41,804 nucleotides of DNA from positions 1 through 41,804 of the forward strand of contig CAJOMV010000013.1 of the NCBI GenBank assembly GCA_905235805.1, read 5' to 3'. The position numbers and the translations under genes were made by a program. Positions 1-41,804 of this stretch are shown here, piece by piece. The first letter of the stretch is position 1. Each line of letters starts with the position of its first letter. Below the pieces are notes generated by a model. The model did not search any database. It saw only the letters and a list, made by a program, of their open reading frames with translations, and was not told where the DNA came from. Source of the DNA: an uncultured Ruminiclostridium sp. (GTDB taxonomy: Bacteria; Bacillota; Clostridia; Oscillospirales; Ruminococcaceae).

Positions 1-72
1 CGGATTTAGCTCATCTGGTAGAGCGCCACCTTGCCAAGGTGGAGGTAGCGAGTTCGAGCCTCGTAATCCGCT
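1..72 (+). tRNA. tRNA-Gly (GCC), lacking its first base at the window edge
   Basis: The sequence folds as a tRNA: the 3' acceptor strand AATCCGC (65-71) pairs with GCGGATT, whose first G lies just outside the window. The D arm TAGCTCATCTGGTAGAGC, an anticodon loop with GCC, and the T loop GTTCGAGCC are all present. CCA is genome-encoded at 73-75. It heads a two-tRNA cluster with tRNA-Cys. Confidence 0.95.
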
Positions 73-101
73 CCATAGCCCTTGCAATAGCGGGGGCAAT
101 G

Positions 102-144
102 TTTTTACTTTTGCAAAAATGTTCGCGTTCTGCAAAAGTAAAAA
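102..144. repeat. Perfect 14-bp inverted repeat between the two tRNA genes
   Basis: Arms TTTTTACTTTTGCA (102-115) and TGCAAAAGTAAAAA (131-144) are exact reverse complements around a 15-nt spacer. If the two tRNAs are co-transcribed, this gives a long AU-rich hairpin in the spacer, which could serve as a processing landmark. No T tract follows it on either strand, so it is not a standard terminator. Confidence 0.8.
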
Positions 145-148
145 CTAC

Positions 149-219
149 GGTGCCATAGCCAAGTGGTAAGGCGTGGGTCTGCAACACCCTGATCCCCAGT
201 TCAAATCTGGGTGGCACCT
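149..219 (+). tRNA. tRNA-Cys (GCA)
   Basis: Acceptor arms GGTGCCA (149-155) and TGGCACC (212-218) pair fully. The anticodon GCA is at 181-183 in the loop CTGCAAC, and the T arm CCCCAG-TTCAAAT-CTGGG is clear. CCA is encoded at 220-222. The outermost anticodon-stem pair looks like a U-U mismatch. The gene is followed within about 20 nt by a terminator. Confidence 0.95.
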
Positions 220-242
220 CCAGCGGGATACCCCGCGGTCAG

Positions 243-277
243 ACCGTCTGTTACTTTGGTAGCAGGCGGTTTTTTTC
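243..277 (+). terminator. Rho-independent terminator of the tRNA cluster
   Basis: The stem ACCGTCTGTT / AGCAGGCGGT contains G-U wobbles, is closed by a short loop, and is followed by a run of seven to eight T. It lies directly after tRNA-Cys. Confidence 0.85.
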
Positions 278-318
278 TGCCTCGCTGCCGTTAGAAACAT
301 CTAAAGCGTTCGGCAGGG

Positions 319-440
319 ACAGAAACGGCGCTGTCGCGCCTCAATGAAGAGTGAATAGTGAATAGTTTATAGTAAAAGCACTCAGAGTTTCTGCGCCGTT
401 TCTGTACTTTTCACTTTTCACTCTTCATTTTTCACTATTC
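319..440. repeat. Nested imperfect inverted-repeat element in the long gene-free stretch 280-660
   Basis: Outer arms ACAGAAACGGCGC (319-331) and GCGCCGTTTCTGT (393-405) are exact 13-bp reverse complements. A second pair interleaves with them: AATGAAGAGTGA from about 343 and TCACTCTTCATT (418-429), with GAATAGTG / CACTATTC extending it to 440. Short GAATAGTG units are iterated. This has the look of a small non-coding dispersed repeat (MITE-like), but copy number elsewhere cannot be judged here. Apart from this element and the promoter at 509-537, I see no gene in 280-660. Confidence 0.55.
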
Positions 441-508
441 ATTTTTCTTGTTGCATATATATGTAATATTGCACAAATCTTTGGCACGAATTTTGTTGAA
501 ATGTAATA

Positions 509-537
509 ATGACTTTAATGTCGAACTATGATATAAT
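509..537 (+). promoter_or_regulatory. Candidate sigma-A promoter for the NYN-domain gene
   Basis: A perfect -10 TATAAT (532-537) lies 17 nt downstream of ATGACT (509-514), a 4/6 match to TTGACA. The implied leader up to the first likely ATG is close to 190 nt, unusually long for this window. Confidence 0.55.
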
Positions 538-697
538 CAAGATATCAGATAGTCGGTTTCGACCCTATACACAAACCGCTACCATAAAATAATAATATTT
601 TAAGTTAAAATCAAAGTTTCATTTGTGGGTATATCCCGAGCGGCACAATAGGCTATATAGGGGTGTCTTGTGCTTTAATAATTTTATATTTTCGAAC

Positions 698-721
698 AAG
701 GGTTGAGGCAACTCAACCCTT
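698..721 (+). promoter_or_regulatory. Perfect GNRA-capped hairpin just before the NYN gene start
   Basis: AAGGGTTGAG - GCAA - CTCAACCCTT forms a perfect 10-bp stem with a GCAA tetraloop, 10 nt upstream of the ATG at 732. No T tract follows, so termination is unlikely. It could affect translation start or mRNA stability of the downstream gene. Confidence 0.6.
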
Positions 722-731
722 GAGCGATATT

Positions 732-1367
732 ATGGTAACAATTATGCTGAGAACGATGATCTTTATAGACTATGAAAATTTCGATATAAGCCTGTCTTCA
801 TACTATAAAAGCAATAATTTACCCGCTGTGCGTCTTGACTATAACAAGTTTCCCCGAAAGCTGACCGAATACATAAACCCGGATTTTGCTTTGGTAAAAA
901 CGTTTATGTTTGTCCCGAAACCGGATGAGTTTCTTATGCAGGATCCATATCTTAAATCCAGATATGAATGGTTTGATTCGATCAGGACAATAAACAATTT
1001 GACTATCATTGAGGGAGCGCATATAGCGAGACCCGCCCCTAAGCTCATCAGGGAACAAATGGTTATAGGAGACCATAGTACATACTACATCACAGAAAAA
1101 GGAACCGACGTAAACCTCACGGCACACTTACTGACAAAGGGGTTCATGAATTCCTACGACGTCGCTGTCATCATAAGCGGCGACACAGATTATATACCTG
1201 TTATCGAGATCTTGAACACACTGGGTAAGTCGGTGATCGTTGCAGGAGTTGAAGGGCAAAACATAACAAAATTCCGAAAGCTTGTCGACAGACAAATTAT
1301 TTTGAAAGACGCATTCTTTAAGACTTGCGCATTGGCACCGCCTAAACCACAAGCCAAAAGATCATAA
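732..1367 (+). CDS. NYN-domain (LabA/DUF88-like) putative ribonuclease
   Basis: The protein (211 aa from this start) shows the PIN-like NYN fold signature: FIDYENF near the N-terminus, then KGTDVNLTAHLL, then DVAVIISGDTDYIPVI followed by GKSVIVAG. The acidic residues in DYEN, GTDVN and SGDTDY are the metal-binding aspartates expected of NYN RNases. The family acts on RNA; the substrate here is unknown. The start is uncertain: the frame is open back to a GTG at 663, and ATGs lie at 732, 744 and 756, none with a good Shine-Dalgarno. I chose 732 because the 698-721 hairpin makes translation through the upstream segment less likely. The gene is visibly more AT-rich than the sulfate operon and sits beside tRNA genes, compatible with horizontal acquisition (inference). 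Confidence 0.8.
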   Translation: MVTIMLRTMIFIDYENFDISLSSYYKSNNLPAVRLDYNKFPRKLTEYINPDFALVKTFMFVPKPDEFLMQDPYLKSRYEWFDSIRTINNLTIIEGAHIARPAPKLIREQMVIGDHSTYYITEKGTDVNLTAHLLTKGFMNSYDVAVIISGDTDYIPVIEILNTLGKSVIVAGVEGQNITKFRKLVDRQIILKDAFFKTCALAPPKPQAKRS

Positions 1368-1428
1368 GTAAACGGTCAATGTAGCTCCAAAGCTTTCTGA
1401 ACAGAAAGACACAGCATACGCACTGCAG

Positions 1429-1463
1429 ATACCGTCTCCGGTCATACCCGGGACGGTATTTTT
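1429..1463 (+). terminator. Rho-independent terminator after the NYN gene
   Basis: ATACCGTC (1429-1436) pairs with GACGGTAT (1452-1459), extended by CCGG/CCGG inside, and is followed by TTTT. It isolates the NYN gene from the sulfate operon. Confidence 0.85.
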
Positions 1464-1559
1464 CTGTTCTCCGATATGAATATTAGGATTTTATTGCATA
1501 AATCTTTTTACCGCGGCGGTTACGGTTTAGTAACAAATTCCAAAAATCAAAAATGTCTA

Positions 1560-1588
1560 TTGACAATCGGAGAAAAAGGGTGTATTAT
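1560..1588 (+). promoter_or_regulatory. Sigma-A promoter of the sulfate assimilation/siroheme operon
   Basis: TTGACA (1560-1565), a 17-nt spacer and TATTAT (1583-1588). The predicted start is near 1595, giving a leader of about 160 nt before cysP. Upstream, GTTAC-N6-GTAAC (1519-1534) is a small dyad that could be an activator site. No comparable promoter is visible inside the following 16 kb of packed genes. Confidence 0.85.
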
Positions 1589-1605
1589 AAGCGCATACAG
1601 ATAAA

Positions 1606-1624
1606 ACATATCATATTGATATGT
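1606..1624 (+). promoter_or_regulatory. Palindromic candidate operator just downstream of the transcription start
   Basis: ACATATCA - TAT - TGATATGT is a perfect 8-bp dyad, about 10 nt past the predicted start of transcription. Its position suits a roadblock repressor site, or a short hairpin at the 5' end of the mRNA. The binding factor is unknown; no regulator gene lies next to it. Confidence 0.5.
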
Positions 1625-1650
1625 ATAATAGGCAAATAAAGGAGAAACCC

Positions 1651-1695
1651 ATGAAAAACACAATACATACCGCGGGAGGAGTCGTCCGCTGTTGA
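1651..1695 (+). CDS. Candidate leader peptide (14 aa) ending in Cys, upstream of the sulfate operon
   Basis: The strong Shine-Dalgarno AAAGGAG is placed 7 nt before an ATG that opens a 14-codon frame, MKNTIHTAGGVVRC, then TGA. The only Cys codon is the last one, right before the stop. GCGG (1672-1675) and CCGC (1686-1689) can pair across the end of the frame, so a ribosome stalled on the Cys codon would change local folding. It lies between the operon promoter and cysP, 60 nt before the cysP start. Cysteine-sensing leader peptides ahead of sulfur genes are known in actinobacteria; this is not visibly homologous to them, and the attenuation role is inference. The first 14 nt also match the start of cysP, so a small duplication is an alternative origin. 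Confidence 0.6.
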   Translation: MKNTIHTAGGVVRC

Positions 1696-1755
1696 ATATC
1701 CGTTTCGTAAGCATACAAAACTACAACACAACAATAACGAAATGAGGTAATCAAT

Positions 1756-2820
1756 ATGAAAAACACATTCTTTAAAACAACAGCAGCTTCACTCGCACTT
1801 GTCACAAGCTTACTCGCCGCCGCATCATGCTCGAACGCTTCCGCGTCCACCGAGACAGAGGCGGCAGGCTCAAACCCCGACTCCGGCAAGCACTACTCCA
1901 TAGTGAATGTGTCCTACGACCCCACCCGTGAGCTGTACGTCGCGTACAACGAGGCTTTCAAAAAGCACTGGGAGTCGGAGCATGATTCGACCGTTGAGAT
2001 AACCCAGTCCCACGGCGGCTCCGGCAAGCAGGCTCTCGAGGTCGCGAACGGAAACCCCGCCGATGTGGTGACACTCGCCCTCGAGTACGATGTCAAGGCG
2101 GTAGAGGACGCGGGACTCATCGAACCCGGCTGGGTAAGCGAATTCCCGCTTGACAGCTCCCCCTACACCTCGACCATAGTATTCCTCGTAAGAAAGGGCA
2201 ACCCGAAAAATATTCTCGACTGGGGCGACCTTGCAAGAGACGATGTGGGCATCATCACCCCGAACCCCAAGACCTCCGGCGGCGCACGCTGGAACCACCT
2301 TGCGGCGTGGGCATGGGCGCAGAAGGAATACGACAATGACGAGACAAAGGTGCTCGAGTACATAAAGAAGCTCTACGCGAACGTGCTTGTATTGGACTCC
2401 GGCGCCCGCGGAGCGACAAACTCCTTTGTCGAGAACAAGCAGGGCGACGTGCTCCTCGCATGGGAGAACGAAGCTTTCCTCTCACTGAAGGAATACCCGG
2501 ACGATTACGATATCGTAACCCCGAGCATAAGCATACTCGCACAGCCCTCCGTGGCTATCGTTGACAAGGTAGTTGACAAGAACGGCACCCGTGAGGTAGC
2601 CACCGAGTATCTGAACTACCTCTACTCCGAGGAAGCCCAGAGAATAGCGGGCGAGAACTTCTACCGTCCTTCGGACGAGACCGTGCTCGCGGAATTCTCC
2701 GACGTGTTCGATCTGAACATCAACCTTGTGACCATAAACGATTTCGGCGGCTGGGACGAGGCTTTTGAAAAGCACTTCTCCGACGGCGGACTCTTCGACC
2801 AGATCTACGAACAGGATTGA
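1756..2820 (+). CDS. cysP: Sulfate ABC transporter, substrate-binding lipoprotein
   Basis: This is the extracytoplasmic sulfate/thiosulfate receptor of the CysPTWA transporter. The 354-aa product begins with a signal peptide ending at AASC (Cys25), a slightly atypical lipobox, which fits a membrane-anchored receptor in a Gram-positive cell. Family hallmarks are visible: VSYDPTREL (52-60), SHGGSGKQALEV (85-96), NPADVVTLALEYDV and NPKTSGGARW (170-179), the loops that hold the sulfate oxyanion in Sbp/CysP. The start has GAGGTAAT upstream. It is the first full gene of the operon and is separated from cysT by a strong hairpin without a T tract, which may keep this transcript segment more abundant than the permease part. 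Sulfate versus thiosulfate preference cannot be told from the sequence. Confidence 0.95.
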   Translation: MKNTFFKTTAASLALVTSLLAAASCSNASASTETEAAGSNPDSGKHYSIVNVSYDPTRELYVAYNEAFKKHWESEHDSTVEITQSHGGSGKQALEVANGNPADVVTLALEYDVKAVEDAGLIEPGWVSEFPLDSSPYTSTIVFLVRKGNPKNILDWGDLARDDVGIITPNPKTSGGARWNHLAAWAWAQKEYDNDETKVLEYIKKLYANVLVLDSGARGATNSFVENKQGDVLLAWENEAFLSLKEYPDDYDIVTPSISILAQPSVAIVDKVVDKNGTREVATEYLNYLYSEEAQRIAGENFYRPSDETVLAEFSDVFDLNINLVTINDFGGWDEAFEKHFSDGGLFDQIYEQD

Positions 2821-2838
2821 TCCCTTTTCTCCATACCC

Positions 2839-2869
2839 GTATATCCCCGCCTTTATGACGGGGATATAC
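2839..2869 (+). promoter_or_regulatory. Intercistronic hairpin between cysP and cysT
   Basis: GTATATCCCCG (2839-2849) and CGGGGATATAC (2859-2869) form a perfect 11-bp stem. It is followed by TTCAAAAAGGA, the ribosome binding site of cysT, not a T tract. It probably acts as an mRNA stabiliser or partial attenuator that raises binding-protein level over permease, as in other ABC import operons (inference). Confidence 0.75.
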
Positions 2870-2887
2870 TTCAAAAAGGAACTTTTT

Positions 2888-3718
2888 ATGAAAAACAGTA
2901 AACGTATAATTCCCGGCTTCGGGATATCAATGGGCGTGACTCTCGCACTGCTGAGCATTATGGTGCTGATACCGCTGGCTTCGCTGGTGGTATTCACCGC
3001 GAAAATGGACTTCGCCGATATAATCAAGGTCATCACACGTCCCCGTGTCGTGGCAAGCTTCGAGGTGACGCTGCTCACCGCGTTCATCGCCTCCGTGATA
3101 AACGCCGTTATGGGCGTTATACTCGCGTGGGTACTGGTACGGTACAGCTTCCCCGGAAAGCGCATACTCGACGGCATGATCGAGCTGCCCTTCGCCCTCC
3201 CCACCGCGGTAGCGGGCATATCCCTCACCTCGCTCTATGCCGACAGCGGCTGGATAGGCGGGATATTCGCGAGCATGGGCATAAAGATAGCCTACACCCG
3301 CATAGGTATCACCATAGCCCTGATATTCATAGGCATACCCTTCGTGGTGCGCACGGTGCAGCCGGTACTGGAGAAGCTTGACCCGCTGTATGAGGAGGCT
3401 GCCGGCATTCTCGGCGCAAGCCGCACCCGCACCTTCTGGACGGTGATAATCCCGGAGCTGCGTCCGGCGATATTCACAGGCTTCGGGCTCGCGTTCGGGC
3501 GCTGCCTCGGCGAATACGGGAGCGTCGTGTTCATCGCGGGCAACCAGCCCTACGAGACGGAGATAACCCCGCTCATCATAATGTCGGAGCTGCAGGAATA
3601 CGACTATTCGAGCGCCACGGCTATCGCGCTTGTGATGCTTGCGGCAGCGTTTCTGATACTGTTCCTCGTGAACCTGATACAGATAAGAAGCTCGAAGATA
3701 CTGAAGGGAGGTCACTGA
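2888..3718 (+). CDS. cysT: Sulfate ABC transporter permease CysT (CysU)
   Basis: This 276-aa inner-membrane permease forms the CysTW channel dimer. Several hydrophobic segments are clear, starting with GFGISMGVTLALLSIMVLIP. The cytoplasmic EAA loop that docks on CysA reads EEAAGILGASRTRTFWTVI, followed by the family segment GRCLGEYGSVVFIAG. I chose the ATG at 2888 because AAAAAGGA lies just upstream; the frame is open further back, but that part overlaps the end of cysP and lacks a ribosome site. It is followed after one base by cysW. Confidence 0.93.
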   Translation: MKNSKRIIPGFGISMGVTLALLSIMVLIPLASLVVFTAKMDFADIIKVITRPRVVASFEVTLLTAFIASVINAVMGVILAWVLVRYSFPGKRILDGMIELPFALPTAVAGISLTSLYADSGWIGGIFASMGIKIAYTRIGITIALIFIGIPFVVRTVQPVLEKLDPLYEEAAGILGASRTRTFWTVIIPELRPAIFTGFGLAFGRCLGEYGSVVFIAGNQPYETEITPLIIMSELQEYDYSSATAIALVMLAAAFLILFLVNLIQIRSSKILKGGH

Positions 3719-3719
3719 T

Positions 3720-4616
3720 ATGGCAGCGGTAAACACAGTTGCGACAAAGCCCGCAAAACAGGTAGTTTCCCGCGAGGGAAGCACCGAGATACACGCGCAG
3801 ACCCCCGGCTCGAAAGCCGTCAAGACAGTGCTGATAACGGTAAGCGTCATATTCCTGTTCATAATGCTCGTGATGCCGCTGATAACGGTCATCTACGAGG
3901 CATTCCGCAAGGGACTTATCCCCTATCTCGAGGCGATATCCGACCCCGACACCATAAGCGCGCTGCTGCTGACGCTGGAGGCGACAGTCATCGCGGTGGT
4001 GATAAACACGGTATTCGGACTGTTCGCGGCATGGGCGATATCGAAGTTCCGGTTCCACGGAAAAAAGCTGCTGGTGACGCTCATTGACCTGCCGGTGACT
4101 GTCTCCCCGATAATCGCGGGTCTTATCTTCGTTCTCACCTTCGGCAGGCAGAGCGCGCTGTACCCGCTGCTGGAGGAGCTTGACTTCATGGTGGTGTACG
4201 CTGTCCCCGGCATTATACTCGCGACAGTGTTCGTCACATTCCCGTTTATCTCCCGCGAGATATTGCCCGTGCTTGAGGCACAGGGCACCGACGAGGAGGA
4301 GGCTGCCGCGCTCATGGGCGCGAAGGGCTTCACTATCTTCCGCAAGGTAACGCTCCCGCACATAAAGTGGGCGCTGCTGTACGGCATAGTGCTCTGCGCG
4401 GCGCGCGCAATGGGCGAGTTCGGCGCGGTCTCGGTGCTTTCGGGGCATCTGCGCGGCAAGACCGTGACGCTGCCGCTGCAGGTGGAGATACTCTTCGGCG
4501 ACAACAAGTTCATGCCCGCCTTCGCGGTATCGTCGATACTTGTCGTTCTCGCGGTAGTGATACTTATTGTGCGGAGCATCGTTGAGTACATAGGAAAACA
4601 TAAGGGTGAAAAATAA
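3720..4616 (+). CDS. cysW: Sulfate ABC transporter permease CysW
   Basis: The second permease subunit (298 aa) has a hydrophilic N-terminal tail of about 35 residues, then membrane segments. The EAA loop EEEAAALMGAKGFTIFRKV is followed by ARAMGEFGAVSVLSGH and the CysW-typical GKTVTLPLQVEILF. GGGAGGT precedes the ATG. The stop TAA overlaps the ATG of cysA by one base, indicating translational coupling within the transporter cassette. Confidence 0.93.
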   Translation: MAAVNTVATKPAKQVVSREGSTEIHAQTPGSKAVKTVLITVSVIFLFIMLVMPLITVIYEAFRKGLIPYLEAISDPDTISALLLTLEATVIAVVINTVFGLFAAWAISKFRFHGKKLLVTLIDLPVTVSPIIAGLIFVLTFGRQSALYPLLEELDFMVVYAVPGIILATVFVTFPFISREILPVLEAQGTDEEEAAALMGAKGFTIFRKVTLPHIKWALLYGIVLCAARAMGEFGAVSVLSGHLRGKTVTLPLQVEILFGDNKFMPAFAVSSILVVLAVVILIVRSIVEYIGKHKGEK

Positions 4617-5674
4617 TGTACATAGAGCTGAAAAACATAAACAAGTCCTACGGCGATTTCAAAGCCTCGGACAATGTGAATTTTGAGATAGAAAAGGGGA
4701 AGCTTGTGGCGCTGCTCGGACCGTCGGGCAGCGGCAAGACCACCATTCTCCGCATGATAGCGGGGCTCGAGAAGCCCGACAGCGGCGAGATAATCATAGA
4801 CGGCAAGGTCGTAAACGACATTCCCGCCAGCGAACGAAACATCGGCTTCGTGTTCCAGAGCTACGCGCTTTTCCGCTATATGACGGTGTATGACAACATT
4901 GCCTTCGGACTTAAAGTCCGCAAGCTGAACAAGCAGGCGATCAGCGAGCGCGTGACGGAGCTTGTGAAGCTGATAGGGCTGGAGGGCTTCGAGAAGAGAT
5001 ACCCGTCGCAGCTCTCGGGCGGGCAGAGACAGCGTGTGGCGTTCGCGAGAGCCCTTGCCCCGAACCCGCAGGTGCTGCTGCTCGACGAGCCCTTCGCCGC
5101 CATAGACGCGAAGGTGCGGCAGGAGCTCCGCAAGTGGCTCAAGGATATGATACACCAGCTCGGCGTGACGGGGATTTTCGTCACCCACGATCAGGACGAA
5201 GCTATCGAAGTCTCCGACGAGATAATCGTCACAAACAAGGGGCGTGTCGAGCAGACAGGCGCACCCATAGACATCTACCGCAACCCCGCCACCGCATTCA
5301 CCTCCGCGTTCTTCGGGGTGACCTCCGAGCTGAAGGATTACAAGGCTTTCAGGTCCTTCGACGAGGTGGAGGAGTACGACAGGGCGATAGTGCGTCCTGA
5401 GTTCGTGAAGATAACCAAAAAGAGCGAGGTTCAGAAATACAAGAGCTCCGCGGTGGAGGGAACGGTCGAGACCGTTGAGTTCCGCGGAAACAGCATCGAG
5501 ATAACCGTAAGCTGCAACGGCAGCATATTCAGCGCCCGCCGCAGTCTCGACGATGCCCCCGTTGAGGTGGGCGAGACCGTGGACGTATTCATCTACCGCA
5601 TCTTCATCACCCACGGCGACTCCGTGAAGCTGCTGAAAAACAACGCTATCCGCGAAGAGACTGTGGTCATATAA
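4616..5674 (+). CDS. cysA: Sulfate ABC transporter ATP-binding protein
   Basis: This 352-aa ATPase powers sulfate import. All nucleotide-binding motifs are intact: Walker A GPSGSGKT (35-42), Q-loop Gln81, signature LSGGQRQR (133-140), Walker B VLLLDEP (153-159) and the H-loop His191 in VTHD. After about residue 235 comes a C-terminal regulatory domain of the kind found in CysA, containing VRPEFVKI and VETVEFRGNSIEI. Its start overlaps the cysW stop. hemA follows five bases after the stop, so transporter and tetrapyrrole genes are physically one unit. Confidence 0.95.
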   Translation: MYIELKNINKSYGDFKASDNVNFEIEKGKLVALLGPSGSGKTTILRMIAGLEKPDSGEIIIDGKVVNDIPASERNIGFVFQSYALFRYMTVYDNIAFGLKVRKLNKQAISERVTELVKLIGLEGFEKRYPSQLSGGQRQRVAFARALAPNPQVLLLDEPFAAIDAKVRQELRKWLKDMIHQLGVTGIFVTHDQDEAIEVSDEIIVTNKGRVEQTGAPIDIYRNPATAFTSAFFGVTSELKDYKAFRSFDEVEEYDRAIVRPEFVKITKKSEVQKYKSSAVEGTVETVEFRGNSIEITVSCNGSIFSARRSLDDAPVEVGETVDVFIYRIFITHGDSVKLLKNNAIREETVVI

Positions 5675-5679
5675 GCAGC

Positions 5680-6777
5680 ATGAAGGCACTTGGGATAAGC
5701 TACAAAAACGCGCCGGTCTCCGTCCGCGAGAGGTTCTCCTTCGACGCCGCAAAACGCGGTGAGATGCGCGGAGAGCTCGGGAACTGCGTCATACTGTGCA
5801 CCTGCTGCCGCACCGAGCTGTATTTCACGGACGCTGATACCGACAAAGCGTCGGAGCTGCTGACACGTTATTCCGGGACAGATAATATCCCGGAATTTCT
5901 GCGTACATACGAAGGTGACAACGCGCTGCGGCACCTGTTCAGGGTCGCCTGCGGCATCGACTCCATGCTGGTAGGCGAGGACGAGATACTGCGGCAGGTC
6001 AAGGAGGCGTATTCCGAAGCCTCCGAAGCGGGCAGCACGGGCTTTGAGCTGAATACCGCGTTTCAGGCTGCCGTGACCTGCGCAAAGCGGATAAAGACCG
6101 AAACGGCGCTGTCGAAAACTCCCGTCTCCGCTGCGACTATCGCGGCGAACGAGGCGGCGGTACTCGGGAACGACGTGAATGTACTGATGATAGGCGCAAG
6201 CGGGAAGATAGGCTCCTCCACGCTGAAGAACCTTCTCCCCCGCGCGAATGTACATATCACGCAGACCGCCCGCGCGCACTCCGCGGGGACGGTGCAGTAT
6301 GAGGGCGTGCGGACGGTGCCTTATGACAGGCGATATGACTTTGCTGATGACGCGGACTGCATCATCAGCGCCACCGCAAGCCCGCATTTCACCCTCACCA
6401 AAGAGCGGCTGAAGACGGCTCTGCATACCGACAAGCCGCGGCTGCTGATAGACCTTGCGGTGCCGCCGGACATCGAGCGCGGCATTGCGGAGCTGGACGG
6501 AGTGCGGCTGATAGGGATAGACGACCTCGGGGAGCTAGCAAGACGCAACAACGAGCTGAAAATGTCCGCTGCCGAGCAGGCGGAGCTCATAATAGACGAG
6601 GAGCTCGACGAGCTGCGGAAGAAGCTGACGTTCCACGAATTCCTGCCGAAGCTCGGTGACGCGCGTGAAGCGGCGGAAAGGCTGACATTCGACGAGCTGC
6701 TGTATAAGCTGCGGGACGGGCTGGACAGTGCGCAGTTCGCTGCCGTGCTCGGAGTACTTGGAAAAACGGAGGGGTGA
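5680..6777 (+). CDS. hemA: Glutamyl-tRNA reductase
   Basis: It reduces glutamyl-tRNA(Glu) to glutamate-1-semialdehyde, the first step of C5 tetrapyrrole synthesis. The N-terminal catalytic domain starts with GISYKNAPVSVRERF. The active-site segment reads ILCTCCRTELY (38-48); Cys42 aligns with the catalytic Cys of the usual STCNRTE, but the Asn after it is Cys43 and the Ser two before is Cys40, giving an unusual Cys cluster. RVACGIDSMLVGEDEIL (89-105) is the conserved glutamate-recognition helix, and LMIGASGKIG (169-178) is the NADPH site. At 365 aa it is shorter than typical GluTRs (about 400-430), the loss being in the C-terminal dimerisation helix. The ATG lacks a clear ribosome site and probably relies on coupling with cysA. 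Confidence 0.92.
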   Translation: MKALGISYKNAPVSVRERFSFDAAKRGEMRGELGNCVILCTCCRTELYFTDADTDKASELLTRYSGTDNIPEFLRTYEGDNALRHLFRVACGIDSMLVGEDEILRQVKEAYSEASEAGSTGFELNTAFQAAVTCAKRIKTETALSKTPVSAATIAANEAAVLGNDVNVLMIGASGKIGSSTLKNLLPRANVHITQTARAHSAGTVQYEGVRTVPYDRRYDFADDADCIISATASPHFTLTKERLKTALHTDKPRLLIDLAVPPDIERGIAELDGVRLIGIDDLGELARRNNELKMSAAEQAELIIDEELDELRKKLTFHEFLPKLGDAREAAERLTFDELLYKLRDGLDSAQFAAVLGVLGKTEG

Positions 6778-6780
6778 CAA

Positions 6781-7389
6781 ATGGCATTTTTCCCCTTTTT
6801 CATTGATATATCGGATAAGAAGATACTGATAGCCGGGGGCGGGAATGTGGCTCTGCGGAAGGCGGAGAAGCTGCTGCCCTTCGGCGCGGATATCGCGGCG
6901 GTATCACCCGCTTTCTGTGAAGGCTTTGCGGCGCTGGAGGGCGTTATGCTGTACTGCCGGAGGTTTGCGGACAGCGATATCGACGGTGCCTTCGCGGTGA
7001 TAGCCGCCACAGACAACAGGGAGCTGAACGCGCACATCTACCGGCTGTGCAGCGAACGGAACATTCTCGTGAACACGGTGGACGACCCGGAGAACTGCGG
7101 GTTCTACTTCCCCGCTCTCGTCCGGGCTGGCAGCGTGACCGCGGGCATTTCCACAGGCGGCACAAGCCCCATATTCGCGCGGTATGTGCGGGAGATGCTT
7201 ACCGCGGCACTTGACGAAAAAACACTGGCAGCTGGAGATATCCTCGCCAGGTACAGACCCGTCATCAGACAGATGTTTGGTACCGGGGAACAGAGAAAAA
7301 ATGCCGCTGAGAAGCTGCTGGAGCGCTGTGTTTCCGGCGGCGGGATACCCACGGACAATGAAATAACAGAACTGTTGGAGAGCCTATGA
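6781..7389 (+). CDS. sirC: Precorrin-2 dehydrogenase (siroheme synthase N-terminal type)
   Basis: It oxidises precorrin-2 to sirohydrochlorin with NAD+; Met8p/CysG-type members also insert the iron. The 202-aa protein has the Rossmann motif IAGGGNVALRKAEKLL (17-32), the conserved VNTVDDPENCGFYFPA (98-112) with Asp101 in the position of the essential Asp of CysG and Met8p, and ISTGGTSPIFAR (123-134). No separate sirohydrochlorin ferrochelatase (SirB/CbiK) is present in the operon, so this protein may have both activities, or the chelatase is encoded elsewhere (inference). It overlaps hemC by four bases. Confidence 0.9.
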   Translation: MAFFPFFIDISDKKILIAGGGNVALRKAEKLLPFGADIAAVSPAFCEGFAALEGVMLYCRRFADSDIDGAFAVIAATDNRELNAHIYRLCSERNILVNTVDDPENCGFYFPALVRAGSVTAGISTGGTSPIFARYVREMLTAALDEKTLAAGDILARYRPVIRQMFGTGEQRKNAAEKLLERCVSGGGIPTDNEITELLESL

Positions 7390-8240
7390 AAATACGCATC
7401 GGAACACGCAGAAGCAAGCTCGCGCTGATACAGTCGGAGCTCGCCGCAAAAGCGATAGCGGCGGCGTTCCCGGACATTGAGACCGAGCTTGTGCATATAA
7501 CGACAAAGGGAGATATCGTGCTCGACAAGCCGCTTGAAAAGATAGGCGGCAAGGGCGTTTTTATAGATGAGATAGAGCGTGCCATGCTGTGCGGCGAGAC
7601 AGACATTGCCGTACACAGCGCCAAGGACCTGCCGCTTGAGCTCGCGGAGGGTACCGGCATCTTCGCTGTGCTTCCACGCGCGGACGCGCACGACATTCTT
7701 GTGACACGCAGAGGTGAGCCGCTGCCGGAGCACCCGGTCATCGGAACAAGCAGCACGCGCCGGGCTGCCGGAGCCCGGAAGATCTGTCCCGACCCGGTGA
7801 TCAAAGATATCCGCGGCAATGTGGACACCCGCCTGCAGAAGCTCGCCGACGGGCAGTACGACGCGATCGTGCTTGCGGCGGCGGGGCTGGAACGGCTCGG
7901 TGCGCTGACGGACGACAGATTTGACTTTGTAAGGACAGAGTACTCCGCGCTCGTTCCCGCGCCCTGTCAGGGCATCATCGCGATACAGTCCCGGGTCGGT
8001 GAGACCGCGGAGCTGCTGCGGAAGATAAGCGACACCGACACATATATGTGCTTCGAGACCGAGCGGAAGGTGCTGGAGCTTATGAACGCGGGCTGTTCCT
8101 CCCCGGCGGGGGCGGTTTCGGACATCGCGGACGGACGGATCACCCTCACCGTAACAAAGGATCAGCGGAAACTGCTTACCGACAGCGCGCCGGTCACGGA
8201 ACGCTTCGCGCTTGCGGAAAGGCTGGTGAGTAAGCTGTGA
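7386..8240 (+). CDS. hemC: Hydroxymethylbilane synthase (porphobilinogen deaminase)
   Basis: It polymerises four porphobilinogens into hydroxymethylbilane. The 284-aa protein opens with KIRIGTRRSKLALIQ, carries HSAKDLP (77-83) with the catalytic Asp81, GTSSTRRAA and DIRGNVDTRL for substrate binding, and Cys237 in NAGCSSPAGA, the attachment site for the dipyrromethane cofactor. The C-terminal domain is a little short compared with about 305-310 aa in many bacteria. ATGA overlaps on both sides (with sirC and with the next gene) show tight coupling. Confidence 0.95.
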   Translation: MKIRIGTRRSKLALIQSELAAKAIAAAFPDIETELVHITTKGDIVLDKPLEKIGGKGVFIDEIERAMLCGETDIAVHSAKDLPLELAEGTGIFAVLPRADAHDILVTRRGEPLPEHPVIGTSSTRRAAGARKICPDPVIKDIRGNVDTRLQKLADGQYDAIVLAAAGLERLGALTDDRFDFVRTEYSALVPAPCQGIIAIQSRVGETAELLRKISDTDTYMCFETERKVLELMNAGCSSPAGAVSDIADGRITLTVTKDQRKLLTDSAPVTERFALAERLVSKL

Positions 8241-9676
8241 CGGGCTTTGTGTACATAATAGGCGCGGGCTGCGGCTCCGCCGACCTCATCACGGTACGCG
8301 GACTGAACGCGCTGAAAAGCTGCGATACGGTGATATACGACGCGCTCATCGACACCTCCCTGCTATGCAATGCCCCGGCGGGCGCGGAGCTGACATGCGT
8401 GGGAAAACGCTCCGGGAAGCACTCGGCTGATCAGGAGGATATCAACGCACTGCTCGTTGAAAAAGCTCTCGCAGGGCGCACAGTGGCGCGGCTCAAAGGC
8501 GGCGACCCGTTCGTATTCGGACGAGGCGGCGAGGAAACAGCCGAGCTTCGGAAACACGATATCCCATTCTCGGTCATACCGGGAATTTCGTCATGCATAG
8601 CGGTACCGGAGCTTGCGGGCATACCAGTCACACACCGTAATGTGAGCCGCGGCTTCCATGTCATCACCGCGCACACCTCGGAGGGTGACCGCGATTTCTC
8701 ACGATATGCCGCGCTTGAGGGAACCCTCGTTTTCCTCATGGGAAGAAACGCTCTGACGGATATAGCGGAGGGGCTTGTGCGAGGGGGAATGTCCCCGGAC
8801 ACTACCGCGGCTGTGATAAGCGAGGGCGGTACCTTCCGCCAGCGCGCGGTCAGGGGGACCCTTGCGGACATTGCCGGAAAAGCGGAACGCGAGGGCTGCA
8901 CGGCTCCGGCGGTCATAGCGGTGGGCGAGACAGCGGCATTCGACCTCTCGGGCAGCCTTTCCGGCAAGCTGAGGGGCGTTTCGGTGACAGTCACCGGGAC
9001 GGAGAAGTTCACCGGAAAGCTCTCCGCGCTTCTCGGAGCGCAGGGGGCGTATGTAAAGCGGCACACCCACCTGCGCATAGTGAAACAGCGTGATATGCCG
9101 CCGCTTGACGGGTATGGCTGCATAGCGTTCACAAGCTCTTACGGCGCGGAGATGTTCCTGACGCACTGCAAAGAGCAGCGCACAGACCTGCGAACTCTCG
9201 CGGGGGTGAAGATAGCCGCCGTAGGAAGCGGCACAGCGGAGACTCTCGCCGCCGGGGGCATTATCCCGGACATTGTACCCGAAAAATACACGGTCTCCGA
9301 CCTTGCGGACGCTATAGCGGATAACACAGCCGGAAAAGTGCTGATACTGCGGGCTGCACTCGGCTCGGAGACACTCGGTGAGCGGCTCGCGGAGCGGGGT
9401 ACAGACTTCTATGACGTGAAGATATACGACACCGTGAGCATACCGGAGATACCGCCGGAGCACACTGACACCGACTACATCGTGTTCGGCAGCTCGTCGG
9501 GCGTGCAGGCGTTCTTCGCCGCCGGGAGCACAGTTTCCCCGCACACAAGGACAGTCTGCATCGGCGCACAGACCGCGGACACGGCAAAGCAATACACGGA
9601 CGGCGAAATACTCACCGCCCTTCCGCACAGCGCGGAGGGGGTATTGAATACTATCAGAGGAGACATATCGGAATGA
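8237..9676 (+). CDS. cobA-hemD: Uroporphyrinogen-III C-methyltransferase / uroporphyrinogen-III synthase fusion
   Basis: This 479-aa bifunctional enzyme has a CobA/SUMT domain (about 1-240) that makes precorrin-2 with SAM, and a HemD domain (about 247-479) that cyclises hydroxymethylbilane. CobA motifs: [18 protein letters not shown] (5-22), [16 protein letters not shown] (85-100), PGISS (115-119) and GIPVTHR. In the first motif the usual GAGPGD reads GAGCGS, so a Pro and an Asp of the SAM-site loop are replaced. The HemD part is recognisable by [15 protein letters not shown] and [12 protein letters not shown]. The GTG start overlaps hemC by four bases. The order converts the hemC product straight to the siroheme branch. 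Confidence 0.93.
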
Positions 9677-10635
9677 GAAGGTTCAGACGACTGCGGACGA
9701 GCGAGGAGATGCGCTCCCTCGTCCGTGAGACAAGGCTTGACAAAAGGGAGCTGATCTACCCCATTTTCGTGACCGAGGGGGAGAACATAAAGAACCCCGT
9801 GGATTCAATGCCGGGCATATATCAGTGGTCTCCCGACCGGATCGGCGAGGAGCTTGACCGCGCCGCTTCAAGCGGTATCGGAGGTCTGCTGATATTCGGT
9901 ATCCCGGCGCACAAGGACGAACTCGCCACCGAAGCGTACAGCGAAAACGGCATCACACAGCGGACGATACGGCACATCAAGGAGAAGTACCCGCGGCTGC
10001 CGGTCATCGCGGACGTGTGCCTGTGCGAATACACCTCCCACGGTCACTGCGGGGTGGTATGCGGGGGCGAGATACTGAATGACGACACGCTGCCGCTGCT
10101 GGCGAAAATGGCAGTGAGTTTAGCGGACGCGGGAGCGGATATTATCGCGCCCTCCGATATGATGGACGGACGGGTCGCCGCGATACGCGGAGCGCTTGAC
10201 GAAGCGGGTCACATCAACACTCCGATAATGTCGTACAGCGCGAAGTTCGCCTCGGGGTACTACTCACCCTTCCGTGACGCGGCGCAGTCCGCTCCGTCCT
10301 TCGGCGACAGGCGCACATACCAGATGGATCCCGCGAACGGCAGGGAGGCTCTCCGCGAGATAGCGGACGATATCGGCGAGGGCGCGGATATGGTAATGGT
10401 AAAGCCCGCGCTGGCATATCTCGATGTGCTCCGTTCGGCACGGGAACGCTTCGACCTGCCGATAGCCGCCTACAACGTCAGCGGCGAATACAGCATGGTA
10501 AAGGCTGCCGCGGCAAACGGCTGGATAGACGAGAAGCGGATAGTGCTCGAGAACCTGACGGCGATAAAACGCGCGGGCGCGGACATAATCATCACCTATC
10601 ACGCGCTCGACGCGGCGGAATGGATAGAAGAATGA
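9673..10635 (+). CDS. hemB: Delta-aminolevulinic acid dehydratase (porphobilinogen synthase)
   Basis: It condenses two 5-aminolevulinates to porphobilinogen. The 320-aa protein shows [11 protein letters not shown], the Cys-rich zinc loop [14 protein letters not shown] with Cys116, Cys118 and Cys126, and both Schiff-base lysines: Lys191 in MSYSAKFAS and Lys244 in [12 protein letters not shown]. It therefore belongs to the zinc-dependent class. It overlaps the preceding gene by four bases and hemL by four (ATGA). Confidence 0.96.
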
Positions 10636-11912
10636 ACACACAGAGATCATCGGAATTATTTGCAAAAGCAAAAGAGTTAATGCCCGGCGGCGTGAACAGT
10701 CCCGTCAGGGCGTTCGGGAGCGTGGGGCGGGAGCCGCTGTACATCGCGGGCTCACACGGCGACAGGATAACCGACACTGACGGGAATGAGTACATCGACT
10801 ATGTGTGCTCGTGGGGACCCGATATCCTCGGACACGCTCACCCGGCAGTCATCGGGGCGGTGAAGCGAGCCTGCGAAAACGGGCTGACCTTCGGAGCCTG
10901 CCATGAGGGCGAGATAGTGCTTGCGGAGAAGATACAGGCGCACTTCCCTTCCATGGAGCTGATAAGGCTGGTGAGCTCCGGCACCGAGGCGGTGATGAGC
11001 GCTGTGCGTGCGGCAAGGGGCTTCACGGGACGGGACAGGATAGTGAAGTTCGAGGGCTGCTATCACGGTCACTCGGACGGGCTGCTCGTGAAGGGCGGCT
11101 CGGGACAGCTCACCGGCTCCGTCCCCGACAGCGCGGGAGTGCCCGCGGGATCTACCGAAAACACCCTACTTGCACGGTACAATGACGCGGACTCTGTGGA
11201 GACGCTGTTCGGACGGTTCCCGGAGGATATCGCCGCCGTGATAGTCGAGCCCTGTGCGGCGAATATGGGAGTTGTACCGCCCGAAGCGGGATTTTTACAG
11301 GCTTTGCGGGATATCACGGAACGATACGGCGCACTGCTGATATTCGACGAGGTGATAACAGGCTTCAGACTCTCGGCGGGAGGCGCGCAGGAGCTTTATG
11401 GCATAAAGCCGGATATGACAGCGCTCGGAAAAATAGTCGGCGGGGGCATGCCTCTCGCGGCATACGGCGGCAGGCGGGAGATAATGGAGCAGGTAGCACC
11501 CCTCGGCGCTGTGTATCAGGCGGGAACGCTCTCGGGAAATCCGATAGCGACTGCCGCGGGAATCGCGCAGATAACCGAGATCGAGCGCACGCCCGACCTG
11601 TACTGCGAGCTGGACAGGAAGGCGGCTGTGCTTGAGGCTGCCGCTGTGAAAGCGGGACTGAACGTGAACCGCTGCGGGTCGCTGATGACGGTGTTCTTCA
11701 CCGATAAGCGGGTCACAGACTACGGCAGCGCGCTCACAGCGGACAGAGCGGAGTACGCGCGGTTCTTCGGTCATCTGCTGGACAACGGCATCTACGCCGC
11801 GCCGTCGCAGTTCGAGGCTATGTTCGTATCATACGCGCACAGCGATGAGGATATCATAAAAACGGCTGAAATTATTGCACATTACAGGAAGGAGAACCGG
11901 TATGGCAGTTGA
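10632..11912 (+). CDS. hemL: Glutamate-1-semialdehyde 2,1-aminomutase
   Basis: This PLP enzyme converts glutamate-1-semialdehyde to 5-aminolevulinate, completing the C5 route begun by HemA. Of two in-frame ATGs (10620 and 10632) I chose 10632: it gives [20 protein letters not shown], the usual family start, and the ATGA overlap with hemB seen at neighbouring junctions. The length (426 aa) is typical. Key features: [10 protein letters not shown]-type substrate loop at about 112-120, [22 protein letters not shown] with Asp239, and Lys267 in [10 protein letters not shown] for the PLP Schiff base. The end overlaps the sulfite reductase start by 11 bases. Confidence 0.95.
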
Positions 11913-12765
11913 TTACTCAACACTCAAAAAAGGCGGCTTCATGCGCCAGAAGCAGAAGGACAATTTCTCGCTGCGGCTTAGGGTCGTAGGCGGGAACGTG
12001 ACGGCGGAACAGCTCGCGAAGATAGCGGAGGTCTCGCAGAAATACGGAGACGGACACGTTCACCTGACCTCACGTCAGAGCATCGAGATACCGTTCATAA
12101 AGCTGGAGCAGATAGACGAGGTGAAGGCTGCTCTCGGTGAGGGCGGTGTGCAGCCCGGAGTCTGCGGTCCCCGCGTCCGCACGATAACCGCCTGTCAGGG
12201 CAGCGCGATATGCCCGAGCGGGTGCATCGACACCTACGAGCTCGCGAAGGAGCTGGACGCGCGTTACTACGCGAGGGAACTGCCTCACAAGTTCAAGTTC
12301 GGCATCACAGGTTGCCAGAACAACTGTCTGAAGGCGGAGGAAAACGACCTCGGCATAAAGGGCGGTCTGAAGGTGCGCTGGAAGGAAGAGGACTGCATAA
12401 ACTGCGGCGTCTGTGAAAAGACCTGCCGCGTTGACGCTGTCACCATAACCGACGGGAAGATAACCGTGGACGAGGGGAAATGCAACTTCTGCGGACGCTG
12501 CGCTAAGTCATGTCCCACAGACGCGTGGGAAACGGTCAGCGGTTACATCGTGTCCTTCGGCGGACTGTTCGGCAACAGCATAGCAAAGGGCGAGCCGATA
12601 GTCCCCTTCATCGAGGACCATGACGCGCTGATGAGAGTATGCGACGCGGCGATAGAATTCTTCGCGGAAAACGCGAAGTCCGGCGAACGCTTCCGCTTCA
12701 CCCTTGACAGAGTGGGTCACGACAAATTCAGAGAAGTGATATTAAGAGCGGTAAATGCGGAATGA
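11902..12765 (+). CDS. Small siroheme-[4Fe-4S] sulfite reductase with built-in 2[4Fe-4S] ferredoxin domain
   Basis: The predicted reaction is six-electron reduction of sulfite to sulfide. The N-terminal half carries the siroheme/cluster signature CQGSAIC (Cys98, Cys104) and GCQNNC (Cys138, Cys142), i.e. CX5C-Xn-CX3C. The C-terminal part has two classic ferredoxin motifs: Cys165/168/171/175 and Cys194/197/200/204. At 287 aa it is the compact, single-subunit kind found in anaerobes (AsrC/assimilatory-type), not DsrAB and not the 570-aa CysI. The start at 11902 has AAGGAGAA upstream and overlaps hemL. Its place directly after the siroheme genes fits a need for that cofactor. A nitrite reductase role is the main alternative, but the APS reductase next door argues for sulfite. 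Confidence 0.85.
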   Translation: MAVDYSTLKKGGFMRQKQKDNFSLRLRVVGGNVTAEQLAKIAEVSQKYGDGHVHLTSRQSIEIPFIKLEQIDEVKAALGEGGVQPGVCGPRVRTITACQGSAICPSGCIDTYELAKELDARYYARELPHKFKFGITGCQNNCLKAEENDLGIKGGLKVRWKEEDCINCGVCEKTCRVDAVTITDGKITVDEGKCNFCGRCAKSCPTDAWETVSGYIVSFGGLFGNSIAKGEPIVPFIEDHDALMRVCDAAIEFFAENAKSGERFRFTLDRVGHDKFREVILRAVNAE

Positions 12766-14426
12766 AGACCGAAAGAATAAAGACCGACATACTCATAATA
12801 GGCGGAGGTACGGCAGGGTGCTATGCTGCCGTGACCGCCGCGGAAGACTCGGATAAGCGGATATTGATATGCGAAAAGGCGCACATAAAGCGCAGCGGGT
12901 GCCTTGCCGCCGGCGTGAACGCGCTGAACGCCTACATAACCGAGGGCAGGACTCCGCAGGACTACGCCGACTACTGCATGAAGGACGCGGCGGGTATAGC
13001 GAGGGAGGATCTGCTTCTCACCATGTCGGAGCGGCTGAACTCGGTGACGGAACGTCTCGAGAAAGAGGGACTCGTCATTCTGAAGGACGAGAACGGAAGG
13101 TACGTCACCCGCGGAAACCGCAATATCAAGATAAACGGCGAGAACATCAAGCCGCTGCTGGCGGGAATGGCGGAGCGCCTGCCGAATGTCAGCATACTGA
13201 ACCGCGTGAACATCACCGACCTTGACGTGACCGATGACCGCGTGAACGGCGCGTTCGGGATAGGCATTGAGAACGATACGTTCTACATTATCGAGGCGGG
13301 TGCCGTGCTCATCGCCACAGGCGGAGCCGCAGGTCTCTACAAGCCGAACAATCCCGGCTTCTCCCGCCACAAGATGTGGTACTGCCCGTTCAATACCGGA
13401 GCGGGATACGCTATGGGGATACGGCACGGGGCGGAGATGACCACCTTCGAGATGCGCTTCATCGCCCTTCGCTGCAAGGACACCATAGCCCCGACGGGAA
13501 CTCTCGCGCAGGGCGTCGGCGCAAAGCAGGTGAACTCCCTCGGCGAGGTGTATGAGCAGAAATACGGGCTCACCACCTCGGAGCGTGTGTACGGGACCGT
13601 GGCGGAGAATGCCGCGGGCAGAGGTCCCTGCTTCCTGCGAACGAAGGGGATCACACCGGAGCAGGAGCAGTCCCTCCTAAAAGCCTACCTCAACATGGCA
13701 CCCTCGCAGACCCTTCACTGGGTGGAGAGCGGGGAGCTGCCGGGAGAGTACAACGTGGAGATAGAAGGCACCGAGCCGTACATTGTCGGTGGGCATACCG
13801 CGAGCGGGTTCTGGGTGGACAAAGACCGCGCCTCTACGATAAAGGGGCTGTACGCCGCGGGAGATGCCGCGGGCGGAGCTCCGCAGAAGTACGTCACGGG
13901 AGCTCTCGCGGAGGGCGAGATAGCTGCGGAATCCATGCTCCGATATCTCGGCGGCAGTTCACCGCGCAGTATTGCGGAGGAAAGCATTGCCTCCCATGAA
14001 AATGAGATATCCCGCTTTCTCGGCAGCTCCGGCAATTCCGAAAGCCCCTACACCACGGAGCAGCTCGAGGAGGCTATGCAGACGGCAATGGACAGCTACG
14101 CGGGCGGCATTAAAACAAACTACCGCTTCTCGGAGAACAGCCTCGACATAGCCGACCGCCGTATAGCACAGCTCATGACCCTATCGGACAGTCTGCGCGC
14201 GGGAGATATGCAGGAGCTGATGTACATTTACGAGCTGCGGGAACGGCTGACGGTATGCAGAACGGTCACAGCGCACCTGAAAGCTCGGCATGAGACGCGC
14301 TGGCACTGCTTCGCGGAGAATTCCGACTACCCGGAGAGAGACGACGAGCACTGGAAGGTATTCGTGAACTCCCGCCTTGTGAACGGAAAGACCGAGATAA
14401 TACTGAGGAGAGTGAACGCCCCGTGA
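12762..14426 (+). CDS. aprA: Adenylylsulfate reductase, flavoprotein alpha subunit
   Basis: It reduces APS to sulfite and AMP. The 554-aa protein starts with an FAD Rossmann motif, DILIIGGGTAGCYAAV (9-24), then KRSGCLAAGVNALNAY, a fumarate-reductase-superfamily feature. Later come MWYCPFNTGAGYAMGIRHG, AEMTTFEMRFIALR, VGGHTASGFWV and GLYAAGDAAGG, which correspond to conserved AprA segments. It is shorter than AprA of sulfate respirers (over 600 aa), and there are no dsr or qmo genes nearby, so an assimilatory role is inferred. The start overlaps the sulfite reductase by four bases and the end overlaps aprB by four, implying stoichiometric expression. Confidence 0.85.
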   Translation: MKTERIKTDILIIGGGTAGCYAAVTAAEDSDKRILICEKAHIKRSGCLAAGVNALNAYITEGRTPQDYADYCMKDAAGIAREDLLLTMSERLNSVTERLEKEGLVILKDENGRYVTRGNRNIKINGENIKPLLAGMAERLPNVSILNRVNITDLDVTDDRVNGAFGIGIENDTFYIIEAGAVLIATGGAAGLYKPNNPGFSRHKMWYCPFNTGAGYAMGIRHGAEMTTFEMRFIALRCKDTIAPTGTLAQGVGAKQVNSLGEVYEQKYGLTTSERVYGTVAENAAGRGPCFLRTKGITPEQEQSLLKAYLNMAPSQTLHWVESGELPGEYNVEIEGTEPYIVGGHTASGFWVDKDRASTIKGLYAAGDAAGGAPQKYVTGALAEGEIAAESMLRYLGGSSPRSIAEESIASHENEISRFLGSSGNSESPYTTEQLEEAMQTAMDSYAGGIKTNYRFSENSLDIADRRIAQLMTLSDSLRAGDMQELMYIYELRERLTVCRTVTAHLKARHETRWHCFAENSDYPERDDEHWKVFVNSRLVNGKTEIILRRVNAP

Positions 14427-14737
14427 GCATTGAGATAAACAAGAGCAGATGCGTCGGCTGCGGGAAATGCAGAGACGTATGCCCCGGCACGCTGATAGCT
14501 CTCGGCAGTGACCGCCGCGCGTACATAAAGTACCCCCGGGACTGCTGGGGCTGCACGAGCTGCATAAAGGAGTGCCCCGTGTACGCGATACGCTTCTTTC
14601 TCGGAGCGGACATGGGCGGCACAGGCGGCAGACTGCACACCGAGCGGGACGGCGATATTCTCCGCTGGATAACCGAAAAGCCCGACGGCACTGTGACCGA
14701 GATCGATGTTGACACAAGAGAGTCAAATAAATACTAA
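14423..14737 (+). CDS. aprB: Adenylylsulfate reductase, 2[4Fe-4S] beta subunit
   Basis: This 104-aa ferredoxin-like electron-transfer partner of AprA has two cluster motifs: [11 protein letters not shown] (Cys10/13/16/20) followed by P, and [11 protein letters not shown] (Cys41/44/47/51). Trp42 next to the second motif is typical of AprB. The C-terminal tail (about 55-104, with [20 protein letters not shown]) is the short extension that clasps the alpha subunit. The GTG start overlaps the aprA stop. Confidence 0.88.
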
Positions 14738-14754
14738 AGACCGGAGATGATGTT

Positions 14755-15655
14755 ATGCACGAATTATCGCACCTTGACGAGCTGGAAGCCGAGGCGGTGT
14801 ACATAATCCGCGAGGTCGCCGCGGAATGCGAAAAGCCCGTGATGCTGTACTCTATCGGAAAGGACAGCTCGGTGATGCTGCACTTGGCGCTGAAAGCGTT
14901 CTATCCCGAGAAGCCCCCCCTTCCCCTTCCTGCACGTCAACACGACGTGGAAATTCAGAGAGATGATAAAATTCCGCGACGAGACCGCAAAGAAGCTGGG
15001 TATCGAGATGCTGGAGTACATCAACGAGGACGGCGTGAAGCAGGGTATCAATCCCTTCGACCACGGCGCCGCGTACACCGACATTATGAAGACGCAGGCG
15101 CTCAAGCAGGCGCTCGACAAATACGGCTTCACAGCGGCATTCGGCGGCGGCAGACGCGACGAGGAGAAGTCCCGCGCGAAGGAGCGCATTTTCTCCTTCC
15201 GCAGTGCCTCACACGCATGGGACCCGAAGAACCAGCGTCCCGAGATGTGGAAGCTCTACAACACGAAGATCAACAAGGGCGAGAGTATCCGCGTGTTCCC
15301 CATATCGAACTGGACTGAAAAGGATATATGGCAGTACATAAAGCGCGAGAATATCGACATCGTGCCGCTGTATTTCGCGGCGGAGCGCCCCGTGGTGGAG
15401 CGTGACGGCAACATCATCATGGTGGACGACGACCGCTTCCCTCTCAAGGAAGGCGAGGTGCCGCAGATGAAGTCGGTTCGGTTCCGCACGCTCGGCTGCT
15501 ACCCGCTGACGGGCGGCATCGAGAGCACAGCGGCTACGCTTGACGAGATAATCGCGGAGACGCTTGCGAGCGTGGAATCCGAGCGCACCTCCCGCGTTAT
15601 CGACAACGAGGCGGCGGGAAGCATGGAGCGCAGAAAGAGAGAGGGGTATTTCTGA
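14755..15655 (+). pseudogene. cysD: Sulfate adenylyltransferase subunit 2 (CysD), interrupted by a +1 frameshift in a C7 run
   Basis: CysD is the PP-loop subunit of ATP sulfurylase, making APS from sulfate and ATP. Frame 1 from the ATG at 14755 (GGAG upstream) reads normally through [20 protein letters not shown] and FYPEKPP. At 14914-14920 there are seven C; removing one restores [15 protein letters not shown] and joins the second frame, which then reads correctly ([38 protein letters not shown]) to the stop at 15655. Corrected length is 299 aa, the family norm, and all other motifs are intact. Explanations are an assembly or sequencing error, a recent mutation, or a phase-variable tract. 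A programmed +1 slip on CCC-C is possible but unsupported. Loss would block APS formation by this operon. Confidence 0.88.
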
Positions 15656-15656
15656 T

Positions 15657-17357
15657 ATGGCAGGATTATTGAAATTCATCACCTGCGGGAGCGTTGACGA
15701 CGGGAAATCCACCCTCATAGGGCATATCCTCTACGACGCGAAGCTGATATACGCAGACCAGGAAAAAGCCCTGAAGCTCGACAGCAAGGTCGGCAGTACG
15801 GGCGGGCAGATCGACTATTCCCTGCTGCTTGACGGACTTATGGCGGAGCGTGAGCAGGGCATCACCATAGACGTTGCGTACCGCTACTTCACCACCGGAG
15901 CGCGCAGCTTCATCGTCGCGGACACTCCCGGACATGAGGAATACACCCGCAATATGGCGGTGGGAGCCTCCTTCGCGGAGCTTGCGGTGATACTCGTGGA
16001 CGCGTCGCAGGGGGTGCTCGTGCAGACCCGCCGCCACGCGAGAATATGCAGCCTCATGGGCATACGGCACTATGTGTTCGCGGTGAACAAAATGGACCTT
16101 GTGCAGTATTCGGAGAGCCGCTTCAATGAGATACTCACGCAGATAACCGGACTTACGGAAGAGCTGAAGCTCGCGGACGTGAAGGTGATGCCGCTGTCCG
16201 CGACGGTCGGCGACAACGTGACCGGACGCTCGGAGAATATGCCGTGGTACAGCGGCGAACCGCTGCTGAGATACCTCGAGACTGTGGACGTGAGTGAGAG
16301 CGCAAGCGGCGAGGCATTCTATATGCCCGTGCAGCGCGTCTGCCGTCCCGACCGCACATTCAGGGGTTTTCAGGGACAGGTTGAGGCGGGCAGCGTCTCC
16401 GTGGGAGACACGGTGCGCACTCTCCCGAGCGGCGAGACTGCCGCGGTCAAGGGGATACTCGTCACCGACAGGCAGGCGGATACCGCATACGCGGGTCAGC
16501 CCGTCACACTCACCCTCGACCGTGAGGTGGACGTTTCCCGCGGGTGCGTCATCACAAAGGACGAGGCTATAGCGGCATACGGCACGCTCGATGTATCGCT
16601 GCTGTGGACGGACGACAGCGAGCTGAACGTGGGGAACGACTGCCTTGTGAAGCTGGGGACGAAGCTCATTCCCGCGGCTGTCACGGAGATAAAGTACGCC
16701 GTGGACGTGAACACGGGCGCGCATATCCCCGCGAAGTCCCTCCGCAAGAACGGAATAGCCCGCTGCACGATACGGCTTTCGGAGCCTATAACCGCGGACA
16801 GATTTGCTCTCCACAAGACCCTCGGTGAGCTCATACTCATAGACCGTGTGACGAATATGACGGCAGCCTGCGGAGTGGTGGAGGACGTGCTCGACAAGGC
16901 AGTGAGCGGACAGGAGCAGGCGTCCTTCACGGACGGCACACTGAAAGCCCGCGGAGACCTCTTCGAGGAGTTCTACTACGATGTCAACAGCTACAACGTG
17001 TTCCACGCACAGACCATAAACAGCACCTTCCGCGTAGGTGACGAGATACCCACCCGCGGAAAGAGCTTCGCGTACCCCGACGATTTCGATGTCATCGTAA
17101 TGCGCGACAAGGTGGCGGTGCTGATACGCGGGAGAAAGGTGGAGCGGTTGGTGCGCTTCGACGAGTACAGCTATGACTGCACCGTTCCCGTAGTAAACGG
17201 GCGGGGCTTCGCGGTGCTCGCGAAAACAGCCGACGACGTGAAGCGCTTTATCGCGGAATACGAAAGCTCCGACGAAGCAAGCCTCCCCGAGCTCTTCGGC
17301 AGGTGGCTAGACTTTGATACCTACCGGAAGATATATATTTCCGGGGCGTATATATGA
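15657..17357 (+). CDS. cysN: Sulfate adenylyltransferase subunit 1 (CysN) with unusual C-terminal extension
   Basis: This GTPase drives CysD. The 566-aa protein has an EF-Tu-like G domain: P-loop CGSVDDGKST (10-19), DTPGHEEYTRNM (89-100) and NKMD (144-147), then two beta-barrel domains ending near residue 410. In many bacteria an APS kinase (CysC) may follow; here roughly residues 415-566 form a different domain with no P-loop, containing FEEFYYDVNSYNVFHAQTIN, GDEIPTRGKSFAYP and DVIVMRDKVAVLIRGRKVER. I do not recognise it. I chose the ATG at 15657, two bases after the cysD stop, because it gives MAGLLKFITCGSVDDGKST. This is the last gene of the operon; a terminator follows. Confidence 0.9.
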   Translation: MAGLLKFITCGSVDDGKSTLIGHILYDAKLIYADQEKALKLDSKVGSTGGQIDYSLLLDGLMAEREQGITIDVAYRYFTTGARSFIVADTPGHEEYTRNMAVGASFAELAVILVDASQGVLVQTRRHARICSLMGIRHYVFAVNKMDLVQYSESRFNEILTQITGLTEELKLADVKVMPLSATVGDNVTGRSENMPWYSGEPLLRYLETVDVSESASGEAFYMPVQRVCRPDRTFRGFQGQVEAGSVSVGDTVRTLPSGETAAVKGILVTDRQADTAYAGQPVTLTLDREVDVSRGCVITKDEAIAAYGTLDVSLLWTDDSELNVGNDCLVKLGTKLIPAAVTEIKYAVDVNTGAHIPAKSLRKNGIARCTIRLSEPITADRFALHKTLGELILIDRVTNMTAACGVVEDVLDKAVSGQEQASFTDGTLKARGDLFEEFYYDVNSYNVFHAQTINSTFRVGDEIPTRGKSFAYPDDFDVIVMRDKVAVLIRGRKVERLVRFDEYSYDCTVPVVNGRGFAVLAKTADDVKRFIAEYESSDEASLPELFGRWLDFDTYRKIYISGAYI

Positions 17358-17362
17358 TGAAT

Positions 17363-17397
17363 AAGCCTGTCGTTTCAGTGGGAAATGACAGGCTTTT
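17363..17397 (+). terminator. Rho-independent terminator of the sulfate/siroheme operon
   Basis: AAGCCTGTC (17363-17371) pairs with GACAGGCTT (17387-17395), with further TTTC/GGAA pairing inside, followed by TTTT. It lies directly after cysN and just before the next promoter. Confidence 0.88.
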
Positions 17398-17401
17398 CCG
17401 A

Positions 17402-17431
17402 TTGACAACTTATACCGGTTTGTGTTATAAT
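17402..17431 (+). promoter_or_regulatory. Consensus sigma-A promoter of the PBP-phosphatase gene
   Basis: TTGACA (17402-17407), an 18-nt spacer and TATAAT (17426-17431), with an upstream TGTG giving an extended -10. The leader to the ATG at 17462 is short. Confidence 0.9.
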
Positions 17432-17461
17432 ATGGGATATAAAAACTGGGAAGGTAAAACT

Positions 17462-19558
17462 ATGATAAACGGAAAGAATATCATCGCCTTATGCACATCG
17501 AGAATATATGACCCGCAGCTCAACGGGTTTATAAGAGATCTGAACGAGCGGCTCCTGCCGCTGAACTGCCGGGTGCTGATATATACGCTCAACTGCGACC
17601 TGTACTGGGTGGAGGACAATAACGTCCCCGAGACCGCGGTATTCGGGATAATACCGTATGACAGGCTGGAGTGCCTCATTCTCATGGACGAGAAGATAAA
17701 GAGCCGCACAGTGGCGGAGCGGATAATCTCCCGCGCAAGGGAAAACTCCGTCCCCGTCATAGTCATAGACGGACACTATGAGGGGACGGCGGAGATATGC
17801 TTCGATTACGAGGGCGGCTTCGAGAATGTGGTGCGCCACGTCATTGAGGGGCACTCGGTAAAGAAAACGCACTTCATAGCGGGACATAAGGGCAATAAAT
17901 TTTCAGAAGCGAGAATAGATATATTCAGAAAGGTGCTGACCGAGAACGGCTTGGAGTTCACCCCGGAAATGGTGAGCTACGGGGACTTCTGGGCAGACCC
18001 GGCACGCGCCGCCGCGCAGAGACTGATAGATTCGGGCGATATACCCGACGCGGTGATCTGCGCGAACGATATAATGGCGATAAACGTCTGTGACGTGTTC
18101 GTAAAAGCGGGGATAAAGGTGCCGGAGCAGGTCATCGTAACGGGCTTCGACGGTATCGAGGAGGCGCTGCGCTCCGTTCCGGCGGTATCCACGGCGGGCT
18201 GCGACTATACAGAGCTTGCCGACGCGGTACGGGACAGCGTCGCCGCGCTTCTGAACGGAGAAGGTCTGCGGGGCGGCAGCGTACTGCCGAGGCTCTCCCC
18301 GAACACCTCCTGCGGCTGCGAGTACATACCGCCCGAAAATGCCACCCTTGACAGCATAAACAACGTCTACTACCGCTATCAGGACAACATCAGGGAGTTT
18401 CACGACATAGCCTCGGGAATGCAGCAGGCGACCTCCCCGGAGGAGGCTGCCTCATTCCTCGCGAAAAGCCTGCTCATGCACGACCTCTGCTGCATTGCCG
18501 ACAAGGGGTGCTTCGAAAACCGGGAGAACTTCTTCTTCCGTCAGGACGCCGGCACGGAGCACTGCGTGTTCTTCGACAGCTACCACCCCGACAGGGGTCT
18601 CACCGACTTCTCGCGGGAGGAGTTCATTCCCGACTGTGACAGGCGCTTCGCAACGGGCTTCCCGCTGATATTCAATATACTGGACTACATGGGAAAGCCC
18701 TTCGGCTGTCTCTGCTTCTCCTTCGACAACTATCATATCATAGAATACACAAAGACCGCGAGCATCACGGACACTGTCTGCATGGGACTTGGCGGGTATG
18801 TCAACATGCGCTTCCAGAAGTACCTCTCCGAGAAGGTAGACGCGGAGCTCAAGGTCGCCGCGCAGGTGCAGCTCAATATGCTGACCCGTGACTTCCCGAG
18901 GCACGAGCGGTATGATGTCGCAGCCTCCATGATACCCGCGAAGAGCATAGGCGGGGATTTCTACGACTTCTTCCATACCGACGGCAGCCATGTCGCGCTC
19001 GTAATGGCGGACGTATCGGGCAAGGGCGTTCCCGCTGCCCTGTTCATGGCTGTGTTCAAGATGATGATACATGAGCGCGCTCTTATGACGGGAACTCCCG
19101 CGGAGATACTGGAGTACATAAACAACCGGATATGCGAGAACAACCCCATGGGTATGTTCATCACGATATGGCTAGGGCTACTCGACCTGAACACCGGCAT
19201 CATCACCTACGCGAACGCGGGGCATGAATATCCTGCCGTCAGGCGCGGGAACGGCTCCTTCGAGCTGATAAAGAGCGACAACTACCCGCCTGTGGGAACA
19301 GTGGAGGACATGGAGTACGAGGACCTCACCATTGACTTGAGCGGCGGCGGGAGTATCTTCCTATACACCGACGGCGTTACCGACGTAAAGAATACCGAGG
19401 GAGAACATTTCGGGCTTGAGCGCACTCTGGAGCTGCTCAACAGCACCGCGGGCTCTCCCGGGGATATCATCGGCGGCATGAACCGCGGAGTGGACGAATT
19501 CTCCGGAGGTGCCGAGCGCTTCGACGACACCACCATGATGTGCGTGAGCTATGTATGA
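17462..19558 (+). CDS. Cytoplasmic LacI-type ligand-binding domain fused to a SpoIIE/RsbU-type PP2C phosphatase
   Basis: Residues 1-300 of this 698-aa protein form a periplasmic-binding-protein-like fold of the LacI/GalR class (VICANDIMAINVCDVFVKAG, VTGFDGIEEALRSVPAVST), ending in SCGC (283-286). There is no N-terminal HTH, signal peptide or membrane segment, so it should sense a ligand inside the cell. Residues about 300-455 are a linker or GAF-like region. Residues 456-698 are the phosphatase: GGDFYDFF (497-504), ADVSGKGVPAALFM (516-529), ANAGHEYP (584-591), YTDGVTD (635-641) and DDTTMM (688-693), with all metal aspartates. Such enzymes dephosphorylate anti-sigma-factor antagonists; none is encoded nearby, so the target is unknown. 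The ATG at 17462 has GGGAAGG upstream. It has its own promoter and terminator. Confidence 0.85.
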   Translation: MINGKNIIALCTSRIYDPQLNGFIRDLNERLLPLNCRVLIYTLNCDLYWVEDNNVPETAVFGIIPYDRLECLILMDEKIKSRTVAERIISRARENSVPVIVIDGHYEGTAEICFDYEGGFENVVRHVIEGHSVKKTHFIAGHKGNKFSEARIDIFRKVLTENGLEFTPEMVSYGDFWADPARAAAQRLIDSGDIPDAVICANDIMAINVCDVFVKAGIKVPEQVIVTGFDGIEEALRSVPAVSTAGCDYTELADAVRDSVAALLNGEGLRGGSVLPRLSPNTSCGCEYIPPENATLDSINNVYYRYQDNIREFHDIASGMQQATSPEEAASFLAKSLLMHDLCCIADKGCFENRENFFFRQDAGTEHCVFFDSYHPDRGLTDFSREEFIPDCDRRFATGFPLIFNILDYMGKPFGCLCFSFDNYHIIEYTKTASITDTVCMGLGGYVNMRFQKYLSEKVDAELKVAAQVQLNMLTRDFPRHERYDVAASMIPAKSIGGDFYDFFHTDGSHVALVMADVSGKGVPAALFMAVFKMMIHERALMTGTPAEILEYINNRICENNPMGMFITIWLGLLDLNTGIITYANAGHEYPAVRRGNGSFELIKSDNYPPVGTVEDMEYEDLTIDLSGGGSIFLYTDGVTDVKNTEGEHFGLERTLELLNSTAGSPGDIIGGMNRGVDEFSGGAERFDDTTMMCVSYV

Positions 19559-19580
19559 TATGACCCTGTACCGCAGCAAC

Positions 19581-19613
19581 AGCGCTTTCCCACCGAGGGA
19601 GAGCGCTTTTTTA
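19581..19613 (+). terminator. Rho-independent terminator after the phosphatase gene
   Basis: AGCGCTTTCCC (19581-19591) pairs with GGGAGAGCGCT with one G-U, followed by TTTTTT. Confidence 0.9.
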
Positions 19614-19739
19614 TATGATGCGACGCTCAAACGGCTCAGACGGGAAAAATATTTTTCAGAAAACTGACAGCTTTTTCCGCTCCGCGGGGTGTTATAAATG
19701 AAAGGACCTTTCAGACAGAAAGAGGGAGGTGAGATACGA

Positions 19740-20252
19740 ATGACCGACAGCGAATTCGAACGCTACGTCAGGCTGTACCGACGGAATGTGTTCGCGGCAG
19801 CGCTCTGCCTCGTCAGAAATGAGTACGACGCGGACGATATAACGCAGGAAGCGTTCCTGCGGCTGTACAGATACGGCGGAACGTTCAGCGAGGACGAGCA
19901 CGTCAAGGCATGGCTCATACGATGCGCGCTGAACCGCGGAAAGACTATGCTCGGCTCGGGGTGGCGAAGGCGCTCACTGCCGCTTGACGCGGCGGCGGAG
20001 ATAACATACACCGACAGCGCGTACGACGGCGGCAGCGACCTGCTGAAGCTGATAGGAAAGCTGAAACGGAACAATCGTATCGCACTGCACATGTATTACT
20101 ATGAAGGCTACACAACAGAAGAAATTTCGGCAATACTGGGGATAAGCACCGGCGCCGTGAACTCCCGCTTAAGCAGGGGACGGCAGCAGCTGAAGGCGCT
20201 TATCGGAGATGAAAGGAATGTGGATAATGGATTACAAGGCTCTGTTCGATGA
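19740..20252 (+). CDS. ECF-type RNA polymerase sigma factor (first of two)
   Basis: This 170-aa protein has sigma region 2, including NEYDADDITQEAFLRLYRY and WLIRCALNRGK, and sigma region 4, IALHMYYYEGYTTEEISAIL with the HTH GISTGAVNSRLSRGRQQLK. A weakly conserved linker separates them, as usual for ECF factors. The ATG at 19740 is preceded by GAGGGAGGTGAG; the in-frame ATG at 19698 has no ribosome site. The end overlaps the next gene by 26 bases, so sigma factor and partner are translationally coupled. No convincing sigma-A promoter is visible; self-regulation is likely but its promoter could not be picked out. Confidence 0.9.
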   Translation: MTDSEFERYVRLYRRNVFAAALCLVRNEYDADDITQEAFLRLYRYGGTFSEDEHVKAWLIRCALNRGKTMLGSGWRRRSLPLDAAAEITYTDSAYDGGSDLLKLIGKLKRNNRIALHMYYYEGYTTEEISAILGISTGAVNSRLSRGRQQLKALIGDERNVDNGLQGSVR

Positions 20253-21261
20253 TGTTATGTGCCGTAAATATGATACCGCGCCTCTTTCGGACGATGACGA
20301 ATTTATTGCGAAAATCAAAGAAAGGGCGAGTAATATGGAAAAGAAAAAAATCAGATCCCGGAAGCCCGCGGTCATTGCGGCTTCGATAGCCGCCGCGGCA
20401 GTGCTCACAGGGTCGGTGGGCGCGCTGGTGAACTACTATCATCAGCGGTCTGTGGACTCCTTCATCTACGACGCTTCGGGTACGGGGAGCGCTGTGATGA
20501 TAGACGAGGCGAGCACTCTCACATCTGCAAACGAGCATTTCAGAGTGACCCTCGACAAGACATATTTCGACGGCGAGAACATGACCTGCATCCTGACGGT
20601 GGAATCTCTCGACGGTACGGAGATACCCAACCTCGGCGTTTACGGATCCCATGACGGGGATTTCAGAGACGGTTCGGTGTATAATCTGAACTGCTGGGCT
20701 TCGACCGAGTACAAATGGAACGACACCGATTATGCTACTAAGAGGGCGTATGAGGCTCATATCACCGGCGCGAATCTGCGCCTGCAGTACACTCCGTATA
20801 TCGGCGACGAAGGGCTTGAGGGCGGAACATACCTGAAATTCAGGGACTGGAATTATGAACCGCCGAGTCTGTACGTCCTTTCGGACGACGGGACCTACGT
20901 TCCCGCTGTTCCCGAAAGTGAGTGGAACATCTTCCACGACATCGTGCTCCGCACCGACGTCGAAAAGAATGTCGAAACGGCGGAGCTGTACAGCGAGATG
21001 GGCGCTAAGCTCATACTGTCGGAGATAGGCTACTATTCCAACGAGGTGAACGCGTTCCCGATATTCGAGAACGGCATCACCGACCCCGCGGACGAAAATG
21101 TTGCTCTGGTGCTCAATGACGGTACAACAAGGACCTTCGACAAGTTCCTGACCGACGCGTTCTCCGTCGGCACGAGCTGCTATGTACTGTTCCCCGAGAC
21201 GATAGAGCTTGACGAGTACATGGGTATCGAGGTAAACGGTATAAGATATCTGAAGAAATGA
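20227..21261 (+). CDS. Putative membrane-anchored anti-sigma factor with large extracytoplasmic domain
   Basis: The 344-aa product starts with a charged cytosolic part (MDYKALFDDVM to about residue 48), then one membrane span (VIAASIAAAAVLTGSVGALV), then about 270 residues outside the cell. That topology and the overlap with the sigma gene indicate an anti-sigma factor (DUF4179-like arrangement); no enzymatic motif is seen in the outer part, which is acidic and rich in aromatic residues. I chose the ATG at 20227 because AAAGGA lies 9 nt upstream; 20209 and 20218 are alternative starts. The cognate sigma is inferred from position. Confidence 0.72.
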   Translation: MDYKALFDDVMCRKYDTAPLSDDDEFIAKIKERASNMEKKKIRSRKPAVIAASIAAAAVLTGSVGALVNYYHQRSVDSFIYDASGTGSAVMIDEASTLTSANEHFRVTLDKTYFDGENMTCILTVESLDGTEIPNLGVYGSHDGDFRDGSVYNLNCWASTEYKWNDTDYATKRAYEAHITGANLRLQYTPYIGDEGLEGGTYLKFRDWNYEPPSLYVLSDDGTYVPAVPESEWNIFHDIVLRTDVEKNVETAELYSEMGAKLILSEIGYYSNEVNAFPIFENGITDPADENVALVLNDGTTRTFDKFLTDAFSVGTSCYVLFPETIELDEYMGIEVNGIRYLKK

Positions 21262-21279
21262 TCCCCCGGAATGAAAATA

Positions 21280-21319
21280 TCCCCCGACACGGTGTCCTGC
21301 CGTATCGGGGGAATTCTTT
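21280..21319. terminator. Shared, probably bidirectional terminator
   Basis: TCCCCCGACACGG (21280-21292) pairs with CCGTATCGGGGGA (21300-21312), with one mismatch. A TTCTTTT tract follows on the plus strand and AAAATAT precedes it, giving a U-rich run for minus-strand transcripts. It separates the anti-sigma gene from the convergent ABC operon. Confidence 0.8.
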
Positions 21320-21994
21320 TTACATTATCATTCTGCCGTTTTCTATGCGGACGATGCGGGAGCCGTACCCCGCGCATTTCTCGGAATGTGTCACCTGCAG
21401 GATAGTTATCCCCTTCTCCTTGTTTATCCGGGAGAAGAGCTCCATGACCTCGGAGCCTGCGGAGGAATCGAGGTTGCCCGTAGGCTCGTCGGCAAGTATT
21501 ATCTCGGGTGAGGCGAGTACGGCGCGCGCTATGGCGACCCTCTGCTGCTGACCGCCCGAGAGCTGGTTCGGCATGGAGCGGCGCTTATCGGCAAGACCCG
21601 TTATCTCAAGTATCTCGTCCGTCAGCGGCTTCAGCTCCGAACGCTTCCGTCCCTTCGCAGTCTCGGGAAGTATCACGTTATCCTCTACGCAAAGGTTCTG
21701 CACAAGATTGTAGAACTGGAAAATAAAGCCTATCTTGCTCAGCCGCAGCTTCGCAAGCTCCCCCTCCTTCATCTTCGTTATGTCCTCGCCGCATACCTTT
21801 ATGGTGCCCTCAAAGCTGCGGTCAAGCCCGCCTATCAGGTACAGCAGAGTGGACTTGCCGCTCCCGGAGGCACCCATGAGGGAGACGAACTCGCCCTTCT
21901 CAACGGTCAGGTCTGCGCCGTTGAGGACTGTCGCCGCGGCGTCGCCCTTTCCGAATACCTTCTTTACATTTATAACTTCGATCACATCGGACAT
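21320..21994 (-). CDS. ABC transporter ATP-binding protein, MacB/LolD type
   Basis: The 224-aa ATPase carries Walker A GASGSGKST, the family-typical FIFQFYNLVQNLCVEDNV after the Q-loop, signature LSGGQQQR, Walker B IILADEP followed by TGNLDS, and the switch His in VTHS. This subtype pairs with FtsX-like permeases and works as a mechanotransmitter or exporter, not as an importer. GGGGAGGA precedes the ATG. It is the last gene of a minus-strand operon; the permease ends 15 bases upstream. Confidence 0.93.
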   Translation of the reverse strand: MSDVIEVINVKKVFGKGDAAATVLNGADLTVEKGEFVSLMGASGSGKSTLLYLIGGLDRSFEGTIKVCGEDITKMKEGELAKLRLSKIGFIFQFYNLVQNLCVEDNVILPETAKGRKRSELKPLTDEILEITGLADKRRSMPNQLSGGQQQRVAIARAVLASPEIILADEPTGNLDSSAGSEVMELFSRINKEKGITILQVTHSEKCAGYGSRIVRIENGRMIM

Positions 21995-22009
21995 TTTCGT
22001 TTCCTCCCC

Positions 22010-24481
22010 TTATTCATATTTGAGCTGCTCGGCTAAATTCATCTCTTTCATTCTGCTTATCGGGAATACCGCGACAGCCGTGAATACCGCCCACAGTATC
22101 AGTCCGAGCGTTATCACCGCTCCGGCGGAGTCCGCCTCGGGCAGCGTCAGCATGAGCGCCGCTGTTATCCTGCGGAAATGCAGCGACAGCAGCAATGCCG
22201 CCGGTGCAGCGAAAATGAGCGATATCCCCGCCGCAATGAAGCTCTCCAGCAGGAACATCTTCGCAAGCTGTCCACGGGTCATCGAGGTGGATATCAGCAC
22301 CGCGCATTCCCTGCGCCTCCCCTCGAAGCCGATGAGCTGATTGCCCGCAACGCCTATGAATGTCATGCCTGCCGCGACGAAAATAAGGAAGTTGATGATC
22401 GTCATCACAGACGCGGTATCGCGGGCATTGTCCGCCTCATACTCCTCCCTCGTCTTTGCGTCCGTGACATAGCCTGCCGAGTGGTCGGTTATCGTGCTGA
22501 CCGCCGCCGCGGGTGACGAGCACTTCGCGAGAATGAGCTGCGGGTTGTCCTTGTATATCTCCTTATACAGCTTTTCGGATATAGCCAGCGGCAGCGAGGA
22601 GCTGTCCGTATAGTTTATAAAGTCATTGCCCCGCACGGTAAGTGTCTTTGTGACAGGCATGAACATCTCGGACTTGAACGTGATCTCCACGGTGTCCCCC
22701 GGCTTGAGTCCGTTCCGGTCAGCGAGCACCCTTGTCATCACGACCTCATCATACCCGAGGTCGTCGGGCACTCCCCCGGAGCCGGTGTACAGAGTGTACC
22801 CGCCCTCCGGCACGCCGTCGATTAAGGTGTACAGACTTGTGTGAACGCCGTTTACAATGACATTGTCCATGCTGCTGTATATATATTCGGTCGCCGTGAC
22901 TCCGTCGATGTCATCCACGAAGGAGACTGTGTTCCTGCCGGTGTCCGGCGTCACCCACACGAACAGGTCGGCGTCCGCCATGCTGTGAGAGTAGGTCATT
23001 CCGAACGAGGAAGCGAAGATGTAGATGACTATGGCTATCGCGGAAGCAGCGAAGCACAGCACTGCGCTTCCCACGGTGCTCTTTCTCTGCCGCACCTCGG
23101 TCGCCGCAAGCTGCGCTATCGGCATATTCAGCCTCCCCGACAGCTCAGCCAGCAGTCCCGCCGCGAGCCGCAGCAGATACGGGTAGAGCAGCGCCGCGGC
23201 AGTCGCGAAGAATATGAAGCTCACCAGCAGCGCAAGGAATTCATCGGGCGTGGCTATAAGCAGCACCGCCGCTATCACCGCGAGCACAATGCCCGTCACC
23301 GTAGACGCGCGGCTGTATCTGTACTGCGTGTCCTTGTTCGAGAAGATGATGTCGCGTATCGGAGTCTTTACCGCCAGCAGTATCTCCTTTATCGGACAGA
23401 GGCACTCTGTCAGCATAGCTCCGCAGATGACAGCGAGTATGAGGAGCGGAGAAGCGCTGCCTGTGTCGAGCTGAACTATCGTGCCGTCGGAATTCGCGGG
23501 CGCAAAGACGCCCGTCACGAGGTTAGGACGCACCAGACTGTCCAGCAGCACTCCGAGGAGCGCTCCCACAAGCCCGTACAGCGCGTTCTCCGCCAGCAGC
23601 ACCGTGTATGTCATACCCGCGGGTATACCGAGACTGCGGAAGGTGCCGATGACAGGCATCTTGTCGGAGATGATGCGCTGTGAGGAGGATATGGTCACGA
23701 ACAGCACCAGCAGGAGCAGCACCGCGAACATGGCGAGGAATATATTCGTCATATACTCTATGAGCTGCTGTGTGGTCTCGTCGCCGAGAAGCACCTGCAC
23801 ATCGGCTGTGGGAGCGTTCCGCTCAAGTATCTCCTTCGCCTCGGTTATGCGGGTGTTGTCGGCAACGTCTATGTATACCATGCGGGATAAGGCGTTCTCG
23901 CCGTCCATTATCCTTATCGAGTTCTCGGAGACGAGGATACGGTCACTGAAGAGCAGGGAGTTTTTAGTGTCCCGCTCGACGCGCCTGACCGTGAAATCGA
24001 AGGGCTCCTTCTTCCGGCTGTACAGGGTGAGGGTATCGCCCTCCCCGACCTTCAGGGAATCGGCGAGCCTGCCGGATATGGAAGCCTCAAAGTCGCCGAG
24101 CGTTATCTCCTCATCGACAAGTCCGAGCTTCTTCATCTCGTCGTTTATGCCGACAAAGGTATAGCTTTTTGTGCGGTATATATTGTAGCTGCCGGGGATA
24201 TGCTCATCGAACGCCGTGGTTCCGTTGAGCTGCCTTACGGCGATATGCTCCGGCAGTCCGTCGGTGATGTCGTCTCCGAGAGGAGTAAGGCTCGTGACAA
24301 GGATATCCGCCGTCCCGAAGGCGACGCTGTTCGCGGAGCGCAGAGCCGATTCTATCGTTCCCGACATTCCGAACGCCATCATAGCCGCGAAGCTGCACAG
24401 GGCAACAGACAGCAGTATTATGACCGTGCGTCCCTTGTGCGCCCACATACTTTTAAGGGTGTGTTTGAGTATCAGTCCCAT
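22010..24481 (-). CDS. ABC transporter permease, FtsX-like family
   Basis: The 823-aa membrane protein has an N-terminal span (TVIILLSVALCSFAAMMAFG), a long extracytoplasmic region, a first FtsX block of three spans (IFLAMFAVLLLLVLFVTIS onward), a central pair of hydrophobic segments, a second large external domain and a C-terminal FtsX block (TIINFLIFVAAGMTFIGVAG onward, ending in AEQLKYE). This duplicated layout is typical of Firmicutes permeases for antimicrobial-peptide resistance or lipoprotein/peptide export. The substrate is not evident. The start lies three bases after the stop of the M13 peptidase gene. Confidence 0.9.
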   Translation of the reverse strand: MGLILKHTLKSMWAHKGRTVIILLSVALCSFAAMMAFGMSGTIESALRSANSVAFGTADILVTSLTPLGDDITDGLPEHIAVRQLNGTTAFDEHIPGSYNIYRTKSYTFVGINDEMKKLGLVDEEITLGDFEASISGRLADSLKVGEGDTLTLYSRKKEPFDFTVRRVERDTKNSLLFSDRILVSENSIRIMDGENALSRMVYIDVADNTRITEAKEILERNAPTADVQVLLGDETTQQLIEYMTNIFLAMFAVLLLLVLFVTISSSQRIISDKMPVIGTFRSLGIPAGMTYTVLLAENALYGLVGALLGVLLDSLVRPNLVTGVFAPANSDGTIVQLDTGSASPLLILAVICGAMLTECLCPIKEILLAVKTPIRDIIFSNKDTQYRYSRASTVTGIVLAVIAAVLLIATPDEFLALLVSFIFFATAAALLYPYLLRLAAGLLAELSGRLNMPIAQLAATEVRQRKSTVGSAVLCFAASAIAIVIYIFASSFGMTYSHSMADADLFVWVTPDTGRNTVSFVDDIDGVTATEYIYSSMDNVIVNGVHTSLYTLIDGVPEGGYTLYTGSGGVPDDLGYDEVVMTRVLADRNGLKPGDTVEITFKSEMFMPVTKTLTVRGNDFINYTDSSSLPLAISEKLYKEIYKDNPQLILAKCSSPAAAVSTITDHSAGYVTDAKTREEYEADNARDTASVMTIINFLIFVAAGMTFIGVAGNQLIGFEGRRRECAVLISTSMTRGQLAKMFLLESFIAAGISLIFAAPAALLLSLHFRRITAALMLTLPEADSAGAVITLGLILWAVFTAVAVFPISRMKEMNLAEQLKYE

Positions 24482-24484
24482 AGC

Positions 24485-26497
24485 TTACCACCTGCTCACC
24501 CTTTCCCCGGGGGCTTTGTACATACCGTCGCCCTCTTGTACGTCATATACCTCATAAAATTTATCGCAGCTCGAAAGCACAGCGTTCACGCGCACCTTCG
24601 CGGGACTGTGCACGTCGAGGTTTATCTGCTCCACCGCGTCCGTATCGAGAGTGTTTTCCGCCCATATACGCGCGTAGTTCTCGAAAAGCTCCTTAAGCTC
24701 GCCGACGGAATGCACCGCGTTCGTGATGCACTCTATCGCGCCGAGGTCGGCGTAGTTCTCGCCGTTCGTCAGCTTGCCGTCAACGTGGTACACATCGAGC
24801 ACCGTGTATTCGCTGTAGTATTCGGAGAGCCTGTCCGCACGCTCGGACAGCTCCTTTCTGTCCGCTTCGCTGAGCCAGCCGGGGTTGTAATTGCCGTTCT
24901 CGTCGTAGTTCATGCACATGGAGTCGAAGGCATGCCCCATCTCATGCCCCACCACCATACCGAGACCGCCGAGATTTGCGGCGTCGGAGGCGTTCTCGTC
25001 AAAGAAGGGCGCGTGCAGTATCGCGGCGGTTATCGTCACGACATTCGAGGGGTCGTAGCAGGCGTTCACCATCTGCGAGGACATACGCGGCTCGGAGCTG
25101 TTGACAGGCTGACCTATCCGCGCTTTTTTCTCTTCAAAGAACATGACGTTCAGGCGGTGTACGCTGTCGGGGAGATCCTCCCCGATGACCGCGGCATCGG
25201 TGGGATCGACCTCCTCGGGAGCACTGTCCCCCAGTACGAAGGTGATGTTATCCAGCTTTCGCAGCAAGCCCGCGCGTCCCTCCTCGGAGAGCCATTCCGC
25301 ATTGCCGATAAGCTCACGGTAGCTTTCAGTCAGTGTATCGCACATATCCCGCAGTGCCTTCTCCTTTACGGGAGTGAAGTATTCCGCGGAATACAGCTTG
25401 CTCACCTTCTCTGGCATGATCTCGTTTATCAGCTCCCCCGTCAGCTCTTCCCTGCTGATGGACTCGTCGGGAGCGTAAGTGGCAAGGGAGGAAGCCTCGG
25501 AGTAGATGAAGCTTGCCTCGGAACTCACCAGCATACATATCAGCAGATCCTTCCATTCCTCCAGCCGCTCATTTGTCAGCAGCTCATTCAGCTTCATAAG
25601 CTGTCCCCTGTCCTGTATGTAACAGCCGCCGTAGGGGTTCGCGTCCAGCCCGTAGGTCAGCTTCAGAGGCGTTTCCCCGAGGTTCGGCAGAAGCGCCGCG
25701 GTCTCCTCATCGGATATGAACGTGAATGTGGTGAACGGGTCGGCGGCGTGCATCACGCCGATGTCCGTCGCAAACGCGAGGTCAAGCAGCAGATACACCA
25801 CGTCCGTCGCGAGCCTCTCCGCCTCGGGCTTATCAGCCGTGAAGGGCATAAGCAGATCCGTGAGTTCTCCCTTTGCCGTCATTGCGGCGGTATCTTTCTT
25901 CGTAAGCTCCTCGAGCGAGCAGCCGCAGATGTCGGTCAACTGCCTGATGTACAGAGTGTTCTCGCCGCTCTTGTAGTAGCTCGCGCTGACTATCACATAT
26001 CCCGGGAAGGTGATGCCGTGGGTGACGAGAAGCTCCGCCCACAGCTTCATCAGCTCCTTTATATCCGTGACCGCGCGTATCTCCCCGACTATGCCCCGCA
26101 CCTTCTCCATTTCCGCGGAGCCGTCGGTGTACTCCATGCCCTGACGGTAGAGCTCGCGGATAAGCTGCTCGGTGCTGCCGGCGGGGTAGTCGTCGGAGGA
26201 GCGCGTTATCCTGCCGAAGAGCTCCTCAAGCTCCCCGCGGACAGCCTTCTCCACCTCCGCGAAGGAACCGGAGGTGGTCTGCCCGTATTCCGGCAGATTC
26301 TCAAGCAGGTAGGCTGCATTCACATACCCGTAGAAATCGTCCTGAGGGCGTATCGACGAGGGATCGACCGCCGCCGTCGACGCAGTCCGCATTGCGGGCG
26401 GGATATACGGTATATCCTCGCCGCCGTCGCACGCAGACAGCAGCAGTACCGCCGCTGTCAGCAATGCTGTCGTCTTTTTTCCCCTTCTCATTTTCAT
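24485..26497 (-). CDS. M13-family (neprilysin-like) zinc metallopeptidase, lipoprotein
   Basis: The 670-aa product begins with a signal peptide and lipobox LLLSAC (Cys23), so it is expected on the outer face of the membrane. It contains the M13 zinc site HEMGH (518-522) with Glu519 as catalytic base, and ENYAD (580-584) providing the third ligand Glu580 and Asp584. PQDDFYGYVNAAYL near the N-terminus and the ending GDGMYKAPGERVSRW are also family features. M13 enzymes cleave short peptides; bacterial ones take part in peptide processing or turnover. Length is standard. Coupling to an FtsX-type ABC exporter suggests a shared peptide substrate (inference). Confidence 0.92.
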   Translation of the reverse strand: MKMRRGKKTTALLTAAVLLLSACDGGEDIPYIPPAMRTASTAAVDPSSIRPQDDFYGYVNAAYLLENLPEYGQTTSGSFAEVEKAVRGELEELFGRITRSSDDYPAGSTEQLIRELYRQGMEYTDGSAEMEKVRGIVGEIRAVTDIKELMKLWAELLVTHGITFPGYVIVSASYYKSGENTLYIRQLTDICGCSLEELTKKDTAAMTAKGELTDLLMPFTADKPEAERLATDVVYLLLDLAFATDIGVMHAADPFTTFTFISDEETAALLPNLGETPLKLTYGLDANPYGGCYIQDRGQLMKLNELLTNERLEEWKDLLICMLVSSEASFIYSEASSLATYAPDESISREELTGELINEIMPEKVSKLYSAEYFTPVKEKALRDMCDTLTESYRELIGNAEWLSEEGRAGLLRKLDNITFVLGDSAPEEVDPTDAAVIGEDLPDSVHRLNVMFFEEKKARIGQPVNSSEPRMSSQMVNACYDPSNVVTITAAILHAPFFDENASDAANLGGLGMVVGHEMGHAFDSMCMNYDENGNYNPGWLSEADRKELSERADRLSEYYSEYTVLDVYHVDGKLTNGENYADLGAIECITNAVHSVGELKELFENYARIWAENTLDTDAVEQINLDVHSPAKVRVNAVLSSCDKFYEVYDVQEGDGMYKAPGERVSRW

Positions 26498-26519
26498 TTC
26501 CTCTCTCTCACTCCGATCA

Positions 26520-27659
26520 TCATTTTTCTTTTGCGGAATTTGCTTTTCCCGCCCTGTATATCACCGCGTAGACCACGAATACATACACGACGGTTATCGC
26601 GATATTCAGTATCATATTCTCCATGAATATGAACATCAGGACTATGAAGCTCACGGCAAGCCCGAGCATCTGCAAATAAAACGCGGGCTTGGGCTTGCAG
26701 TCAGCCTTCGAGTACCTGCGCGTCGCAAACAGGAACACATAGTACAGCAGGAACGAGCTTATCAGGAAAACTGTTTTGGGAACGAGCCGCATTTCCTCCT
26801 CATGCATGAATTCCAGCGAATTTGTGATATTGTTCAGCCCGAATATCATGAAGATGTGCAGCAGCATATACACAAGCCCGTTGTCCCTGCGCTCGCGGTC
26901 TATAATCTTATCATACACCGTTCCGTAGCTTAAGAAAAGCCCCACGACTATCAGGAACGCCATGAGCGAGAAGTATATCAGCATCGGACTGAACTCGCCC
27001 TCGAAATATCCCGCTATCGCTATGACCATTTCTCCGAAGGTGAATACCACATACAGCATCGCCCTCTCGGTGAGATGCGCGAAATCTATGATGTCCGTCT
27101 CGCCCCTGCCGCCGGTAAAGAGCGTTACAAGAATACCGAAGAGGATAGGCACTCCCGAGAAGTCGATACCCGTGCCGAGATACACGAATATGACAGCGAT
27201 AACAAGCGCGGTCTCGACCAGCAGCGTCATCATTATCCGCTTTATCACGGCGATATGCTCCGGCTCGTCCTTATGGTTGCGCAGCTCGATGAAGTACTGC
27301 AGAGCTATGTTCAGCAGTATCAGCGCCCATGCGGTATGATACTGCGTGTGGTAGCCCTCCCAGTGCTCCTGCGTTCCCTCTGCCACAAAGTACAGCAGGA
27401 ACATGTTCGAGAACAGGAAAATGTGCTCCCGCAAGCCGTTCCTGCCGTATATGTTGATGTAGTAGGTGCTGAAATTCCATATCTGTATGACCGCGAGCGT
27501 ACACAGCACATAAGCGAGCAGCATTGCCGGCTGCACCATTCCGTCGGCTGTGTTGTGCAGCAGCGAGTTGTTGCGCCCGATTATGTACACGAATATCAGG
27601 TCGTAGATGAGCTCAAGGTACTCGACCTTCTTTTCTTCTCTTTGCGGCAGTTCTTTCAT
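26520..27659 (-). CDS. LtrA-like (low temperature requirement A) membrane protein
   Basis: The 379-aa protein has the LtrA start signature VEYLELIYDLIFVYIIGR and about ten hydrophobic segments, including MLLAYVLCTLAVIQIWNF and AITVVYVFVVYAVIY. HLTERAMLYVVFTFGEMVIA is the conserved central motif (H-E-R...GE). The molecular function of the family is unknown; the name comes from a Listeria cold-growth mutant. I chose the ATG at 27659, which follows GGGGGAAGGAAAG; the frame extends back to 27710 without a ribosome site. Only 22 bases separate it from the M13 gene, so the four genes down to the ATPase are probably one operon. Confidence 0.82.
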   Translation of the reverse strand: MKELPQREEKKVEYLELIYDLIFVYIIGRNNSLLHNTADGMVQPAMLLAYVLCTLAVIQIWNFSTYYINIYGRNGLREHIFLFSNMFLLYFVAEGTQEHWEGYHTQYHTAWALILLNIALQYFIELRNHKDEPEHIAVIKRIMMTLLVETALVIAVIFVYLGTGIDFSGVPILFGILVTLFTGGRGETDIIDFAHLTERAMLYVVFTFGEMVIAIAGYFEGEFSPMLIYFSLMAFLIVVGLFLSYGTVYDKIIDRERRDNGLVYMLLHIFMIFGLNNITNSLEFMHEEEMRLVPKTVFLISSFLLYYVFLFATRRYSKADCKPKPAFYLQMLGLAVSFIVLMFIFMENMILNIAITVVYVFVVYAVIYRAGKANSAKEK

Positions 27660-27698
27660 AGGTATCTTTCCTTCCCCCGTATATGATAAATATAATAT

Positions 27699-27727
27699 AT
27701 TATAGCACAAAAAAAGCGAATACTCAA
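27699..27727 (-). promoter_or_regulatory. Sigma-A promoter of the LtrA/M13/ABC operon
   Basis: On the minus strand: TTGAGT, 17 nt, TATAAT, with TGTGC directly before the -10 (extended -10). Confidence 0.85.
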
Positions 27728-27810
27728 TAACAGTTCCATGAAAACCCGTAAAAGAACATTTCTTCTGTTATAAAGCTTCCGCTTTTTGTATTCAATGCGC
27801 CTCTGTGCTG

Positions 27811-28917
27811 TCAGCCGGTCATCATCGAGTCGTCAAGCTCTGCTGTGCAGTCGCCTATCTGCACCGAAGCCACGTCGGTCACGTCTATCATATACCCCTT
27901 CTGCGATAACTGCCAGCTGTGATTGAAGCTTCCGTCCCCGTTGACCTCACGATTGCCGACGCCGCCTTTGATCTCTATGACGGTTCCGTCGTTCATCGTG
28001 ACAAATACAGGCGGGTGCCCGATATGAATGTTATATATATCCTTGAAACGCCCGTCAAAATTGAAATCATAACTGATGTACGCTCCGAGGGGCGAGAACC
28101 GTACTTCTTTCAGGTGCGAATACCCGTAATCGCCAAGGGTCGTATAGCTGTCGAGGCTGTATGTCCGTGACAGACCGCTTGCGTCGGGGAGCTTCACCGT
28201 TATCCTTCCGCACTCGGAATAGTCGGCATAGCCGTTCACAGGCTCTTCGCGCTTGTAGACGACAAATGTCACGGACTCCGTACCCTCGGGGAGTGACTTT
28301 ACCCACCACTCGTATGTCCAGTCAACATGGTTTTTCCCCCTGAGGTCTCCGACATGACCAGCCCCCATACCGGCAATGCCGATATTGCCGTCCATATCAT
28401 CTATTCCGATGAAAAAAACTTTATCATCGTTTCTCCAGTCAAATTCACTGTTTTTATTATCTGTGACCGTGACAAATGCCCGGAGAATACAACCGTCGTA
28501 AATAAGCCCGCTCAGACTGAGATCAAAGTCGTCGAACTCCAGCGTTTCTCCGACCTCAACGGTCAGCCTGTCAAGAAGCTCCAGTTCCTTGTCCGTCATT
28601 TCATGATATTCCCGCAAGCCCTCGGGAACGGTGTAGGTCCCGCCGTACATGAACTGCTCCTGTTCGGTGCCTGCCGTGTATTCGTTCCATTTAGCGCTGT
28701 CCCGTCTGTAATTCGTATACTCGCTTATCAGCAAAGACCCGAAGTCCCAGCTGCATGCCGCTCCCACCGACACCACCAGCGCACTCATTGCCGCGGCTAT
28801 TGCTATCGGTACTGCGGCAGCCTTGTTTATCCGCTTACTTTTCCGGGCGGCTTTCAGTATTTCCTCACCGCTAAGCGATGACTGCATTTCATCAAGATAG
28901 TCCTTGTATATACTCAT
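27811..28917 (-). CDS. Putative membrane-anchored anti-sigma factor (second pair)
   Basis: This 368-aa protein has a short cytosolic N-terminus (MSIYKDYLDEMQSSLSGEEI), a single membrane span (AAAVPIAIAAAMSALVVSVG) and a large extracytoplasmic domain of about 310 residues with no recognised motif beyond DUF4179-like organisation. It follows the sigma factor gene by 12 bases with AAGGAGGA at the start. The plan matches the anti-sigma protein at 20227-21261, but the outer domains show little obvious likeness, so they may sense different signals (inference). Confidence 0.72.
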   Translation of the reverse strand: MSIYKDYLDEMQSSLSGEEILKAARKSKRINKAAAVPIAIAAAMSALVVSVGAACSWDFGSLLISEYTNYRRDSAKWNEYTAGTEQEQFMYGGTYTVPEGLREYHEMTDKELELLDRLTVEVGETLEFDDFDLSLSGLIYDGCILRAFVTVTDNKNSEFDWRNDDKVFFIGIDDMDGNIGIAGMGAGHVGDLRGKNHVDWTYEWWVKSLPEGTESVTFVVYKREEPVNGYADYSECGRITVKLPDASGLSRTYSLDSYTTLGDYGYSHLKEVRFSPLGAYISYDFNFDGRFKDIYNIHIGHPPVFVTMNDGTVIEIKGGVGNREVNGDGSFNHSWQLSQKGYMIDVTDVASVQIGDCTAELDDSMMTG

Positions 28918-28929
28918 ACTTATTCCTCC

Positions 28930-29397
28930 TTACTCAAGATATTTTTTCAGCGCTTCACGCGCACGCTGGAGACGTGATGTGACCGCCGAGGTGCTTATCT
29001 TCAGTATCTTCCCCGTCTGTGCCGCTGAATAGCCTTCATAGTAGTACAGGAAGATGACCTCCCGGTATTTCGGCGACAGCTTTTTCAGCGCCTCACGCAG
29101 CGCTATCCTCTCATCGAGGGCTTCTTCACGCTCCCGCCCGGTATTTCCGTCCCACTCGCTCCTGTGCGTGATACGGTACAGCCTTGTGTGGTCCCTGCAC
29201 TTATTCACTGCCACACGAATAAGCCAGTATCTCCTGCTTTCCTCGTCCGGGAAACGCTTCCCGCATTTCAGGTACTTTATAAACACTTCCTGCACTATAT
29301 CGTCACAGCAGGAGAGGTCTCCGGTATTGGCAAAAACCAGCCGGAACAGCATATTCCCGTATCGCTCGACATCTGCAGTGAACTCTTCGTCGGTCAC
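28930..29397 (-). CDS. ECF-type RNA polymerase sigma factor (second of two)
   Basis: The 155-aa protein has sigma region 2 (LSCCDDIVQEVFIKYLK, YWLIRVAVNKCRDH) and region 4 (YREVIFLYYYEGYSAAQTG followed by the HTH KISTSAVTSRLQRAREALK). I chose the GTG at 29397, which follows GGGGGTGATAAT at good spacing and gives VTDEEFTADVERYGNMLF, parallel to the start of the other sigma factor. The frame is open to an ATG at 29469 without a ribosome site. It forms a two-gene unit with the downstream anti-sigma gene. Confidence 0.88.
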   Translation of the reverse strand: MTDEEFTADVERYGNMLFRLVFANTGDLSCCDDIVQEVFIKYLKCGKRFPDEESRRYWLIRVAVNKCRDHTRLYRITHRSEWDGNTGREREEALDERIALREALKKLSPKYREVIFLYYYEGYSAAQTGKILKISTSAVTSRLQRAREALKKYLE

Positions 29398-29483
29398 ATT
29401 ATCACCCCCTTTTCCGTAAATTGAACGCGCTCTGTATATAAAACGGATGAGCGGAGCGTTTTGTCTCATTTATTTTCCTTCCG

Positions 29484-29523
29484 CAAAAATAATGACCGAC
29501 ACAGCGTGAAGCTATGCGGTCAT
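29484..29523 (-). terminator. Rho-independent terminator of the ZIP transporter gene
   Basis: Read on the minus strand, ATGACCG-CATAGC pairs with GCTGTG-T-CGGTCAT, then TTATTTTTGC. It lies about 60 bases after the ZIP stop codon and upstream of the sigma factor start. Confidence 0.8.
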
Positions 29524-29585
29524 ATTGTTGTCTTTATCGTGCGGTATTTCTGCCATAATTCGCGGCAAGCTCCCGCGCCGACAGC

Positions 29586-30365
29586 TTATCCCAGCGTGAC
29601 ATCAAGTATCATCATAAGCACAAATCCCAGCGAAAACGCTATCGTCCCTGCGTTGGAATGCTCGCCCTCCGACATTTCGGGGATAAGCTCCTCCACGACC
29701 ACATACATCATAGCGCCCGCCGCGAATGCCAGCAGATACGGCATTACCGGCACCACCGCGCCTGCCGCGAGTATCGTGACTACAGCCGCTATCGGCTCCA
29801 CGACTCCCGACAGAACACCGAACAGGAAGGTCCTGCCCTTGTTCATGCCCTCGGCTCGCAGCGGCATGGAAACTATCGCGCCCTCGGGGAAGTTCTGTAT
29901 CGCGATACCGAGAGCAAGTGCCAGCGCGCCTGCCGAGCTGATGCCGGAGCTGCCCGAAAGAAAGCCCGCGTACACCACTCCGACCGCCATACCCTCGGGT
30001 ATGTTATGGAGCGTGACCGCGAGAATGAGCTTTGTGGTGCGCTTCAGACCGCTCCTCGGTCCCTCCTCCTGGTCGTTCATGTGAATGTGGGGAGTTACCA
30101 CATCGAGCAGGAGCAGAAAGCCCGTGCCGACGAGAAATCCGACCGCCGCCGGAACGAATGACAGCGCGCCCATACCCTCGCTGCTTTCAAGAGCGGGCTC
30201 CAGCAGGCTCCAGAACGAAGCCGCCACCATTACTCCCGCGGCAAAGCCCGTAAGTATCTTTTGCAGGCTGGCGGAAATATTCTTTTTCAGTACAAATACC
30301 ATAGCCGCGCCGAGGCTTGTTCCGGCAAAGGGGATTAGTATCCCCAGAATTACATCTGTGCTCAT
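29586..30365 (-). CDS. ZIP-family divalent metal transporter
   Basis: The 259-aa protein has about eight hydrophobic segments and the paired metal-site helices of ZIP transporters: LHNIPEGMAVG (His120, Glu124) in the fourth and IQNFPEGAIVS (Asn158, Glu161) in the fifth. The third loop contains HIHMNDQEE, a short His/acidic stretch of the metal-sensing type. Zinc is the commonest substrate, but iron or manganese is possible. It is transcribed alone from a good promoter through a leader that can form two perfect hairpins. Confidence 0.92.
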   Translation of the reverse strand: MSTDVILGILIPFAGTSLGAAMVFVLKKNISASLQKILTGFAAGVMVAASFWSLLEPALESSEGMGALSFVPAAVGFLVGTGFLLLLDVVTPHIHMNDQEEGPRSGLKRTTKLILAVTLHNIPEGMAVGVVYAGFLSGSSGISSAGALALALGIAIQNFPEGAIVSMPLRAEGMNKGRTFLFGVLSGVVEPIAAVVTILAAGAVVPVMPYLLAFAAGAMMYVVVEELIPEMSEGEHSNAGTIAFSLGFVLMMILDVTLG

Positions 30366-30389
30366 GTGCTGTATGATTCCTTCTCATCT

Positions 30390-30461
30390 GTCCGGCGTTC
30401 TCTTCCCGTTCCACTCCGCCGGACGCTTTAGCGGTCAAAGCCGTTACTGTATGACGGCTTT
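30390..30461 (-). promoter_or_regulatory. Structured leader of the ZIP transporter mRNA (two perfect hairpins)
   Basis: Hairpin 1 has arms AAAGCCGT (30437-30444) and ACGGCTTT (30454-30461), starting at about the first transcribed base. Hairpin 2 has arms GTCCGGCG (30390-30397) and CGCCGGAC (30417-30424), ending about 25 bases before the start codon. I see no match to the manganese (yybP-ykoY) or NiCo riboswitch cores. A cis-regulatory role is inference. Confidence 0.45.
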
Positions 30462-30469
30462 CGCCTTTT

Positions 30470-30498
30470 ATTATAGCACATTCCGGGAGCAAAATCAA
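30470..30498 (-). promoter_or_regulatory. Sigma-A promoter of the ZIP transporter gene
   Basis: On the minus strand: TTGATT, 17 nt, TATAAT, with TGTGC before the -10. Confidence 0.85.
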
Positions 30499-30602
30499 GC
30501 TTTATAACACTGTCCCTTCGATTTTGAATCATCGCAGCTCACGCTCTATCGCACCTTCTGTCTTATCGGGAGTCTGCGAAGGCTCGAAGCGCTCCCTTCA
30601 TT

Positions 30603-31598
30603 TCACAGAATGCCATGCTTCTCGAAAAACGCGAAAATCCTCCCGAAATAAACATCGGGGTCAACATACACCGCTCCGCCGTGTCCGGCACCCTCGGCGA
30701 CATACAGCTCCTTGTCGGTGGGGCAGGCTTCATGCACCCGGTACACCATTTCGGTGTGCACGAAATTGTCCTCCGAGCCGTGAATGAACATCATCGGCAC
30801 CTTCGCGTTCTTCACCTGCTCAAGCGCCGAGGCTTCCTCGAAGGTGTAGCCCGCGCGCAGCTTTGCGATAACGCTCGCCGTGTTCAGGAACGGGAATGTC
30901 GGCAGCCCGAATATGTATTGCAGCTCGTCGGAGAAAATGTCCCATACCGAGGTGTAGCCGCAGTCATCAACGATAGCCTTCACATTGTCCGGCAGCGCTT
31001 CCCCTGCTGTCATCATCACGGTCGCGCCGCCCATTGATACACCGTGCAGCGTTATGACCGCGGCGGGATCTTCCGAGATTATCAGGTCTATCCATTTCAG
31101 CACGTCCTTCCGGTCGAGCCAGCCCATGCCGATGTAATCGCCCTCGCTCCCGCCGTGTCCGCGCATATCCGGCAGCAGCACGTTGAAGCCCCTCTCGGCA
31201 TAATACGCGGCATAGTTTGCCATGTGCTCCTTCCTGCCGGTGTAGCCGTGGATTATGACAGCCCATAGGTCGCTTTTCTCCGGTGCGCGGACTGTGCTGC
31301 CCTTAAGCAGCAGCACGTCATCGGAGGTTATCGAGACTTCCGATACCCCGGCAGTCTCCAGCCACGCGGCAGTCTTTTCCGACATTGCCTTCGCGTTGAT
31401 GTCCACGATATTGTTCGTCTCCTTGCTTGTCACGGACGGCGGAGCCACTGCCGCTCCCGACGCCGAAGAACGCCCTATCGCGAACGTCACGAGATAGTTT
31501 CCGACAAGGATATCCGCCGCAAGCAGCAAAACGACAAGTATTGCGCAGACGATCAGTATTATCCTTGCGCGCGGTTTTTTCTTTACTTTTTCGGTCAT
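30603..31598 (-). CDS. Membrane-anchored alpha/beta hydrolase
   Basis: The 331-aa product has an N-terminal uncleaved-anchor-like span (RIILIVCAILVVLLLAADIL) after a basic start, then an alpha/beta-hydrolase domain probably outside the cell. The catalytic set is visible: nucleophile Ser in HGVSMGG, the acid in HGSEDNFV, and the His in GAGHGG; the oxyanion region reads IHGYTGRKEHM. It resembles BAAT/YqkD-type serine hydrolases; the substrate is unknown. I chose the ATG at 31598 with GGGAGA upstream; the frame is open to 31634. Confidence 0.86.
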   Translation of the reverse strand: MTEKVKKKPRARIILIVCAILVVLLLAADILVGNYLVTFAIGRSSASGAAVAPPSVTSKETNNIVDINAKAMSEKTAAWLETAGVSEVSITSDDVLLLKGSTVRAPEKSDLWAVIIHGYTGRKEHMANYAAYYAERGFNVLLPDMRGHGGSEGDYIGMGWLDRKDVLKWIDLIISEDPAAVITLHGVSMGGATVMMTAGEALPDNVKAIVDDCGYTSVWDIFSDELQYIFGLPTFPFLNTASVIAKLRAGYTFEEASALEQVKNAKVPMMFIHGSEDNFVHTEMVYRVHEACPTDKELYVAEGAGHGGAVYVDPDVYFGRIFAFFEKHGIL

Positions 31599-31648
31599 AG
31601 CATTGTCTCCCATAAACGATTTAGTTTGATACAATCAAGCGCAATTAA

Positions 31649-31677
31649 ATTATACAGCATTTCTTACTGAATGTCAA
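31649..31677 (-). promoter_or_regulatory. Perfect-consensus sigma-A promoter of the alpha/beta hydrolase gene
   Basis: On the minus strand: TTGACA, 17 nt, TATAAT, both hexamers exact. Confidence 0.92.
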
Positions 31678-31696
31678 CAGGCTGATCAATAATTTT

Positions 31697-31729
31697 CCGC
31701 TTTTTCACGGCGATCACCCGTGAATGCGG
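31697..31729 (-). terminator. Weak stem-loop after the first MATE gene
   Basis: On the minus strand CCGCATTCACGG pairs partly with CCGTGAAAAAGCGG (outer 4 bp, inner 5 bp), followed by AAAATTATT rather than a T tract. It sits right after the stop codon, so it is a possible but poor terminator. Confidence 0.4.
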
Positions 31730-31730
31730 C

Positions 31731-33116
31731 TTATTGCCGGGAATCCGGTGCTTTCCTGATGCGCCTTATCACAAAAAATCCGGCAACAGCGGCGCATACC
31801 CCGACGGAAACATTGCTGACCAGCATGACGATACCGACGCTTGCGCTGCCGATATCGGTGTAATTCTGCAAAAACCACAGTACCGGAATACGGAACACGA
31901 ACACACGCAGAACATTCAGCACGAGCGTAAGCTTCGTGTAGCCGAACCCGTACAGCAAAGCCATTACCGCCGCGTTTATGCCGAGTGTGACCGCGCCGAG
32001 CGCTTCATACCCGTAAACCTCCTTTATCAGCAGCCGGAAATCCTCGTCCTGCCCAGCAAACAGAGCGCTCAGCGGGTCGAGGAGGATCAGCGTCAGCGTC
32101 ATAACGACAACTCCCAGCGCTGTATTTATGACAAGTATCTTCCTGAACGCGTCCAGTGCGCGCCCGGTCTTTCCCGCGCCGATATTCTGACTGATGACCG
32201 AAGCGCCGCCCTCCTGAAAGCCGTTCTGGAGGTTTGTCGTAATGCCGCCGAGATTGTTCGATACGCCAAGCGCGCCCACAACGGAGGTCCCGTAATCCGT
32301 GCTCATTTTATTGACGATGAGCTTTCCGTAGGCGAACGCGGCCTTTTCGGTGACTGCCGGATATGAGGTCTTTATGACCGGCAGAATGACAGCTCTGCGC
32401 ATAGAGACCTCTTTCGGGGAAAAGCCGAATATGCTGCCTTTTTTCAGCATATTCACCGCGGCAATCATAAACATGGCAAGATTAGCCGCGAGTGTAGCGA
32501 AAGCGATCATCACGACCGTCCCGTTCATCACATAAACAAATACAGCCGTAAGCACCGACTTTATCACGAGGTACACAAGGTTTATCCACATTATCAGCTT
32601 TGTGTTGCCCCGTGCGCGCTCTATCGCTATGTAGACGACATTGAAGAAGTTCACGGCTATGTTCACAAGCTCCACCGAAAAGTACTGACCGCTCGCTTCT
32701 ATCAGCTCCTCGGGAGTGCCGTTCAGACGCAGGAACTGCGGAGTAAACGGTATGACCAGCAGCACGGGAACGCTGATAAGAAAGCACAGAAAGCAAACGC
32801 CGCTCACGCGCTTTTTCACAAGGTCGTAATTCCCCGCGCCGTAAGCCTCGCTTATCTTCATTCCCGCGCCTATGGCAAGCCCGCCGCCTATCGCGGAAAT
32901 GACAAAGCTTATCTGCGATATGTAAGCGACGGACGAGACCGCGTCGGTGCCTATATGCGCCGCCATCATAGTGTCCAGCATCTTGAATATCTGCAAAAGT
33001 CCCTGATATGCCGCCAGCGGTATGCAGATCGTGAATATCACCCTCCACATATCGCCGCCGAGAACAAATTCTCGGAATTTTCTGTCTTTTGCGGAAAGCT
33101 CTTTATCCTTGTCCAC
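31731..33116 (-). CDS. MATE-family multidrug/toxin efflux transporter (first of two)
   Basis: The 461-aa protein has about twelve membrane segments in the pseudo-twofold MATE layout. FTICIPLAAYQGLLQIFKMLDTMMAAHIG at the start and the middle repeat TSYPAVTEKAAFAYGKLIVN with ASVISQNIGAG are family features. It should export cationic drugs or metabolites using a sodium or proton gradient. It starts with GTG and follows the alcohol dehydrogenase gene by ten bases, so the two are probably co-transcribed. Confidence 0.92.
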   Translation of the reverse strand: MDKDKELSAKDRKFREFVLGGDMWRVIFTICIPLAAYQGLLQIFKMLDTMMAAHIGTDAVSSVAYISQISFVISAIGGGLAIGAGMKISEAYGAGNYDLVKKRVSGVCFLCFLISVPVLLVIPFTPQFLRLNGTPEELIEASGQYFSVELVNIAVNFFNVVYIAIERARGNTKLIMWINLVYLVIKSVLTAVFVYVMNGTVVMIAFATLAANLAMFMIAAVNMLKKGSIFGFSPKEVSMRRAVILPVIKTSYPAVTEKAAFAYGKLIVNKMSTDYGTSVVGALGVSNNLGGITTNLQNGFQEGGASVISQNIGAGKTGRALDAFRKILVINTALGVVVMTLTLILLDPLSALFAGQDEDFRLLIKEVYGYEALGAVTLGINAAVMALLYGFGYTKLTLVLNVLRVFVFRIPVLWFLQNYTDIGSASVGIVMLVSNVSVGVCAAVAGFFVIRRIRKAPDSRQ

Positions 33117-33126
33117 GAGACTTATC

Positions 33127-34308
33127 TTAAACCTCTGAATGAGCCGCGAGCCTGTAAATTCCGGTCACATCATTCCTGTCAAGCTCCATAAAGCCGCCGA
33201 GCTTTCCTTCACCTATGCCCAGCTTTTCCACGAGAACGGGGATATCCTCTTCCCTCGCGCCAAGCTCCGCAAAGTTTATCGGCATGCCGATACTGTGCAG
33301 GAAGGAGCGGAAGCGGCGAATGCCCTCCAGAGCCGTAGCCCCGGGGTTTTCAAAGTTCATCTGACAGCCGAACACCCTCACCGCCATCTGGCAGAACCGC
33401 ATGACATTGTGCTTATACACATACTCCATCCACGCGGGCATTATCACGGCAAGCCCCGCTCCGTGCGCAACATCGTACAGCCCGGAAAGCTCATGCTCGA
33501 GGGCGTGGCTGTTCCAGTCCTGCTGTCTGCCGACGCCGCAGATGTTGTTGTGAGCTACCATTCCTGCCCACATGATATTCGCGCGGGCGTCGTAGTTGTC
33601 CGGGTCCGCCATAACGCGGGGAGCCTCCTTGACAATCGTGAGCAGCACTGCCTCGCAGAGACGGTCGGTTATCTCAACTTCCGTCGTATTCGTGAAATAC
33701 CGCTCGAAAACGTGCGCCATAATGTCGGTGCAGCCGCAGGCAGTCTGATACGCGGGAAGTGTCTGCGTCAGCGCGGGATCCATTATCGAGAATTTCGGGC
33801 GCAGTATCTCATAGCCGATACCGCGCTTGAGCATACCGTCCTCCTTCGTTATCACAGAGCTGCGGGAGCCCTCACTGCCCGCGGCTGCGATAGTCACTAT
33901 GACCGCGAGGGGCAGTGCTGCCTCCACCTGCGCCTTTTTGCCGTAAAAATCCCAGAAGTCGCCGTCATACGGAACGCCTGCCGCTATTGCTTTTGTGGAG
34001 TCTATCACCGAACCGCCGCCCACAGCGAGAATGAAGTCAACGCCCTCGCTCCTGCACAGCTCGATGCCCTTGTATACGAGCGTATCGCGCGGGTTCGGCT
34101 TCACTCCCCCCAGCTCGCAGAACGCTATCCCCGCGCTGTCGAGTGACTTCTTCACCTTCTCGATAAGTCCCGACTTTACCGCCGAGCCTCCGCCGTAGTG
34201 TATAAGCACCTTTGAGCCGCCGTACTTTTTTATATAACTGCCGACCTCGTTTTCACGGTCCTTACCGAACACAAATTCCGTGGGAGCATAGAAATTGAAA
34301 TTTTCCAT
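33127..34308 (-). CDS. Iron-containing alcohol dehydrogenase (butanol dehydrogenase/YqhD type)
   Basis: The 393-aa protein starts with MENFNFYAPTEFVFGKD, usual for BdhA-like NAD(P)H-dependent butanol or aldehyde reductases. The nucleotide loop is AVGGGSVIDSTKAI (95-108) and the iron ligands are Asp195, His199, His268 and His282. I chose the ATG at 34308, which has GGAGG 9 nt upstream; the frame is open to 34344. It reduces aldehydes to alcohols at the end of fermentation or for aldehyde detoxification. The linked MATE exporter may belong to a stress response (inference). Confidence 0.93.
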   Translation of the reverse strand: MENFNFYAPTEFVFGKDRENEVGSYIKKYGGSKVLIHYGGGSAVKSGLIEKVKKSLDSAGIAFCELGGVKPNPRDTLVYKGIELCRSEGVDFILAVGGGSVIDSTKAIAAGVPYDGDFWDFYGKKAQVEAALPLAVIVTIAAAGSEGSRSSVITKEDGMLKRGIGYEILRPKFSIMDPALTQTLPAYQTACGCTDIMAHVFERYFTNTTEVEITDRLCEAVLLTIVKEAPRVMADPDNYDARANIMWAGMVAHNNICGVGRQQDWNSHALEHELSGLYDVAHGAGLAVIMPAWMEYVYKHNVMRFCQMAVRVFGCQMNFENPGATALEGIRRFRSFLHSIGMPINFAELGAREEDIPVLVEKLGIGEGKLGGFMELDRNDVTGIYRLAAHSEV

Positions 34309-34356
34309 TATGATGAACCTCCGTTGTACATTCCTTTCGCTCAAAAAACTTTTTTC

Positions 34357-34385
34357 ATTGTATCATACTTACCTGAATAAATCAA
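34357..34385 (-). promoter_or_regulatory. Sigma-A promoter of the alcohol dehydrogenase/MATE unit
   Basis: On the minus strand: TTGATT, 17 nt, TACAAT. The predicted start is about 40 bases before the ATG at 34308. Confidence 0.75.
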
Positions 34386-34501
34386 TACAGCAGAAGGAAC
34401 AAAATAGTTTTTTACAATTTTCGGGGTGATTTTTCATATTGCGTTCCGTACTTTTCCCGTCACCACTCCGCAAAAATATCCTTCGACGCCTTCAGGAATT
34501 C

Positions 34502-34909
34502 TTACGGTATCTCGACTGCCGTTTCCGTCACAGTGCGGTTCTCATCGGTTATGGGGTAGGGATTGCAGCCGCCGCGGCGTGTCTGTACGCCCACCTCTTC
34601 GGCAGTGAAGCGAAACCCGCAGTTCCCGCAGACTATCTCCGTGCCGTCGGCTGTGTAGCGCCCATTGCCAGAATCATAGCAGGATTCGCAAGTGTTGAAG
34701 GCGGTTCGGACATTCCCGCTGCCGTCGAGGACAGCGAGCACCTCCATTTTCGTGCCGTCAACGGTCACGGGGTAGAAGCTCGCAGTCTCCGAGACTGTTT
34801 CGAGCGGAATGACAAGGCTCTGCGTTTCGCTTACCGCAGGTGCCGACGAGCAGCCGGACAGAAGCAGCGCGGACGCCGCCAGCAATACTGCCGTTATCTT
34901 CTTTTTCAT
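34502..34909 (-). CDS. Cys-rich lipoprotein, DUF2318/FtrD-like
   Basis: The 135-aa protein has a signal peptide and lipobox LLSGC (Cys20). The mature part holds NTCESCYDSG (Cys74, Cys77), VCGNCGFRF (Cys94, Cys97) and GGCNPYPI (Cys115), the pattern of the metal- or Fe-S-binding DUF2318 domain found in FtrD-type proteins of iron uptake systems. Here it is a stand-alone surface lipoprotein. It follows the HMA-cupredoxin gene by 12 bases, so both likely serve transition-metal (copper or iron) handling at the membrane. Which metal is not shown by the sequence. Confidence 0.75.
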   Translation of the reverse strand: MKKKITAVLLAASALLLSGCSSAPAVSETQSLVIPLETVSETASFYPVTVDGTKMEVLAVLDGSGNVRTAFNTCESCYDSGNGRYTADGTEIVCGNCGFRFTAEEVGVQTRRGGCNPYPITDENRTVTETAVEIP

Positions 34910-34921
34910 TTTGTGCTCCTT

Positions 34922-35740
34922 TCAGACTTCGTTTATTACATGGGTCTTGCCCTTTATCATGCCCATCCAGCAGGTGTAGTCAATGACTCCCGTCCCGTCG
35001 GGGGTGAATTCTATCACATTTTCGCCCTCATGGAAGGTGTACTGCAAACCGAGGTCGTTTACGATGAATGTCCCGTTGCAGCCGTTGATACTCTTCGGAG
35101 GGGCGTTTATCGTCCATTTCACGGGTATTCCGCTGTACACGGTTATCTCGGGGTATGACCCGGCTTTCAGCGTGCTTGAAACGAGCTGCACGCCGTCAGC
35201 TATTATTGCCGTGTCCTCCGGTACCGCGTTTGCCACTGCGCTGCCGAGCACAAACCCGCTTGCGACCGCGACCGCAGCCGCCGCAAGCATTGAGCCGTAC
35301 CGTGCAGCTTTCCGTTTTATCGGCAGTGCCGCGCACACCGCGACAAGCGCGAGCCCGATGAGCACCGCGTAAAGCACGCTGTCCGGTATCATTCCGGTAA
35401 GCCCCGCGCCCTGCGTCAGCATTGCGAGCCCCATTACCGCGATGAGCACAGTGCCGGCGGTCTGCACCGCGGCGGTGAACCTGTGCCCGAGCAGCTTCAC
35501 GAGCGGTGCGCCGGAGGGCTTTTCGCTCGCCTTGTACCCGATGTCCTCAATGGCAGCGATTACTTCCGGGAGTGTGGTCTTTGTGCTGTCGAGCCGGAAC
35601 ACCGCGTCCGAGGTTTTCAGGCTCACAGTGACATTTTCTACCCCGTCAAGCTTACGCAAGGCTTTGGCAATGCGTTTCGGACACTGCGGACAGGTCATTC
35701 CGGTAATATAAAGGTGATTGTTGCTTATTATATCTTGCAT
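34922..35740 (-). CDS. Heavy-metal-associated domain - membrane - cupredoxin-like fusion protein
   Basis: The 272-aa protein has three parts: an HMA domain (about 8-70) with MTCPQC (Cys17, Cys20), a membrane part of about three spans (88-173), and a C-terminal cupredoxin-like domain (about 180-272). The last includes INGCNGTF (Cys221) and YTCWMGMI (Cys257, Met259, Met261), a copper-binding arrangement like that found fused to TauE/SafE-type membrane proteins, but here that large membrane module is missing. It probably moves copper across the membrane or buffers it. The start codon lacks a Shine-Dalgarno and lies only 11 nt after a large hairpin, so translation may be regulated. Confidence 0.8.
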   Translation of the reverse strand: MQDIISNNHLYITGMTCPQCPKRIAKALRKLDGVENVTVSLKTSDAVFRLDSTKTTLPEVIAAIEDIGYKASEKPSGAPLVKLLGHRFTAAVQTAGTVLIAVMGLAMLTQGAGLTGMIPDSVLYAVLIGLALVAVCAALPIKRKAARYGSMLAAAAVAVASGFVLGSAVANAVPEDTAIIADGVQLVSSTLKAGSYPEITVYSGIPVKWTINAPPKSINGCNGTFIVNDLGLQYTFHEGENVIEFTPDGTGVIDYTCWMGMIKGKTHVINEV

Positions 35741-35751
35741 ATAGATTTAAT

Positions 35752-35794
35752 AGGCAAATGCGCCGCGAACCGAAGCGTCTGCACATACCCGCCT
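35752..35794 (-). promoter_or_regulatory. Large hairpin in the leader of the metal-handling unit
   Basis: AGGC / GCCT close a long imperfect stem with G-U pairs around an inner GC-rich hairpin containing CTTCGG. It ends 11 nt before the start codon at 35740, where no Shine-Dalgarno is visible. GGCGGGTATGTGC in the stem resembles half of a CsoR-type copper operator, but the second half is absent. Confidence 0.4.
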
Positions 35795-35831
35795 CTGCAA
35801 TGGTTGAGCTATTTTAAATTGCTCTAAACCG

Positions 35832-35860
35832 ATTATAACATTCCACAGCGCCTGTGTCAA
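35832..35860 (-). promoter_or_regulatory. Perfect-consensus sigma-A promoter of the metal-handling unit
   Basis: On the minus strand: TTGACA, 17 nt, TATAAT. Leader length to the start codon is about 85 nt. Confidence 0.9.
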
Positions 35861-35932
35861 CCGATTTCGGAAAAAATCACATGCATTTCACAGTATGCAC
35901 ATTCGGTAATTCGTTTATTGAGCCGAACAGCT

Positions 35933-35965
35933 CCGCCCGGCAGAGCTCAGTGCTCCGCCGGGCGG
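35933..35965 (-). terminator. Strong GC-rich stem-loop after the acyl-CoA synthetase gene
   Basis: CCGCCCGGC (35933-35941) and GCCGGGCGG (35957-35965) form a perfect 9-bp stem, extended by GAG/CTC inside. No T tract follows on the minus strand, so it is a likely but not textbook terminator or 3' end. Confidence 0.6.
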
Positions 35966-35971
35966 TACCCG

Positions 35972-37651
35972 TTACGACTGTTTTGAGTTTTCCTCATCGT
36001 TATGTCTTATCTGTGCGCGCTTTATCTTGCCGCCGAGAGTTTTCGGAAGCTCGTCAACATATTCGATGACACGGGGATACTTGTAGGGCGCGGTCTCACG
36101 CTTGACGTGGTCCTGCAGCTCCTTTGTAAGCTCGGGCGAGGGAGTGTAGCCCTTCGCGAGGACTACGGTAGCCTTCACGACCTGCCCTCTTATGGGGTCA
36201 GGTGCGCCGGTTATGGCGGATTCGACAACCGCCGGGTGTGTGAGCAGAGCGCTTTCCACCTCGAAGGGTCCGATGCGGTAGCCGGAGCATTTGATAACAT
36301 CGTCGTTCCTGCCCACGAACCAGTAGTAGCCGTTGGAATCACGCCACGCAACGTCACCGGTGTCATAGTTCGTCCCGCCGAGCACTGCCTTTGTCATTTC
36401 GGGGTCCTTGTAGTACCCGCAGAAAAGTCCGGTGGGGTGGTGCTGGTCTATATCGCATGCCATGATGCTACCCTCTTCGCCGTCCTCGGTCTCGGTGCCG
36501 TCGGGACGGAGCAGGCGGATATTGTAAAGCGGGGAGGGCTTTCCGGTGGAACCGGGCTTGGGGTCTATCCACGGGAAGTTGGCCAGAAGTACGGAGCCCT
36601 CGGTCTGCCCGAAGCCCTCGCGCATCTTCTTACCGGTCAGCTCATAGATACGGTTGAATACCTCGGGGTTGAGAGGCTCGCCCGCGTTACAGAAGTTTTC
36701 GATGCTCGACAGGTCGTACTGTGTCATGTCCTCCTGGAGCATGAAGCGGTACATGGTGGGAGGAGCGCAGAAGGTGGTGAGCTTGTACTTGCTGATGACC
36801 GAGAGCATGTCCTTCGCGTCGAAGCGCCCGGTGAAGTCATAGACGAACTGCACAGCCCCGCATATCCACTGACCGTATATCTTGCCCCAACCGAACTTTG
36901 CCCAGCCGGAATCCGATATCGACATGTGCAGCTTGTTTTCCTGCACCTGATGCCAGTACTTCGCGGTAACTATGTGACCGAGGGGGTACGAGAAGTTGTG
37001 GCACACCATTTTCGGCATTCCCGTGGAGCCGGAGGTGAAGTATATGAGCATGATATCCTCGGTCTTTGTTGCCTGATCGTCGGTGGGACGCTCGAAGGTT
37101 TCGGGATACTTCGCTATCTCGTCCTCGAAGAAGTCCCAGCCCTCTCTGGGCTCGGCAACGGCTATCGTCTTGCGGAGAGTTTTTATCTCGGGAGCGGCGC
37201 TGTCGATCTGTGCGCGGATATACTCGTCGTCACAGGCGATTATGACGGATATCCCCGCCATATTCCCGCGGTAGGCGATATCATGGGCGGTGAACAGGAG
37301 ATTGCCCGGGATAAGTATGATACCCAGCTTATGGAGAGCCGTGGCGATCACCCAGTACTCCCAGCGGCGGCGGAGGATAAGAAGGACAACATCCCCCTTT
37401 TTCAGTCCGAGGCTGCGGAAATAGTGACAGGCTCTGTTCGAGAGCTTCGAGATGTCGGTGAAGGTGAAGGTGCGCTCCTGCTTATCGTGACTGAGCCACA
37501 GCATAGCCTTCTTGTCGGGCTCCTGCTTCGCCCATTCATCGACTATGTCCCAGCCGAAATTGAAGTTGTCGGGAACATTAACACGATAGTTTTCTACGAA
37601 ATCCTCGTACGAATCGAATTCGATACGGGGAAGATAGCGGTCTAAAAGCAT
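35972..37651 (-). CDS. AMP-forming acyl-CoA synthetase
   Basis: The 559-aa ligase activates a carboxylic acid to an acyl-adenylate and then acyl-CoA. The phosphate loop is YFTSGSTGMPKM, then REGFGQTEGS, YDTGDVAWRD, and the C-terminal lysine in LGGKIKRAQI. Length and sequence fit the acetyl-/medium-chain group common in Clostridia (AcsM/MACS-like); the acyl substrate is uncertain. AAAAGGAG lies upstream of the ATG. It is 39 bases downstream of an XRE-cupin regulator gene, a recurrent pairing in Clostridia, and likely controlled by it. Confidence 0.92.
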   Translation of the reverse strand: MLLDRYLPRIEFDSYEDFVENYRVNVPDNFNFGWDIVDEWAKQEPDKKAMLWLSHDKQERTFTFTDISKLSNRACHYFRSLGLKKGDVVLLILRRRWEYWVIATALHKLGIILIPGNLLFTAHDIAYRGNMAGISVIIACDDEYIRAQIDSAAPEIKTLRKTIAVAEPREGWDFFEDEIAKYPETFERPTDDQATKTEDIMLIYFTSGSTGMPKMVCHNFSYPLGHIVTAKYWHQVQENKLHMSISDSGWAKFGWGKIYGQWICGAVQFVYDFTGRFDAKDMLSVISKYKLTTFCAPPTMYRFMLQEDMTQYDLSSIENFCNAGEPLNPEVFNRIYELTGKKMREGFGQTEGSVLLANFPWIDPKPGSTGKPSPLYNIRLLRPDGTETEDGEEGSIMACDIDQHHPTGLFCGYYKDPEMTKAVLGGTNYDTGDVAWRDSNGYYWFVGRNDDVIKCSGYRIGPFEVESALLTHPAVVESAITGAPDPIRGQVVKATVVLAKGYTPSPELTKELQDHVKRETAPYKYPRVIEYVDELPKTLGGKIKRAQIRHNDEENSKQS

Positions 37652-37690
37652 TTCAACAAATCGCTCCTTTTATAATATAAGTTCGGCGGG

Positions 37691-38236
37691 TCATTCCGCT
37701 ATCACAGTCAGGAATCTTGCCTTGCTGTCGCCGTGGCAGCGCTGACCGTGAGGATATGTGGGGTTGAAGTAGACGGAATCCCCTTCGTTCAGGGTGAGCA
37801 CCTTGTCCTCGAAAATGACGTCTATGCTGCCCTTCAGGACGAGATTGAACTCCTGCCCGGCGTGAGTGACGAGCTCGGCAGGCTCGTCGGACGGCTCGAG
37901 AGTAACAAGGAGGGGCTGCATTATCTTGTCCGCATAGCGGAAAGCCAGATCCTTGAAACGATATCCGGGAATACGGCTGACTGTCTTTCCCTGCCCGCGC
38001 CGGACGATCTGATAGGTGTTTATGCGGCTGGGTTCGCCGGTAATAAGCTCGTTGAAATCCACCTTGAATTTTGTGGCTATCTCATAGATGACGCTTATCG
38101 GAAAATCTCCGTTCTGCTCATAGCCCGCATAAACCTCGGCGGCAACGCCCAGTTCATCGGCAAGCTGCTCCTGCGTGTAATCGCACACCTCACGCAATTC
38201 GCGGATACGGGCGGCTATTTCTTTTATGCTTTCCAT
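37691..38236 (-). CDS. XRE-family transcriptional regulator with cupin sensor domain
   Basis: The 181-aa protein has an N-terminal HTH (about 8-62, IRELREVCDYTQEQLADELG then VYAGYEQNGDFP) and a C-terminal cupin (about 105-181, HAGQEFNLVLKGSIDVIF, LNEGDSVYFNPTYPHG). Cupin domains of this group bind small ligands. I chose the ATG at 38236, which has GGAGGT upstream; the frame is open to 38338. A short repeat, TTACCG-N8-CTTTACCGG, between promoter and start could be its own operator (inference). Confidence 0.9.
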   Translation of the reverse strand: MESIKEIAARIRELREVCDYTQEQLADELGVAAEVYAGYEQNGDFPISVIYEIATKFKVDFNELITGEPSRINTYQIVRRGQGKTVSRIPGYRFKDLAFRYADKIMQPLLVTLEPSDEPAELVTHAGQEFNLVLKGSIDVIFEDKVLTLNEGDSVYFNPTYPHGQRCHGDSKARFLTVIAE

Positions 38237-38276
38237 AATTCGACCTCCGGTAAAGTTAAATTTCGGTAACTTCTTT

Positions 38277-38305
38277 ATTATATCACAAACCGACAAAATA
38301 ATCAA
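38277..38305 (-). promoter_or_regulatory. Sigma-A promoter of the XRE-cupin/acyl-CoA synthetase unit
   Basis: On the minus strand: TTGATT, 17 nt, TATAAT, with TGTGA before the -10. Confidence 0.85.
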
Positions 38306-38440
38306 GACATAATTGTTAATAAGGCAGTGAAACAGCACGAGGCTGTCGGCGGCTGTCAGCGAAACGCCCGGCTTTGGCAGGCTTTTCTTTGCTTAGGATA
38401 TATATTCTTTTATCTTATTTTCCGCTGCGGCATTTCACTT

Positions 38441-39784
38441 CTATTCTGCCGATTTAAGACTGTCTTTTCTGAAATACGCATACGCCGCAAAGCACATGAT
38501 TATCTGCATGACCGTTGAGCACGGTGTCGCAAGCCCTATCAGGAACAGCGAACCGCCGCCGATATTCTGCATTATAAAAGCAACGGGGATTCGCACGAGA
38601 AACGCCCCGCAGATACCCTGCGCCATAACGAATTTAGTCTTGCCGAGCCCGTTGTAATAGCCGATAAAGCAAAACAGAAAGCAGGTCAGCAGGCAGTCTA
38701 TGGCATACGCTTTCAGGTAATCCCACGCGTCCGCGACCGTGCCGGCTTCATTCGAGAATATCCCCGCAAGCAGGTCACCGCGGAAGAATGTCAGCAGGAA
38801 CATCACCACACCGAACGCGAAGGATACCGCGATACCGCTCTTCAGCGCCTTCTTCGCTCTGTCGTCATATCCCGCGCCGATGTTCTGTGCCACAAACGCG
38901 GACATCGACTGCATGAACGCGGCAGGGACAAGCATGATGAACGCGCAGACCTTTTCCGCTACTCCGATACCCGCCGACGCGGTCACTCCGAGGCTGTTGA
39001 CTATCGCCTGCATAACAAGGAACGAGATCCCGACCAAAAGATCCTGCAAAGCTATCGGCGCTCCGACACGCAGTATCATCAGCGCGTTCGACCGCTTTAT
39101 TTTCAGGTGCGAGCGGTGAAATTCAAAGGGCAGCGTCGTCCGTCTGATGATAAAAAACGAGATCAGGACGCTGACAAGCTGCGCGATAACTGTGGCAAGA
39201 GCGGCTCCCGACGCTCCCATTCCGAAGCCCGCCACAAACAGCAGGTCTCCGGCAATGTTGCACGCGCAGGCGATACCCACCGCGATGAGCGGAGTCTTCG
39301 AGTCGCCCAAGCCTCTGAAAATACTGCCGAGCAGGTTGTACGCGGTGATTATCAGAAATCCCGCGCCGCATATCCGTATGTAGTCCACCGTCACATCGAA
39401 CGCTTCCTCGGGAGCCTGCATTACCGCCGCAAGTCCCGGCGCTCCGACAACCGTTATCGCTGTGAACACCACGCCCGTTGCCGCGAATATCAGCAGTCCC
39501 GTACCTATAGTCTGCGCAGCGTCCTCGGGGCGCTTCTGCCCTATGCGCTGCCCTACAACTACGGTAACTCCCATTGAAAAGCTGACTATCAGGTTAGTGA
39601 GCGTCAGCACTATCTGCGAGCCTGTCGATACCCCCGAAACATCGGCGGTGGTGCTGAACTGTCCGACGATAAGCAGATCGACAGCACCATACATCGCCTG
39701 CAAAAACATGGCGAACAGCACAGGCAGCATAAACCGTAACAGCTTCGGAAGTATCGCGCCCTCCGTAAAATCATTGTTTTTCAT
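38441..39784 (-). CDS. MATE-family efflux transporter (second of two)
   Basis: The 447-aa protein has the clostridial MATE start NDFTEGAILPKLLRFMLPVL followed by AVDLLIVGQF, about twelve spans, and the second-half equivalents MILRVGAPIALQDLLVG and FVAQNIGAG. It is clearly different from the transporter at 31731-33116, belonging to another MATE subgroup. It starts 47 bases after the ATC hydrolase-like gene and is probably co-transcribed with it. Confidence 0.92.
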   Translation of the reverse strand: MKNNDFTEGAILPKLLRFMLPVLFAMFLQAMYGAVDLLIVGQFSTTADVSGVSTGSQIVLTLTNLIVSFSMGVTVVVGQRIGQKRPEDAAQTIGTGLLIFAATGVVFTAITVVGAPGLAAVMQAPEEAFDVTVDYIRICGAGFLIITAYNLLGSIFRGLGDSKTPLIAVGIACACNIAGDLLFVAGFGMGASGAALATVIAQLVSVLISFFIIRRTTLPFEFHRSHLKIKRSNALMILRVGAPIALQDLLVGISFLVMQAIVNSLGVTASAGIGVAEKVCAFIMLVPAAFMQSMSAFVAQNIGAGYDDRAKKALKSGIAVSFAFGVVMFLLTFFRGDLLAGIFSNEAGTVADAWDYLKAYAIDCLLTCFLFCFIGYYNGLGKTKFVMAQGICGAFLVRIPVAFIMQNIGGGSLFLIGLATPCSTVMQIIMCFAAYAYFRKDSLKSAE

Positions 39785-39831
39785 TGTTCCATATCGTTTT
39801 CCGCGCAGTTACAGCGGCGTGTTTTCCTCCG

Positions 39832-40488
39832 TTATCGTATTTCCCGCGTCTCATCGGGTATTTTTTTCTTATATCCGCAGTCACAGTACGGTCCGCCGGA
39901 AGCAAGCGTGTACTCCCGGACAAACTCCGACGCTCCCCCTGCCTCGCTCATTGTGTAGTCAAGTCTGCACATAGCAGGTACAAGCTCGTACAATCCCAGC
40001 TCCTTCATCAGCGTGCATATACCGCAAGCCGTGAACCTCGCCTCATAGCCGCTGCCGTCCTCGTAAGGATAAAACTCCATATTCCAAGAGTACGGATTTC
40101 TGTCTGCCGCTTTAAGCGCAGCCGTATCCTTCATTCCCTGTATGTCCGCGTCCGTGAACTTCTTCCTTCCGCTCTGCCGGCAGAACCATTTCATTACGCC
40201 CGTCATCATGGATCCGCGGTAATACTCGGTCGCCTTTTCCACCGAGGGAAGCTCCGGCATATTCAGCAGAAATGCCGACAGCATCGCGCAGTTCACGATG
40301 TTCATTCTGAAGCGGTCCGCCTTTTCAAACTCCGGTAATGAACCTATGATCTCCTTGTATTTTGTCCTGGCTTTTGCAGTGATCTCGTTCGCTGTTTTGT
40401 TGTCATAACCGAGAACAGCGATTAACTGCTTCTTAAACGAACCGGCGAACAACAGCCACATTCCCGCCGGCATTCCCGCGTATTTCAT
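39832..40488 (-). CDS. L-2-amino-thiazoline-4-carboxylic acid (ATC) hydrolase family protein
   Basis: The 218-aa protein contains the family segments KARTKYKEIIGSLPEF, NPYSWNMEFYPYEDGSGYEA, FTACGICTLMKELGLYELVP, MCRLDYTMSEAGG and GGPYCDCGYKKK, with conserved Cys and acidic residues. Characterised members open the ATC ring on the way to cysteine; many family members have unknown substrates. I chose the ATG at 40488, because AAGGAGG stands at ideal distance before it and the preceding in-frame stretch has a membrane segment foreign to the family. A longer product reading from 40716 or 40734 cannot be excluded. Confidence 0.75.
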   Translation of the reverse strand: MKYAGMPAGMWLLFAGSFKKQLIAVLGYDNKTANEITAKARTKYKEIIGSLPEFEKADRFRMNIVNCAMLSAFLLNMPELPSVEKATEYYRGSMMTGVMKWFCRQSGRKKFTDADIQGMKDTAALKAADRNPYSWNMEFYPYEDGSGYEARFTACGICTLMKELGLYELVPAMCRLDYTMSEAGGASEFVREYTLASGGPYCDCGYKKKIPDETREIR

Positions 40489-40734
40489 TGTTTCCTCCTT
40501 AGTCGTTACAAACCGACCTTCCGCGTCTTCGCATTCGAGATAAAGCTTATGTATTCTTTTTCCTTTTTTGCTCCTGTGAACCTTATCGTCTATAACTGTT
40601 GCCGGTAAAGAGCTGCCGAATAAACGCAGCAATACTGCCATAACATCAAAGAATATCAGATATACCGACAGAGCTGTAAAGGCGATAAGAGCCAATTTGT
40701 CGGGTATGCCGCGCATATATACATAACAGAACAC
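40489..40734 (-). other. In-frame upstream reading segment with one membrane span, joined to the ATC hydrolase gene
   Basis: The frame continues upstream of the ATC hydrolase start with no stop for 82 codons: a span (LALIAFTALSVYLIFFDVMA) and a basic tail (DDKVHRSKKGKRIHKLYLE). Possible starts are GTG 40734 and ATG 40716, without good ribosome sites. It may be a separate small membrane protein whose stop was lost, an N-terminal membrane anchor, or chance. Confidence 0.35.
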
Positions 40735-40820
40735 CCATAAAAAACAACAAACACAGCCGATATTATAATTTCACGCGTCCGGCAATGTATTGTTATATAA
40801 TATTTTCTTCTTCCTGTCAT
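40656..40820 (-). CDS. Possible small membrane protein (54 aa), overlapping frame
   Basis: An ATG at 40820 with AAAAGGG close upstream opens 54 codons: a basic start (MTGRRKYYITIHCRTRE), then a hydrophobic stretch (IIISAVFVVFYGCSVMYI). It overlaps the in-frame extension of the ATC hydrolase gene in another frame by about 80 bases. It may be a real small protein, or the original N-terminus of that extension separated by a frameshift. No homology is recognised. Confidence 0.25.
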   Translation of the reverse strand: MTGRRKYYITIHCRTREIIISAVFVVFYGCSVMYICAAYPTNWLLSPLQLCRYI

Positions 40821-40897
40821 AGATCCCTTTTAAGTAATTCTCCTTATCCGGTCTGATACGGGCATTCGCTCACGCTCCCGAAAACAAACTTTTTCCT

Positions 40898-40926
40898 ATT
40901 ATAACATATCCCGGCAAAAAATACAA
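40898..40926 (-). promoter_or_regulatory. Sigma-A promoter probably serving the ATC hydrolase/MATE unit
   Basis: On the minus strand: TTGTAT, 17 nt, TATAAT. The next 70-160 bases downstream (40735-40890) hold only the possible small ORF. The AT-rich stretch 40735-41046 contains no other convincing gene. Confidence 0.65.
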
Positions 40927-41046
40927 TAACAAATATCGGACTCTTAATATCTGAACATTTGGATATTTTTCGATCATACACCTGTGCAAGAAAACCTCCA
41001 TATTGTGTGAGAATGATCATTTCCCGGCAATTGGAGGCTATATATA

Positions 41047-41250
41047 TTAAAAACAATTATGCTTCACAAATTCCAACGCAAGTTCAGCGGCATGATCGGC
41101 ATCATTTCCATAAAAGCCATGCCTCGCGCCGTCGATCTTAACAAGCTCCGCTGACGGAAATGCCTTGACCGCCCGTTCGGAGTACGATACCGGCACTAAA
41201 CCGTCCGCTGTCCCGTGTATTATCAGAACATTCCGCTTGTAATCCGGCAT
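41047..41250 (-). pseudogene. 5'-truncated alpha/beta hydrolase (C-terminal fragment)
   Basis: The 67 codons encode only the end of an alpha/beta hydrolase: VLIIHGTADGLVPVSYSERA with the catalytic acid, and DGARHGFYGND with the catalytic His. The domain start, oxyanion loop and nucleophile serine are missing. The first ATG stands about 2 nt from the start of transcription predicted from the promoter at 41259-41287, with no ribosome site, so a deletion has probably joined promoter and gene remnant. Expression of a functional product is unlikely. Confidence 0.75.
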
Positions 41251-41258
41251 TATATCAT

Positions 41259-41287
41259 ATTATAGCACATTTTCCGGCATAATACAA
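41259..41287 (-). promoter_or_regulatory. Sigma-A promoter facing the truncated hydrolase
   Basis: On the minus strand: TTGTAT, 17 nt, TATAAT, with TGTGC before the -10, the same extended -10 as at 27699 and 30470. Confidence 0.7.
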
Positions 41288-41308
41288 ATACTTTTTGTTT
41301 GGGGCAAT

Positions 41309-41804
41309 ATGCTTGACAGGCATATTGATCTTATGGCAGAATATAAAAACCTCTGTACGGTGTCTTACCGTAACGAAAGTGATAATATTATACTTTCGGC
41401 GGTACGGAATTACAACACACTTTACGACAGGCTGTGCGGTATAACACTACTGCACGGCTTTTCTTTCCCGGAAAAGCTATCATCATCAGCCATCGGCGCA
41501 GAGAACAAATAATTAAAGCGGTGGACGGAACTATTGTAAAGGTCGCGGGATATTCCGGAACGTCAGCCGCGAATATAGGCAAGCTTACAAGCGGGACCCG
41601 TATCCCGGCAAGGCAAAGCTCGACCGCGTATAAGTTTACTCATGGGATATACAGCTTTTCCGAAGCCAACGGGAAAATAGGTGTTCTCTGCGAAACAATA
41701 GGCTGTGACCCGTCGGCAGGTGAAAAAAAGATAAGAACGGCGCTGCTTGACTGGCTGTATGAAGATGTAGTCGAGCTTGACGACCGGACTGAGGGGTTTA
41801 AGCA
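41309..41804 (+). pseudogene. Partial, apparently frameshifted gene with HTH-like segment, running off the window
   Basis: An ATG at 41309 opens a frame that stops at 41512 (MLDRHIDLMAEYKNL start). A second frame, without any ATG, is open from 41386 to the window end and reads as a plausible protein: REQIIKAVDGTIVKVA, then GYSGTSAANIGKLTSGTR, which looks like a helix-turn-helix, then GIYSFSEANGKIGVLCE, IGCDPSAGEKKIRTALLDWL and YEDVVELDD. The simplest reading is one regulator-like gene with a frameshift between about 41460 and 41510 and its 3' end outside the window. I do not recognise the family with certainty. Confidence 0.4.

Follow-up and report, generated by a model that had tools for sequence, protein, structure and literature searches.

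A leader reading frame upstream of the sulfate operon

Does the supply of cysteine set the expression of a sulfate-uptake operon through the translation of a short reading frame whose last codon specifies cysteine? The locus that raises this question lies on contig C13 of a 2.43-Mb draft genome (80.7% complete) of an uncultured Ruminiclostridium sp., in a stretch of 41,804 nucleotides that we refer to as the window. An earlier note had described a Shine-Dalgarno sequence, an ATG, 14 codons with Cys as the last before TGA, a promoter-like site upstream and cysP downstream, and the sequence contains all of these elements. The leader ORF (MKNTIHTAGGVVRC, 1651-1695; leader and operon features are all on the forward strand) opens with the ATG at 1651 and runs for 14 codons to the Cys codon TGT at 1690-1692 and the TGA stop at 1693-1695, with the cysP start at 1756, and its Shine-Dalgarno core, GGAG within AAAGGAG, occupies 1641-1644. 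A sigma-70-type promoter-like site, TTGACA-17-TATTAT, is found at 1560-1588 with 11 of 12 consensus matches. The consensus scan returned two such sites in 1350-2900 versus a mean of 1.4 in shuffles and is therefore weak evidence by itself; as judged by eye, promoter-like sequences resembling that of the window precede many related leaders.

The dyad ACATATCATATTGATATGT at 1606-1624 forms an 8-bp hairpin in the fold of the untranslated region (UTR), and is a candidate repressor operator or 5' RNA hairpin. Dyads of this kind, reading ACATATCA...TGATATGT in the window and CCTACTAAAC...ATAGG in others, are placed just past the -10 box at many cysP loci, and a dyad is found upstream of cysP at loci L109, L110 and L113. 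The dyad near the promoter and its counterparts at other loci suggest an added DNA-level control besides the leader, with the dyad possibly serving as a repressor operator.

The gene proposed to be regulated encodes the sulfate ABC transporter substrate-binding protein CysP (1756-2820; NCBIfam NF008022, E 3.5e-131, above cut-off). It is followed by genes for the CysT (2888-3718; TIGR02139) and CysW (3720-4616; TIGR02140) permeases and the sulfate transporter ATPase CysA (4616-5674; TIGR00968), all above cut-off, and then by hemA, which also scored above its NCBIfam cut-off. Farther downstream, the family searches, which resumed at the sulfite-reductase-like gene, identified an adenylyl-sulfate reductase alpha subunit and CysN (TIGR02034) above cut-off, and a sulfite-reductase-like protein (best match TIGR02912), an aprB-like ferredoxin and a CysD-like frame (14755-15318, 187 aa) below cut-off. 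The CysD-like gene looks interrupted in the draft genome, since it is short and only its first 79 residues match CysD families. Based on gene order, the sulfate-uptake and assimilation genes probably form one transcript. An Rfam search of the window at gathering thresholds returned only two tRNAs; one, at 149-222, is a tRNA-Cys gene with anticodon GCA, located about 1.4 kb upstream of the cysteine leader, and the other spans 1-72. The closest named relatives of CysP come mainly from metagenome-assembled genomes labelled Ruminiclostridium, Ruminococcus, Oscillospiraceae or Clostridia, many of them from ruminants.

Conservation of the leader motif and its codons

The conservation of the peptide and of its Cys codon in relatives had been named as the test that could refute a regulatory role for the leader. 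We assembled cysP loci from a DNA search of 60 relatives, from cysP protein searches by taxon and from named genomes (59 loci). The taxon searches, each counting the window's genome, recovered cysP in 12 of 394 genomes of the order, 20 of 396 of the family, 28 of 391 of the class and 22 of 398 of the phylum. Among the 27 closest loci, defined by a CysP at least 84% identical, 23 have a complete 5' UTR and four lack part of it. All 23 carry a GG..RC leader at the same place upstream of cysP, with the consensus [A/S]GG[V/I/L/M]xRC in a short ORF; in L004 and L094, which have an incomplete UTR and begin with identical DNA, the leader end TIGTAGGVVRC is still visible. Because three pairs of loci share an identical leader, the 23 loci provide 20 distinct leaders. 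Both Gly residues, the Arg and the Cys of the motif, which in the window reads A-G-G-V-V-R-C (1672-1692), are invariant in all 20, each Gly being encoded by three codons, the Arg by two and the Cys by TGT only. The motif and its Cys are hence kept while neighbouring codons vary synonymously, and the proposed leader withstands the test.

The terminal position of the Cys, a part of the earlier description, holds in the window and in 16 of the 20 distinct closest leaders, where the stop codon directly follows RC (20 of 27 in the wider motif set), but the remaining four continue beyond the Cys. The conserved feature is thus the motif, rather than the terminal position of its Cys. A second, adjacent Cys is present in two of the 20. 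Across 112 cysP loci, which include some duplicates between collections, a GG..RC motif in a short ORF preceded by a Shine-Dalgarno sequence and located at most 250 nt upstream of cysP was found at 27, versus none in 6,720 shuffled upstream regions; for any such ORF ending in Cys, the values were 33 of 112 loci versus 2.1% of shuffles. The wider set of 27 distinct GG..RC leaders was chosen by motif, so that the lack of replacements at its Gly, Arg and Cys positions proves nothing alone. A search of NCBIfam models with six relatives' leaders of 20-36 aa matched no family up to E 10, queries this short scoring weakly; the 14-aa peptide of the window was too short to be included.

The codons of the motif are used differently from those of the genes they precede. 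The Cys codon is TGT in 24 and TGC in three of the 27 GG..RC leaders, whereas in the cysP, cysT, cysW and cysA genes of the same loci TGC makes up 79% and TGT 21% of 96 Cys codons. Similarly, GGA represents 28% of 2,170 Gly codons in the operon genes versus 18 of 27 and 17 of 27 at the two leader Gly positions. TGT is read by anticodon GCA through wobble. For cysteine T-boxes, a preference for TGC has been reported (PMC2940859). This comparison points to the TGT at 1690-1692 as the proposed regulatory codon, as supporting evidence only, since hairpin pairing, leader base composition and shared descent can favour TGT as well.

A predicted hairpin over the cysP Shine-Dalgarno sequence

The earlier note had placed a GCGG/CCGC pairing across the end of the frame. 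That placement proved incorrect: GCGG (1672-1675) and CCGC (1686-1689) both lie inside the frame, and the stem falls short of its end because pairing stops just before the Cys codon. We rejected this stem as the switch, given its position before the Cys codon and its presence, by eye, in few relatives (L092 and L146 among them), in contrast to a second, Cys-anchored hairpin that exceeds the expectation from shuffles. The 5' arm of this hairpin (1690-1708) starts from the leader Cys codon and stop, and its 3' arm (1737-1756) covers the cysP Shine-Dalgarno sequence GAGG (1744-1747) and the first base of the cysP ATG. None of 200 shuffles was as stable (z -3.49), and for the longer UTR segment 1600-1790 two of 200 were (z -2.69). 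In the minimum-energy fold of the window, three of the four Shine-Dalgarno bases have their partners at +9 to +11, counted from where the Cys codon begins, and one is bulged.

We scored as Cys-anchored any pairing of at least 0.45 between the cysP Shine-Dalgarno sequence and the segment +4 to +16 relative to the Cys codon, and detected it in 19 of 41 distinct leader UTRs. When the spacers were shuffled, in 50 rounds, the number averaged 1.64 of 41 and never exceeded 5. These 19 include leaders of a different type, ending in RANFRFGRC (L052, L054), as well as some that extend beyond the Cys (L046, L048, L055). In their free folds, the partners of the paired Shine-Dalgarno bases sit at +7 to +12 with differing 5' arm sequences, and one or two of the four Shine-Dalgarno bases are unpaired in L033, L146, L092, L102 and L103. 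Two-sided changes were seen in 5'-3' pairs at 3' offsets -1 (A-U 12, U-A 3, G-U 2, G-C 1), 5 (U-A 7, A-U 3, G-C 2) and 8 (G-C 9; C-G, A-U, U-A and G-U one each), as obtained from per-sequence duplex pairing of fixed zones in sequences that are hairpin-selected and related, hence not independent.

Cys-anchored pairing is absent in the other 22 of the 41 UTRs. This group takes in eight of the closest 23 loci (L034 with its duplicate L106, L099, L100, L101, L104, L105 and L107), in which a GG..RC leader is nevertheless present; these may form weaker or other structures, or the mechanism as stated below may be incomplete. RNAalifold, run on 18 hairpin-bearing UTRs aligned with MAFFT, detected no common structure; a shifting of bulges from one sequence to the next may be the reason. 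When all partners are considered, the excess is modest, with a total Shine-Dalgarno pairing over the 41 UTRs of 27.7 versus 23.7 in shuffles (maximum 25.9). Mean pairing also differs little between 45 cysP loci with a called leader (0.67, including three calls judged spurious) and 45 others (0.57, including a few leaders that the pattern missed). Between the leader and cysP (1695 to 1756) there is no terminator-like site. As the window holds no Rfam family besides the tRNAs and this interval no such site, a translational form of control fits better than attenuation at an intrinsic terminator.

Modelled ribosome position on the leader

We then modelled a waiting ribosome on the same 19 hairpin-selected UTRs as a simple block reaching from -15 to +12 relative to the first base of the A-site codon, a scan that describes geometry and is not independent proof. 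Native pairing above 0.3 persisted in 17 of 19 UTRs when the A site was set two codons upstream of the Cys codon. One codon upstream it persisted in 7 of 19, and at the Cys itself in 1 of 19, the modelled ribosome thus removing it there in 18 of 19. It is therefore at about the Arg-Cys step that a waiting ribosome would begin to free the Shine-Dalgarno sequence. Mean total Shine-Dalgarno pairing falls only from 0.88 in the free state to 0.52 with the A site at the Cys, since alternative pairings form instead: when masked at the Cys, pairing stays at 0.99 in L055 and rises slightly in L146 and L092, and in the window it goes from 0.75 to 0.58.

Distribution of leader types

Upstream DNA is available for 19 of the 20 cysP genomes of the family. 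Eight of these loci carry GG..RC leaders, one a GGIMCCC leader, five leaders ending in RANFR[FC]GRC and two other Cys-containing short ORFs, with no leader recognised in the remaining three (L056, L060, L061); L050 falls outside the automated pattern and is counted from a separate scan. The second leader type, found in L050-L054, ends in RANFRFGRC (RANFRCGRC in L050), and in L052 a nearly perfect hairpin, about 20 bp long, extends from the Cys codon to the cysP start. Among the 12 order loci, L033 and L034 have GG..RC leaders, the leader of L035 ends in GGISYC, and those of L036-L039 and L041 end in RMRC, RMCC or RMCRC forms (RMRC or RMCCC forms in L036-L039); none was recognised in L040, L042, L043 and L044. 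In L036 and L039, the cysP Shine-Dalgarno sequence pairs with leader bases some 20 nt upstream of the Cys codon rather than with bases after it.

Beyond the window's own locus, scanning and partial reading by eye of the 27 class loci, one of which (L089) has no upstream DNA, identified Cys leaders in L064 and L088 only. The 21 further phylum loci presented no clear Cys leader, L212 (MRCRLLKRSYC) and L203 being ambiguous, and none was recognised at the Treponema, Lachnospiraceae and Paenibacillus cysP loci. The Oscillospiraceae locus L112 has a short ORF, MYRIMRMY, led by a Shine-Dalgarno sequence and devoid of Cys. Two distant cysP loci, L147 (Pleurocapsa) and L148 (Anaerolineae), are preceded by Cys-rich short ORFs ending in CCRFLCCA and CCRCCA, which are possibly a separate type of cysteine leader. 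As a probe for a wider regulon, a loose leader pattern without a stop codon was discarded as uninformative after matching 225 of 297 genomes. With the stop codon included, 9 of the 20 matches listed for the 29 cysP genomes were cysP sites, and by eye none of the other 11 listed looked like the leader of a sulfur gene. Leaders with CGA codons, those extending beyond the Cys and those of the other motif groups escape this pattern, so that a wider regulon may exist.

Proposed mechanism and alternatives

The leader, its conservation, the hairpin and the place of the hairpin relative to the Cys codon come from sequence and computation. From these we infer a transcription start, a ribosomal pause with its trigger and an effect on expression, which would combine as follows. 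The mRNA would start just past the promoter-like site at 1560-1588, and a ribosome would translate the leader with its 14 codons. With ample Cys-tRNA, the TGT would be read, the ribosome would stop and leave, and the hairpin 1690-1708/1737-1756 would form, hiding the cysP Shine-Dalgarno sequence and the first base of the start codon and keeping cysP expression low. When Cys-tRNA is scarce, the ribosome would wait with the TGT in its A site and its leading edge over the 5' arm to about +12; the bases so covered would include the partners of the Shine-Dalgarno sequence, and cysP and the subsequent genes would be translated. The pause may be lengthened by the conserved Gly-Gly-x-x-Arg that precedes the Cys, acting as part of the nascent chain or through an internal GGAGG where the leader has one. 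A switch that opens at low cysteine makes sense here, because the downstream genes serve sulfate uptake and assimilation. The conserved motif and Cys support the cysteine-responsive translational switch that had been envisaged for this locus, as does the predicted hairpin running from the Cys codon to the cysP Shine-Dalgarno sequence, and we consider it likely that the sulfate operon is gated by a translational attenuator sensing charged tRNA-Cys.

More tentatively, AGG[V/I]xRC may itself be a nascent-chain pausing motif that acts with the Cys codon, yielding a hybrid of arrest peptide and codon-starvation sensor. Gly-Gly-x-x-Arg, often together with a Shine-Dalgarno-like GGAGGA, would then slow the ribosome exactly where Cys-tRNA enters, turning a single, ordinary, wobble-read Cys codon into a sharp sensor of tRNA-Cys charging.

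Part of this evidence can be read in other ways. In a Rho-dependent form of transcription attenuation, leader translation or the stalled ribosome would control the access of Rho to the G-poor, A/C-rich linker at 1709-1736, which is unpaired in the folds and has one G and seven C in 28 bases. Inspection by eye often shows A/C-rich linkers in relatives too, Rho has been proposed to act at the cys leaders of Actinobacteria (PMC1262725), and such control could account for the relatives without Shine-Dalgarno pairing. It leaves the Cys-anchored hairpin of 19 of 41 UTRs unexplained, however, and the variable distance from leader stop to cysP (11 to 121 nt across loci; 60 in the window, 11 in L048 and 24 in L055) counts against it, making Rho a rather improbable agent. 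The invariance of Gly-Gly and Arg, when codon starvation requires only the Cys codon, could instead reflect an arrest peptide in which the nascent AGGxxRC halts the ribosome on a small molecule of sulfur metabolism, and not on uncharged tRNA-Cys. We find this improbable as well, and slightly more so, for if the operon is opened by stalling, a ligand that reports ample cysteine would drive it the wrong way, and Cys as the sensor is favoured by its retention in leaders of otherwise different sequence (RANFRFGRC, RM[RC]C, GGISYC). TnaC-like stalling at the stop codon is not favoured either, since four of the 20 close leaders run past the Cys and its direction would be wrong.

Control could also reside in a DNA-binding repressor at the dyad 1606-1624, with the leader merely aiding translation by coupling or reinitiation. 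By eye, many relatives have a resembling dyad close to the promoter, the Treponema loci and others that lack a recognised leader among them; the genome encodes two Rrf2-family proteins, which may or may not be connected with the dyad; and the closeness of the leader stop to cysP in L048 and L055 suits coupling. The gap in the window and the longest gaps elsewhere are far for simple coupling, however, and reinitiation requires neither a conserved Cys nor a hairpin starting at the Cys codon. We therefore deem it very unlikely that the repressor is the sole control, although repressor and leader may act together. Under the preferred reading, a translational attenuator sensing tRNA-Cys charging, the conserved leader with its Cys-anchored hairpin suggests that sulfate uptake is gated translationally in Oscillospiraceae of the rumen and gut. 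The leader motif offers a simple handle for finding switches of this sort, and the invariance of the residues preceding its Cys poses the question of whether a peptide motif can sharpen the sensing of amino-acid starvation.

Comparison with known systems

In ermC-type translational attenuators, an antibiotic-stalled ribosome on a leader ORF frees a hidden downstream Shine-Dalgarno sequence. The window shares with these a leader ORF with its own Shine-Dalgarno sequence (1641-1695) and, by prediction in the window and in 18 other UTRs, a hidden Shine-Dalgarno sequence opened by the ribosome on the leader. It differs from them in its trigger, presumably uncharged tRNA-Cys, and in the prediction of a single hairpin rather than an alternative set.

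Leaderless polycysteine short ORFs that precede mycobacterial cysteine genes and respond to cysteine were reportedly described by Canestrari in 2020. This system is termed translation attenuation in a passage citing it (PMC9094748, PMC13236596). The leader described here is likewise a short ORF with a Cys codon before cysteine genes and would, as proposed, be cysteine-responsive. Unlike the mycobacterial ORFs, leaderless and polycysteine by title, it has a Shine-Dalgarno sequence, a predicted 5' UTR that places its ATG 62 nt past the predicted -10 box, and one Cys codon instead of a run; its conserved motif is another one, and its host belongs to the Clostridia. The candidate leaders of cys operons in Actinobacteria (PMC1262725) resemble it in having Cys near the stop, cys operons downstream and no obvious terminator. 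They contain runs of Cys codons, and their authors, who considered Rho, saw no conserved hairpin capable of termination; the predicted Cys-anchored hairpin over the Shine-Dalgarno sequence sets the present leader apart from them.

The uORFC-8-2 element of Rhodobacterales cysS has conserved Cys codons at about positions 14-15 and is predicted to mediate ribosome-dependent attenuation through uncharged tRNA-Cys (PMC8632094). Structure around the Cys codons of an upstream ORF is common to both systems. The uORFC-8-2 element has two tandem Cys codons, mostly UGC, and a U run taken as an intrinsic terminator, upstream of cysS; the window instead has one UGU, sulfate uptake genes and no terminator-like site in 1695-1756. 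For Clostridia and other Firmicutes, PMC2940859 discusses cysteine control by T-boxes or protein regulators. We recognised no description of a cysteine leader peptide in Clostridia in an open-access search covering parts of the literature, which is no proof of absence. In Clostridium perfringens, cysK, cysP1 and cysP2 are controlled by a cysteine T-box through premature transcription termination, with TGC as specifier codon (PMC2940859). The present leader differs in its TGT codon and in that the window has no Rfam T-box match at gathering thresholds, and, as proposed here, it would share with the cysteine T-box the sensing of tRNA-Cys on behalf of cysteine genes in Clostridia.
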